This document shows positions 1 to 37,504 of a stretch of DNA of 37,504 nucleotides, piece by piece. The stretch comes from a virus: IMG/VR virus record IMGVR_UViG_3300046559_000784, positions 1 to 37,504 of that record; one strand, 5' to 3'. Below the pieces are notes generated by a model, which saw only the letters and a program-made list of their open reading frames with translations, made no database searches and was not told the origin of the DNA. How positions within the stretch are numbered: position 1 is the first letter of the stretch; every line of letters starts with the position of its first letter. The position numbers and the translations under genes were made by a program.

Positions 1-5
1 GCCTC

Positions 6-36
6 ACCGCCCGCCCCGCCGGCCGCCGCACACCGC
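6..36. repeat. Terminal direct repeat, copy 1 (identical to 37474-37504)
   Basis: Thirty-one bases identical to the end of the window. Extending outward gives 35/36 matches, with one mismatch (c at 5, g at 37473). The simplest reading is the overlap of a circular or circularly permuted phage contig. A true short terminal repeat is less likely because the match is not exact from base 1. Confidence 0.75.
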
Positions 37-46
37 GGCGGCCGGC
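18..46. terminator. GC-rich hairpin at window start
   Basis: Perfect 12-bp inverted repeat (18-29 with 35-46) around the 5-nt loop acacc, between the end of one early gene (after circular joining) and the gene at 73. There is no U-tract, which is normal for high-GC actinomycete terminators. The last 31 bases of the window repeat its 5' arm and loop, so the contig appears to break inside this hairpin. Confidence 0.5.
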
Positions 47-72
47 CCCAACCCCTCGACAGGAGAACCATC

Positions 73-717
73 GTGGACACCGAGACCCGCACGGTCGCCG
101 TGGACGGCACCGACGCTCTCGCCTACGTCATCATCCGACCCAACCCGGACGGCGACCCGGAGAACCCGATCGTCGCCGAGGCCGCCGCCCACGGCCTCAG
201 CCACCCTGCCGCCGCCCATGTACTGCGGCAGGTCGCCGACCAGTTCGACCCCGACGGCGCCCCCAAGGGCTTCCCGGCACCCGCCGCGCAGGGGGCGGCC
301 GAGCAGCACCCCGCGATCGCCGCCTATGAGGAGGACCTCGGCGGTATCCCGGACACCTTCGACTGCTTCACCGTGCAGGCCCTCCGTGACATCCGTACCT
401 GGTCCGCCGGCGCGGCTGGGCTCGACCCGCAGGCCGAGGTCGACAAGTTCGTCCGCGCCCACTTCGAGTACCTCTCCACCTGGCACGACGCGCTTGACGG
501 GCTTGACAGCGAACTCCGCTGCCACGTCGTCGCCGGCGGCCTGTTGCCCGACGACCAGGCGCTCTACCTGAAGGTGCAGGCCCTCGCCCTGTTCACCGCC
601 ACCACCGCGCTGCAGCGTGCCGTCTGCGAGTACCACCACGGCACCGCCGGGCCCGGCTTGTCCGAGGCGTACGGCCACGCGTACGAGCTGTCGAACAGCG
701 CCCTCAGCCCGTTCTGA
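73..717 (+). CDS. Hypothetical early phage protein
   Basis: Unrecognised 214-residue acidic soluble protein. The GTG start is set by an aggag Shine-Dalgarno at 62-66, seven bases upstream. The N-terminus is mixed beta (TVAVDGTDALAYVII), the middle is Ala/Pro-rich, and the second half is predicted helical with aromatic clusters (FVRAHFEYLSTW). There is no signal peptide or membrane segment. After circular joining it follows the gene at 36764 in the same direction, so it belongs to the early operon. The 20-bp gap to the ParB-like gene implies cotranscription. Function unknown; confidence is in its being a gene. Confidence 0.7.
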   Translation: MDTETRTVAVDGTDALAYVIIRPNPDGDPENPIVAEAAAHGLSHPAAAHVLRQVADQFDPDGAPKGFPAPAAQGAAEQHPAIAAYEEDLGGIPDTFDCFTVQALRDIRTWSAGAAGLDPQAEVDKFVRAHFEYLSTWHDALDGLDSELRCHVVAGGLLPDDQALYLKVQALALFTATTALQRAVCEYHHGTAGPGLSEAYGHAYELSNSALSPF

Positions 718-737
718 TACCCGCCCAGGAGGACCGC

Positions 738-1112
738 GTGCCCAGCTCAGCCGTCACCCCCTCGCAGCAGACGATGTCCGTCGCCAAGCTGATGCGCCTG
801 TTCGCCCCGGTCGAGCAGACCCGCACCCCGGACCACGACTGGGCCGCCGAGATCGCCTGGCTCGCCGCGCACCACCCCCGCCGTATGACCCGCCTCCGGG
901 AGTCCATCCGCCGCGAGGGCATCATCGAGCCGATCCGCCTCTGCTACGGACACCCCGACTGCGGCGACCAGCTCCACGTCGTCGACGGCCACCACCGCCT
1001 CGTCCTCGCCCACGAACTCGGCCACCGCCGCGTCCCCGTCGGCGACGCCTGGGAGGCCGGCTCCGACTGGATGTACGCCATGGACGACAACCTCCACGAC
1101 GACCCCGAGTAG
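738..1112 (+). CDS. ParB N-terminal-like domain protein
   Basis: A 124-residue protein with a single ParB/sulfiredoxin-like fold. The core runs from RLRESIRREGIIEPIRL (about residues 52-68) to VVDGHHRLVLAHELG (about 84-98). GHHR sits where ParB proteins have the GERR/GxxR nucleotide-binding box, and I+G..EPI is the usual first motif. Stand-alone ParB-N proteins in phages and plasmids have been linked to nuclease, methylase-associated or CTP-binding roles; no C-terminal HTH or dimer domain is present, so partition by this protein alone is unlikely. The GTG start has a strong aggagga box at 727-733. Lies in the early operon. Confidence 0.75.
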   Translation: MPSSAVTPSQQTMSVAKLMRLFAPVEQTRTPDHDWAAEIAWLAAHHPRRMTRLRESIRREGIIEPIRLCYGHPDCGDQLHVVDGHHRLVLAHELGHRRVPVGDAWEAGSDWMYAMDDNLHDDPE

Positions 1113-1181
1113 CACCCGGCGGGACGCCCAGGACGCCACCAACACCCCGGCGTCCCGCCCCGGTTGGCCATCGTTGAGATC

Positions 1182-1211
1182 GTGACAGACCATCACCAAC
1201 CCTGCTAAAGT
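1182..1211 (+). promoter_or_regulatory. Candidate sigma-70-type promoter
   Basis: gtgaca (1182-1187), an 18-nt spacer, then taaagt (1206-1211) preceded by TGC. The promoter sits in a 186-bp non-coding stretch of lower GC than its surroundings and would drive the Spd-like cassette starting at 1299. Inferred by eye. Confidence 0.5.
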
Positions 1212-1235
1212 CACCCGTACAACGACAAAAAGAAC

Positions 1236-1270
1236 GGCCCCCGACCGGTGCGTCAACACCGCCGAGGGCC
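1236..1270 (+). promoter_or_regulatory. Two-stem leader RNA hairpin upstream of Spd-like genes
   Basis: Outer stem ggccc (1236-1240) with gggcc (1266-1270), internal loop ccgac/ccga, inner stem cggtg (1246-1250) with caccg (1257-1261), apical loop cgtcaa. It lies between the candidate promoter and the ATG at 1299. I recall similar leader hairpins ahead of genes in Streptomyces integrative elements, but this needs a search. Attenuation, RNA-binding or translational control are all possible. Confidence 0.5.
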
Positions 1271-1298
1271 TGACCATCGAGAGAACTGGAATCTCGCA

Positions 1299-2189
1299 AT
1301 GGCTGTCCGCGATCGTATCGCGCTGCTCCGCGCCGGCGGCACCACCCCGAGCACGTCGAGCCCCTGGTGGGTCCGCGCCACCACCAGCGCAGGACGCCCC
1401 GCCGTCCTCGCGTCCGCGCTCATCATGAGCGCACCCGCCGAATACCACCTCGCCCGCGCCGCCGGCTTCGGCCGCCCCTACGCCTACGGCATGCCACTCG
1501 TCCTGTCCTCCTACGCCGGGATCGCCGCCGTCGTCGCAGCGTCCCGCACCAAGGGCACCCCGGGCCGCTGGTCCGCGATCCTCGGCGCCGCCCTCGCGCT
1601 GCTCCTCGCGATGGCCGCCCAGATCGTCGGCCACCTCCTGACCACCGGCCACATGCGCGCCGACTCCTGGCTCCTGGTCGCCGTCGTCTCCGCCGTCCCG
1701 CCGCTGGTCGTCGGCCACCTGCTCCACCTCGCCGCAGCCCCCACCAGCACGGGCCCGGCCACCGCCCAGGACGCCCCCGCGCCGGACCGGGACACCCAGG
1801 ACGCCACCCCGCGCCCGCCCGTCCGGCCGAACGGCACCCGCGTCCTGCCCACCCTCACCCCCTGCGGCATGCGTCCCACCCCCGTCCCGGCCCGCACCCC
1901 GGCGCCCGCCCCGCAGCCGGCCGTGCCCGCCGCCATCCGGCTCCTGCCGACCCTCACCCCCTGCGGCACCGCGCCGGCCGTGCCCGCCGAGGACGACTGG
2001 CGAGACGCCCAGGACGCCACCGCTCGCGGACGGCTCATCGGCACCGCCGAGGTCGCCCTCCTCCTCGGCGTCGACTCCTCCACCGTCCGCAACTACGTCG
2101 CCAAGGGCCTGCTGACGCCAGTCCACAAGGACACCCGCGGACGCAACTGGTTCAACCCCACCGACATCGGCATGCCCGCCACCGCCTGA
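1299..2189 (+). CDS. SpdB-like membrane protein with C-terminal HTH
   Basis: A 296-residue protein that resembles spread/transfer membrane proteins of Streptomyces conjugative elements. Hydrophobic segments lie at about residues 35-50, 60-80, 90-110 and 120-145. A long Pro/Ala linker follows (about 147-245) with two copies of LPTLTPCG. The C-terminus (about 246-290) is a winged/MerR-like HTH: LIGTAEVALLLGVDSSTV then YVAKGLLTP. ATG 1299 is preferred over the upstream in-frame ATG at 1248, which lies inside the leader hairpin. A membrane-anchored DNA-binding protein is implied by the layout. First of four overlapping or closely spaced membrane genes; the family link is from memory of the sequence style. 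Confidence 0.65.
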   Translation: MAVRDRIALLRAGGTTPSTSSPWWVRATTSAGRPAVLASALIMSAPAEYHLARAAGFGRPYAYGMPLVLSSYAGIAAVVAASRTKGTPGRWSAILGAALALLLAMAAQIVGHLLTTGHMRADSWLLVAVVSAVPPLVVGHLLHLAAAPTSTGPATAQDAPAPDRDTQDATPRPPVRPNGTRVLPTLTPCGMRPTPVPARTPAPAPQPAVPAAIRLLPTLTPCGTAPAVPAEDDWRDAQDATARGRLIGTAEVALLLGVDSSTVRNYVAKGLLTPVHKDTRGRNWFNPTDIGMPATA

Positions 2190-2193
2190 CGCC

Positions 2194-2355
2194 GTGGCCG
2201 CCCTCCACTGGGCGATCCCCACCACCGCCGCCCTCGCGTACGTCCTGCTGCGCCGCGTCTCCACCGAGCACGCCCGCACAGCCCTGACGACCACCGCCGG
2301 CCTCGGGATCGCCGCCCTCTTCGTCTTCCTCCCCCTGCTGCTCACCAGGAGCTGA
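2194..2355 (+). CDS. Small two-span membrane protein
   Basis: A 53-residue ORF starting with GTG four bases after the previous stop and ending two bases before the next ATG. Two hydrophobic stretches (about residues 5-20 and 33-50: GIAALFVFLPLLL) flank a short basic/polar segment. Spacing, length and composition fit the tiny Spd-type membrane proteins found in Streptomyces plasmid spread operons. No Shine-Dalgarno is evident, so it is probably translationally coupled to the gene at 1299. Confidence 0.6.
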   Translation: MAALHWAIPTTAALAYVLLRRVSTEHARTALTTTAGLGIAALFVFLPLLLTRS

Positions 2356-2357
2356 CC

Positions 2358-2849
2358 ATGCCCCCCACCACCCTCGGCGCCGTCGCCACCGGCCTCGGCC
2401 TCCTCATCGTCTACGCCTTCGTCTGGTGGTGCCGCGAGGCACACAAGGTCTCCGCCCTCGTCCCCTGGCTGCTCGCCATGGCCTACGGCATCCTCGCCAC
2501 CCTCACCGCCGGGAGCATCCTCCAAGGCCTCGCGGGAATCGCACTGTGGGGGAGCGGCGGCCTCGGAGACCTCGCCCTGGTCTTCGGCGTCGGCGGCACC
2601 ACCCGCGACGTCACCGCCACCTCCAGCGCCGCCCTCACCTCCGGAGGCAGCGTCGTCGTCCTGCTCCTCACCGTCGTGATGATCTGCCTGCTGACGATCG
2701 CCCGGAAGCGGATCCCATGGCTCAAGGTGGCCGGAGGCGCGGTCGCCGGCGTCTGCCTCGCCTTCACCAGCCTGATCGCCGGGCCCGCCGCCGTCCCCCT
2801 CGCGAGCGCCGCCAACTTCGTCGGCTCCGTCTTCGAGGCACACCGATGA
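2358..2849 (+). CDS. Spd-like integral membrane protein
   Basis: A 163-residue protein with about four hydrophobic segments: residues 5-24, 34-64, a Gly/Ser-rich region, then 96-112 (VVVLLLTVVMICLL) and 124-155. ATG is preceded by aggag at 2347-2351. Its stop overlaps the ATG of the next gene, implying coupled expression. It resembles membrane proteins in plasmid and ICE spread cassettes of Streptomyces, where such proteins work with TraB in DNA transfer between hyphae. No traB-type translocase gene is present in this window, so a transfer role here is open. Confidence 0.65.
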   Translation: MPPTTLGAVATGLGLLIVYAFVWWCREAHKVSALVPWLLAMAYGILATLTAGSILQGLAGIALWGSGGLGDLALVFGVGGTTRDVTATSSAALTSGGSVVVLLLTVVMICLLTIARKRIPWLKVAGGAVAGVCLAFTSLIAGPAAVPLASAANFVGSVFEAHR

Positions 2850-3448
2850 CCGGCCGCCTGCTCACCGGCGGGGGAGCGCTCCTGACCCGCATCACCACCT
2901 GGTGGACCGCCGACGGCATCCGCTCCGGCATCGCCCGTATCATCGGCACCCTGCTGGCCATCGCCGCGGGCGGGGGAGTGCTCCTCGCTGCGCCCGGCCT
3001 GTGGTGGCCACTCGCTGCCGGCTGGCTCATCGCCTGCTGGTACGCCAAGCCCGCCCTGGCCGAGACTGCCGAGCAGGACGACCCCGGCGAGTTCCTGCGG
3101 ATCCTCCACCAGCTGCTCGCCGACCGGAAGGGCGCTCACCTCGTTGAGATCGCCGAGCACTTCACCGGCGACCCGGCAGCGACCGGGGTCGTCCGCGAGC
3201 TCTGCGCGTCGGCCGGGATCCCCATCGCCGACGGCGTCCGGGTCGGCCGCAAGGTGTCGACCGGCATCCGTACCCGAGACCTCCCCCCGCTTCCCGACCA
3301 CTCCCCCGACGGCCCTGTAGGCGTTGTTGCCGCAGGTCAGGACAGCAACAACAACAGCAACACCGTCGCGAGAGTGGTCCGCCGCACGGGAGCCGGCGCG
3401 GACTCCTACGGCGTCGAGTGGGACGAACCGGCAACCGTGTCCGCTTGA
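2846..3448 (+). CDS. Spd-like membrane-anchored protein
   Basis: A 200-residue protein starting at the ATG that overlaps the previous stop. One or two membrane segments lie around residues 30-70 (LLAIAAGGGVLLAAPGLWWPLAAGWLIACWY). A soluble helical domain follows (about 80-150: EFLRILHQLLADRKG, VRELCASAGIPI) that looks like a small winged-helix or plasmid-type domain, then a polar Asn-rich C-terminal tail (NNNSN). It is the last gene of the four-gene membrane cassette and is followed by a dyad and a strong hairpin. The family resemblance is to conserved Streptomyces plasmid/ICE proteins; exact function unknown. Confidence 0.6.
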   Translation: MTGRLLTGGGALLTRITTWWTADGIRSGIARIIGTLLAIAAGGGVLLAAPGLWWPLAAGWLIACWYAKPALAETAEQDDPGEFLRILHQLLADRKGAHLVEIAEHFTGDPAATGVVRELCASAGIPIADGVRVGRKVSTGIRTRDLPPLPDHSPDGPVGVVAAGQDSNNNSNTVARVVRRTGAGADSYGVEWDEPATVSA

Positions 3449-3449
3449 C

Positions 3450-3468
3450 GATCACCAGATCGGTGATC
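3450..3468. promoter_or_regulatory. 7-bp dyad, operator-like
   Basis: gatcacc (3450-3456), 5-nt spacer, ggtgatc (3462-3468): a perfect inverted repeat directly after the membrane cassette and before the terminator hairpin. It could be a binding site for one of the HTH proteins; no second copy was noticed elsewhere. Confidence 0.4.
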
Positions 3469-3514
3469 CATAGTTGGCCCCAAGTCCGGCGTGCCCGGAT
3501 ACAAACGACCACAC

Positions 3515-3549
3515 GAGAGCCCCCCGCAGAGCAGCAGCGGGGGGCTCTC
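3515..3549. terminator. Strong terminator hairpin
   Basis: Perfect 13-bp stem, gagagccccccgc (3515-3527) with gcggggggctctc (3537-3549), 9-nt loop, between the end of the Spd-like cassette and the next small genes. No U-tract, as usual in high-GC actinomycetes. Confidence 0.75.
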
Positions 3550-3676
3550 GGCGTTCACAGCCCGGCCTGCGGGCCGCCCACGACCGCGGCGGCGCGGAAG
3601 CGCTGATGCAGTGTCCGGACAGCGCAGGGTCACACAACCTGCCCGCGCCGCCGCCCCCACCCACCCGGAGGTCACC

Positions 3677-3862
3677 GTGCTGCCCCACAACTCGGCGATC
3701 ATCCAGCAATACGAGGCCAACCCGAACGGCCACCTCGGCTGGGGCATCGACACCCGCACCGGCCAGGCCTGCCTCGTCTGCAACTGCGGCGAGATCACCG
3801 GCTGGAAGCCACTCGACGAGATCATGGCCATCGCCGCCGACCACCGCATCCAGCTCGACTGA
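3677..3862 (+). CDS. Small hypothetical protein with CxCG motif
   Basis: A 61-residue protein. GTG 3677 is chosen because ggaggt lies at 3667-3672 and because the upstream extension overlaps the terminator. It contains HLGWGIDTRTGQACLVCNCG, a Cys cluster (CLVCNC) that could bind a metal, and a C-terminal helix. Small proteins of this kind occur just before the packaging genes in actinophages. Function unknown. Confidence 0.55.
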   Translation: MLPHNSAIIQQYEANPNGHLGWGIDTRTGQACLVCNCGEITGWKPLDEIMAIAADHRIQLD

Positions 3863-3875
3863 CAGGGAACTCGAC

Positions 3876-4376
3876 GTGCTGCCTACCTACCAGGACCTCG
3901 CCGCCACCCTCGACGCCGCCCTCCGCGCCTTCCCTAAGGACACGGCTGGCAGCGACTACCTGCGCACCGGTCTCGTCCGGACCGAACAGGTCACGGCATG
4001 GCGAAAGACCGCTGAGCAGGCCCGCGCCGCCGGCCCGGCCATGCCTGACTACAGCGCCTGGCACGCCATCCAGGCCCGACGGGATGAGAACCTCCGGAAC
4101 GGCCTGTGCCAGTGCTGCGCCACCGTCGAGGGCCGGCAGCCCGGTAAGGCCGTCGCCCGCTGGGAGAACCGCAACGGCGCCGTCGACCACATCTGCGCGC
4201 CCTGCCTCGACAAGTGGCTGCGCTGGGCCAAGCAGGACGAAGACCTCCGCCCCCTGCACTGGGACTTCCTGCCCGGCGTCCGGATCATCACCGTCGACCA
4301 GGGCATCAGCCAGGCCGACGCCGACCGGATCCGCGAACTGGTCAAGATCATGGTCGCCACCGACTACCCCAGGTAG
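3876..4376 (+). CDS. Hypothetical Cys-rich protein upstream of packaging genes
   Basis: A 166-residue soluble protein. GTG 3876 follows the previous gene by 13 bp with an agggaac box. Four cysteines in two pairs (CQCC about residue 77 and CAPC about residue 109) look like a treble-clef or ribbon zinc site, separated by a basic linker. The C-terminus (HWDFLPGVRIITVDQ) is mixed alpha/beta. Position between the early block and HNH/terminase suggests a packaging or late-regulatory role, but no family is recognised. Confidence 0.6.
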   Translation: MLPTYQDLAATLDAALRAFPKDTAGSDYLRTGLVRTEQVTAWRKTAEQARAAGPAMPDYSAWHAIQARRDENLRNGLCQCCATVEGRQPGKAVARWENRNGAVDHICAPCLDKWLRWAKQDEDLRPLHWDFLPGVRIITVDQGISQADADRIRELVKIMVATDYPR

Positions 4377-4389
4377 CCCGCGCGGCCCC

Positions 4390-4427
4390 GGGGTGCCAGA
4401 CCCTGGGGTGCCCGAATCAGGGGTGCC
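4390..4427. repeat. Three ggggtgcc repeats at 15-bp pitch
   Basis: The octamer ggggtgcc begins at 4390, 4405 and 4420, exactly 15 bp apart, in the 93-bp gap between the gene ending at 4376 and the HNH gene. Regular spacing beside terminase genes fits a protein-binding array, for example a terminase-binding part of a cos/pac region. Confidence 0.5.
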
Positions 4428-4469
4428 CTCCCCGATTCCACCCCACCGGCCAGGACCAAGGGGGTGGCC

Positions 4470-4811
4470 ATGCAGCGCAGGAACAGACCCTGCCTCCAGT
4501 GCGGTCGGCTCACCCGCAACGCCTCACGGTGTGACGGTTGCCAGGCTGCATGGCAGGCCAGGCAAGGCCAGCTACGTGGTAGCGCCACCCAGCGTGGCTA
4601 CGGCTCACAGTGGCAGCGCACCGCACGACGTGCAGTGGCAGCACACCGCGAGCAGTACGGCGACTGGTGCCCCGGCCACGGTGTGCCCGCACACCACAGC
4701 AGTGACCTCACCGCTGACCACGTGGTGCCCCTGTCCCGTGGTGGCAGCAGCACCAGCGACAACATCGCCGTGCTGTGCCGAGGGTGCAACAGCAGGAAGC
4801 ACGCAAGGTGA
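4470..4811 (+). CDS. HNH endonuclease (packaging-associated)
   Basis: A 113-residue HNH nuclease. An N-terminal zinc knuckle (C8, C11, C21, C24: PCLQCG..CDGC) is followed by the HNH beta-beta-alpha-metal core: DHVVPLSRGGSS (D83-H84), N98 in SDNIAVLC and CRGCNSRKH (C103, C106, H111). ATG 4470 is preferred to GTG 4464 because of the ggggg box at 4460-4464. HNH genes beside the terminase are a known component of packaging machines in HK97-like phages, where HNH and large terminase together cut cos. Its position just before small and large terminase supports that role. Confidence 0.85.
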   Translation: MQRRNRPCLQCGRLTRNASRCDGCQAAWQARQGQLRGSATQRGYGSQWQRTARRAVAAHREQYGDWCPGHGVPAHHSSDLTADHVVPLSRGGSSTSDNIAVLCRGCNSRKHAR

Positions 4812-4883
4812 AGGCATACCCCCTCATCTCACGGTGAGTGACCGTCATCGCGGGCCGGCCACCAGGGTGGGGGTGGGTGAATC

Positions 4884-4951
4884 TCGCGGCCATGATCGTC
4901 TTCGGACCCGGCCCCCCAGCCCCCACACACGGCCGCGAAATTCGGACCCGG
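4884..4951. other. Candidate cos/pac region upstream of small terminase
   Basis: Non-coding DNA between HNH and terminase with an 8-bp inverted repeat, tcgcggcc (4884-4891) and ggccgcga (4931-4938), interleaved with an 11-bp direct repeat, ttcggacccgg (4901-4911 and 4941-4951). Terminase recognition and cleavage sites usually lie here in cos phages with this gene order. The assignment is from position and symmetry only. Confidence 0.4.
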
Positions 4952-4983
4952 GGGGTGTCGACTCCACCGAGGGGGTGCCGAGC

Positions 4984-5466
4984 TTGCCCGCAGGACGGCC
5001 CCCGAAGCCCACGGAACGTAAGCGCCTCACCGGCAACCCGGGCAAGCGGGCCCTCCCGGACGCGTCCAACGTCGTCGCGCTGCCGCCGGTCGAGGACGAC
5101 GCGCCCGCCCAGCTCGGCCCGGCAGGCCGCGCGGTGTGGGAGCTGGTCACCGGCGAGTGCAAGTGGCTGGCCGAGACCGACCGGCCCACCCTCGTCCTCC
5201 TGGCCGAGAAGTTCGACCGCCGGCAGGACTTCATGGACCGCCTGGCGGGCGCCGAGCCGGTGCTCTACACGAACACCGGCTACGCGTACGCGAACCCGCT
5301 GGTCGGCATGCTCTCCACGCTGGAGATGGAGATCGCCAAGCTGCTGTCGCTGCTCGGCCTGACTCCGACCGACCGGACCAGGCTGGGGGTGGCCGAGGTG
5401 AAGAAGCAGTCGGCGCTGGAGGAGATGCTCGCCCGCAAGCACAAGCGGACCAGTGGCGAGGCGTAA
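4984..5466 (+). CDS. Terminase small subunit, P27 family
   Basis: A 160-residue DNA-recognition subunit of the packaging motor. The N-terminus (PAGRPPKPTERKRLTGNPGK) is the P27-family hallmark, followed by a helical body ending in a basic tail (ARKHKRTSGEA). The start is uncertain: TTG 4984 has a good gaggggg box at 4969-4975, whereas GTG 4975 would overlap that box. The gene overlaps the large terminase by 14 bp, implying coupling. The upstream 170-bp gap holds the candidate cos region. Confidence 0.85.
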   Translation: MPAGRPPKPTERKRLTGNPGKRALPDASNVVALPPVEDDAPAQLGPAGRAVWELVTGECKWLAETDRPTLVLLAEKFDRRQDFMDRLAGAEPVLYTNTGYAYANPLVGMLSTLEMEIAKLLSLLGLTPTDRTRLGVAEVKKQSALEEMLARKHKRTSGEA

Positions 5467-7114
5467 GGCGTTCCCCGGCCCGCCCCGGTTTCCGAAGGTC
5501 CTGCCGCGCGGCCCCGCGCTGTGGACCCCGGAAACCTCAGGCTGGACCGAGGGCACCACCGACGGCGTCTTCGCCTGCGAGCTGATCGAGAACTACCTGC
5601 GGCTCACCAAGGGCCCGCGGCGCGGGGAGAAGGTCCGGCTCCGCGCGTGGCAGGGCGACACCATCTGCGACATCCTGCGCACCGACGGCCGCGGCCGCCG
5701 GCAGTACTGGACGTACCTGCTGCTGGTGCCCCGCAAGAACTCCAAGTCCCTGCTGGGCGCGGGACTGGCGATCGACGGGCTGTTCGACGAGCCCGGCGCC
5801 GAGGTCTACTCCTGCGCGGCGGACAAGGCCCAGGCGGGCATCATCTTCCGCGAGGTCCGCCAGGCCGTCGAGATGTCGCCGGAGCTGGACTCCAAGCAGG
5901 GCGGCCTGCTGAAGGTCTACCGCGACGCGATCGAGTTCCCGGCGACCGGCTCGGTCTACCGGGCGCTGTCCGCGGAGGCGTTCACCAAGGAGGGCCTCAA
6001 CCCGTCGCGGACCCTGTTCGACGAGCTCCACGCCCAGCCGAACTGGGAGCTGTGGAACGTCATGAACCAGGGCTCCGACACCCGCGAGCAGCCCCTGCTC
6101 ATCGCCATCTCCACGTTCGGCGTCCGCACGGACTCCACCGGCGAGGACTCGGTCTGCTACGCGCAATACCAGTACGCGAAGCGGGTGATGAAGGGCGAGG
6201 CCGACGACCCGCGGTACGGCGCCCGGATCTGGGAGACCAACGACCGGGTGAAGGGGTTCGACTACAAGGACCCGACGGTGTGGGCCGCGGCGAACCCGGC
6301 GATGGGCGACTTCCTCGACGAGGAGAAGATGGCCGCCGCCCTGCGCAAGACGCCCGAGGCGGACTACAAGACCAAGCGCCTCAACGTCTGGGTCAGCACC
6401 GCGAAGACGTGGCTGCCGGACGGCGCGTGGGAGAAGTGCGCCCGCCCGGACATCACCATCCCGGCCGGCGCCGAGGTCACGCTCGGCTTTGACGGCTCGT
6501 TCAACAACGACTGCACGGGCCTGATCGTGGTGTGGGTGCCGGAGGAGCTGCGCTTCGACCCGAACGCGCCGGAGCACGCCGACCTCGACGACGCCGAGAA
6601 GCAGCGGAAGTTCGAGGAGCTCAACGCCGGCGTGCGGCTGCCGCACGTCGACGTCGTGAAGCTCTGGGAGAAGCCGCACGATGCCGGCCCGGACTGGACG
6701 GTGCCGATCCTGGAGGCCGAGCAGGCGATCCGGGACGCGTGCCGGACCTGGACGGTCCGCGAGATCGCGGTCGACCCGGCGCGCTGGGCCCGTTCCTACG
6801 ACGTGCTGGAGTCCGAGGGCCTGCCCGTCGTCGACTACCCCCAGTCGCCGGCCCGCATGGTGCCGGCCACCGGCCGGTTCTACGAGGGCGTGATGAACCA
6901 GCGGTTCACGCACTCCGGTGACCCGCGCCTCGCCCGGCACATCGCGAACGCGGTCACGAAGGTGACCACGCGCGGCGTGATGATCTTCAAGGACGCCAAG
7001 GGCTCGCCCCGGAAGATCGACCTCGCGGTCGCCTCGATCATCGGCCTCGACCGGGCCTGTGCCCCGCCCGAGAGGGCTCCCGAGCCCCAGTTCTTCAGCT
7101 GGGCCGACCTGTAG
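5453..7114 (+). CDS. Terminase large subunit
   Basis: A 553-residue ATPase-nuclease that pumps DNA into the prohead and cuts it. The ATPase half shows the Walker A-like VPRKNSKS (about residues 92-99), Walker B TLFDELHA (about 187-194, catalytic E191) and coupling motif LIAISTFG (about 216-223). The RNase H-like nuclease half shows GFDGSF (D347), EIAVDP (D441) and KIDLAVA (D523), the expected metal-binding acidic residues. Length fits the phage terminase_1/HK97-type family. GTG start inside the end of the small subunit gene. Confidence 0.95.
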   Translation: MARRKAFPGPPRFPKVLPRGPALWTPETSGWTEGTTDGVFACELIENYLRLTKGPRRGEKVRLRAWQGDTICDILRTDGRGRRQYWTYLLLVPRKNSKSLLGAGLAIDGLFDEPGAEVYSCAADKAQAGIIFREVRQAVEMSPELDSKQGGLLKVYRDAIEFPATGSVYRALSAEAFTKEGLNPSRTLFDELHAQPNWELWNVMNQGSDTREQPLLIAISTFGVRTDSTGEDSVCYAQYQYAKRVMKGEADDPRYGARIWETNDRVKGFDYKDPTVWAAANPAMGDFLDEEKMAAALRKTPEADYKTKRLNVWVSTAKTWLPDGAWEKCARPDITIPAGAEVTLGFDGSFNNDCTGLIVVWVPEELRFDPNAPEHADLDDAEKQRKFEELNAGVRLPHVDVVKLWEKPHDAGPDWTVPILEAEQAIRDACRTWTVREIAVDPARWARSYDVLESEGLPVVDYPQSPARMVPATGRFYEGVMNQRFTHSGDPRLARHIANAVTKVTTRGVMIFKDAKGSPRKIDLAVASIIGLDRACAPPERAPEPQFFSWADL

Positions 7115-7122
7115 GAGGCGCC

Positions 7123-7356
7123 GTGAAGCTGCCCCGCATCCGCCGCCCGCGCCCGGCCGCTGACGAGAACGGCGCCGGCACCGAGAGCGCGACGCTATCC
7201 GGGCGCCGGCGGCCGAGCCCGGGGACGCTGGCTGATACCGCACACGTCGCGGGCCTGGCCTGCCTGGACGGCGCCGCCTGGTGGCTCCAGCCGGTGGCCG
7301 GGCTGGTCGTCCTGGGCCTGGTCCTGCTGCTGATCGGCTGGGTGGTGGACGAGTGA
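7123..7356 (+). CDS. Small single-span membrane protein between terminase and portal
   Basis: A 77-residue protein. GTG is preceded by a ggagg box 9 bp after the terminase stop. The N-terminus is basic and disordered; one strong C-terminal membrane segment (about residues 55-75: VAGLVVLGLVLLLIGWVV) ends at the acidic VVDE. Its stop overlaps the GTG of the portal gene, so it is in the head operon. Comparable tiny membrane ORFs sit at this position in some Streptomyces phages; function unknown. Confidence 0.65.
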   Translation: MKLPRIRRPRPAADENGAGTESATLSGRRRPSPGTLADTAHVAGLACLDGAAWWLQPVAGLVVLGLVLLLIGWVVDE

Positions 7357-8606
7357 GCCGGTTCCGTCGCGCGATGGAGCGCCGCGCCGTGAAGGAGTGG
7401 GGCGACTCCTCCATCCCGCCGCCCGGGTCCGTCGCCGACCTCGCCGCGGCCGGCGTCCCCGTCACCGACCAGACGTCGCTGCAGCTGGGCGTCGTCTGGG
7501 CATGCGTCAGGATCCTGTCCACCACGGTCGCCGGCCTGCCGATGTCCGCGATGCGCCCCCAGGGCGGCATCACCGTGCCCGTCCCGGACCAGCCGACCAT
7601 CGTCAGCGACCCCTTCGGCGGCGCCAACGACCTGCGGTACCTGTCCCGCCGCGCGGGCATGCAGCAGCTCGCCGTGTCCCTGCTGCTGCGCGGCAACGCC
7701 TATGCCGTCGTCCTGTCCCGGGACTGGCTGGGCCGGCCGACCCGGCTGCTGGTCATCCACCCGGACCGGGTGCGGGTGCGCTGGGGCGAGGACGGCAACC
7801 GCGAGTACGAGATCGACCGCCAGCCGGTCCCGGCCGCGGACATGGTCCACCTGATGGGCATGTGCCTGCCGGGCGCCGCCGAGGCCATGTCGCCGATCTC
7901 CTACGCCCGGCACGCGATCGGCCTCGGCCTGGCCGCCCAGGAGTTCGGCGGCGGGTTCTTCAACCGGGGCGCGCACCTGTCCGGCGTCATCACCGTCGAG
8001 GGCGACCTCAACAAGGAGTCCGCCCGCAGGCTCAAGGACGGCTTCGAGTCCTCCCACTCGGGCCTGGCCAACGCACACGCGGTCGGTGTGCTGTCCGGCG
8101 GCGCGAAGTGGCAGAGCATCTCGGTCACCCCGGAGGACGCGCAGTTCCTCGGCACGAAGGCCGCCCAGACCCTCGACCTGGCCATGGTGTACGGCGTCCC
8201 GCCGCACATGCTGGGCCAGACCGACCGGACGACGTCCTGGGGCACCGGCATCGAGCAGCAGTGGCTGGGCTTCCTGAGCATCACGGTCGAGCCGATGATC
8301 GGCATCTTCGAGGACGCTTGGGCGGCCATGCTCCCGCGCGGCACCAACGCCCGCATGGACACCAACGCGCTGCTGCGGACCGACACCGCCGGCCGGTTCG
8401 CCGCCTACACCCAGGCCCGTACCGCCGGGATCCTCACGATCGACGAGGCCCGCGCCAAGGAGAACCTGCCGCCCGTGAAGGGCGGCAGCGACATCTTCGC
8501 CCCGCTCAACAGCGCCCACAGCGGCGCCGGCGCCGCCCCGGCGGCCGAACCCGCCCCGGCGGCCGAACCCGCCCCGGCCGCCGAGCCGCCTGCCACTGAG
8601 GAGTGA
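7353..8606 (+). CDS. Portal protein, HK97 type
   Basis: A 417-residue portal subunit forming the dodecameric DNA gateway of the head. Typical HK97 portal features: SLQLGVVWACVRILSTTVAGLP near residues 42-63, LLRGNAYAVV about 110, HLMGMCLPG, the stem region EFGGGFFNRGAHLSGVI, PPHMLGQTDR near 290 and EQQWLGF. The C-terminus carries ILTIDEARAKENLPP (about residue 360), then a Pro/Ala/Glu tail with an 18-bp tandem repeat (8541-8558, 8559-8576). GTG 7353 overlaps the previous stop. The ILT(I/V)DE motif recurs in the small gene at 13033. Confidence 0.93.
   Translation: MSRFRRAMERRAVKEWGDSSIPPPGSVADLAAAGVPVTDQTSLQLGVVWACVRILSTTVAGLPMSAMRPQGGITVPVPDQPTIVSDPFGGANDLRYLSRRAGMQQLAVSLLLRGNAYAVVLSRDWLGRPTRLLVIHPDRVRVRWGEDGNREYEIDRQPVPAADMVHLMGMCLPGAAEAMSPISYARHAIGLGLAAQEFGGGFFNRGAHLSGVITVEGDLNKESARRLKDGFESSHSGLANAHAVGVLSGGAKWQSISVTPEDAQFLGTKAAQTLDLAMVYGVPPHMLGQTDRTTSWGTGIEQQWLGFLSITVEPMIGIFEDAWAAMLPRGTNARMDTNALLRTDTAGRFAAYTQARTAGILTIDEARAKENLPPVKGGSDIFAPLNSAHSGAGAAPAAEPAPAAEPAPAAEPPATEE
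8541..8576 (+). repeat. 18-bp tandem repeat in portal C-terminus
   Basis: Two exact tandem 18-bp units coding AAEPAP, followed by a degenerate third. It encodes the low-complexity tail of the portal; probably slippage-prone and not essential. Confidence 0.8.
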
Positions 8607-8611
8607 GCCGC

Positions 8612-9310
8612 ATGGATCTGTCCGCCCGGGCCGTACGGCCCACCGAAGTCCAGCGCCGCTCCACGCCGTTCCGCGGCGTCGAGCTGCGGTCCAAGCCGGA
8701 CGGCACCGGCGGCGAGAACCTGACCTTCACCGGGTACGCCTCGGTGACCGAGCAGGGCTACGAGATGGAGGACTGGCTCGGCTCGTATACCGAGGTCGTC
8801 CGCGCCGGCGCCTTCAAGAAGACGTTGTCCGAGGGCGCGGACGTGCCGTTCCTCGTCAACCACGGCGGGCTGACCTTGGCGAGGACCAAGAGCGGCACGC
8901 TGCGGCTCGCCGAGGACGACACCGGCCTGCACACCGAGGCCGACCTCGACCCGGCCAGCCCGCACGTTCTGGCCCTGCGCTCCGCGATGGAGCGCGGCGA
9001 CGTCGACGAGATGAGCTTCGGTTTCTGGGTCACCCGCCAGCAGTGGTCCCCGGACTACGACCAGCGGGACATCCTGGAGGTCAACCTCAACCGCGGCGAC
9101 GTCTCCGTCGTGAACTACGGCGCCAACCCCCACACCGTCGGCGCCCAGCTGAACGCCCGGGACCTGTCCGGCCAGCTGGAGCGCCTCGCGCCGGACGAGC
9201 GCCGCCAGGTCTTCGAGCGCCTGGCCGCCGAGTTCACCCCGACCGTCGACGAGCCGGCGGCCGCCCTGCTCGGCCTGGACCAGGCCCGGGCCCGGCTGCT
9301 CGACCTCTGA
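8612..9310 (+). CDS. Prohead protease, HK97 family (S78/U35)
   Basis: A 232-residue serine protease that matures the capsid by trimming the major capsid N-terminus. Visible family features: FTGYASV (about 35), VPFLVNHGG with the catalytic His, LARTKSGTLRL, and DEMSFGF with the catalytic Ser. ATG 8612 is preferred to GTG 8603 because the gaggag box (8598-8603) is correctly spaced for it. The helical C-terminal region (DERRQVFERLAAEF) may be a targeting or scaffold-binding segment. Sits between portal and capsid as in HK97. Confidence 0.92.
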   Translation: MDLSARAVRPTEVQRRSTPFRGVELRSKPDGTGGENLTFTGYASVTEQGYEMEDWLGSYTEVVRAGAFKKTLSEGADVPFLVNHGGLTLARTKSGTLRLAEDDTGLHTEADLDPASPHVLALRSAMERGDVDEMSFGFWVTRQQWSPDYDQRDILEVNLNRGDVSVVNYGANPHTVGAQLNARDLSGQLERLAPDERRQVFERLAAEFTPTVDEPAAALLGLDQARARLLDL

Positions 9311-9361
9311 CCGACTTTCACGCCTGCCGACCGCGCCGGAGCCGCGCCGGCCGACCACGCC

Positions 9362-9377
9362 GCACCCCGCCGGGTGC
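9362..9377 (+). other. Short hairpin upstream of capsid gene
   Basis: gcaccc / gggtgc 6-bp stem with a cgcc loop, in the 141-bp gap between protease and major capsid. Could stabilise the abundant capsid mRNA or be a weak attenuator; weak evidence. Confidence 0.3.
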
Positions 9378-9451
9378 ACCTGGACGGCCACCCGGACCAC
9401 CACCCGTGCAGCAGGCACGCCCACACCCACCGCACCAGAGAGGTACCACCC

Positions 9452-10891
9452 ATGTCCGAAGACCTCCGCAAGTTCATCGCGGGCCTTCAGGAGCGGCGTG
9501 CCGAAGCCAAGGCCCGGATGGCCGAGATCCTCAAGGCGCCGACCTCCGAGAAGCGCGACCTCAACACCGACGAGCGCGCCCGCTTCGACGCCGACGAGGC
9601 GGAGATCCGCCAGATCGACGCCCGGATCGCCGAGCTGGACGAGCAGATCCAGCGCGACGAGCAGGCCGCCGAGGCCGCCAGGCGGTACGCGCCCCGGGTC
9701 GAGGTCGTCTCCGAGCCGCGCGTCTACGAGAACCAGAAGCGGCACTCGTACTTCCTCGACCTGGCTCGGGTCGAGCTCAACCGCGGTGATGGCGACGGCG
9801 GCGTGGCCGGCGCCCGCGACCGCCTGCGCCGGCACGCCTCCGAGCTGGAGGTGCACCTGCCGCGCCGCGAGCGGCAGCGCGCCGCCCGCGCGGAGACCGA
9901 GCTGCGGAGCATCCACCAGGAGTCCGCGTTCGAGAAGCGCGTCAACCCCAACAGGGTGGACGGGCAGGGCGGCTACTTCGTGCCGCCGGAGTGGCTGATC
10001 GACGACTACATCGACCTGCCGCGCTACGGCCGGACCCTGGCCAATTCGGTGCGGAACATGTCGCTGCCGTCCGGCACTGACTCGATCAACATCCCGAAGG
10101 TGAACACCGGGACGAAGACCGGCGTGCAGACCGCGGACGCCGGCGCGGTCACCTCCCAGGACCTGACCGACACGTTCGTGACCGCCCCGGTGCGGACCAT
10201 CGCGGGCCAGCAGGACGTCGCGCTGCAGCTGCTGGACCAGTCGCCGATCGCCTTCGACGAGGTGATCTTCCAGGACCTGGAGGCCGACTACAACCTGACC
10301 CTGGACTCGCAGTGCTGGAACGGTTCCGGCACCGCCGGCCAGCTCAAGGGCGTCCTCAACGTGTCCGGGATCAACGCGGTCACCTACACCGACGGCACGC
10401 CCACCGTGCCGGAGCTGTACCTTCCGTGGCTGCAGGCCATGTCCAAGTCCGCGACCGGTCGCAAGATGCCCCCGTCCGCGGCGTTCATCACCCCGATGCG
10501 CTGGTACTGGATGATGTCCGCCCTGGACTCCTCCAACCGGCCGCTGATCCTCCCCGACACCTCCAGCCCGTTCAACCCGCTGGCGCTGCAGATGGGTGGC
10601 GACACCGAGGGCTACGTCGGCAAGGTCGCCTCGCTGCCGACCCTGACCGACGGCAACATCCCGTCGAACCTGGGCGCGGGCAGCAACGAGGACCGCATCG
10701 CGATGATGCGGACCGCTGACCTGTACCTGTGGGAGGGCGCCAAGCGCACCCGCGTGCTGACCGAGGTGCTGTCCGGCACGCTGCAGGTCCGGCTGCAGGT
10801 CTACGCGTACTGCGCGTTCATGCCCGACCGGCGGCCGGAGACCATCTCGGTCATCTCCGGTACCGGCCTCGTGGCCCCGACCGGCTTCTGA
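9452..10891 (+). CDS. Major capsid protein, HK97 fold with scaffold domain
   Basis: A 479-residue capsid precursor. Residues 1-80 are a charged coiled coil (LQERRAEAKARMAEILKAP, IDARIAELDEQIQRDEQAA), the delta/scaffold domain expected to be removed by the upstream protease. Linker residues about 80-160 are basic. The HK97 body starts at GGYFVPPEWLIDDYI (about 173) and includes GTDSINIPKV and the C-terminal QVYAYCAF. Long relative to HK97 because of the extended N-terminus. ATG 9452 has an agagagg box; the in-frame upstream ATG at 9374 lacks one. Followed by a strong hairpin. Confidence 0.93.
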   Translation: MSEDLRKFIAGLQERRAEAKARMAEILKAPTSEKRDLNTDERARFDADEAEIRQIDARIAELDEQIQRDEQAAEAARRYAPRVEVVSEPRVYENQKRHSYFLDLARVELNRGDGDGGVAGARDRLRRHASELEVHLPRRERQRAARAETELRSIHQESAFEKRVNPNRVDGQGGYFVPPEWLIDDYIDLPRYGRTLANSVRNMSLPSGTDSINIPKVNTGTKTGVQTADAGAVTSQDLTDTFVTAPVRTIAGQQDVALQLLDQSPIAFDEVIFQDLEADYNLTLDSQCWNGSGTAGQLKGVLNVSGINAVTYTDGTPTVPELYLPWLQAMSKSATGRKMPPSAAFITPMRWYWMMSALDSSNRPLILPDTSSPFNPLALQMGGDTEGYVGKVASLPTLTDGNIPSNLGAGSNEDRIAMMRTADLYLWEGAKRTRVLTEVLSGTLQVRLQVYAYCAFMPDRRPETISVISGTGLVAPTGF

Positions 10892-10904
10892 GCGGTCCCC
10901 TGAT

Positions 10905-10936
10905 CCGGCCCGCCACCACTCGCGGTGGCGGGCCGG
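10905..10936. terminator. Terminator hairpin after capsid gene
   Basis: Perfect 13-bp stem (10905-10917 with 10924-10936), 6-nt loop actcgc, followed by cccgttt. It would partially terminate behind the highly expressed capsid gene. Its arm ccggcccgccac is shared with the hairpin at 34395-34433. Confidence 0.75.
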
Positions 10937-10963
10937 CCCGTTTCCCACCGGAGGAGAGAGACG

Positions 10964-11332
10964 ATGCACGACCGTGTCGCCGAGCTGCAGGGCCTGCGTG
11001 CCGAGCACGCCCGGCTCGCCCAGTACGGCCAGGACGACCGCGCCCAGCAGGCCGCCGACCAGATCGACCGCGTCACCCGCGACATCGAGGCCGACGTCGA
11101 GCGCCTCGACGACCGTGCCGTGGAGCTCGCCGAGCTCGGCCAGGACATCCCGTCCGCCGAGGCGGCCGGCCAGGCCCGCCGCCTGCGCGCCGCCCTCGCC
11201 GAGGCCACCGCGCCCGGCGAGCCGGACAGCCCGGACAGCCCCGCCGTCCAGGTGCGGAAGGCCGCCGCCGGCCGCGGCAAGAGCACCCGGCCCGCCGCGA
11301 AGGCCCCCGAGAGCACCGGCGCGGGGGAGTGA
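10964..11332 (+). CDS. Coiled-coil hypothetical head-region protein
   Basis: A 122-residue protein with a strong gaggagag box at 10951-10958. Residues 1-85 are predicted coiled coil rich in Arg/Asp/Gln (AQYGQDDRAQQAADQIDRVT). The tail is basic and disordered (KAAAGRGKSTRPAAKA), resembling a nucleic-acid-binding histone-like end. Lies between capsid and connector genes, so a minor head or head-completion role is likely; no family recognised. Confidence 0.6.
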   Translation: MHDRVAELQGLRAEHARLAQYGQDDRAQQAADQIDRVTRDIEADVERLDDRAVELAELGQDIPSAEAAGQARRLRAALAEATAPGEPDSPDSPAVQVRKAAAGRGKSTRPAAKAPESTGAGE

Positions 11333-11335
11333 GCG

Positions 11336-11905
11336 ATGCCCCTCGTGAACGGCCGCTACGGCCCGAAGAACCCGCACTGGCTCCTCAACGGTCAGCCCTC
11401 GGGCCTGTCCCGCGAGTCCCTGCCGCGGCACCAGGTCCTCAACGACGGCGCCGTGCTGACCACCCAGGTGATGCTCGCCACCGCGCTGCCGCTCTACGCC
11501 GGCGACACGGTGAGCGCGCTCACCTTCTGCTCCGGCGGCACCGCGGCGTCCGTCCCCACCAACTGGTGGGTGGCCCTCTACGACGACAGCGCCACCCCGG
11601 CCCTTCTCGGGCAGTCCGCGGACCAGCTCACCGCCGCGTGGGCCGCGAACACCGCCAAGACGCTGCAGCTGGCCAGCGCCGTGCAGATCGCCCGCACGGG
11701 CGTCTACTACGCGGCGCTGATGGTCAAGGCCGGCACCCCGCCCTCGCTGATCGGCGCCGCCACCCTCACCGCCGCCGTCACAGGCTTCTCGGGCGCCGAC
11801 AAGCTGCTGACCGGCAACAGCGGAGCCGCACTGACCGGCACCGCCCCGGCGACGATCGCCAGCCCCTCCGCGTCGGCGTTCGCGCCGTACGTGCGCGCCA
11901 CCTGA
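11336..11905 (+). CDS. Hypothetical structural protein (possible head decoration/fibre)
   Basis: A 189-residue Ala/Thr/Ser-rich beta-type protein with few charges, as in virion surface proteins. Notable segments are NWWVALYDDSATPALLGQSA and ARTGVYYAALMVKAG, which read like a beta-sandwich with solvent-exposed loops. ATG 11336 follows a gggggag box overlapping the previous stop. Position after capsid suggests decoration or fibre; not recognised with certainty. Confidence 0.6.
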   Translation: MPLVNGRYGPKNPHWLLNGQPSGLSRESLPRHQVLNDGAVLTTQVMLATALPLYAGDTVSALTFCSGGTAASVPTNWWVALYDDSATPALLGQSADQLTAAWAANTAKTLQLASAVQIARTGVYYAALMVKAGTPPSLIGAATLTAAVTGFSGADKLLTGNSGAALTGTAPATIASPSASAFAPYVRAT

Positions 11906-11921
11906 CCGAAGGGAGCACGCT

Positions 11922-12530
11922 GTGGCCCTCGTCGACCTGGCCTCGGTCAAGAAGCACCTCAACATCCCCGCGACGGACACCCGCCAGGACGACGAGCTGC
12001 AGGTGTTCATGGCCGCCGTCGAGGACCAGGCCCGCGACGTGTGCGGGCCGATCAGCGCCGAAATGCACACCGAGTACCACGACGGCGGCCGGGCGGTCAT
12101 CTCCCTGGACTGGCAGCCCGTCCTCTCGGTGACCTCGGTGACCGAGTACATCGCCGCCTCGACCTGGAACCTGACCGAACAGGCCCTCGGGTCGGGCGGC
12201 ATGGACGCCTACGGCTACACCGTCGACCTGCCGCTCGGTACCGTCACCCGCCGCTCCGTCGGCTCCGCGGTGCCGTTCCCCCGCGGCCGGGAGAACGTCC
12301 GCATCGTCTACACCAGCGGCCTGGCCACGGCGCCCGCCACCGTGTTCCTCGGGGCGCTGGAGTTCATCCGGCACATGTGGTCGATGACCCAGCAGGCCGG
12401 GCGGCCCGCCTACGGGCAGGCCGGCATGGGCCTGGACACCGACGGCGCCGCCGTCCCGACCGGGTTCGCCCTGCCGGCCCGGGTCCTGGAGCTGTGGAAG
12501 CCCGCCAAGCGACCGCCCGGGATCGCCTGA
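11922..12530 (+). CDS. Head-tail connector protein (gp6-like)
   Basis: A 202-residue protein with the pattern of gp6/gp15-type connector adaptors: an N-terminal helix pair (LASVKKHLNIPATDTRQDDELQ split over residues 6-27; FMAAVEDQARDVCG), a central beta region (VLSVTSVTEY, VRIVYTSGL) and a C-terminal helix (LGALEFIRHMWSMT) ending GFALPARVLELWKP. GTG start with gaaggga at 11908-11914. It would sit between portal and tail. Overlaps the next gene by one base. Confidence 0.8.
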   Translation: MALVDLASVKKHLNIPATDTRQDDELQVFMAAVEDQARDVCGPISAEMHTEYHDGGRAVISLDWQPVLSVTSVTEYIAASTWNLTEQALGSGGMDAYGYTVDLPLGTVTRRSVGSAVPFPRGRENVRIVYTSGLATAPATVFLGALEFIRHMWSMTQQAGRPAYGQAGMGLDTDGAAVPTGFALPARVLELWKPAKRPPGIA

Positions 12531-13021
12531 TGACGATCCCCAGCAGCTCCGTTCCCGGCGCCCGCCGGTGGCTGTTCACCTCCCTGGTCGCGTCGCTGAC
12601 TGAAGACCAGGACCTGACCCTGCCGGACGGCTACGTCGGCGACGGCTCCGCGTCGCTGCTGGTGTGCCTCGACGAGCCCGGGCCGTACCAGCCGGCGGAC
12701 ATCGTCGTCGTCGGCAAGGTCGAGCGGGATCCGGAGATCACCGGCATGGTCGGCGGCGGCGGCGCCGGCTGGATCACCGAGAAGTACTCGATCGAGATCA
12801 GGATCGAGGTCGCCCGCGGCGGCGACGACGCCCTGTCCGCGTTCGAGCGGGCTTGTGACCTGCTCGTGCAGGTCGAGACCGTCGTGCGGACCGACCCGAC
12901 GATGGGCGGCAACGTCCTGTGGGGCCGCCCGGGCCATTCCACCATCGAGGTCGTCAGCGTCCAGGGCACCGGCCGCGTCGGCATCGTCGAGACGACTGTC
13001 CAGTGCACCCAGCGCATCTGA
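12530..13021 (+). CDS. Tail terminator / tail completion protein
   Basis: A 163-residue protein beginning at the ATG that overlaps the connector stop. Length, alpha/beta pattern (RRWLFTSLVASL; YSIEIRIEVARGG; CDLLVQVETVVRTDPTMGG; TVQC) and position fit the tail-terminator family that caps the tail tube and joins it to the head. A Gly-rich loop (MVGGGGAGW) is conspicuous. Confidence 0.65.
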   Translation: MTIPSSSVPGARRWLFTSLVASLTEDQDLTLPDGYVGDGSASLLVCLDEPGPYQPADIVVVGKVERDPEITGMVGGGGAGWITEKYSIEIRIEVARGGDDALSAFERACDLLVQVETVVRTDPTMGGNVLWGRPGHSTIEVVSVQGTGRVGIVETTVQCTQRI

Positions 13022-13032
13022 GGAGGATCCGC

Positions 13033-13314
13033 GTGCCCACCTACACCTACGAGGGCGACGAGGGCCGGTACTACTCCACCCTCGGCCTGGAGCCGGAGCC
13101 CGGCTCCTCCCACGAGCTGGAGCGCAATCCGGGCGACGGCCGATGGTCGCCGCCCGACCCCGACCCCGAGCCGGAGCCGGACGTCCCGGCCGAGACCGGC
13201 GACACCCCGGCCCGCGCGGCGTCGATCCTGACGGTCGACGAGATCCGGGCCAAGGAAGGCCTGCCGCCGGCGAAGGCCCGGCGCCGCACCGACACCCCGA
13301 AGGCAGGTGAGTGA
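13033..13314 (+). CDS. Small protein carrying a portal-like C-terminal motif
   Basis: A 93-residue acidic, Pro/Glu-rich protein (PDPDPEPEPDVP) with a GTG start and an aggagga box at 13021-13027. Its C-terminus (ILTVDEIRAKEGLPPAK) matches the portal C-terminal ILTIDEARAKENLPPVK at 8430-8480: 41 of 51 bases identical. The N-terminus (YTYEGDEGRYYSTLGLEPE) is a short beta segment of the kind seen in phage protein tags. It may interact with the same partner as the portal tail. Overlaps the tail tube gene start. Confidence 0.65.
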   Translation: MPTYTYEGDEGRYYSTLGLEPEPGSSHELERNPGDGRWSPPDPDPEPEPDVPAETGDTPARAASILTVDEIRAKEGLPPAKARRRTDTPKAGE

Positions 13315-14282
13315 CCGTGCCTCAGGCATCCGATCTCTCCTTCGTCGGCATCGCCAGGGAGACCGTCTTCGGTACCGCGGTGGCGCCGACCGCGTACATC
13401 GTCGTCAAGGAAGTCAAGCCGAAGGACAAGCTGACGCTCCTGCCCGACAAGGGCATGCGCGGCAGCATGGTCGAGACCTACGACGAGACGGCTGGCGCGA
13501 TCTGGGCCGAGCTGGAGATCAGCGGCGACTGCTACCCGGACACCGTCCCATGGTTCCTGACCGGCCTGCTCGGCGACCTGACGACGACCGGCGCCAGCGC
13601 GCCGTTCACGCACGTCAACGCGGTGCTCAACACGGGCACTGGGCAGCCGCCCAGCTACACGATCACGGACTTCTACGCGATCACTGCCCGGCAGTACGCC
13701 GGGTTCAAGGTCTCCGAGGTCTCCTTCAAGTTCTCCGGTGACGGGCTGCTGGAGTGGTCGGTGAAGGGCCTGGCGCTCGCCTCCACCACGAGCTCCGCTC
13801 CGACCCCGTCCTGGACCGCCGTCGGCCCGCTGCCGGGCTGGATCGGCGCCGTGAGCATCGCCGGCAGCGCATCGGCGATCCTCATCGACGGCGAGTTCGC
13901 CATCAAGCGTCCGGTCACTCCGATCAACACGGTCGACGGGACCCAGGCCCCGTACGCGCTGTGGTCCGGCCCGGTCTCCTGCAGCGGCAAGATGACGCTG
14001 GTCATGGAGACGGACGCCCAGTTGACCAACTACTTGACGAACGCCAAGCCCGCGCTCGACTTCAACTTCGCGCAGGGCGCGGGCGCCAGCGCCACCCAGG
14101 TGCTGCTGCACACCAGCAAGGCGGCGTACACGGACGCGGAGATCAGCCGCGGCAAGGACTGGATGGAGCTCAGCGTCAACTGGGAGGGACTGGCGAACAC
14201 GACCGACGCCGGCGCCTCCGGCGGCTACTCGCCGTGCAAGACCACCGTCAAGAACGCCGTCGCAGCAGGGACATACAAGTGA
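13311..14282 (+). CDS. Major tail (tube) protein
   Basis: A 323-residue protein in the tube position, before the chaperones and tape measure. The sequence is beta-rich with regular Thr/Ser/Ala and the pattern of actinophage tail tubes: LSFVGIARETVFGTAV at the N-terminus, LEISGDCYPDTVPWFLTGLLG, FKFSGDGLLEWSVKG, and MELSVNWEGLA at the C-terminus. GTG 13311 or 13317 could start it; 13311 overlaps the previous stop. It polymerises as rings around the tape measure. Confidence 0.85.
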   Translation: MTVPQASDLSFVGIARETVFGTAVAPTAYIVVKEVKPKDKLTLLPDKGMRGSMVETYDETAGAIWAELEISGDCYPDTVPWFLTGLLGDLTTTGASAPFTHVNAVLNTGTGQPPSYTITDFYAITARQYAGFKVSEVSFKFSGDGLLEWSVKGLALASTTSSAPTPSWTAVGPLPGWIGAVSIAGSASAILIDGEFAIKRPVTPINTVDGTQAPYALWSGPVSCSGKMTLVMETDAQLTNYLTNAKPALDFNFAQGAGASATQVLLHTSKAAYTDAEISRGKDWMELSVNWEGLANTTDAGASGGYSPCKTTVKNAVAAGTYK

Positions 14283-14761
14283 CCGACATCGACATCACCG
14301 CCCCCAGCCGCGTCCAGCTCCCGGGCGGCCACACCGCGGACCTGCGGCCCGTGCAGGACATCACCGAGCGCCGCCGCAGGCCGATCCGCACCGTCACCAT
14401 GCAGCTGCTCAAGGACCAGAGCTTCGTCGGGCAGGTCCAGGCGGCCACGGCGAGCGGGAAGACCGCCCAGACCCTGACCCAGGAGGACAAGGTCGGGATC
14501 GCGACCCGCCTCAACCCGGCGTCGCTGCAGACCCTGGAGGACATGCAGGACCTCCTGATCGTCGCCGTCGTGCGCGGCTGGAGCTTCAAGGACGAGGACG
14601 GCCAGCCGGTCCCGGTCAGCGTCGACGGCATCCTCGACCTGCCCGGCGTCGCCCTGGACGAGCTCAAGCGGGTCGTCGCGCCCTACCAGCAGGCCCTGAA
14701 CCCGAACCTCGGCGAGCCGTCCCCGGACCCGGCGTCCCCTACCGCGCCCTCCAGCGTCTGA
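14279..14761 (+). CDS. Tail assembly chaperone, upstream frame (gpG-like)
   Basis: A 160-residue protein starting at the GTG overlapping the tube stop, with a gcaggga box. Polar helical sequence (LQTLEDMQDLLIVAVVRGW; LDELKRVVAPYQQALNP) and position directly before the tape measure identify it as the short form of the tail chaperone. Its end overlaps an open frame shifted -1 that has no start codon, the usual gpG/gpGT arrangement. Confidence 0.8.
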   Translation: MTDIDITAPSRVQLPGGHTADLRPVQDITERRRRPIRTVTMQLLKDQSFVGQVQAATASGKTAQTLTQEDKVGIATRLNPASLQTLEDMQDLLIVAVVRGWSFKDEDGQPVPVSVDGILDLPGVALDELKRVVAPYQQALNPNLGEPSPDPASPTAPSSV

Positions 14762-14970
14762 GGGGAGCGCTGGAGGGGCTGACCGGCTACACCGAGGACC
14801 AGATCCCGTCCGACGAGTACCGGACGTGGCGGCTGTGCACGCTGCTGAACTGCCCGCCGTCCGCGCTCCTAGACGAGCGGGCACTGGACCTCGACTGGCT
14901 CCTGGCGGTCGACGAGATCGTCGCCAAGGCCCGCCGGAACCTGGAGAAGCGGGAGGCCCGCCGTGGGTGA
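14761..14970 (+). CDS. Tail assembly chaperone, -1 frameshift extension (gpT-like)
   Basis: A 69-codon open frame in the -1 frame relative to 14279-14761, already open upstream from at least 14641, with no ATG, GTG or TTG in frame. It encodes TEDQIPSDEYRTWRLC, CPPSALLDERALDLDWLL and AVDEIVAKARRNLEKREARRG, and its stop overlaps the next gene. It must therefore be made by -1 ribosomal frameshifting, or be translationally dead. No canonical XXXYYYZ heptamer was found in 14690-14760; the slip position is unresolved. Confidence 0.75.
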   Translation, partial: RGALEGLTGYTEDQIPSDEYRTWRLCTLLNCPPSALLDERALDLDWLLAVDEIVAKARRNLEKREARRG

Positions 14971-15442
14971 GCTGCGCGTGGTGGTGCGCGGGGTGAAGCA
15001 GGCCGAGGCGGCGATCGCGGCGATGGAGCGGCAAATCGACGTCGCCTCGCTGAAGGCGCTGAAGAGCTGCCAGGCCCTGGCCAAGACCGCGATCAAGTCC
15101 CAGATGCGGGGCCGGCCGCGCTGGGACCATCGCGGGAAGTCCTCGCGGACCGGCCCCACCGTCTCCCTCAACCTGAACCCGCACCACGTCTCCAAGGGCG
15201 GCGGGCCGGGCCGGCTGACCGGCCGCCTGTCCGGCGGCATCGGCGGCGTCCGCAAGCCGAAGATCGACCCGCTCACCGGGACGGTCTCCGGCGGCGTCGG
15301 CGCCGGCGGCAAGCTGCAGAACCTCTACAAGCGGCAGGTTGAGGCCTCGTACCCCTACCTGCGGCCCGGCATCGCGAAGGCCACCCCGAAGATGACGGCC
15401 GTCTGGGTCGCCGCCTGGGGCCGCGCAACGAGCAAGTGGTGA
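14963..15442 (+). CDS. HK97 gp10-like tail/head-tail joining protein
   Basis: A 159-residue basic protein. The N-terminal VVVRGVKQAEAAIAAMERQI and LKALKSCQALAKTAIKSQM resemble the helical start of HK97 gp10-family proteins. The middle is Gly/Arg-rich, and the C-terminus (YPYLRPGIAKATPKM) matches the common end of that family. Located between chaperone and tape measure, which is unusual for gp10 but seen in actinophages. GTG start overlaps the frameshift extension. Confidence 0.6.
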   Translation: MGELRVVVRGVKQAEAAIAAMERQIDVASLKALKSCQALAKTAIKSQMRGRPRWDHRGKSSRTGPTVSLNLNPHHVSKGGGPGRLTGRLSGGIGGVRKPKIDPLTGTVSGGVGAGGKLQNLYKRQVEASYPYLRPGIAKATPKMTAVWVAAWGRATSKW

Positions 15443-15474
15443 CCGACAACTGAAGCAGTGACGAGGGGGTGACC

Positions 15475-18075
15475 ATGCCCAGCCTGCCTCCCGTCTTCAT
15501 GGAGTTCCTCGGCTCGGCCAAGGGCGTCAAACTGGCCGCCGCGGAGAGCAAGGTCGCCCTGGCCGAGGCGGACGCCGCCGGGGCCGGGGCGTTCCAGAAG
15601 TCCGGGATGCTCGGCAAGGCCGCCCTGGCCGGGCTCGGGGTCGCGGCGTTCGAGGCCGGCAAGAAGGCCGTGAACGCCGCGATGGACTTCCAGACCCAGA
15701 TGACCCGGGTCCGGACGGGCGCCGGCGAGGCCCAGGCCAACATGGCGCAGGTCTCCCAGGGCGTCCTGTCGATGGCCGGCGCGGTCGGCCAGACCACCGA
15801 GCACCTGACCGCCGGTCTCTACAACGTCGAGTCCGCGGGTTTCCGCGGCGGCGCCGCGCTGGAGGTCCTCAAGGACTCCGCGATGGGTGCGAAGGTCGGC
15901 GCCGCCGAACTGTCGACCATGGCGGACGCCGTCACCACCGGCCTCAACGCCTACAGCCTCGGGGCGGACCACGCCGCCGAGGTGACGAACGCGCTGATCG
16001 CCACCGAGGCGAGCGGCAAGACCAACCTGGAGGACCTCGCGGGGTCGATGTCCTCGATCCTGCCGGCGGCGTCCGCGGCGCACGTCGGGCTGCAGGAGAT
16101 CCTCGCCGCGATGGCCACGATCACCGCGCAGGGCACCCCGGCCGCCAACGCCGCGACGTACCTGCGGCAGACGATCGGCGCGCTGTCCAACCCCAGCGGC
16201 AAGGCCGCCCAGGAGATGAAGTCCCTCGGGCTGAACGCCGTGGAGGTCGGGCAGAACCTCGGCAAGAACGGCCTCGCCTCCACGCTGGAGATGCTGACCA
16301 ACGCGATCACGCAGCGGATGGGCCCGGCCGGGACGGTGCTGATCGAGCACCTGCGCAAGGCGAGCCAGAACACCACCGAGTACCAGAAGGTCCTGGCGGG
16401 CCTCGGGCCGGACCAGCAGACCTACATCGGGGCGCTGGCCACCATGGTCGGCGGCACCAAGAGCATGCAGGCCGCGCTGCAGTTGACCGGCCCGCACATG
16501 AAAACCTTCCAGGACAACATCAAGGGCATCCGCGACCACGTCGAGGAGGCGCACGGCTCGATCGAGGGCTGGGCCGACGTCCAGGCCAACACCAGCCAGA
16601 AGATCGACCGCGCGAAGGCGTCCGCGGGGGCGCTGGCGATCCAGATCGGCCAGTACCTCCTGCCCGTGGTCGACCGGGTCGCCGCGGCGGTCGCGGCGGC
16701 GTCCGTGTGGGTCACCCAGCACACCGCAGTGGCCAAGGCGTTGGCGATCGTGATCGGCGGCGTCCTCGTCTTCGCGCTCGGCGCCCTGGCCGCCGGCCTG
16801 TACGCGGTGGCCGCGGCCGCCGCCACCAACCCCGTGACGTGGATCATCCTCGGGGTGGTCGCGCTGGTCGCCGCAATCGTGCTCCTGGTCATGCACTGGC
16901 GGCAGGTCTGGGACTGGATCAAGGGCGCCGCCACCGCCGTCTCCCACGCGATCGCCGACGCCTGGCACTGGCTCGCGAGCGAGACGAGCTCGGTGTGGCA
17001 GTCCATCGTCGGCTGGGTAACCGGCGCCTGGCACAGCATCGAGGCGTTCTTCGCCGCCGCCTGGCACGCGGTCGCCGACCCGATCGTCGCCGCCTGGCAC
17101 TGGATCGAGAACGTCACCTCCACCGTGTGGAACAGCATCAGCGCGTTCTTCATGAAGTGGTGGCCGTTGCTGCTGGTGATTTTCATGACGCCGATCGCGG
17201 TCTTGATGGCGACCTGGAATCATTTCCATGCGCAGATCATTTCGACGGCCACCGCGATCTGGATGGGCCTGTCCAGCTTCTTTTCCATGATCTGGGGTGG
17301 AATTACCGCACTTGCGAGCGCCACCTGGACGGGGATCAAGCTCGCTGTCGTAAATCCGATTCTCTGGGTCTACGACCAGCTGGTTTCGATCTGGGGCACG
17401 GTGTCGTCCTGGCTCGGCCAGGCGTGGGGCGAAATCAGGCACCTCGCATCTCTGACCTGGCTCGGGATCAAACTGGCCATCATCAACCCCGTGTTGGAGA
17501 TCTGGCACCAGGTGAGCTCCATCTTCGACCGGGTGTCCAGCGCGATCGGCGGTGCCCTGACCCGGGCCTGGAACGCGGTGAAGGACATCGGATCGAAGTT
17601 CCTGTCCATCGGTCGGGACATCGTCATGGGCATCGTCCACGGCATCGAGCACGCCGGATCGGCGCTGTTCAACACGCTCAAGAACCTCGCCGGCGACGCA
17701 CTGAACTCCGCGAAGTCCTTCCTCGGCATCAACTCGCCGAGCAAGCTCTTCGCCGACCACGTCGGCCAGTCGATCCCGGAGGGCATCGCCGCGGGCATCC
17801 AGGCGCACGCCGCCTACGCCACCGACGCGGTCACCTCGCTGGCCGGCCGGGTCCTGGGCGCCGGGCAGCTCGGCGGCAGTCTCGGCCTCGGCCTGGCCGG
17901 CGGCGGCTCCCTGGCGCTCCCACCCGGCGGGGGCGGCGGGGCCCCGGTCATCAACAACCACTTCCACATCGCGGGCAGCGTGCTGGCCGAGCGGCAGCTG
18001 ATCGACCTGGTGCGGCAGGGCAACCTTCAGGACGCCGCCCGCAACTCGAGCACGTACCCGCCCTACCAGCGCTGA
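15475..18075 (+). CDS. Tape measure protein (TP901-type)
   Basis: An 866-residue tape measure that sets tail length. Residues about 30-290 are the TP901 core (ETTEH-like GQTTEHLTAGLYNVESAGF, LEDLAGSMSSILPAA, GTPAANAATYLRQTI). Hydrophobic segments lie at about 415-475 (IVIGGVLVFALGALAAG, IILGVVALVAAIVLLV). A Trp-rich repeat region follows (WHWLASETSSVWQSIVG, WHSIEAFF, WHWIENVTSTVW), then a Gly-rich C-terminus (GGGGGAPVINNHFHIAG). ATG 15475 has a gaggggg box. Bases about 17160-17480 are clearly more AT-rich than their flanks, suggesting mosaic exchange. Confidence 0.93.
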   Translation: MPSLPPVFMEFLGSAKGVKLAAAESKVALAEADAAGAGAFQKSGMLGKAALAGLGVAAFEAGKKAVNAAMDFQTQMTRVRTGAGEAQANMAQVSQGVLSMAGAVGQTTEHLTAGLYNVESAGFRGGAALEVLKDSAMGAKVGAAELSTMADAVTTGLNAYSLGADHAAEVTNALIATEASGKTNLEDLAGSMSSILPAASAAHVGLQEILAAMATITAQGTPAANAATYLRQTIGALSNPSGKAAQEMKSLGLNAVEVGQNLGKNGLASTLEMLTNAITQRMGPAGTVLIEHLRKASQNTTEYQKVLAGLGPDQQTYIGALATMVGGTKSMQAALQLTGPHMKTFQDNIKGIRDHVEEAHGSIEGWADVQANTSQKIDRAKASAGALAIQIGQYLLPVVDRVAAAVAAASVWVTQHTAVAKALAIVIGGVLVFALGALAAGLYAVAAAAATNPVTWIILGVVALVAAIVLLVMHWRQVWDWIKGAATAVSHAIADAWHWLASETSSVWQSIVGWVTGAWHSIEAFFAAAWHAVADPIVAAWHWIENVTSTVWNSISAFFMKWWPLLLVIFMTPIAVLMATWNHFHAQIISTATAIWMGLSSFFSMIWGGITALASATWTGIKLAVVNPILWVYDQLVSIWGTVSSWLGQAWGEIRHLASLTWLGIKLAIINPVLEIWHQVSSIFDRVSSAIGGALTRAWNAVKDIGSKFLSIGRDIVMGIVHGIEHAGSALFNTLKNLAGDALNSAKSFLGINSPSKLFADHVGQSIPEGIAAGIQAHAAYATDAVTSLAGRVLGAGQLGGSLGLGLAGGGSLALPPGGGGGAPVINNHFHIAGSVLAERQLIDLVRQGNLQDAARNSSTYPPYQR

Positions 18076-18093
18076 CCCCGGGAGGCACCCTCG

Positions 18094-20934
18094 ATGGCGA
18101 TCAACCCGAACTGGCCGCTCATCGAGGAGGCCTGGGGCCCCTACTGGAACATCACCGGCGGCTCGATCCAGCCCAACCGCTGGGCCGAGATCGCCTCCCC
18201 GGTCATCGGCACCGCCAGCAGCCAGGCCGGCAAGCAGTACGAACTCGACCAGGCCCGCTCCGGCGAGTACCGCCTTACCCTCGACAACACCGACGCCGTC
18301 TTCGACCCGTCGAACACCGCCTCCCCCTACGCGGGGAAGGTGGTGCCGTTCCAGCCGATCCGCCGCCGAGCCCAGTACCCGGCCTCGATCAACCTGCTGA
18401 ACCAGACGCAGGCCACCGGCGGCGACGTCGGCGGCCAGCCGCTCGGCGCGATCAACCCCACCGCCACGCAGATCTTCACCGACACCGACAGCGGCGGCGG
18501 TTCGATCGTGGCGTCCGGTACGGCGTTCCGCGGCTCCCGGGTGCTGCAGTTCGCCGTCCCGAACGCCACCGCGGCCGGCGCCCGGATCTGCTCCACGTCC
18601 GAGATGGCCGGTCGGCCCAGCACCACCTACACCGTGCAGATGCGGGTGCGGAACATCACGCCCAGCACGACGCTGCAGGTCAAGCCGCATGTCGGCTACT
18701 ACGCAACGCCGCTGGGCGGCGCCACCTACACGTTCGGCTCCACGGTCACCCTCACCGGGTCGGCGACCGCCGCCTGGACACTGATCACCGCGACCCTGAC
18801 CCTGCCGGCCGGCGTCCTCGGCATCAACATCGGCGTCACCGTCGCCGCGACCGCCGGCGCCGCCTGCACCGTCCAGATCGACGAGTGGCAGCTGGAGAAG
18901 GGCTCCTCCGCGTCCGCGTGGCAGCAGCCCGGCATTTGGTACAGCTGGTTCAGCGGCTTCATCGAGCGCTACCCGCAGAAGTGGACCGACCCGCGGTTCG
19001 CCACCGTCGACCTCACCTGTGTGGACGCCTTCGCGCTGCTGTCGCAGATCGCCATCGCCGACCCGCTACTGCAGGAGATCAGCACCCACGCGCCGCGTTT
19101 CGTGTACCCGCTGGGCGATCCACAGGGGTCGAGCGCGTTCGCGGATTCGGTCGGCACCAACCCGCCCGCGCAGCTCGCCGTGTCCAAGTACGGGGCCGGC
19201 ACTCTGGTCTCCGGCGCCCAGATCGCCTCGAACACCGCGGGCGGCACCTACACCGGCAGCACCGGGAGTGTCGTCGCCATCGACAACCCGAACCCGGCCA
19301 ACCCGTTCCCGAACTCGGCGACCTACATCGACCTGAGCGCCGCCGGCATCAAAGGCCCTGCCAGCTCCGCCGAGTGGGTGCGCGCCCTCGCCTTCCGCTA
19401 CCGCGGGCCCATGCCCAGCTCCGGCAACACCGCGGTCCTGTGGTCGTCCATGGACGGCCAGCGCGCCGGCGGCCAGCCGTCCGGGTCACGGGTCCTGCTG
19501 CAGATCTCCGACACCGGCAAGCCCGTGCTCATCCTGTGCGGCCCCACCGGAGCCAGCACCACGTTCCTCGCCGGCGGCGCCACCAACTGCGTGGACGGGA
19601 ACTGGCACTTCCTGATCTTCGGCTACAAGGCGGCCACCGCCCAGGTCCTCGTATCCCAGGACGGCGCCGCAGCAGCGTTCTACAGCGGCATCCCGTCGAA
19701 CATCGCCCCCTCCAACCTGATCTCCGACGCCCTGGGCGCCTACGTCGACCCCACCGTCGGCAACGGCACCGTCTGGAACTACCAGGGCGACATCTCCTTC
19801 GCCATGGAGTTCGGCTCCTTCCTGGACTCCACCACCATCACCGCCCTCTACAACGCGTGGAAGAACAGCTTCGCCGGCGACAGCTCCGATGCCCGCTACC
19901 GGCGGATCCTCGGCTGGGCCGGCTACGCAGGCACCGCCGCCCTCGACACCGGCCTGACGACCGCCATGGGCGCGGCCTCCGGCGGCACCGACGCCCTGTC
20001 CATGCTCGCCGACGTCGTCACCACCGAGAACGGCAACCACTACGTCAGCCGGTCCGGCGCGGTCACCTTCAAGGCCCGCTCCGCCCGCTACAACGCCCTC
20101 ACGCCCGTCTACGTGTTCGGCGACGGGCCCGGCGAGATCCCGTACGACCCCGGGATCAGCTTCGACTACGACCCCACCCGGCTCGGCAATTACGTCACTG
20201 CCACCCAGACCAGCACCGGTCAGGCGTTCAAGGCGAAGGACCAGGCGTCCATCACCGCCTACCTGGCACGCCCCCTGTCCCGGCAGATCAACACTCTGTC
20301 GGCTCTGGAGGTCCAGGACGCCGCGAACTACCTGCTGTCCCGCTACAGGCAGCCCGCCCTGCGCGTCTCCGCGATCACCCTCAACCCCGGCGCGAATCCG
20401 TCGCTGTGGCCCGTCTGCCTCTCCCTGGAGATCGGGATGCGCGTGACCGTCAACCGCCGCACGGCGGCCGGGACGCTCATCTCGCAGGCGTGCTTCATCG
20501 AGCAGATCCAGACGGCCACCGCCGGCGACAACTCGGCGACGTGGACCCTGCAACTCTCCCCGGCCGACACCACCCCGTACGGCCTGCTCGCGGCGTGGCA
20601 CACCACCCTGGCCACCAGCCCCGCCTCCGGCGTCACCACGATCACCGTCAACAACGCGGCCGGCCAGAACAACACCGACCCGCTGGCCGCCCAGCTCGCC
20701 CCCGGCGAGCAGATCATCCTCGGCAACGGCACCGCCAACCAGGAGACCGTCACCATCGCCTCCGTGGGCACCACCACCGCCGGGTGGACCACCGCCACGA
20801 TCACCCTCACCGCGGCCACCACCAAGGCCCACACTGCCGGCGACGTCGTCTGTGACGTCCTCCCGGCCGGCTACACCGACCCCACCACCTGGGACACCGT
20901 CAGCGCCCTCGACGCTCACACCCTCGCCTACTAG
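18094..20934 (+). CDS. Large minor tail protein with LamG-like lectin domain
   Basis: A 946-residue tail protein with a gggagg box. The N-terminal beta region (residues 1-110: GEYRLTLDNTDAVFDPSN) looks like a distal-tail/baseplate hub, followed by a carbohydrate-binding-like beta module (about 110-300). A concanavalin/LamG-type segment follows (about 430-560: ALAFRYRGPMPSSGNTAVLW, CVDGNWHFLIFGYKAA), then a hub-like C-terminus (SFDYDPTRLGNYV, RQINTLSALEVQDAANYLLS). Likely tail-tip adsorption protein contacting cell-wall sugars. Cell-surface binding is inferred, not shown. Confidence 0.8.
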   Translation: MAINPNWPLIEEAWGPYWNITGGSIQPNRWAEIASPVIGTASSQAGKQYELDQARSGEYRLTLDNTDAVFDPSNTASPYAGKVVPFQPIRRRAQYPASINLLNQTQATGGDVGGQPLGAINPTATQIFTDTDSGGGSIVASGTAFRGSRVLQFAVPNATAAGARICSTSEMAGRPSTTYTVQMRVRNITPSTTLQVKPHVGYYATPLGGATYTFGSTVTLTGSATAAWTLITATLTLPAGVLGINIGVTVAATAGAACTVQIDEWQLEKGSSASAWQQPGIWYSWFSGFIERYPQKWTDPRFATVDLTCVDAFALLSQIAIADPLLQEISTHAPRFVYPLGDPQGSSAFADSVGTNPPAQLAVSKYGAGTLVSGAQIASNTAGGTYTGSTGSVVAIDNPNPANPFPNSATYIDLSAAGIKGPASSAEWVRALAFRYRGPMPSSGNTAVLWSSMDGQRAGGQPSGSRVLLQISDTGKPVLILCGPTGASTTFLAGGATNCVDGNWHFLIFGYKAATAQVLVSQDGAAAAFYSGIPSNIAPSNLISDALGAYVDPTVGNGTVWNYQGDISFAMEFGSFLDSTTITALYNAWKNSFAGDSSDARYRRILGWAGYAGTAALDTGLTTAMGAASGGTDALSMLADVVTTENGNHYVSRSGAVTFKARSARYNALTPVYVFGDGPGEIPYDPGISFDYDPTRLGNYVTATQTSTGQAFKAKDQASITAYLARPLSRQINTLSALEVQDAANYLLSRYRQPALRVSAITLNPGANPSLWPVCLSLEIGMRVTVNRRTAAGTLISQACFIEQIQTATAGDNSATWTLQLSPADTTPYGLLAAWHTTLATSPASGVTTITVNNAAGQNNTDPLAAQLAPGEQIILGNGTANQETVTIASVGTTTAGWTTATITLTAATTKAHTAGDVVCDVLPAGYTDPTTWDTVSALDAHTLAY

Positions 20935-20943
20935 GAGCCCGAC

Positions 20944-21477
20944 GTGACAGCCCCGCCCGTCGCCGCCCAGAACTGGGTCCCCGGGAACTACGACACCGCC
21001 GCCGCACTCAACGCCCTCGGCTCGGCCGTCAACTTCTCCCTGGGGCCGCCCGAGTTCGCCGGCTACCAGAACATCGTCCAGTCCATCCCGAGCTCCACCT
21101 GGACGGCCCTGCTGCTCGACACCGAACGGGAGGACACCGCCGGCGGCCACAGCACCGTCACCAACACCTCGCGGTACGTCGTCCAGTACGACGGCACCTA
21201 CATCTGCAACGGCGTCTTCGCGCCCGCGATCAACGCCACCGGGTTCCGCGCCGCCCGCCTGCAGAAGAACGGCTCCCCCATCCTCGGCGGCGCCGCCTAC
21301 CTGCCGAACGCCTCCGGGTCCGTCGAGATGGGCATCGTCACCCCCACGACGTCGATCCAGTGCGTCACCGGCGACTACATCGAGGTCGCCGGCTACCAGT
21401 CGTCCGGCGGCGCACTCAACACCGTCCTCGACGCCGACCTGCGCACCGCGCTGTGGGTGAGGTTCTCCCATGTCTGA
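20944..21477 (+). CDS. Tail-tip/fibre protein, C1q/TNF-like beta fold
   Basis: A 177-residue protein after the large tail gene. Residues about 45-177 show the jelly-roll pattern common in actinophage fibres: [65 protein letters not shown]. The N-terminus (NWVPGNYDTAAALNALGSAV) is a tail-attachment-type segment. GTG start. Probable receptor-binding or trimeric fibre tip. Confidence 0.65.
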   Translation: MTAPPVAAQNWVPGNYDTAAALNALGSAVNFSLGPPEFAGYQNIVQSIPSSTWTALLLDTEREDTAGGHSTVTNTSRYVVQYDGTYICNGVFAPAINATGFRAARLQKNGSPILGGAAYLPNASGSVEMGIVTPTTSIQCVTGDYIEVAGYQSSGGALNTVLDADLRTALWVRFSHV

Positions 21478-21784
21478 GCAGCCCCTCGCCGAGACCCCGG
21501 CCGGCCCGACGTGCGGCGCCTGCCCCGCCCCGGCCGTCGTCCAGTGGCAACGCCGCTCCGCCGCCGACCCGGAGCACACCGACGCCGTGTACTCCTGCGG
21601 CCCGCACGCGATCACCCTCGACGCGGCCGCCCACATCCACCAGGCGGCGTGCACCGCGCCCGACCCGGCCACCGCACCGGCCTGCACGTGCACGCCAGAG
21701 CCGCTGCCGCCGGAGGAGCCGTTGTCGTCCGGCCCGACCACCACGCTGCCCACCGGCTGGGTCGTCCCCGCCGACCCGGCCTGA
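21470..21784 (+). CDS. Small Cys/Pro-rich protein in tail-lysis gap
   Basis: A 104-residue protein overlapping the fibre gene by 8 bp. It has Cys/His pairs that look metal-binding ([27 protein letters not shown]) and a Pro-rich, acidic C-terminus. Similar short zinc-finger-like ORFs follow tail genes in Streptomyces phages. Followed by a terminator hairpin. Function unknown. Confidence 0.6.
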
Positions 21785-21798
21785 CACCCCGCCACCCC

Positions 21799-21826
21799 AG
21801 CCCCCGAGCCGCCCGGCCCGGGGGCT
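21799..21826. terminator. Terminator hairpin between tail and lysis genes
   Basis: 8-bp perfect stem, agcccccg (21799-21806) with cgggggct (21819-21826), 12-nt loop. Separates tail transcription from the protease/endolysin cassette. Confidence 0.6.
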
Positions 21827-21846
21827 CACGCATACCCGGAGAGCCC

Positions 21847-22665
21847 ATGCCCACTCGCACGTACGGCCGCCTCGTCCAGCACGACGCCCGCTCCAGAGCC
21901 TTCGCGCACCCCCAGCTGCCCGCCGCCGCCCTGCGCTCCACCGCCTGGACCAGGCGGACGCCGATCCTCGACCAGGGCCAGCTCCGCAGCTGCACCGGCA
22001 ACGCCGGCACGGGCTGGCTCGGCACCGACTCGGCCGGCCGGACCGCCACCACCGCGGTCACCATCTCGCCGGCGGCCGCCGCCGCGTCGCACGGCCGCTT
22101 CAAGGCCGGCCGCCACGTCCTCGACGAGGCCTTCGCCGTCGCGCTCTACAGCCTGGCGACCGTGCTGGACGGCCTCGACGGCACGTACCCGCCGACCGAC
22201 TGCGGCAGCTCCGGCCTCGGCGTCGCCAAGGCCCTGCGCACGCTGGGCCTGGCTTCCGCCTACACCCACGGCTTCTCGGAGCGGGCGCTCGCCACCGCGC
22301 TGCAGTCCGGCCCCGTCATCATCGGCATCCCCTGGTACTTCTCCATGGAGACCCCCGAGTCGTCCGGCCGGATCCGCGTCGACGAGACGTCCGGCCTCGC
22401 CGGCGGCCACGAGGTCGAGATCGCCGCCTACGACCACGAGGGCGGCCGCTACTGGATCACCAACAGCTGGGGCACCGGCTGGGGCATCAGCGGCCGGGCC
22501 TGGATCACCACCGCCGACCTCGCCCAGCTCCTGGCGCACGGCGGCGACATCACCGTCCCGCACCCCGCCCCCGCCGCCGCACCCGGGCCGGCCGTGCCGG
22601 CCCCGCGCGCGGCCCGCGGCCCGCTCGCACGCCTGCGCGACCGCCTCTGCCGGAAGGACTCTTGA
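21847..22665 (+). CDS. Papain-like (C1 family) cysteine protease
   Basis: A 272-residue protein with a complete papain-type active site: oxyanion Q43 and nucleophile C49 in [13 protein letters not shown]188 in [12 protein letters not shown]206 in [12 protein letters not shown], all in the order of clan CA C1 peptidases. No signal peptide, so it acts in the cytoplasm or on the virion unless released by the holins. The C-terminus is Ala/Pro-rich then basic ([16 protein letters not shown]). It lies between tail genes and endolysin. It could process a structural protein, trim host surface proteins or help lysis; which is unknown. ATG overlaps none of the flanking genes on its left; its stop overlaps the endolysin ATG by one base. 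Confidence 0.85.
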
Positions 22666-23555
22666 TGCCCGACCTGTACCTGCCCGGCGCCGAGCGCCAC
22701 GACCTGACGTCCGGAGCGATGGCGGGCGACGGCGGCGCCCGCACCATCTGGCACATCACCTGGGACCGCAACGCCACCGCGGCCGCGCCGGCGGACCTGC
22801 TGCCGTTCGACGCCCTGGCCGGCTATTTCGCCGGGGACGGCGCGGGGGTGGCGCCGCACGTGCTGTGGGACCCGTTCACCGGCCGCACCGCGCAGTTCCA
22901 CCCCGCCACCCAGTTCAGCAAGAGCGTGGTCAACGCCCCGGGCGGGGTGGAGACGAACCGCAAGGGCAACGTCTGCATCCAGATCGAGAGCCTGTTCTTC
23001 CCGTACTGCCGCGTGGCTGGCCGGGTGTACGCGACGCTGGCTGACACCCCGTGCGTCGGCCTCGGCGGGATCGTCGACTGGCTGCGGTCCTGGGGCGTCC
23101 CGGACGTCTGGCCGATGGGCGTACCCACCTGGTCGGCCAACCGTTCGGCCGCGACCTGGGACAGCCACAGCGGCCACTACGGCCACTCGCAGGTGCCGGA
23201 GAACGACCACACCGACCCGGGGCCCATGCCGAACCTGTTCGGCGCCGCACCGGCTCCGTCGCCGACCCCGGCGCCCCGGCCCCCGGCCGTCCCGGCGCCG
23301 CCCTACGCCGCGTACGACGGCCACGAGCTGGTGAACCTCACCGTGTCCGACCGGGCCCGGATGTGGCAGGCCTACATGGCCTGGCGCGGCTGGCCCATCA
23401 AGGTCGACGGCGAGTACGGCCCGGCCTCCGCCGCGGTGTGCGTGAAGTTCCAGGACCAGTGCCGGGCCGAGGGCCACGGCGTCGGCCGGTCCGACGGCAT
23501 CGTCGGCCCCCGCACCTGGGCCATGACCCAGAACAAGCCCCGTACCGACGCCTGA
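22665..23555 (+). CDS. Endolysin: amidase_2/PGRP domain plus peptidoglycan-binding domain
   Basis: A 296-residue lysin that cuts the amide bond between muramic acid and the stem peptide. Catalytic domain residues about 20-190: WHITWDRN with H30, and SGHYGHSQVPENDHTDPG holding the second zinc ligands (H174 and H182 region). A Pro-rich linker (about 195-213) leads to a C-terminal peptidoglycan-binding domain (about 220-290: RGWPIKVDGEYGP, DGIVGPRTW). The ATG overlaps the protease stop, so the two are coupled. Followed by holin-type genes. Confidence 0.92.
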   Translation: MPDLYLPGAERHDLTSGAMAGDGGARTIWHITWDRNATAAAPADLLPFDALAGYFAGDGAGVAPHVLWDPFTGRTAQFHPATQFSKSVVNAPGGVETNRKGNVCIQIESLFFPYCRVAGRVYATLADTPCVGLGGIVDWLRSWGVPDVWPMGVPTWSANRSAATWDSHSGHYGHSQVPENDHTDPGPMPNLFGAAPAPSPTPAPRPPAVPAPPYAAYDGHELVNLTVSDRARMWQAYMAWRGWPIKVDGEYGPASAAVCVKFQDQCRAEGHGVGRSDGIVGPRTWAMTQNKPRTDA

Positions 23556-23567
23556 TCGGAGATCAGC

Positions 23568-23795
23568 ATGCCCAGCAGAAAGTACCTGGTCGACCTCGGC
23601 GAGCGCGTCGGCGCGACCGCCGGCGAGGCAGGCCTGTCCGTCCTGATCACCGACCTGGGCAGCCTGCCCCAGTGGTGGGTCCTGCTCCTGCTCCCCGCCC
23701 TGGCCGCCGCGAAGGGCGGCCTCGCGGCGTTCCTCGGCCGCAAGGGCACCCCGTCGCTGCTCCCGGCGGACGCGGACCCGGCGAGCCGCCCGTGA
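23568..23795 (+). CDS. Holin-like membrane protein
   Basis: A 75-residue protein next to the endolysin. One clear membrane segment (PQWWVLLLLPALAAAKGGLAAFL, about residues 34-56) follows a short hydrophilic N-terminus. Size and place fit an actinophage (r1t/LLH-type) holin. ATG with a cggaga box. It would open the membrane to let the lysin out. Confidence 0.7.
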   Translation: MPSRKYLVDLGERVGATAGEAGLSVLITDLGSLPQWWVLLLLPALAAAKGGLAAFLGRKGTPSLLPADADPASRP

Positions 23796-24157
23796 GCGAC
23801 TCCACCGGCATAGCGTCCGTCGACCACCTCGTGACCTGGTCGGTGGCAGTCGCGGCCGTCGTCGGCCTGGTCGCGATGGTCTGGCGGGCGGCCCGGGGGA
23901 TCGCGCGGCGCCTGGACCACCTGCTCGACGACTGGGCGGGCGAGCCGGCCCGGCCCGGCGTCCCCGCCCGCCCGGGCCTGGTCGAGCGGATCGCCCGCAT
24001 CGAGGACCGGCAGCTACAGCAGGGCGCGCGCCTGGCCGCGATCGAGCACGAGCTCCACCCCAACAGCGGGTCGTCGCTGCGGGACGCCGTCGACCGGGTC
24101 GAGCGGCACGTGTGCCCGCCGCCCGCCCCCGAGGAACCGTCGTTACCCGTCCGGTAG
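23792..24157 (+). CDS. Second lysis-region membrane protein (DUF2746-like)
   Basis: A 121-residue protein with an N-terminal membrane segment (about residues 13-33: WSVAVAAVVGLVAMVW), then a long charged coiled coil. It ends with ELHPNSGSSLRDAVDRVERHV, the hallmark sequence of the DUF2746 proteins found beside holins in many actinophages. GTG overlaps the previous stop. It may be the second holin or a pinholin partner, or a spanin-like linker; not proved. Confidence 0.7.
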   Translation: MSDSTGIASVDHLVTWSVAVAAVVGLVAMVWRAARGIARRLDHLLDDWAGEPARPGVPARPGLVERIARIEDRQLQQGARLAAIEHELHPNSGSSLRDAVDRVERHVCPPPAPEEPSLPVR

Positions 24158-24192
24158 CCGCCGACCGGCACGCCACCACCACCAGCACGACG

Positions 24193-24220
24193 AAGGGCCG
24201 CCCATCCCCGGGCGGCCCTT
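24193..24220. terminator. Terminator hairpin after lysis cassette
   Basis: 11-bp perfect stem, aagggccgccc (24193-24203) with gggcggccctt (24210-24220), followed by ttcac. Ends late transcription before the antirepressor. Confidence 0.75.
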
Positions 24221-24253
24221 TCACGTTCCCACCTGACAGAGAGGCAGAACCGC

Positions 24254-25075
24254 ATGACCATCATGCCCTACACCTTCCCCGACACACAGCAGCCGATCCG
24301 AACCGTCACCGTCGACGGTGAGCCCTGGTTCGTGGCCCGCGACGTCGCGGACGTCCTGGCGATCCAGAACGTCCGGCAGCTCCTCCCCTCGCTCGACGCG
24401 CGTGATGTATCCAGTGCATACGTCACCGACGCCCTCGGCCGCGAGCAGCAGACTGCGACGGTGAACGAGTCCGGTCTGTACGAGCTGGTGTTCAAGTCCC
24501 GCCGCCCGGAGGCCCGGGCGTTCCGGCGCTGGATCACCCACGAGGTGATCCCCTCGATCCGCCGGACCGGGCACTACGGTGCCCCGCCGGCGGCCGCCCC
24601 GGCCGTTCCCGAGCTCAGCCGCATGGAGATTCTCCAGATGGCGATCGACTCGGAGCAGGGGCGCCTGGTCGCCGAGGCCCGCGTCGCCGAGCTGGAGCCC
24701 GCGGCCGCCGCCTGGGACCAGCTCGCCGCCAGCGATCAGGACTTCTCGGTCCGGGAGGCCGCGCTGATCCTGGGCCGCGACCCGCACATCGACACCGGCG
24801 AGCGGCGGCTGTTCGCCGTCCTGCGCGGCGGTGGGCTGATCGACCGGCAGGACCGGCCGTATCAGCGGCACGCGCACCACGTCCGGCTCCGGCCCCGCTC
24901 GTACCGCGACCCGGTGACGGGCCTGGACACCCCGGCCAAGGCCCAGGTCCGCGTGACCGTGGCCGGCCTGCAGTACCTGCACCGGCGCCTCGGCGGCGCC
25001 GTCAGCATCCACCACCACATCGCCGACCACCAGCTCGCCACCGACGGCGACGCACTCTTCGCACTGCCCCGCTGA
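24254..25075 (+). CDS. BRO-N / KilAC antirepressor-like protein
   Basis: A 273-residue DNA-binding protein. N-terminal BRO domain (about 10-110: VDGEPWFVARDVADVL, ESGLYELVFKSRRPEARAF, ITHEVIPSIRRTGHY). A helical linker follows (MEILQMAIDSEQGRLVAEARVAELE, about 120-145). C-terminal KilAC domain (about 155-260: FSVREAALILG, LFAVLRGGGLIDRQDRPYQRH, VAGLQYLHRRLGG). Such proteins antagonise phage repressors. It sits just after the lysis cassette and before the XRE-TPR regulator, so that regulator is an obvious candidate partner (inference). ATG 24254 with a gagaggcag box. Confidence 0.88.
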   Translation: MTIMPYTFPDTQQPIRTVTVDGEPWFVARDVADVLAIQNVRQLLPSLDARDVSSAYVTDALGREQQTATVNESGLYELVFKSRRPEARAFRRWITHEVIPSIRRTGHYGAPPAAAPAVPELSRMEILQMAIDSEQGRLVAEARVAELEPAAAAWDQLAASDQDFSVREAALILGRDPHIDTGERRLFAVLRGGGLIDRQDRPYQRHAHHVRLRPRSYRDPVTGLDTPAKAQVRVTVAGLQYLHRRLGGAVSIHHHIADHQLATDGDALFALPR

Positions 25076-25081
25076 AGCGCA

Positions 25082-25120
25082 CCGCCCCCCGCCCCGGCCA
25101 CGGCCGGCGGCGGGGGGCGG
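25082..25120. terminator. Very GC-rich terminator hairpin
   Basis: 12-bp outer stem plus 6-bp inner stem with one bulged C (ccgccccccgcc at 25082-25093 pairs with ggcggggggcgg at 25109-25120), followed by tttg. Terminates the antirepressor transcript. Confidence 0.8.
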
Positions 25121-25134
25121 TTTGTCGTTCACCC

Positions 25135-25165
25135 CTGACGCCACGTCACGCTGGAGTCGTAGACT
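25135..25165 (+). promoter_or_regulatory. Weak candidate promoter for the small gene at 25197
   Basis: ctgacg (25135-25140), 19-nt spacer, tagact (25160-25165). A 5-bp dyad gagtc-gta-gactc (25154-25166) overlaps the -10. The spacer is long, so confidence is low. Confidence 0.35.
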
Positions 25166-25196
25166 CGGGCCCGACCGCCGCGCGAGAGGGGACGCT

Positions 25197-25433
25197 GTGA
25201 CTGCCAGCATCGACGACGCCACGTTCACCTATGACATCCGGTACCGCCTCGACCCGGACCCCGCGGTCCGGGAGCGTCGGTTGACCCTCGCCGACCCCGA
25301 GCCGGAGCCCGGATACGGGCCGGCGCTGGGCCACATCCACCGCGAGCTCCGCCAGGCGGACCCGGACGCCGCCAGCATGACCGATCCGGCCCAGCTCGCC
25401 ATCCTGTCCATGACGCAGGTCTTCGAGGCCTAG
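25197..25433 (+). CDS. Small acidic hypothetical protein
   Basis: A 78-residue acidic protein. GTG 25197 has a gagaggg box at 25184-25190. N-terminal beta hairpin (FTYDIRYRLDPDP), Asp/Glu/Pro-rich middle, C-terminal helix (DPAQLAILSMTQVFEA). Its last codons overlap by 4 bp the end of the convergent XRE-TPR gene. Typical of small accessory genes expressed from a prophage; function unknown. Confidence 0.6.
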   Translation: MTASIDDATFTYDIRYRLDPDPAVRERRLTLADPEPEPGYGPALGHIHRELRQADPDAASMTDPAQLAILSMTQVFEA

Positions 25434-26476
25434 GCCCGCCGCCGGGCGTCCGCCAGTCGGAGGCTGTAGAAGGCCGCGTCGCGCGGGTAGTCGGCGCCGA
25501 GAGCCGAGATGCCCTGGGCCAGGGCGTCAGCGGCCACGACCCAGTCCCGTGCGGCGTGCGCGGCCTCTCCGCGCAGCAGGGTTGCCCGGGCCGGGCTGAG
25601 CCAGTACAGCCACCCAGGACGGCCGTCCTCGTCCCGGGCCCGGAGAGCGTCCTCGTAGGCCTGATCGGCGAGCCGCCGCGCCCGGTCCCTCTCCCCGACC
25701 CGCGCGGCCGCCATCGCCTCGGTGTGCCGGGCGATGCTGGCCGCCGCCGGCGACAGCTGGTGCCCATCCCGGGTGGCCGCCTTCGCGGTGCGGAGCGCCC
25801 GGACGGGGTCGTCGGCATCGAGCTGATAGTAGGCCCGGACGCGCGCACACCAGGACGCCATGTCCGCACTGCCGGCGTCGAGCGCCCAGCCGGCCGCCAG
25901 GTTGAGCCACTGCTGCGCCGCGCCGAGGTGCCCCTGCCCGTGGGCCACCCAGCTCAGCCAGTGCGCGTGCTCAGCGGCCAGGAGGAGGAGGCGGTCGGCG
26001 GCCTCGCCGGAGGCATCGGGGAGGAGCTTCGTGACCTCCTCCAGCTGCACTCGGATGATCGGCCAGACCCGTACGCCCGATCCCGAGTCCTCTGCCCGCC
26101 GGTGTTGGGCAAGGGCCACAGCGATCCAGTGCGCGTCCTCGACGTCCGCGCTGCCGCGCGCGCGGGCCCGGGCGATGCGATCGGACAGCTCAGGATCTGG
26201 CGACCACTCGCTAGCAGTGGTCGAGGCGGGCAGGTTGGTCAGTTCGGGCGGCACGCGGAGTCCCTCGGTGATGCGACGGATGACTGCCGCGTCTCGCAGC
26301 TCGCGCTTCTCCCTGATCAGCAGCGAGACGTCGGCCTGCGAGAGCCCGACGAGGCCGGCGAGGGTGGTCTGGGAGATGCCAGCGGCCCGCTTGTACTCGC
26401 GGAGGACCGCACGTAAGTCTCCCTGCGCCCACGCCGCGCGCAGACGCGGATCTGTCCAGGGTGTGTCCCGCTCCAT
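25430..26476 (-). CDS. XRE-family regulator with TPR-like C-terminus
   Basis: A 348-residue minus-strand protein. HTH at about residues 25-75 (LREYKRAAGISQTTLAGLVG, LSQADVSLLIREKREL). From about 120 onward helical repeats resemble TPR modules (AAEHAHWLSWVAHGQGHLG, AQQWLNLAAGWALDAGSAD, RARRLADQAYEDALRA). Such XRE-TPR proteins are common transcription regulators in Streptomyces. The ATG is seven bases from a TATAGT box, so the mRNA is probably leaderless. The promoter is covered by its putative operators. It could be a phage regulator or a lysogenic-conversion gene acting on host genes. Confidence 0.85.
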   Translation of the reverse strand: MERDTPWTDPRLRAAWAQGDLRAVLREYKRAAGISQTTLAGLVGLSQADVSLLIREKRELRDAAVIRRITEGLRVPPELTNLPASTTASEWSPDPELSDRIARARARGSADVEDAHWIAVALAQHRRAEDSGSGVRVWPIIRVQLEEVTKLLPDASGEAADRLLLLAAEHAHWLSWVAHGQGHLGAAQQWLNLAAGWALDAGSADMASWCARVRAYYQLDADDPVRALRTAKAATRDGHQLSPAAASIARHTEAMAAARVGERDRARRLADQAYEDALRARDEDGRPGWLYWLSPARATLLRGEAAHAARDWVVAADALAQGISALGADYPRDAAFYSLRLADARRRA

Positions 26477-26484
26477 GGAATTGA

Positions 26485-26515
26485 CTATATGTCAGGCATA
26501 TAGCGGACCATATAG
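26485..26515. promoter_or_regulatory. Divergent promoter with three CATATAG operators
   Basis: An AT-rich island between the divergent genes. ctatatg (26485-26491) and catatag (26497-26503) form a perfect dyad, and a third catatag half-site starts at 26509, 12 bp after the second. A minus-strand -10 (tatagt, complement of 26483-26488) lies seven bases from the XRE-TPR ATG. Likely autoregulatory operators of the XRE-TPR protein. Confidence 0.65.
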
Positions 26516-26571
26516 AGTTCGCCCCTCCCGTGGCCGACGATCTACTCGATCGGATGACCAGGGAGGATCCC

Positions 26572-26802
26572 ATGCGCAGGCCACCACCACACGGGTACGA
26601 GCTCACCGAAGACCAGCTGTCCGGCGTCGCCTGCGCGGGTCCCTGCGGGCGGGACGGTGTCCCGCTCTACGCCGCGGGGACCGTTGAGGTACGAGGCGGC
26701 GAACCTGTCGTCCAGGTCGTACCCATCATGAAATGCGCCGAGTGCCTGCCGGACGAGCGCCGCCTGGTCGTCATCGCGTCCAGCGACGGGGCCGGCCGGT
26801 GA
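26572..26802 (+). CDS. Small zinc-ribbon-like protein
   Basis: A 76-residue protein. ATG 26572 is chosen because of the strong gggagg box at 26561-26566; upstream starts lack one. Two CxxC-type pairs (CAGPCGR and CAEC) flank a beta segment (PLYAAGTVEVRGGEPVVQVV), consistent with a zinc ribbon. First gene of a three-gene operon divergent from XRE-TPR and likely controlled by the same operators. Function unknown. Confidence 0.65.
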   Translation: MRRPPPHGYELTEDQLSGVACAGPCGRDGVPLYAAGTVEVRGGEPVVQVVPIMKCAECLPDERRLVVIASSDGAGR

Positions 26803-27065
26803 CCGCCGTCGTGGCCGAGATCCCCGGCCTGCTCGCGCCGGCCGAGTATGCGGACGTGGCGGCCGCCATGGGCGCCCTGCGCGAGGTAGCGCTGCGGGAG
26901 GTCTGGAGCCCGGCCTACCACGCGGTGCGCGACGCTCTCGCCCCGGCGGCCGAGCCGGAAGTCCTGGCCCGGATGAGGCGGGACGGCCGGTGGGAGGAGC
27001 CGTTCACCACGGGTGGTGAGCCACGGGAGAACCGCCTCTGCATGAGCTGGGCCACTCTGCCGTGA
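26799..27065 (+). CDS. Small hypothetical protein
   Basis: An 88-residue soluble protein whose GTG overlaps the previous stop. Helical, with a central LREVALREVWSPAYHAVRDAL stretch (split across residues 30-50) and a C-terminus ending GRWEEPFTTGGEPRENRL then CMSWATLP. No family recognised; coupled to its neighbours, so part of the same accessory operon. Confidence 0.6.
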   Translation: MTAVVAEIPGLLAPAEYADVAAAMGALREVALREVWSPAYHAVRDALAPAAEPEVLARMRRDGRWEEPFTTGGEPRENRLCMSWATLP

Positions 27066-27310
27066 GCGATCGCTACGAGGTCCAGCCGCTGGAGCTGCAT
27101 GACCAGCCCGGCTGGGTGCCGTACGACCGGAGGCTCTGCCGCGAGTCCTCGCAGCCCGGCATCCCCCACTCCCGCTGGTCGCCCTCTCGGGAGGCCGTCG
27201 AGGCTTGGATCGCCCGCCAGGACCCCACAGGGCCCACTACGGGGCGTTCGGCCCCTCGGCCGGCAGCAGGCTTGCCGCTGGCACCCCCAGGCCGTCAGCG
27301 ATCCGCGTGA
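27062..27310 (+). CDS. Small hypothetical protein, convergent overlap with XRE gene
   Basis: An 82-residue protein whose GTG overlaps the previous stop. The first 55 residues look real (YEVQPLELHDQPGWVPYDRR, SREAVEAWIARQDP). The last 25 are Pro/Ala/Arg-rich and coincide with the antisense of the small XRE gene (74-bp tail-to-tail overlap). The reading frame may originally have ended earlier. Function unknown. Confidence 0.5.
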   Translation: MSDRYEVQPLELHDQPGWVPYDRRLCRESSQPGIPHSRWSPSREAVEAWIARQDPTGPTTGRSAPRPAAGLPLAPPGRQRSA

Positions 27311-27500
27311 GGTCGTCGATGCCGATGTTTCGCAACCCGTTCTCATAGCGGCTGATCGACTTGTGATCCACCCCGCAGCGCTCCATCAGCTGCACCTGAC
27401 TGAGCCCCTGGGCCCGACGGAGCTCCCTGATCCGGGCGCCTACGGCCCAGCGCTGGCGTTGAAGTCGAGGTGGCAGGTCCTTGGCGCGCATCCCGGCCAC
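27237..27500 (-). CDS. Small XRE-family HTH protein
   Basis: An 87-residue minus-strand protein. Single HTH covering about residues 20-75: RIRELRRAQGLSQVQLMERC, VDHKSISRYENGLRN, IGIDDLTRIADGLGVPA. GTG 27500 or ATG 27491 could start it; neither has a clear Shine-Dalgarno. Transcribed in the same direction as the integrase, downstream of the attP region. It may control the integrase/excision state or be an orphan regulator. Confidence 0.8.
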   Translation of the reverse strand: MAGMRAKDLPPRLQRQRWAVGARIRELRRAQGLSQVQLMERCGVDHKSISRYENGLRNIGIDDLTRIADGLGVPAASLLPAEGPNAP

Positions 27501-28011
27501 GCTTGCGCGGCGACCTGCGCCAGGTCTTTACCCAAACGGCGGAATCTGTGCACAATCGGTCGTGCTCCGCCAAACGGAGGATCGGGCACCGGTTGCGATC
27601 ACCGGGCGCCCGAGGGGAACATGTGTTCGAACCCAAAATCGTGGTCGGCCTCTGACGGAGGGGCCGGCTACCGGCGGTGAGGTGCACAGCATCGCCACAG
27701 GCCGGGACTGGACCGCGCCAAGCGCCCCCAAGTGCTCGACGGTCCAGCCCCGGCCTCACCCATTCTCAAGATCGAATGGGAGCCATGCGGGAGATGATCA
27801 TGACGTGATGCGGCACATTGATGCATGGATCTGCACGAATCTGCACATGCCCCGTCCGGCGTAGGCGCAGGTCACGACGTTGACCAGGCAGGATCCCCCA
27901 CCAGTCTTATAACTGTGGGAATCCCATGAATTCTGCCAGAGGCTCACAACGCCCCCCGATGACCTGCGGCGCTACCCATCCCCCATGATCATCTGGGAGA
28001 GATGCGGGAGA
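27501..28011. other. 511-bp non-coding region: att/regulatory DNA
   Basis: No convincing gene; the open frame at 27481-27864 has poor composition and no start signal. It holds two copies of ccaaacgg (from 27532 and 27570), a long hairpin (27699-27756), two core-like dyads with 8-bp spacers (27759-27780, 27897-27919), repeated atgcgggagat motifs and an inverted gatgatcatg pair. It is less GC-rich than coding DNA. Best read as attP with integrase arm sites plus the promoter of the small XRE gene. Confidence 0.65.
27699..27756 (-). terminator. Long 17-bp stem hairpin downstream of integrase
   Basis: 27699-27715 pairs with 27740-27756 (16 of 17 bp), 24-nt loop. Lies 256 bp beyond the integrase stop in the direction of its transcription. 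Could terminate integrase mRNA or be a structured RNA; unusually long for a simple terminator here. Confidence 0.45.
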
Positions 28012-28016
28012 TCATC
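27759..28016. other. Candidate attP with core and arm sites
   Basis: Core candidate A: cccattc-8 bp-gaatggg (27759-27780, perfect). Core candidate B: cccaccag-tcttataa-ctgtggg (27897-27919, imperfect, AT-rich overlap). Arm-like repeats: gatgatcatg (27793-27802) and its inverse catgatcatc (27984-27993), and direct atgcgggagat (27785 and 28002). Adjacent to the integrase 3' end, where attP commonly lies. The true core can only be fixed by comparing with attB. Confidence 0.5.
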
Positions 28017-29280
28017 TTCTGGTCGCCTTCTCCCAGCGCTCCTGGAGGCTGCGGCTGAGCTTCAGCTCCATCGCTGGCGTCACCTGAGAGTACACGGCCT
28101 CTACTCCCTGTAGCTGGTGTCCCATGCGGGCCTCGACGGCCACCCGGGAGTGGATCCCGTCCTCGTCCAGCCAGACCTTCATGCCGTGCCGCAGGCCGTG
28201 CGGGACCATTTCCTCGATGCCGTCGACCGGCGGGATCTCGGGCCGTGCGTAGCGCCGGCCGGTCCGCTCCGGCGCACCCAGAACCATCGGCTCCCAGTAC
28301 GTCCCGGAGAAGTCGGCCTCCAGCAGCGATCGACCCCCGAGTGCGGGGAACACCCACTCACTGTCGTGCGTCTCCAGCATCTCGGAGATCAGGCCGGCCA
28401 GGAACGGCGGGATCACCAGGTCGCGCCGGGAGCCGTACTTCGGCGCGACCAGCGTCGGGGCACGGCGCTCCCCCGGCGCCGGCCGGACGTACTGCAGCTG
28501 CCAGTGGACGCGCATGGCGGGCATGTCCGTGTAGCGCTCGCGGGCGAGCCGCTGGCGCTTCCGATCCGCGGCGCGCTCGGCCCGCGTGGAGGCTTCGCTG
28601 TCGCCCGGGTCCGACCAGGGCCAGGCCGGGTAGCACCACTCCCGCCGCAGGCCGGCCATCTCGCCCTGGCGCAGACCCATGAAGGCCTTCGTGAGCGTGT
28701 AGACGTAGCCCGTGGGGCCCCAGACCGTCAGGGCGTTCTCGGCGAGGGCAAGCACCTGCTCCAGGGTGCCGACGACGGCGTCCTCCTCCACGACGCGCCG
28801 ATGCTGGCCTCTCCGGCGGTTCTCGGGCGGCACAGGTGACACCTTGAGCAGCGGCGGCCGGTGCGCGATGGCGTCGGTGACCATGACACGGAACAGCCCG
28901 AGGATCTGCTTGGCGTAGTTCTTCGAGTAGTCACCCTTGATCTGCCGCTCCCAGGCCAGGTAGGCGCTGGTGGTGATCTCGGCCATGGGTACCTCGGCCC
29001 ACTGCGGCCGCAAGTGGACCCGCAGCAGCTTCGCATAGGTCTCCTCCGAGCCCGGCCCGACGCCGCACCCGGCGATCCACTCGGCCGCCCACTCGCCGAA
29101 GGTCGTCTCACTACCCGCCGTGGCATCGAAGTAATCGCCTCGACGGATATCCGTTTCTTGATCACGGGCGTATTTCAGCGCCTGCTCTTTGGTGCGGAAG
29201 CCAGGCTCGGAGTCGTACTTGCCGTTGGGCAACTTGAATCGTGCACGCCATTCGTTGCCGCGCCTCTCCGCGTACCCCAT
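28012..29280 (-). CDS. int: Tyrosine recombinase (phage integrase)
   Basis: A 422-residue site-specific recombinase. N-terminal AP2/arm-type binding region (MGYAERRGNEWRARFKLPNG), SAM-like core-binding domain about 60-150 (TFGEWAAEWIA, AYLAWERQIKGDYSKNYAK), catalytic domain about 165-400. Complete catalytic set: R204 (GLRQGE), K281 (PKYGSRR), H361/R364 (HGLRHG), H388 (RMGHQL), nucleophile Y397 (VYSQV). ATG 29280 is chosen over the upstream GTG/ATG extension because it starts like Streptomyces integrases and overlaps the stop of the small upstream gene (TGATG coupling). Confidence 0.95.
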   Translation of the reverse strand: MGYAERRGNEWRARFKLPNGKYDSEPGFRTKEQALKYARDQETDIRRGDYFDATAGSETTFGEWAAEWIAGCGVGPGSEETYAKLLRVHLRPQWAEVPMAEITTSAYLAWERQIKGDYSKNYAKQILGLFRVMVTDAIAHRPPLLKVSPVPPENRRRGQHRRVVEEDAVVGTLEQVLALAENALTVWGPTGYVYTLTKAFMGLRQGEMAGLRREWCYPAWPWSDPGDSEASTRAERAADRKRQRLARERYTDMPAMRVHWQLQYVRPAPGERRAPTLVAPKYGSRRDLVIPPFLAGLISEMLETHDSEWVFPALGGRSLLEADFSGTYWEPMVLGAPERTGRRYARPEIPPVDGIEEMVPHGLRHGMKVWLDEDGIHSRVAVEARMGHQLQGVEAVYSQVTPAMELKLSRSLQERWEKATRR

Positions 29281-29495
29281 CAGGCGTCCCGCCCCGCGCG
29301 AAGGCGACCTACAGGGCAAGTGAGGCAGGTGGTACCGCAGTTGATACCGGCGCGGCCGAGGTGCGCGGACACCTGGGCCCAGACCGAGTCATCGTCAGCC
29401 GCGGCCGGCGTGACGACAGCAACGGAGGTCCCGTTGATTATGGCGGTCCAGGCGATAAAGCCCGGGCCCGGATCGGCAGTTGTGCAGACGTGCAT
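29280..29495 (-). CDS. Small Cys-containing protein coupled to integrase
   Basis: A 71-residue minus-strand protein with a good gaggtggg box before its ATG (29495) and a stop overlapping the integrase ATG by one base. N-terminal beta part (FIAWTAIINGTSVAVVTPAA), C-terminal Cys cluster (CGTTCLTCPVGRLRAGRD). No HTH visible, so it is not an obvious excisionase. Coupling suggests it is needed with, or sets the level of, integrase. Unrecognised. Confidence 0.6.
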   Translation of the reverse strand: MHVCTTADPGPGFIAWTAIINGTSVAVVTPAAADDDSVWAQVSAHLGRAGINCGTTCLTCPVGRLRAGRDA

Positions 29496-29566
29496 CGGCC
29501 CACCTCGTTCAGAGATGCGCCCCCAAGTGCCGTTGATCCTTCCACAAAATGACTAGACGTGACCAA

Positions 29567-29581
29567 CAGTTTCCGAAACTG
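29567..29581. promoter_or_regulatory. 15-bp palindromic operator candidate
   Basis: cagtttc-c-gaaactg: perfect 7-bp arms around one base, 72 bp upstream of the integrase-coupled gene and 27 bp beyond the repressor stop. Well placed to control the integrase operon. Confidence 0.5.
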
Positions 29582-29607
29582 AATTCGCACGCCAGGTCAC
29601 GATCAGA

Positions 29608-30048
29608 TCAACTGCCATCCGACCCCGGCAGCAGGCCGCGGCTGCGCAGTTCCTCGATGGCTCGCTCCTGGAGCTCGGTGATCTGAGCACCGGTCAGGCC
29701 GGGCGCCGTGGCGATCGTGGCGTTCTGGATCGCGCGCCGCAGTTCGTCCTCGGGGAGCGGCGGCTGCGAGATGCGTGCCCCTCCGACCGTGGCGGTGGGG
29801 AACGGGACGAAATCCGGGTCGTCGAGGATCCGGCCGCAGGTGCCAGTTGGCCAGTCGAGCACCTTGTCCACGCGGGCATAGGTGGTGTCCATCGTCGAGG
29901 CGCCGGCCTCGACTCGCCGCCAGGTGTTGTTCGACATGCGGGCCCGTCGAGCGGCCTCGTCTCGGCTGATCCCCAGCTCGTTGCGCCGCAGGGTGACCGA
30001 CTCTGCGAGTCGTTGCAGGTCAGCGTCCGTCCTATGCATGCCAGCCAT
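29608..30048 (-). CDS. XRE-family repressor (probable immunity repressor)
   Basis: A 146-residue minus-strand protein divergent from a Cro-like gene. HTH at about residues 14-60 (LAESVTLRRNELGISRDEAA, RRARMSNNTWRRVEAGASTM). The C-terminal region (DELRRAIQNATIATA, ITELQERAIEELRSRGLLPG) is helical, probably for dimerisation, with no LexA-type peptidase motif, so RecA-triggered self-cleavage is not expected. Small for a CI-type repressor but normal for actinophages. The BRO/KilAC protein could antagonise it. Confidence 0.75.
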   Translation of the reverse strand: MAGMHRTDADLQRLAESVTLRRNELGISRDEAARRARMSNNTWRRVEAGASTMDTTYARVDKVLDWPTGTCGRILDDPDFVPFPTATVGGARISQPPLPEDELRRAIQNATIATAPGLTGAQITELQERAIEELRSRGLLPGSDGS

Positions 30049-30096
30049 GATGCCAGTCCCGTGCAGTCACTGCTAGGAACAGCCCTCAATGTGGCC

Positions 30097-30121
30097 TAAG
30101 TCGCGCCTTAAGGCTGACTTA
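30097..30121. promoter_or_regulatory. Operator in the genetic switch
   Basis: Outer arms taagtc (30097-30102) and gactta (30116-30121) enclose a perfect 10-bp palindrome, gccttaaggc (30105-30114). Lies in the 167-bp divergent region between repressor and Cro-like gene. Further repeats nearby: cgactct at 30142 and 30172, and inverted tgactgc half-sites (30063-30069, 30187-30193). Confidence 0.6.
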
Positions 30122-30180
30122 TACCCATGCATGAAGCGGCGCGACTCTGCGTGACACAGCAGGTTTCTGCACGACTCTAC

Positions 30181-30209
30181 TGGACATGACTGCATGAGGT
30201 TGCTACCTT
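30181..30209 (+). promoter_or_regulatory. Promoter of the Cro-like gene, leaderless
   Basis: tggaca (30181-30186), 17-nt spacer, tacctt (30204-30209), ATG at 30216: start of transcription would coincide with the start codon, giving a leaderless mRNA. The -35 matches 5 of 6 consensus positions. Confidence 0.6.
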
Positions 30210-30215
30210 CAGGGC

Positions 30216-30446
30216 ATGCCACAGCGCACCACGATCGAGGTGAACGGCCTCGAAATCCGACGCATCCGCAAGCTCAGCGGCCTGGAGATGGGCGACCTGG
30301 CTCTCCGGGTCGGCATCAGCACCAACTACCTGAGCCGGATCGAGACGGGGTCGAGGAAGAACCTCCGGCCCGGCGTCTACGCCGCGCTGCGTCAGGCGCT
30401 CGGCACGACGGACGACGCGATTACCACCGAGACAGAGGGGACCTGA
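30216..30446 (+). CDS. Cro-like XRE-family HTH protein
   Basis: A 76-residue protein, almost all HTH: LEIRRIRKLSGLEMGDLALR, VGISTNYLSRIETGSRKNLRP. First gene of the rightward early operon, divergent from the repressor, so the probable Cro/early regulator. No Shine-Dalgarno; leaderless translation fits the promoter position. Two bases separate it from the next gene's ATG. Confidence 0.8.
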   Translation: MPQRTTIEVNGLEIRRIRKLSGLEMGDLALRVGISTNYLSRIETGSRKNLRPGVYAALRQALGTTDDAITTETEGT

Positions 30447-30448
30447 CC

Positions 30449-30700
30449 ATGGCCACCCTGACCCGCACCAAGGCTGAGGCCGAGCCGGACGAGATCCAGT
30501 ACTTCACCGCGAAGGAAGGCGCCGCGAAGCTTCGCGTTTCGGAGCGCTGGCTCCGTGAGGGCTTCAACCACCACGGCTTCCCCGGCGCCCGGATGGGCGG
30601 CGGCATCGTCTTCAACGGCGAGGACCTGGCAGCGATCTACCAGCTGCACCGGGTCCAGACCCGCGGGACGCGGCGCCGACGCCAGCTCGCCACAGTCTGA
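30449..30700 (+). CDS. Excisionase-like small HTH protein
   Basis: An 83-residue protein with a gagggg box at 30435-30440. Core (YFTAKEGAAKLRVSERWLRE, FNHHGFPGARMGGGIVFNGEDLAAIYQ) is the MerR/excisionase-type winged helix (HTH_17) that binds att DNA. The basic C-terminal tail (TRGTRRRRQ) fits DNA binding. Early position next to the switch and 1.2 kb from integrase supports a role in excision. Confidence 0.7.
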   Translation: MATLTRTKAEAEPDEIQYFTAKEGAAKLRVSERWLREGFNHHGFPGARMGGGIVFNGEDLAAIYQLHRVQTRGTRRRRQLATV

Positions 30701-30713
30701 CCTCTCCCAGAAC

Positions 30714-30756
30714 GCGAGTAGGCCGCCCGAGCCACCGGACGGCCTGTGCCACTCGC
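30714..30756 (+). terminator. Interrupted hairpin between excisionase-like gene and early operon
   Basis: Outer arms gcgagt (30714-30719) and actcgc (30751-30756), inner arms aggccg (30720-30725) and cggcct (30740-30745). Possible attenuator or antitermination site before the long operon. Confidence 0.45.
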
Positions 30757-30787
30757 ACCCCCGACCCAAGAACGGAGGTACGGCCGC

Positions 30788-31153
30788 ATGTTGCAGCCTA
30801 CCGAACTCCAGCTTCAGGCCGAAGCGATGCTCGCCGCGGCCCGGCTCACCACCCACGTCGCCGCCGCCGGTGTCGTCGTCCCCGTCGCCCCGCAGTGGAC
30901 GTACGAGGGCGGCCTGGCCACCGGCCGGTTCACCGCCGGGCACCCGGACTCTCTGCGGTCGCTTGACGCCTGGCGGCGGGCCCTGCCCGCCAACTACCAG
31001 CCGAGCCACCGCGCGATCCAGACCGGCGGCGGCGAGCGCATCGAGTACACCGTCGCGATCCGCATCGGCGACGTCTCCGTGCACCTGATCGCCTCCAGCC
31101 CCACCCAGCTGCCCGCCGCCCCCGCCCACCGCCGAGAGCTGGTGACCGCATGA
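30788..31153 (+). CDS. Hypothetical early protein
   Basis: A 121-residue soluble protein. ATG 30788 has a ggaggt box (30774-30779). Mixed alpha/beta (ELQLQAEAMLAAARL, VVVPVAPQWTYEGGLATGRF, GERIEYTVAIRIGDVSVHLI). Its stop overlaps the ATG of the next gene. Conserved-looking in style but no family recognised. Confidence 0.6.
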   Translation: MLQPTELQLQAEAMLAAARLTTHVAAAGVVVPVAPQWTYEGGLATGRFTAGHPDSLRSLDAWRRALPANYQPSHRAIQTGGGERIEYTVAIRIGDVSVHLIASSPTQLPAAPAHRRELVTA

Positions 31154-31485
31154 GCTCCCTCCTGCCGCGCCTCGCCGCGCTGCACGTTTTCCTCGCCGAA
31201 CACCCGGACCTCGCCGACGACCAGCTGCCGGTCAGCTGGATCCACGACGACGAGGGCTCCACCGGCCTGTACGCGCTGATCGAGAACACCCCCGACGGCC
31301 TGACGCTGCTGCACCGCATCGCGGCGGCCGCCGCCGTCGAGGTCGAGGTCAGCGAGCCGTTCCGGTCGGTGCTCCACAAGGACGGCCCGATCGTGATCCA
31401 CGAGATCAGGGCTGTTGTGCACGGCGTTCCCCTCAAGGGCCAGGTCACCCTGCCGGCTGCCGAGCAGCAGGACGGTGCGGAGTGA
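31150..31485 (+). CDS. Hypothetical early protein
   Basis: A 111-residue acidic protein overlapping its neighbours by 4 bp on each side. Helical N-terminus (RLAALHVFLAEHPDLADDQL), WIHDDEGSTGLYALIE centre, beta C-terminus (IVIHEIRAVVHGVPLKGQVT). Looks like a partner or paralogue in fold of the gene at 30788 (both have similar alpha-then-beta layout), but sequence identity is low. Function unknown. Confidence 0.6.
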   Translation: MSSLLPRLAALHVFLAEHPDLADDQLPVSWIHDDEGSTGLYALIENTPDGLTLLHRIAAAAAVEVEVSEPFRSVLHKDGPIVIHEIRAVVHGVPLKGQVTLPAAEQQDGAE

Positions 31486-32300
31486 GCACCGAGCCCATGA
31501 GCCCCGAGCGGCTCGCCGAGATCCAGGCCCGCACCGACGCTGCGACCCCGGGACCGTGGCGGTGGCGCGGCAACACCGAGTCCCGCCACCTGCGCCTGCA
31601 GACTCCGCACCACAGCGGCCTGACCGTTATGGACTTCGTCCGCTGGGGGATGCAGGGCGCTCGGCCGCGCTTCGCCGTGGACCACATCATGCACACCGCG
31701 GACGAGATGGTCGTGTACGAGGTCGCCGCCTGGTCCAAGGACATCTACCGCAAGGACGCCGTCGGCATCGAGCACCCGGACGCCGAGTTCATCGCCCATG
31801 CCCGCCAGGACGTCGCCGACCTGCTCGCCGAGGTCGGCTGGCTGGCGGCCGAGCACGCCGACCGAACCGCGGACCTGGAGACGTCAGCCGGCGTCGCCGA
31901 GCAGGCCTGGAAGCGGGAGGCCAAGCTGTCCGCCACGGTCCTGCAGCTGCGTGCCGCGCTGGACGAGGAAAAGGCGGCGCACGCCAAGACGGTGGACGCC
32001 TGGGAGTCGATCCTGGGCGTCGCCGAGGGCGATTCCCTCGCCGTCTGGCGCGCCGAGCACGACGGCATCCCGCTGGGCCTGTACCTCGCTCAGGCCGCAG
32101 CCCGCGAGCACTGCCGCGCTCGCTGGGTCGACACCGTCCCGGACCGCGCCGACGTGTTCTGGGTCGACGCCCCGCCGGAGTTCTGGGCGCCCGCGGACCT
32201 CTGCTACCGCTCGGAGGAGAACAACGCCTCGGTGTGCACCGGCTACACCGTCGTCCCCGTCCCGCTGCTCTCCGCGTACGACCCGGACGGTGAGGAATGA
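31482..32300 (+). CDS. Ead/Ea22-like early phage protein
   Basis: A 272-residue protein. The N-terminal ERLAEIQARTDAATPGPW and the later HPDAEFIAHARQDVADLLAE are the recurring signature of Ea22-like phage proteins. Middle is coiled coil (VAEQAWKREAKLSATVLQLR, AALDEEKAAHAKTVDAWE). The C-terminal part (ADVFWVDAPPEFWAPADLC) is aromatic and may be a separate domain. Ea22-like proteins are early, non-essential genes of unclear role. GTG overlaps the previous stop. Confidence 0.65.
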   Translation: MSTEPMSPERLAEIQARTDAATPGPWRWRGNTESRHLRLQTPHHSGLTVMDFVRWGMQGARPRFAVDHIMHTADEMVVYEVAAWSKDIYRKDAVGIEHPDAEFIAHARQDVADLLAEVGWLAAEHADRTADLETSAGVAEQAWKREAKLSATVLQLRAALDEEKAAHAKTVDAWESILGVAEGDSLAVWRAEHDGIPLGLYLAQAAAREHCRARWVDTVPDRADVFWVDAPPEFWAPADLCYRSEENNASVCTGYTVVPVPLLSAYDPDGEE

Positions 32301-33076
32301 TCACCAGCCAGCACGAGGCCGACATCGCCCGGATGTTCGAGCGGGAGACCGCGGACAACACCCTGACGATCCAGCACGACGACAAGCTGTACCGGCACCT
32401 GGTGATGCGCACGCCCGGACTCGGCCTGTACTGGTCCGAGGTCACCACCTGGCCCAGCCGCCTGGCTGTCGCCGGGGACCTCGGGAGGGCGTTCGTCTTC
32501 TGCGGCACGCGGGACATGTTCGAGCTGTTCCGCGGCTCCCGCAGCTACGGCAGCATCAACCCGGGCTACTGGGCGACCAAGCTGGACGGCGAGGACGGCG
32601 CCCGGGACTACTCCGAGCTGAAGTTCCGGGCGTCCATCACGCAGGCCCTGGACGACCAGGCCGAGGCCGAGTTCCTGGAGCGCACCCACGCCCTCGCCGA
32701 AACCCTCGCTGTGGGCGGGGTGGCCCCGCCGCTCGGTGAGGCGCAGACCGCGAAGTGCCTGGCCGACACCGCGAGGTACATGGCCGGCCTGCGGGCCGCG
32801 GTCGAGGCCGACATCTTCGGCGACGACTCCGAGTACAACATCGAGTACGAGAGCGAGGCCGCCCGGGCGCTGGCCGAGTTCGAGTACCGCGAGCCCGGCG
32901 CCCCGCACGACCAGGAGCCGTTCACGTTCGCCTACTGCGACTTCGACCGGCACGAGTGGCACGACTGGTCGGCGGACTACCTGCGGGCCTGCCACGCGAT
33001 CGTCGCCACCATCGCCGCGTACGACGAGCGCACCCGCCCGGTCGAGCAGGTCGCCGTGACCGGGGGTGTGCTGTGA
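32297..33076 (+). CDS. Hypothetical early phage protein
   Basis: A 259-residue acidic protein with an ATG overlapping the previous stop. Features: beta N-terminus (TLTIQHDDKLYRHLVMRTPG), GLYWSEVTTWPSRLAVAGDL, FRGSRSYGSINPGYWATKL, a helical middle, and FTFAYCDFDRHEWHDWSADY near the C-terminus. The phrase YWATKL and the Asp/Glu-rich body are typical of conserved early actinophage proteins of unknown role. No membrane segment. Confidence 0.65.
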   Translation: MITSQHEADIARMFERETADNTLTIQHDDKLYRHLVMRTPGLGLYWSEVTTWPSRLAVAGDLGRAFVFCGTRDMFELFRGSRSYGSINPGYWATKLDGEDGARDYSELKFRASITQALDDQAEAEFLERTHALAETLAVGGVAPPLGEAQTAKCLADTARYMAGLRAAVEADIFGDDSEYNIEYESEAARALAEFEYREPGAPHDQEPFTFAYCDFDRHEWHDWSADYLRACHAIVATIAAYDERTRPVEQVAVTGGVL

Positions 33077-33240
33077 GCAACACCCTCGGCCCCGTCGCCT
33101 CCATCGCTGCCCTGGGCCTGCCCGTGGTCGCCGCCGTCGCCATCAGCTTCTGGCCGGACGACGAGCAGCGCCGCCGGCGCCGCGTGCGGAAGGCGAGGCG
33201 GGCCCGCCGCCGGGCCCGGCGCGTCGCGGGCAGGTCCTGA
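33073..33240 (+). CDS. Tiny membrane protein with polyarginine tail
   Basis: A 55-residue protein. GTG overlaps the previous stop. One membrane span (about residues 6-24: GPVASIAALGLPVVAAVAIS) followed by FWPDDEQ and then 20 or more residues that are almost all Arg/Lys/Ala. A positive-inside anchor with a nucleic-acid- or membrane-binding tail. Function unknown. Confidence 0.55.
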   Translation: MSNTLGPVASIAALGLPVVAAVAISFWPDDEQRRRRRVRKARRARRRARRVAGRS

Positions 33241-33242
33241 CC

Positions 33243-33596
33243 GTGGGGACGGCCGACCGGCCGCGGCCGGTGCGCCCGGCGCCGTCGGCCGGCCGTCCCG
33301 CCGCCGGCTGCCAGCAGTGGCTCCCCGCCGACGGCCGCTACTGCGGCCGCCCGCACCGCGCCTACCGCACCGGCCTGTGCTGCCCGGACCACACCCCCGC
33401 CGCACAGGCCGCCCGCCCCGAGCCCGTCGCCGGGCCCGGCTACACCCCGCAACGCCTCGCCACCCCGGCCTCCGCCAGCGCCCTCATGGACGCCCGCGCG
33501 GTCGCCTCCGGCAAGCGCCGCTCCACACCGCAGACCTATCGCCTCGCCCAGGCCGCCACCGGCCGGGCCCCCGCTCCCACAGGAGACACCCAGTGA
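33243..33596 (+). CDS. Small Cys-rich basic protein
   Basis: A 117-residue protein. GTG 33243 follows the previous stop by 2 bp with an aggt box. Four cysteines in a ribbon-like arrangement (GCQQWLPADGRYCGRPHR, GLCCPDH) suggest zinc binding. The C-terminus (SGKRRSTPQTYRLAQAATGR) is basic. Zinc-ribbon proteins recur in this operon. Confidence 0.55.
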   Translation: MGTADRPRPVRPAPSAGRPAAGCQQWLPADGRYCGRPHRAYRTGLCCPDHTPAAQAARPEPVAGPGYTPQRLATPASASALMDARAVASGKRRSTPQTYRLAQAATGRAPAPTGDTQ

Positions 33597-34006
33597 CCAC
33601 CTACCGGTTCGCCGAACTTGAGCAGGCCGAAAGCGAGTTCCGCGCCGCCGTTGACCGTGTCCGGCGCACCCCGCTGCCCGAGCGCTCCGCCGAGGACGCC
33701 CTGATCACCCCGACCCTCGACGACATGGCCGCCAACCCCGGCGGCGCCCAGCACCTGTACCGGATCACCTACGACCGGGTCGGGCGCCGCGGCGGCCGCG
33801 ACGGCTCCCAGCCGCCCGCGCCGCTCACCACCTGGGCCACCGACCCCGGCCACCTCGCCCGCCTCATCCACGACGACATCCGCCCGTACATGCTGTCGAG
33901 CGACGTCGAGGTCGACGTCGACCTGGGCGACATGACCGGCAGCATCCTCGCCGGCTTCAACAACGGTGGCAGCTTCCGCATCGAGATCCTCGGGACCCGG
34001 CCGTGA
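33593..34006 (+). CDS. Hypothetical early protein
   Basis: A 137-residue acidic protein. GTG overlaps the previous stop; aggaga box upstream. RFAELEQAESEFRAAVDRVR helix, YRITYDRVGRRGGRD, LARLIHDDIRPYMLSSDV, and a beta C-terminus (VEVDVDLGDMTGSILAGF). Unrecognised. Confidence 0.6.
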   Translation: MTTYRFAELEQAESEFRAAVDRVRRTPLPERSAEDALITPTLDDMAANPGGAQHLYRITYDRVGRRGGRDGSQPPAPLTTWATDPGHLARLIHDDIRPYMLSSDVEVDVDLGDMTGSILAGFNNGGSFRIEILGTRP

Positions 34007-34374
34007 CCGCCCCGCTGCGCCTCGTCCGGCTCGACGGCGACCCGATCACCGCGCTGGAGCTCCAGACCCGAAGTGGAGCCGGCTGGTTCATCACCTGGCT
34101 CCCCGCCCGCCGGCACCGGCTGCGGCTGCGGTACCTGGACTGGCCGCAGCCCGCCCTCGTCCTGGTCGACACCCCGCGCCCGGGCTGCACGCAGTGCCAG
34201 GGCGAGGGCGGCCACACCGAGGCGTACGGGCACCCCGACACCGGCGAGGACTTCATCCCGTGCGGCTGCTGGCGGCCCTACGACGAGCCTCGGCTGACGG
34301 TCCGGGTGCCGCTGTGGGTCGTCCGTCTCCGGCGTCGGCGCCCGCCGTGCACCAGCACCGAGCCGCCGTTCTGA
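34003..34374 (+). CDS. Small protein with DnaJ-type zinc motif
   Basis: A 123-residue protein. Beta-rich N-terminus (GWFITWLPARRHRLRLRYLD) then CTQCQGEGGH, a CxxCxGxG motif like the zinc centre of DnaJ, completed by CGCW about 20 residues later. Basic C-terminus. GTG overlaps the previous stop. A metal-binding adaptor is likely, role unknown. Followed by a strong terminator. Confidence 0.6.
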   Translation: MTAPLRLVRLDGDPITALELQTRSGAGWFITWLPARRHRLRLRYLDWPQPALVLVDTPRPGCTQCQGEGGHTEAYGHPDTGEDFIPCGCWRPYDEPRLTVRVPLWVVRLRRRRPPCTSTEPPF

Positions 34375-34394
34375 GCCTGCCTCACCCCTGTACG

Positions 34395-34433
34395 GCCCGT
34401 GGCGGGCCGGCCAAGTCCCGGCCCGCCACGGGC
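34395..34433. terminator. Strong 16-bp stem terminator
   Basis: Perfect 16-bp stem (34395-34410 with 34418-34433), 7-nt loop ccaagtc. Separates the 30.8-34.4 kb operon from the replication gene. Shares its ccggcccgccac arm with the post-capsid hairpin. Confidence 0.75.
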
Positions 34434-34462
34434 GACCACACCACCGCACCGGAGAGCACCCC

Positions 34463-35530
34463 TTGAGCAACCAGAAGCAGTCCGAGAGCGTCGAGTCGGT
34501 TCGCAGCGTCTGGACCCGCACGCTGCGCAACGAGGTGCTGCGCGTCGGCAAGCGGCTGGCGCGGGTGGGAGCGGTCGGAGTCTGGCTCGCGACGTTCGGC
34601 AACGCGGACGGCTCCAGGTGCTTCCCCGGCCGGGACAAGCTGGCCGGCCTCACCGGATTCTCGGAGGAGAGCGTCTCGCGCTGTCTCCAGGTCCTGGAGG
34701 CCGCCGGGATGATCAGCGGCAAGCGGCGCCCGAACAACAACGCCGAGTACCAGCTCATGGTCCCGACCAGCCGCCCGGACTGGGACGCGGTCCTGCACAT
34801 CGTCGAGAACACCCGGCAGAAACACGCCAGGGCCCTGCAGAAGCTGCGCGAGGTCGAGGCTCGGACAGCGTCCGGGGACGCTATCCGGACAGCGTCCCCG
34901 GCGGGGGTTCCGGACAGCGTCCCCGGCGGGGGTTCCGGACCGCGTCCGCGGACGCCCTCCGAGATCCCGGACAGCGTCCGCGGACACCCCCGGACAGCGT
35001 CCGGGGACGCTATCCGGACAGCGTCCCCGGCGGGGGGTACACAGACACCTACCTACGGTAGGTACCCCCTCACCCACCCGGAGGCGGCTGATCTCTCACC
35101 TCAGCCACAGGTCCGCGTGGGCGCGCGAGGCGAAAACGATCTTTCCCCCGGGGCGAGCGAACCGACGGGAGAGACCGGGGCCGACCGGCGTTGCGCCTGC
35201 GGGCACCGGATCGTCCGGCCGGACCGGGACCGCTGCGGTGGCTGCATCAAGGACGACCGGTCCGCAGCCGAGCAGGAGGCCCAGCGGCTGCAGCGCGCCG
35301 AGCAGCTGCAGCGGGACATCGCCGCCGCGAACGAGGTCCTCGGCGGAGAGCGGCCGGGCCGGCCTCTGGTCCCGGTCCCGGGGCAGGGGAGGCCGCAGCA
35401 GGACCGGCCCCCGCGGCCGCTGACCATGACCGCCATCGACGGCGGCCGGGCAGCCGAGGACCAGGCCCAGGCCGCCCCTCCCGTGGTCCGCCAGCAGCAG
35501 CGGGCAGTGGGTGACTCCTGTGAGCCCTGA
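34463..35530 (+). CDS. HTH replication-initiator-like protein with embedded origin
   Basis: A 355-residue protein; TTG start with ggagag at 34451-34456. Winged HTH (HTH_36 style) at about residues 38-95: AVGVWLATFGNADGSRCFPG, LAGLTGFSEESVSRCLQVLE, AAGMISGKRRPNNNAEYQL. Residues about 134-195 are a low-complexity linker (RTASGDAIRTASPAG repeats) imposed by seven DNA iterons. A zinc-ribbon-like part (CACGHRIVRPDRDRCGGCIK, about 235) and a Gln/Arg/Pro-rich tail follow. The layout resembles lambda O, whose gene contains the origin it binds. Probable initiator or loader; no polymerase or helicase is present in the window. Confidence 0.7.
   Translation: MSNQKQSESVESVRSVWTRTLRNEVLRVGKRLARVGAVGVWLATFGNADGSRCFPGRDKLAGLTGFSEESVSRCLQVLEAAGMISGKRRPNNNAEYQLMVPTSRPDWDAVLHIVENTRQKHARALQKLREVEARTASGDAIRTASPAGVPDSVPGGGSGPRPRTPSEIPDSVRGHPRTASGDAIRTASPAGGTQTPTYGRYPLTHPEAADLSPQPQVRVGARGENDLSPGASEPTGETGADRRCACGHRIVRPDRDRCGGCIKDDRSAAEQEAQRLQRAEQLQRDIAAANEVLGGERPGRPLVPVPGQGRPQQDRPPRPLTMTAIDGGRAAEDQAQAAPPVVRQQQRAVGDSCEP
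34862..35026. repeat. Seven iterons of cggacagcgtcc
   Basis: Copies start at 34862, 34886, 34911, 34936 (one mismatch), 34968, 34991 and 35015, 23-32 bp apart. Several share the longer unit tccggacagcgtccccggc. A 6-bp dyad acctac-g-gtaggt follows at 35050-35062. Iteron spacing of about two helical turns plus a following dyad is typical of theta origins; the array is inside a probable initiator gene. Confidence 0.75.
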
Positions 35531-35702
35531 CGCCGCACTGGAGGCCCTGGCCGGGGCCCTGGAGTCCCGGCTCGCCGACGACGCCCTGCACGCCGCCCTC
35601 ACCGCCCTGGACGAGCTCCACCGCGACGGCTGGCACCTCGTCCCCGACCCCGCGCCCGACCCGCATGCCGCAGCCGCCTACCGCCGCCTCACCCGACCCT
35701 GA
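35511..35702 (+). CDS. Small hypothetical helical protein
   Basis: A 63-residue protein overlapping the end of the initiator gene by 20 bp (or 11 bp if GTG 35520 is used). Helical, LEALAGALESRLADDALHAA, ending in HLVPDPAPDPHAAAAYRRLT. Unrecognised. Confidence 0.55.
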   Translation: MTPVSPDAALEALAGALESRLADDALHAALTALDELHRDGWHLVPDPAPDPHAAAAYRRLTRP

Positions 35703-35713
35703 ACGGAGACGAC

Positions 35714-35986
35714 ATGAGTCAGCGCCACCTGATCGGCATCCTCGACATCGTCGAGGACCCCGACAACTCCCTGTACCTCCGGCCCCACCAGGTCACCGCG
35801 TATCTCCGATCCCTCGCCGCCCGCTGGGAGGCGCACGCCGCCCACGGCGCCGACTGGATCGCCCCGTCCGGCGACAGGGTCCACCTCGACCCGACCACCC
35901 TGCGAGCCCTCGCCGCCGACCTGACCGGCCACGCCGACACCATCGAGGTCCACCTGATCGCCCGCACGCGAGGACCCGCCCGGTGA
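35714..35986 (+). CDS. Small hypothetical early protein
   Basis: A 90-residue protein, ATG with an acggagac box. Sequence elements LIGILDIVEDPDNSLYLRPH, RSLAARWEAHAAHGADWI and LAADLTGHADTIEVHLIAR give an alternating alpha/beta small domain. Followed by an overlapping gene. Function unknown. Confidence 0.6.
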   Translation: MSQRHLIGILDIVEDPDNSLYLRPHQVTAYLRSLAARWEAHAAHGADWIAPSGDRVHLDPTTLRALAADLTGHADTIEVHLIARTRGPAR

Positions 35987-36195
35987 CCCCGCTCCCGTGG
36001 TGGGGCATGGCCCTGCTCATCCTCGCCGTCGTCGCGTTCCTCGTGGCGCTGCGCAGGCTCGACCGCCGCCTCGACCGCCGCGACGTGGCCCGCGGTGCCA
36101 CTGCCCACACCGAGTACGCCGCCCGGGTCCGCGCCGAGCGCGCCGCCTGGGACGACATCGTCCACCGACTCACCCGAGAGGACCGCCCCCGATGA
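35983..36195 (+). CDS. Small membrane protein
   Basis: A 70-residue protein. GTG overlaps the previous stop. Membrane span about residues 6-26 (WWGMALLILAVVAFLVALRR), then a charged helix (LDRRLDRRDVARGATAHTEY). Type I-like small anchor. Unknown role. Confidence 0.6.
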   Translation: MTPLPWWGMALLILAVVAFLVALRRLDRRLDRRDVARGATAHTEYAARVRAERAAWDDIVHRLTREDRPR

Positions 36196-36434
36196 CCACC
36201 GCCACCCTGGCCCCGCCCGCCGCCGAGCCGCTGCACACCACCGTCACCGAGCACGCCCCGGTGCCCGGCCCGCCGGAGTCGACCAGCCCGCACTGCCACC
36301 ACTGCTCGTACCGGCTCAACGAGTGGACCCTGTGGCCCTGCGCCGAGCTGCGTCTCGCCGCCGACGTCGTCGAGGTCCCGAACGGCTGGTCGATCCGCCC
36401 GCGGCCCGCCGTCCGTGCCAGGCGGCCGCGGTGA
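36192..36434 (+). CDS. Small zinc-ribbon-like protein
   Basis: An 80-residue protein; ATG overlaps the previous stop. Cys/His-rich PHCHHCSYRLNEWTLWPCAE suggests metal binding. Basic C-terminus (RPRPAVRARRPR). Not a WhiB: the cysteine spacing and the VPG-like turn motif of that family are absent. Confidence 0.55.
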   Translation: MTTATLAPPAAEPLHTTVTEHAPVPGPPESTSPHCHHCSYRLNEWTLWPCAELRLAADVVEVPNGWSIRPRPAVRARRPR

Positions 36435-36739
36435 GCGCCCGGCCCGGCCGCCGGCCGGACGCCAGCACCATCACCGACGAGCAGCTCGACCAGCTGTACC
36501 GCGAGCTCGACCAGGCCCGGCGCACCGCCGGCGGCCTCAACGCCCGGGTGGCCGACCTTGGCCGGCAGCTCCACGTCGCGGAGTCCGAGCTCGGCTGGCA
36601 CCGCCAGGGCTCCGCCGCCGCAGCAGTCGCCCGGGCCCGCACCCTCGCCGCCGAGATGCGCACCTGGGCCTCCCCGAAGGACCTCGTCCACCTGTACGCC
36701 GACCGCCTCGACGCCGCCCTCAGCGGCACCGACACCTGA
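36431..36739 (+). CDS. Coiled-coil hypothetical protein
   Basis: A 102-residue protein; GTG overlaps the previous stop. Coiled coil DEQLDQLYRELDQARRTAGG and ARVADLGRQLHVAESELGWH, ending TWASPKDLVHLYADRLDAAL. Similar C-terminal phrases are common in small actinophage early proteins. Function unknown. Confidence 0.6.
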   Translation: MSARPGRRPDASTITDEQLDQLYRELDQARRTAGGLNARVADLGRQLHVAESELGWHRQGSAAAAVARARTLAAEMRTWASPKDLVHLYADRLDAALSGTDT

Positions 36740-36763
36740 CACCGCACAGCCCGGGAGACCGCG

Positions 36764-37474
36764 ATGACCACCACCGCCCGCCAGCACCTCCAGCACATCG
36801 CCGACCAGTGGGCCGCCCTTCGCGAGCTCCTCACCCCGCACACCACGGGCGGCTGGCTCCCCGTCATGGGCATCCAGCACCTGGAGCGCGACGACTCCCG
36901 CACCGTCGAGGCCGCCCGCGAGTACGCCGAGCGCACCGCCACGGCACCCGGCGAGCGCCCCGTCCCGATCGACCTCGGTGTCCTCGACACCATCCAGGCC
37001 ATCACCACCGAGCTGTGCGACCTCGCCGACGAGATCGCTGGCAGCATCCAGCGTCCCGCGTTCACCGCCCGGATCCGCGGCGCCTCACCCCTCGACGACG
37101 TCGCCCGTTCCCTCGCCCTCATGGCCACCAAGGACCAGCACGACCCGCGCCGGTGGCACTTCAACCTCACCGACCGCGACGGCGGCCACGCCGCCGGATG
37201 GCTCGCCGACCGCCTCGGTGACTCCGGCGGGCCATTCCGGCCTGTCTCTCCGGCCCAGACCCAGCAGATCTACCGCTCCGCCCGTCACTGCCGCCGGCTC
37301 CTGGACGTCGCCCTCGGCGAGACCACCGAGCAGGGCCAGGCCCTCGGCAGGGCTTGCCCCTGCGGCGGCCAGCTCGCCCTCCACCACGACGACCAGACCT
37401 TCCGCGTCGCCTGCCGGACCTGCGAGATCGCCTGGACCGGCCCCGAACTCCTCCAGCTCCTCGACACCGCCTGA
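36764..37474 (+). CDS. Hypothetical early protein with C-terminal zinc ribbon
   Basis: A 236-residue protein. ATG with a cgggaga box. The N-terminal 170 residues are helical (VLDTIQAITTELCDLADEIA). The C-terminal 45 residues hold ACPCGGQLALHHD and CRTCEIAW, a plausible CxC-CxxC zinc ribbon. It ends at the window border; after circular joining, the gene at 73 follows it in the same direction. Confidence 0.65.
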   Translation: MTTTARQHLQHIADQWAALRELLTPHTTGGWLPVMGIQHLERDDSRTVEAAREYAERTATAPGERPVPIDLGVLDTIQAITTELCDLADEIAGSIQRPAFTARIRGASPLDDVARSLALMATKDQHDPRRWHFNLTDRDGGHAAGWLADRLGDSGGPFRPVSPAQTQQIYRSARHCRRLLDVALGETTEQGQALGRACPCGGQLALHHDDQTFRVACRTCEIAWTGPELLQLLDTA

Positions 37475-37504
37475 CCGCCCGCCCCGCCGGCCGCCGCACA
37501 CCGC
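37474..37504. repeat. Terminal direct repeat, copy 2
   Basis: Exact 31-base match to 6-36, starting two bases into the stop codon (tga, 37472-37474) of the gene at 36764-37474. Joining the ends would place the early gene at 73 about 100 bp downstream of the gene at 36764, in the same direction and separated by a hairpin. Confidence 0.75.

Follow-up and report, generated by a model that had tools for sequence, protein, structure and literature searches.

What function does a tandem array of short DNA repeats serve when it lies inside the coding sequence of a putative DNA-binding protein? This question was raised by IMG/VR virus record IMGVR_UViG_3300046559_000784, analysed here over a stretch of 37,504 nucleotides (positions 1 to 37,504; hereafter, the window). 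A sequence-only reading had described a seven-copy iteron array with one mismatched copy, followed by a dyad, within the gene starting at 34463, and this description was confirmed. Six exact copies of CGGACAGCGTCC and one copy with one mismatch, all in the forward orientation, occupy positions 34862–35026 with a pitch of 24/25/25/32/23/24 between successive iterons, and the palindrome ACCTACC-TAC-GGTAGGT is located downstream. Two inverted near-copies, GGATAGCGTCC on the minus strand, were found between copies 1 and 2 and between copies 6 and 7. The iteron has the form of a near-palindrome, CGGA-N3-CGTCC, in which N3 is CAG in the window, and the entire array and the palindrome are contained within the winged-helix ORF (Table 1). 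Seven repeats were reached in none of 300 protein-preserving synonymous-codon shuffles of the gene (shuffle maximum, five), and equal-sized windows elsewhere in the genome contained six repeats at most. The search for the 12-mer proposed by the same reading detected no exact CGGACAGCGTCC in the rest of the 37504-base record and no second array in the window, while the relatives carry in-gene arrays of their own.

Table 1. Positions of the initiator-like gene, the iteron array and associated elements in the window
Feature	Position	Strand	Basis
Initiator-like gene, 355 aa	34463..35530	+	GC-frame bias; HTH_36 and PHROG matches; AlphaFold2
Winged-helix DNA-binding domain (predicted)	34487..34864	+	AlphaFold2, mean pLDDT 82, helices and beta wing
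Arg57 codon	34631..34633	+	Presence tracks G at third variable iteron base
Iteron 1, CGGACAGCGTCC, encodes RTAS	34862..34873	+	Repeat search, family alignment
Inverted iteron near-copy	34876..34887	-	Repeat search
Iteron 2, RTAS	34886..34897	+	Repeat search, family alignment
Iteron 3, PDSV frame	34911..34922	+	Repeat search, family alignment
Iteron 4, one mismatch (CGGACCGCGTCC), third frame; missing in part of family	34936..34947	+	
Iteron 5, PDSV frame	34968..34979	+	Repeat search, family alignment
Iteron 6, RTAS	34991..35002	+	Repeat search, family alignment
Inverted iteron near-copy	35005..35016	-	Repeat search
Iteron 7, RTAS	35015..35026	+	Repeat search, family alignment
Palindrome, 7-bp arms and 3-nt loop	35047..35063	.	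Position kept in nearly all relatives; covariation
Conserved block TCACCTCAGCCACAGG	35096..35111	+	DNA alignment; codon identity
GAAAACGATCTTTC, locally A+T-raised	35132..35145	.	One of two such spots near dyad
Zinc-ribbon-like CxC...CxxC motif, C-terminal part	35192..35245	+	Read from sequence

Close relatives of the locus were reached by DNA patterns (a 16-mer and a two-iteron pattern) and then by profiles. The tblastn search with the window protein and with a family protein gave no match in 50,697 deposited phage genomes, tblastn against plasmids gave only a weak Micromonospora match, which later became informative (see below), and a single-protein search for related loci detected none in two collections. 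The relatives thus reached are prophages, integrated or on contigs, of Streptomyces cellulosae, S. acidiscabies, S. scopuliridis, Streptomyces spp. and Kitasatospora, together with many further IMG/VR contigs. The 18 aligned family members retain both the array with its pitch and the palindrome, in the equivalent position of the gene, and at loci with at least four copies at the family pitch the array lies in this gene, 3' of the same winged-helix domain (locus L008 is incomplete at the array, and its complete version is L102). Two pitches are seen in the family, the one found in the window and another in which iteron 4 is missing, leaving a gap of 45; the first iteron pair is sometimes spread apart or supplemented. 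The palindrome, with arms of 6–8 bp, follows 20–25 nt past the last iteron in nearly all relatives. Retention of the iterons in relatives that keep the gene had been set beforehand as the test of the original proposal; essentially all close relatives retain them with register and position unchanged. No clear array was seen in the homologues L093 and L124. Arrays with a pitch of 12 or 21 bp (L046, L064, L066 and others) were set aside as unrelated repeats. A frameshifted or decayed version of the initiator gene, in which CGGACAGCGTGC-type repeats are degenerate, is present in one Streptomyces genome (L095:1386-2090).

The nature of the encoded protein was then considered. The ORF opens with TTG, and its product is predicted to comprise a winged helix, an array-encoded disordered linker, and a zinc-ribbon-like and coiled C-terminus. 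The expectation that the repeats encode a low-complexity linker agreed with the AlphaFold2 model of the whole protein, in which the array-encoded part is unstructured and of low confidence and is followed by a long helix. The initiator-like identity was likewise supported: all 18 members matched the PHROGs 'replication initiation O-like' and 'replication initiation protein' (best O-like E-value, 1.4e-10 in the family and 8.6e-5 for the window protein), and the iteron sequence co-varies with the protein. HTH_36 (PF13730) was matched by 18 of 18 members at E ≤ 0.01 (best, 5.6e-8), with a score for the window protein of 22.5 bits, which is under the Pfam cut-off of 25. The window protein gave no match to the Pfam O-family at E ≤ 0.1, and the RepA_N domain was not among the Pfam matches of the window protein or the family. 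By sequence, the top match among solved structures was the N-terminal domain of the plasmid initiator RepA (E 0.008). By structure, VIA-align scored RepA_N initiators at Z 7.8, alongside many other winged helices, so that the fold comparison is not initiator-specific, and Foldseek gave no match below 1e-3. The C-terminal parts vary among subgroups, with the winged-helix domain and the array retained; the Cys pairs of the zinc-ribbon-like motif are present again in most relatives, and this motif possibly contacts a host factor. The C-terminal half has been exchanged between a zinc-ribbon type (window, L018) and an FFLTQW-type domain with a zinc-finger gene downstream of it (L015, L102), and this exchange looks like recombination at the array.

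Winged helices are regulators for the most part, and the family proteins gave weak matches to the HTH_Crp_2 and MarR profiles, with MarR folds at the head of the Foldseek list. The array could therefore be an operator, either for autoregulation or as an array of repressor sites, and the HTH protein a transcriptional regulator instead of an initiator. We consider this explanation unlikely, since the sites lie 0.4 kb into the gene, the family matches initiator PHROGs and recombination genes adjoin in relatives. Moreover, exact iterons are absent from the rest of the window and from the available flanks of the relatives, except for one copy in L051, and therefore the sign of a regulon is lacking.

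The window and its relatives were also searched for replication functions. Neither the window nor any of the tested relatives contained a DNA_pol_A, DnaG zinc-ribbon or Prim-Pol domain, and DnaB_C was not found in 15 records, the positive controls having worked in both cases; this agrees with the earlier statement that no phage polymerase, helicase or primase is recognizable in the window. Given these negative results, dependence on the enzymes of the host is a reasonable supposition. Those genes of the window that have Pfam matches fall into the structural, packaging, integration and regulatory classes, and the neighbours in relatives include genes for beta-clamp-like, DnaQ-like, YqaJ, ERF and RecT proteins. 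The gene 3' of the L015 initiator was examined as a candidate SPP1 gp39-like helicase loader and rejected, as it had no PDB support; its only Pfam match is a phage zinc-finger domain. On one contig (L045), a homologue of the gene at 1425–2189 is located approximately 4 kb downstream of the initiator, and on the basis of this placement the two ends of the window (1 and 37504) seem to result from opening a circular map at an arbitrary point.

A ParB-like-domain protein is encoded at 774–1109, and centromeres typically have iteron arrays. The array might on these grounds act in partition, as a centromere-like site to which either the HTH protein or the ParB-like protein binds, thereby stabilizing an extrachromosomal prophage. 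This is highly improbable, however: a ParA-type ATPase was not found in the window or in 12 family records (positive controls worked), tyrosine integrases are encoded in the window and in several relatives, and the array is placed after the HTH domain, not after the ParB-like gene.

Next, we analysed the selection acting on the array and the palindrome. The iteron 12-mer is translated in three frames, as RTAS, as PDSV and in a third frame that reads GQRP in relatives with an exact copy 4. In the aligned family, the frequency of an identical codon, given the same residue, was 0.91 in the iterons, 0.93 in the dyad and 0.96 in the block at 35095–35112, compared with 0.62 in the HTH domain. Thr is encoded by the rare codon ACA at 59 of 63 Thr positions in the iterons, compared with 8 of 210 in the remainder of these genes. 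Two-sided changes were observed at five of eight palindrome pairs (the L045 palindrome, for example, is CCACCCC-TAT-GGGGTGG), and none of 500 shuffles matched the covariation score. The three-frame reading, the forced ACA codon and the compensatory palindrome changes together indicate a constraint at the level of DNA. The family resembles initiators with an internal iteron origin in having an iteron array that lies in the coding sequence of the putative initiator and is conserved as DNA. The recurrent and conserved RTAS and PDSV motifs would suit a low-complexity linker that is itself functional, the DNA repeat being a by-product, yet the three frames of one 12-mer, the rare-codon enrichment, the synonymous constraint, the predicted disorder of the array-encoded segment and the location of the array past the stop codon in remote homologues leave this explanation scarcely tenable.

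The profile search was extended to loci whose arrays differ in sequence. N3 of CGGA-N3-CGTCC is CAG in the window group, ACC in L098, L099, L111, L121 and L123, AGT in L085, AGG in L109, and mixed but mostly CCG in L086; in these other subfamilies with CGGA-ACC-CGTCC, CGGA-AGT-CGTCC or CGGA-AGG-CGTCC, all copies have changed jointly. The protein nearest to that of the window (L098; 62% identity) has ACC in seven of seven copies, with the same copy number as the window and nearly the same pitch. Arg57 was present in 25 of 25 loci with G at the third variable base and in none of six loci without it, and its column is the sole alignment column in perfect agreement (31 of 31 loci). On the tree, Arg57 and the third-base G each changed three times, and these changes coincide, representing three independent co-switches. 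Because the column was chosen post hoc and three events are too few for significance (sign test, p 0.25), the Arg57 rule is a lead and not a proof. The residue preceding the conserved recognition-helix Glu was also tried as the determinant of specificity, and this fails for the window itself.

Among remote homologues, the location of the array after the HTH domain is constant, while its sequence and reading frame differ. In the Micromonospora plasmid CP108834, the HTH gene stands beside YqaJ and RecT and is followed by GTCTGGGGATCA repeats. The arrays of five IMG/VR loci (L125, L126, L128, L129 and L131) lie partly or wholly past the stop codon, and those of L130 and L132–L138 lie inside a longer ORF, the weakest of these counts being near those of neighbouring DNA. 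Mycobacterium abscessus phage phiGD34-2 gp53 carries ACGACCGGACAC repeats in its linker (L139:1780-1934), and the 10.9-kb Mycolicibacterium phage WillG carries (C)ACGGGACAT repeats within its HTH gene (L140:1750-1891). Judged by sequence, these two in-gene arrays are candidate origins; the record annotation mentions neither of them.

Taken together, we consider it very likely that the gene is a self-contained initiator–origin module, the protein of which binds the in-gene iterons and engages the replisome of the host. The iterons are very probably the landing site of the protein encoded around them, as suggested by their co-variation with it. The N-terminal winged helix would bind the iterons of the very gene that encodes it, the origin would consist of the array and the palindrome downstream, and the array-encoded stretch would serve merely as a flexible linker from the DNA-binding domain to the C-terminal part. 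Since no phage DnaB, DnaG, Prim-Pol or PolA was found, this C-terminal part probably recruits the host replisome. From the sequence evidence, we infer that binding, melting, recruitment and initiation take place at the array. A strong A+T-rich unwinding stretch was not found by the array or dyad; the A+T content at raised spots averaged approximately 0.40 in the family and reached approximately 0.5 in the window, the genome mean being 0.28, and the spot at 35132–35145 is a possible, weak candidate for the DNA-melting site. The palindrome may form a hairpin or act as a site for a dimer, and the TCACCTCAGCCACAGG block is possibly a site for a host factor. GC skew had no turning point and was uninformative on the origin. 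Directly 5' of the initiator gene, a perfect GC-rich hairpin with 16-bp arms is located at 34395–34433, and approximately half of the relatives have a hairpin of other sequence at a similar upstream place; these hairpins are terminator- or attenuator-like.

More broadly, and with slightly less than an even chance, actinobacterial phages may share a modular cassette, composed of a winged-helix gene with its own array, whose origin specificity was repeatedly re-set by joint switches of all iterons and a few protein residues (with Arg57 recognizing one G), the array itself having shifted between coding and non-coding sequence. A candidate 0.6-kb origin with its initiator is hereby proposed for a group of Streptomyces prophages, and the subfamilies provide a natural series of switched site specificities for swapping. 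A search rule is also offered for other actinobacterial phage origins, including those of M. abscessus prophages: an HTH_36-type gene, then a repeat array. No description of the Streptomyces-type initiator family was found in the literature searched; this kind of origin is known from phage lambda and had not been characterized before in these Streptomyces-type phages.

In phage lambda, the origin is located within the initiator gene (PMC7157519). The system proposed here resembles lambda O/ori in its N-terminal DNA-binding domain and in the iterons inside its own gene, and the window protein is weakly O-like, the O-like PHROG matches being weak. It differs from lambda in the iteron, in having seven short GC-rich sites and a covarying palindrome after the array, and in having no Pfam O-family match, no identified P-type loader and no long A+T-rich stretch. 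In SPP1, oriL is located in gene 38, and gp38 is an origin-binding protein with direct repeats in its own gene (PMC6316719), as in the candidate system; SPP1, however, has its own helicase loader and DnaB-type helicase, neither of which was found here, and oriL has an A+T-rich unwinding element, compared with the short A+T maxima of approximately 0.4–0.5 here. In pSK41, the Rep boxes are central in rep and the ori-encoded linker is dispensable, while pPR9 Rep has an HTH_36 (pfam13730) N-terminus and supports autonomous replication (PMC5703833). The pSK41-type RepA_N initiators (PDB 4PQL, 4PT7 and 5KBJ) share the winged-helix N-terminus and central in-gene sites with the protein studied here, and pPR9 Rep shares its HTH_36 N-terminus. 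In contrast to pSK41 RepA_N, the window protein is not RepA_N by Pfam, has another C-terminus, belongs to a phage rather than a plasmid, and has GC-rich instead of A+T-rich sites. By analogy, the best reading is that the candidate system works like lambda O, SPP1 gp38 and pSK41 Rep.
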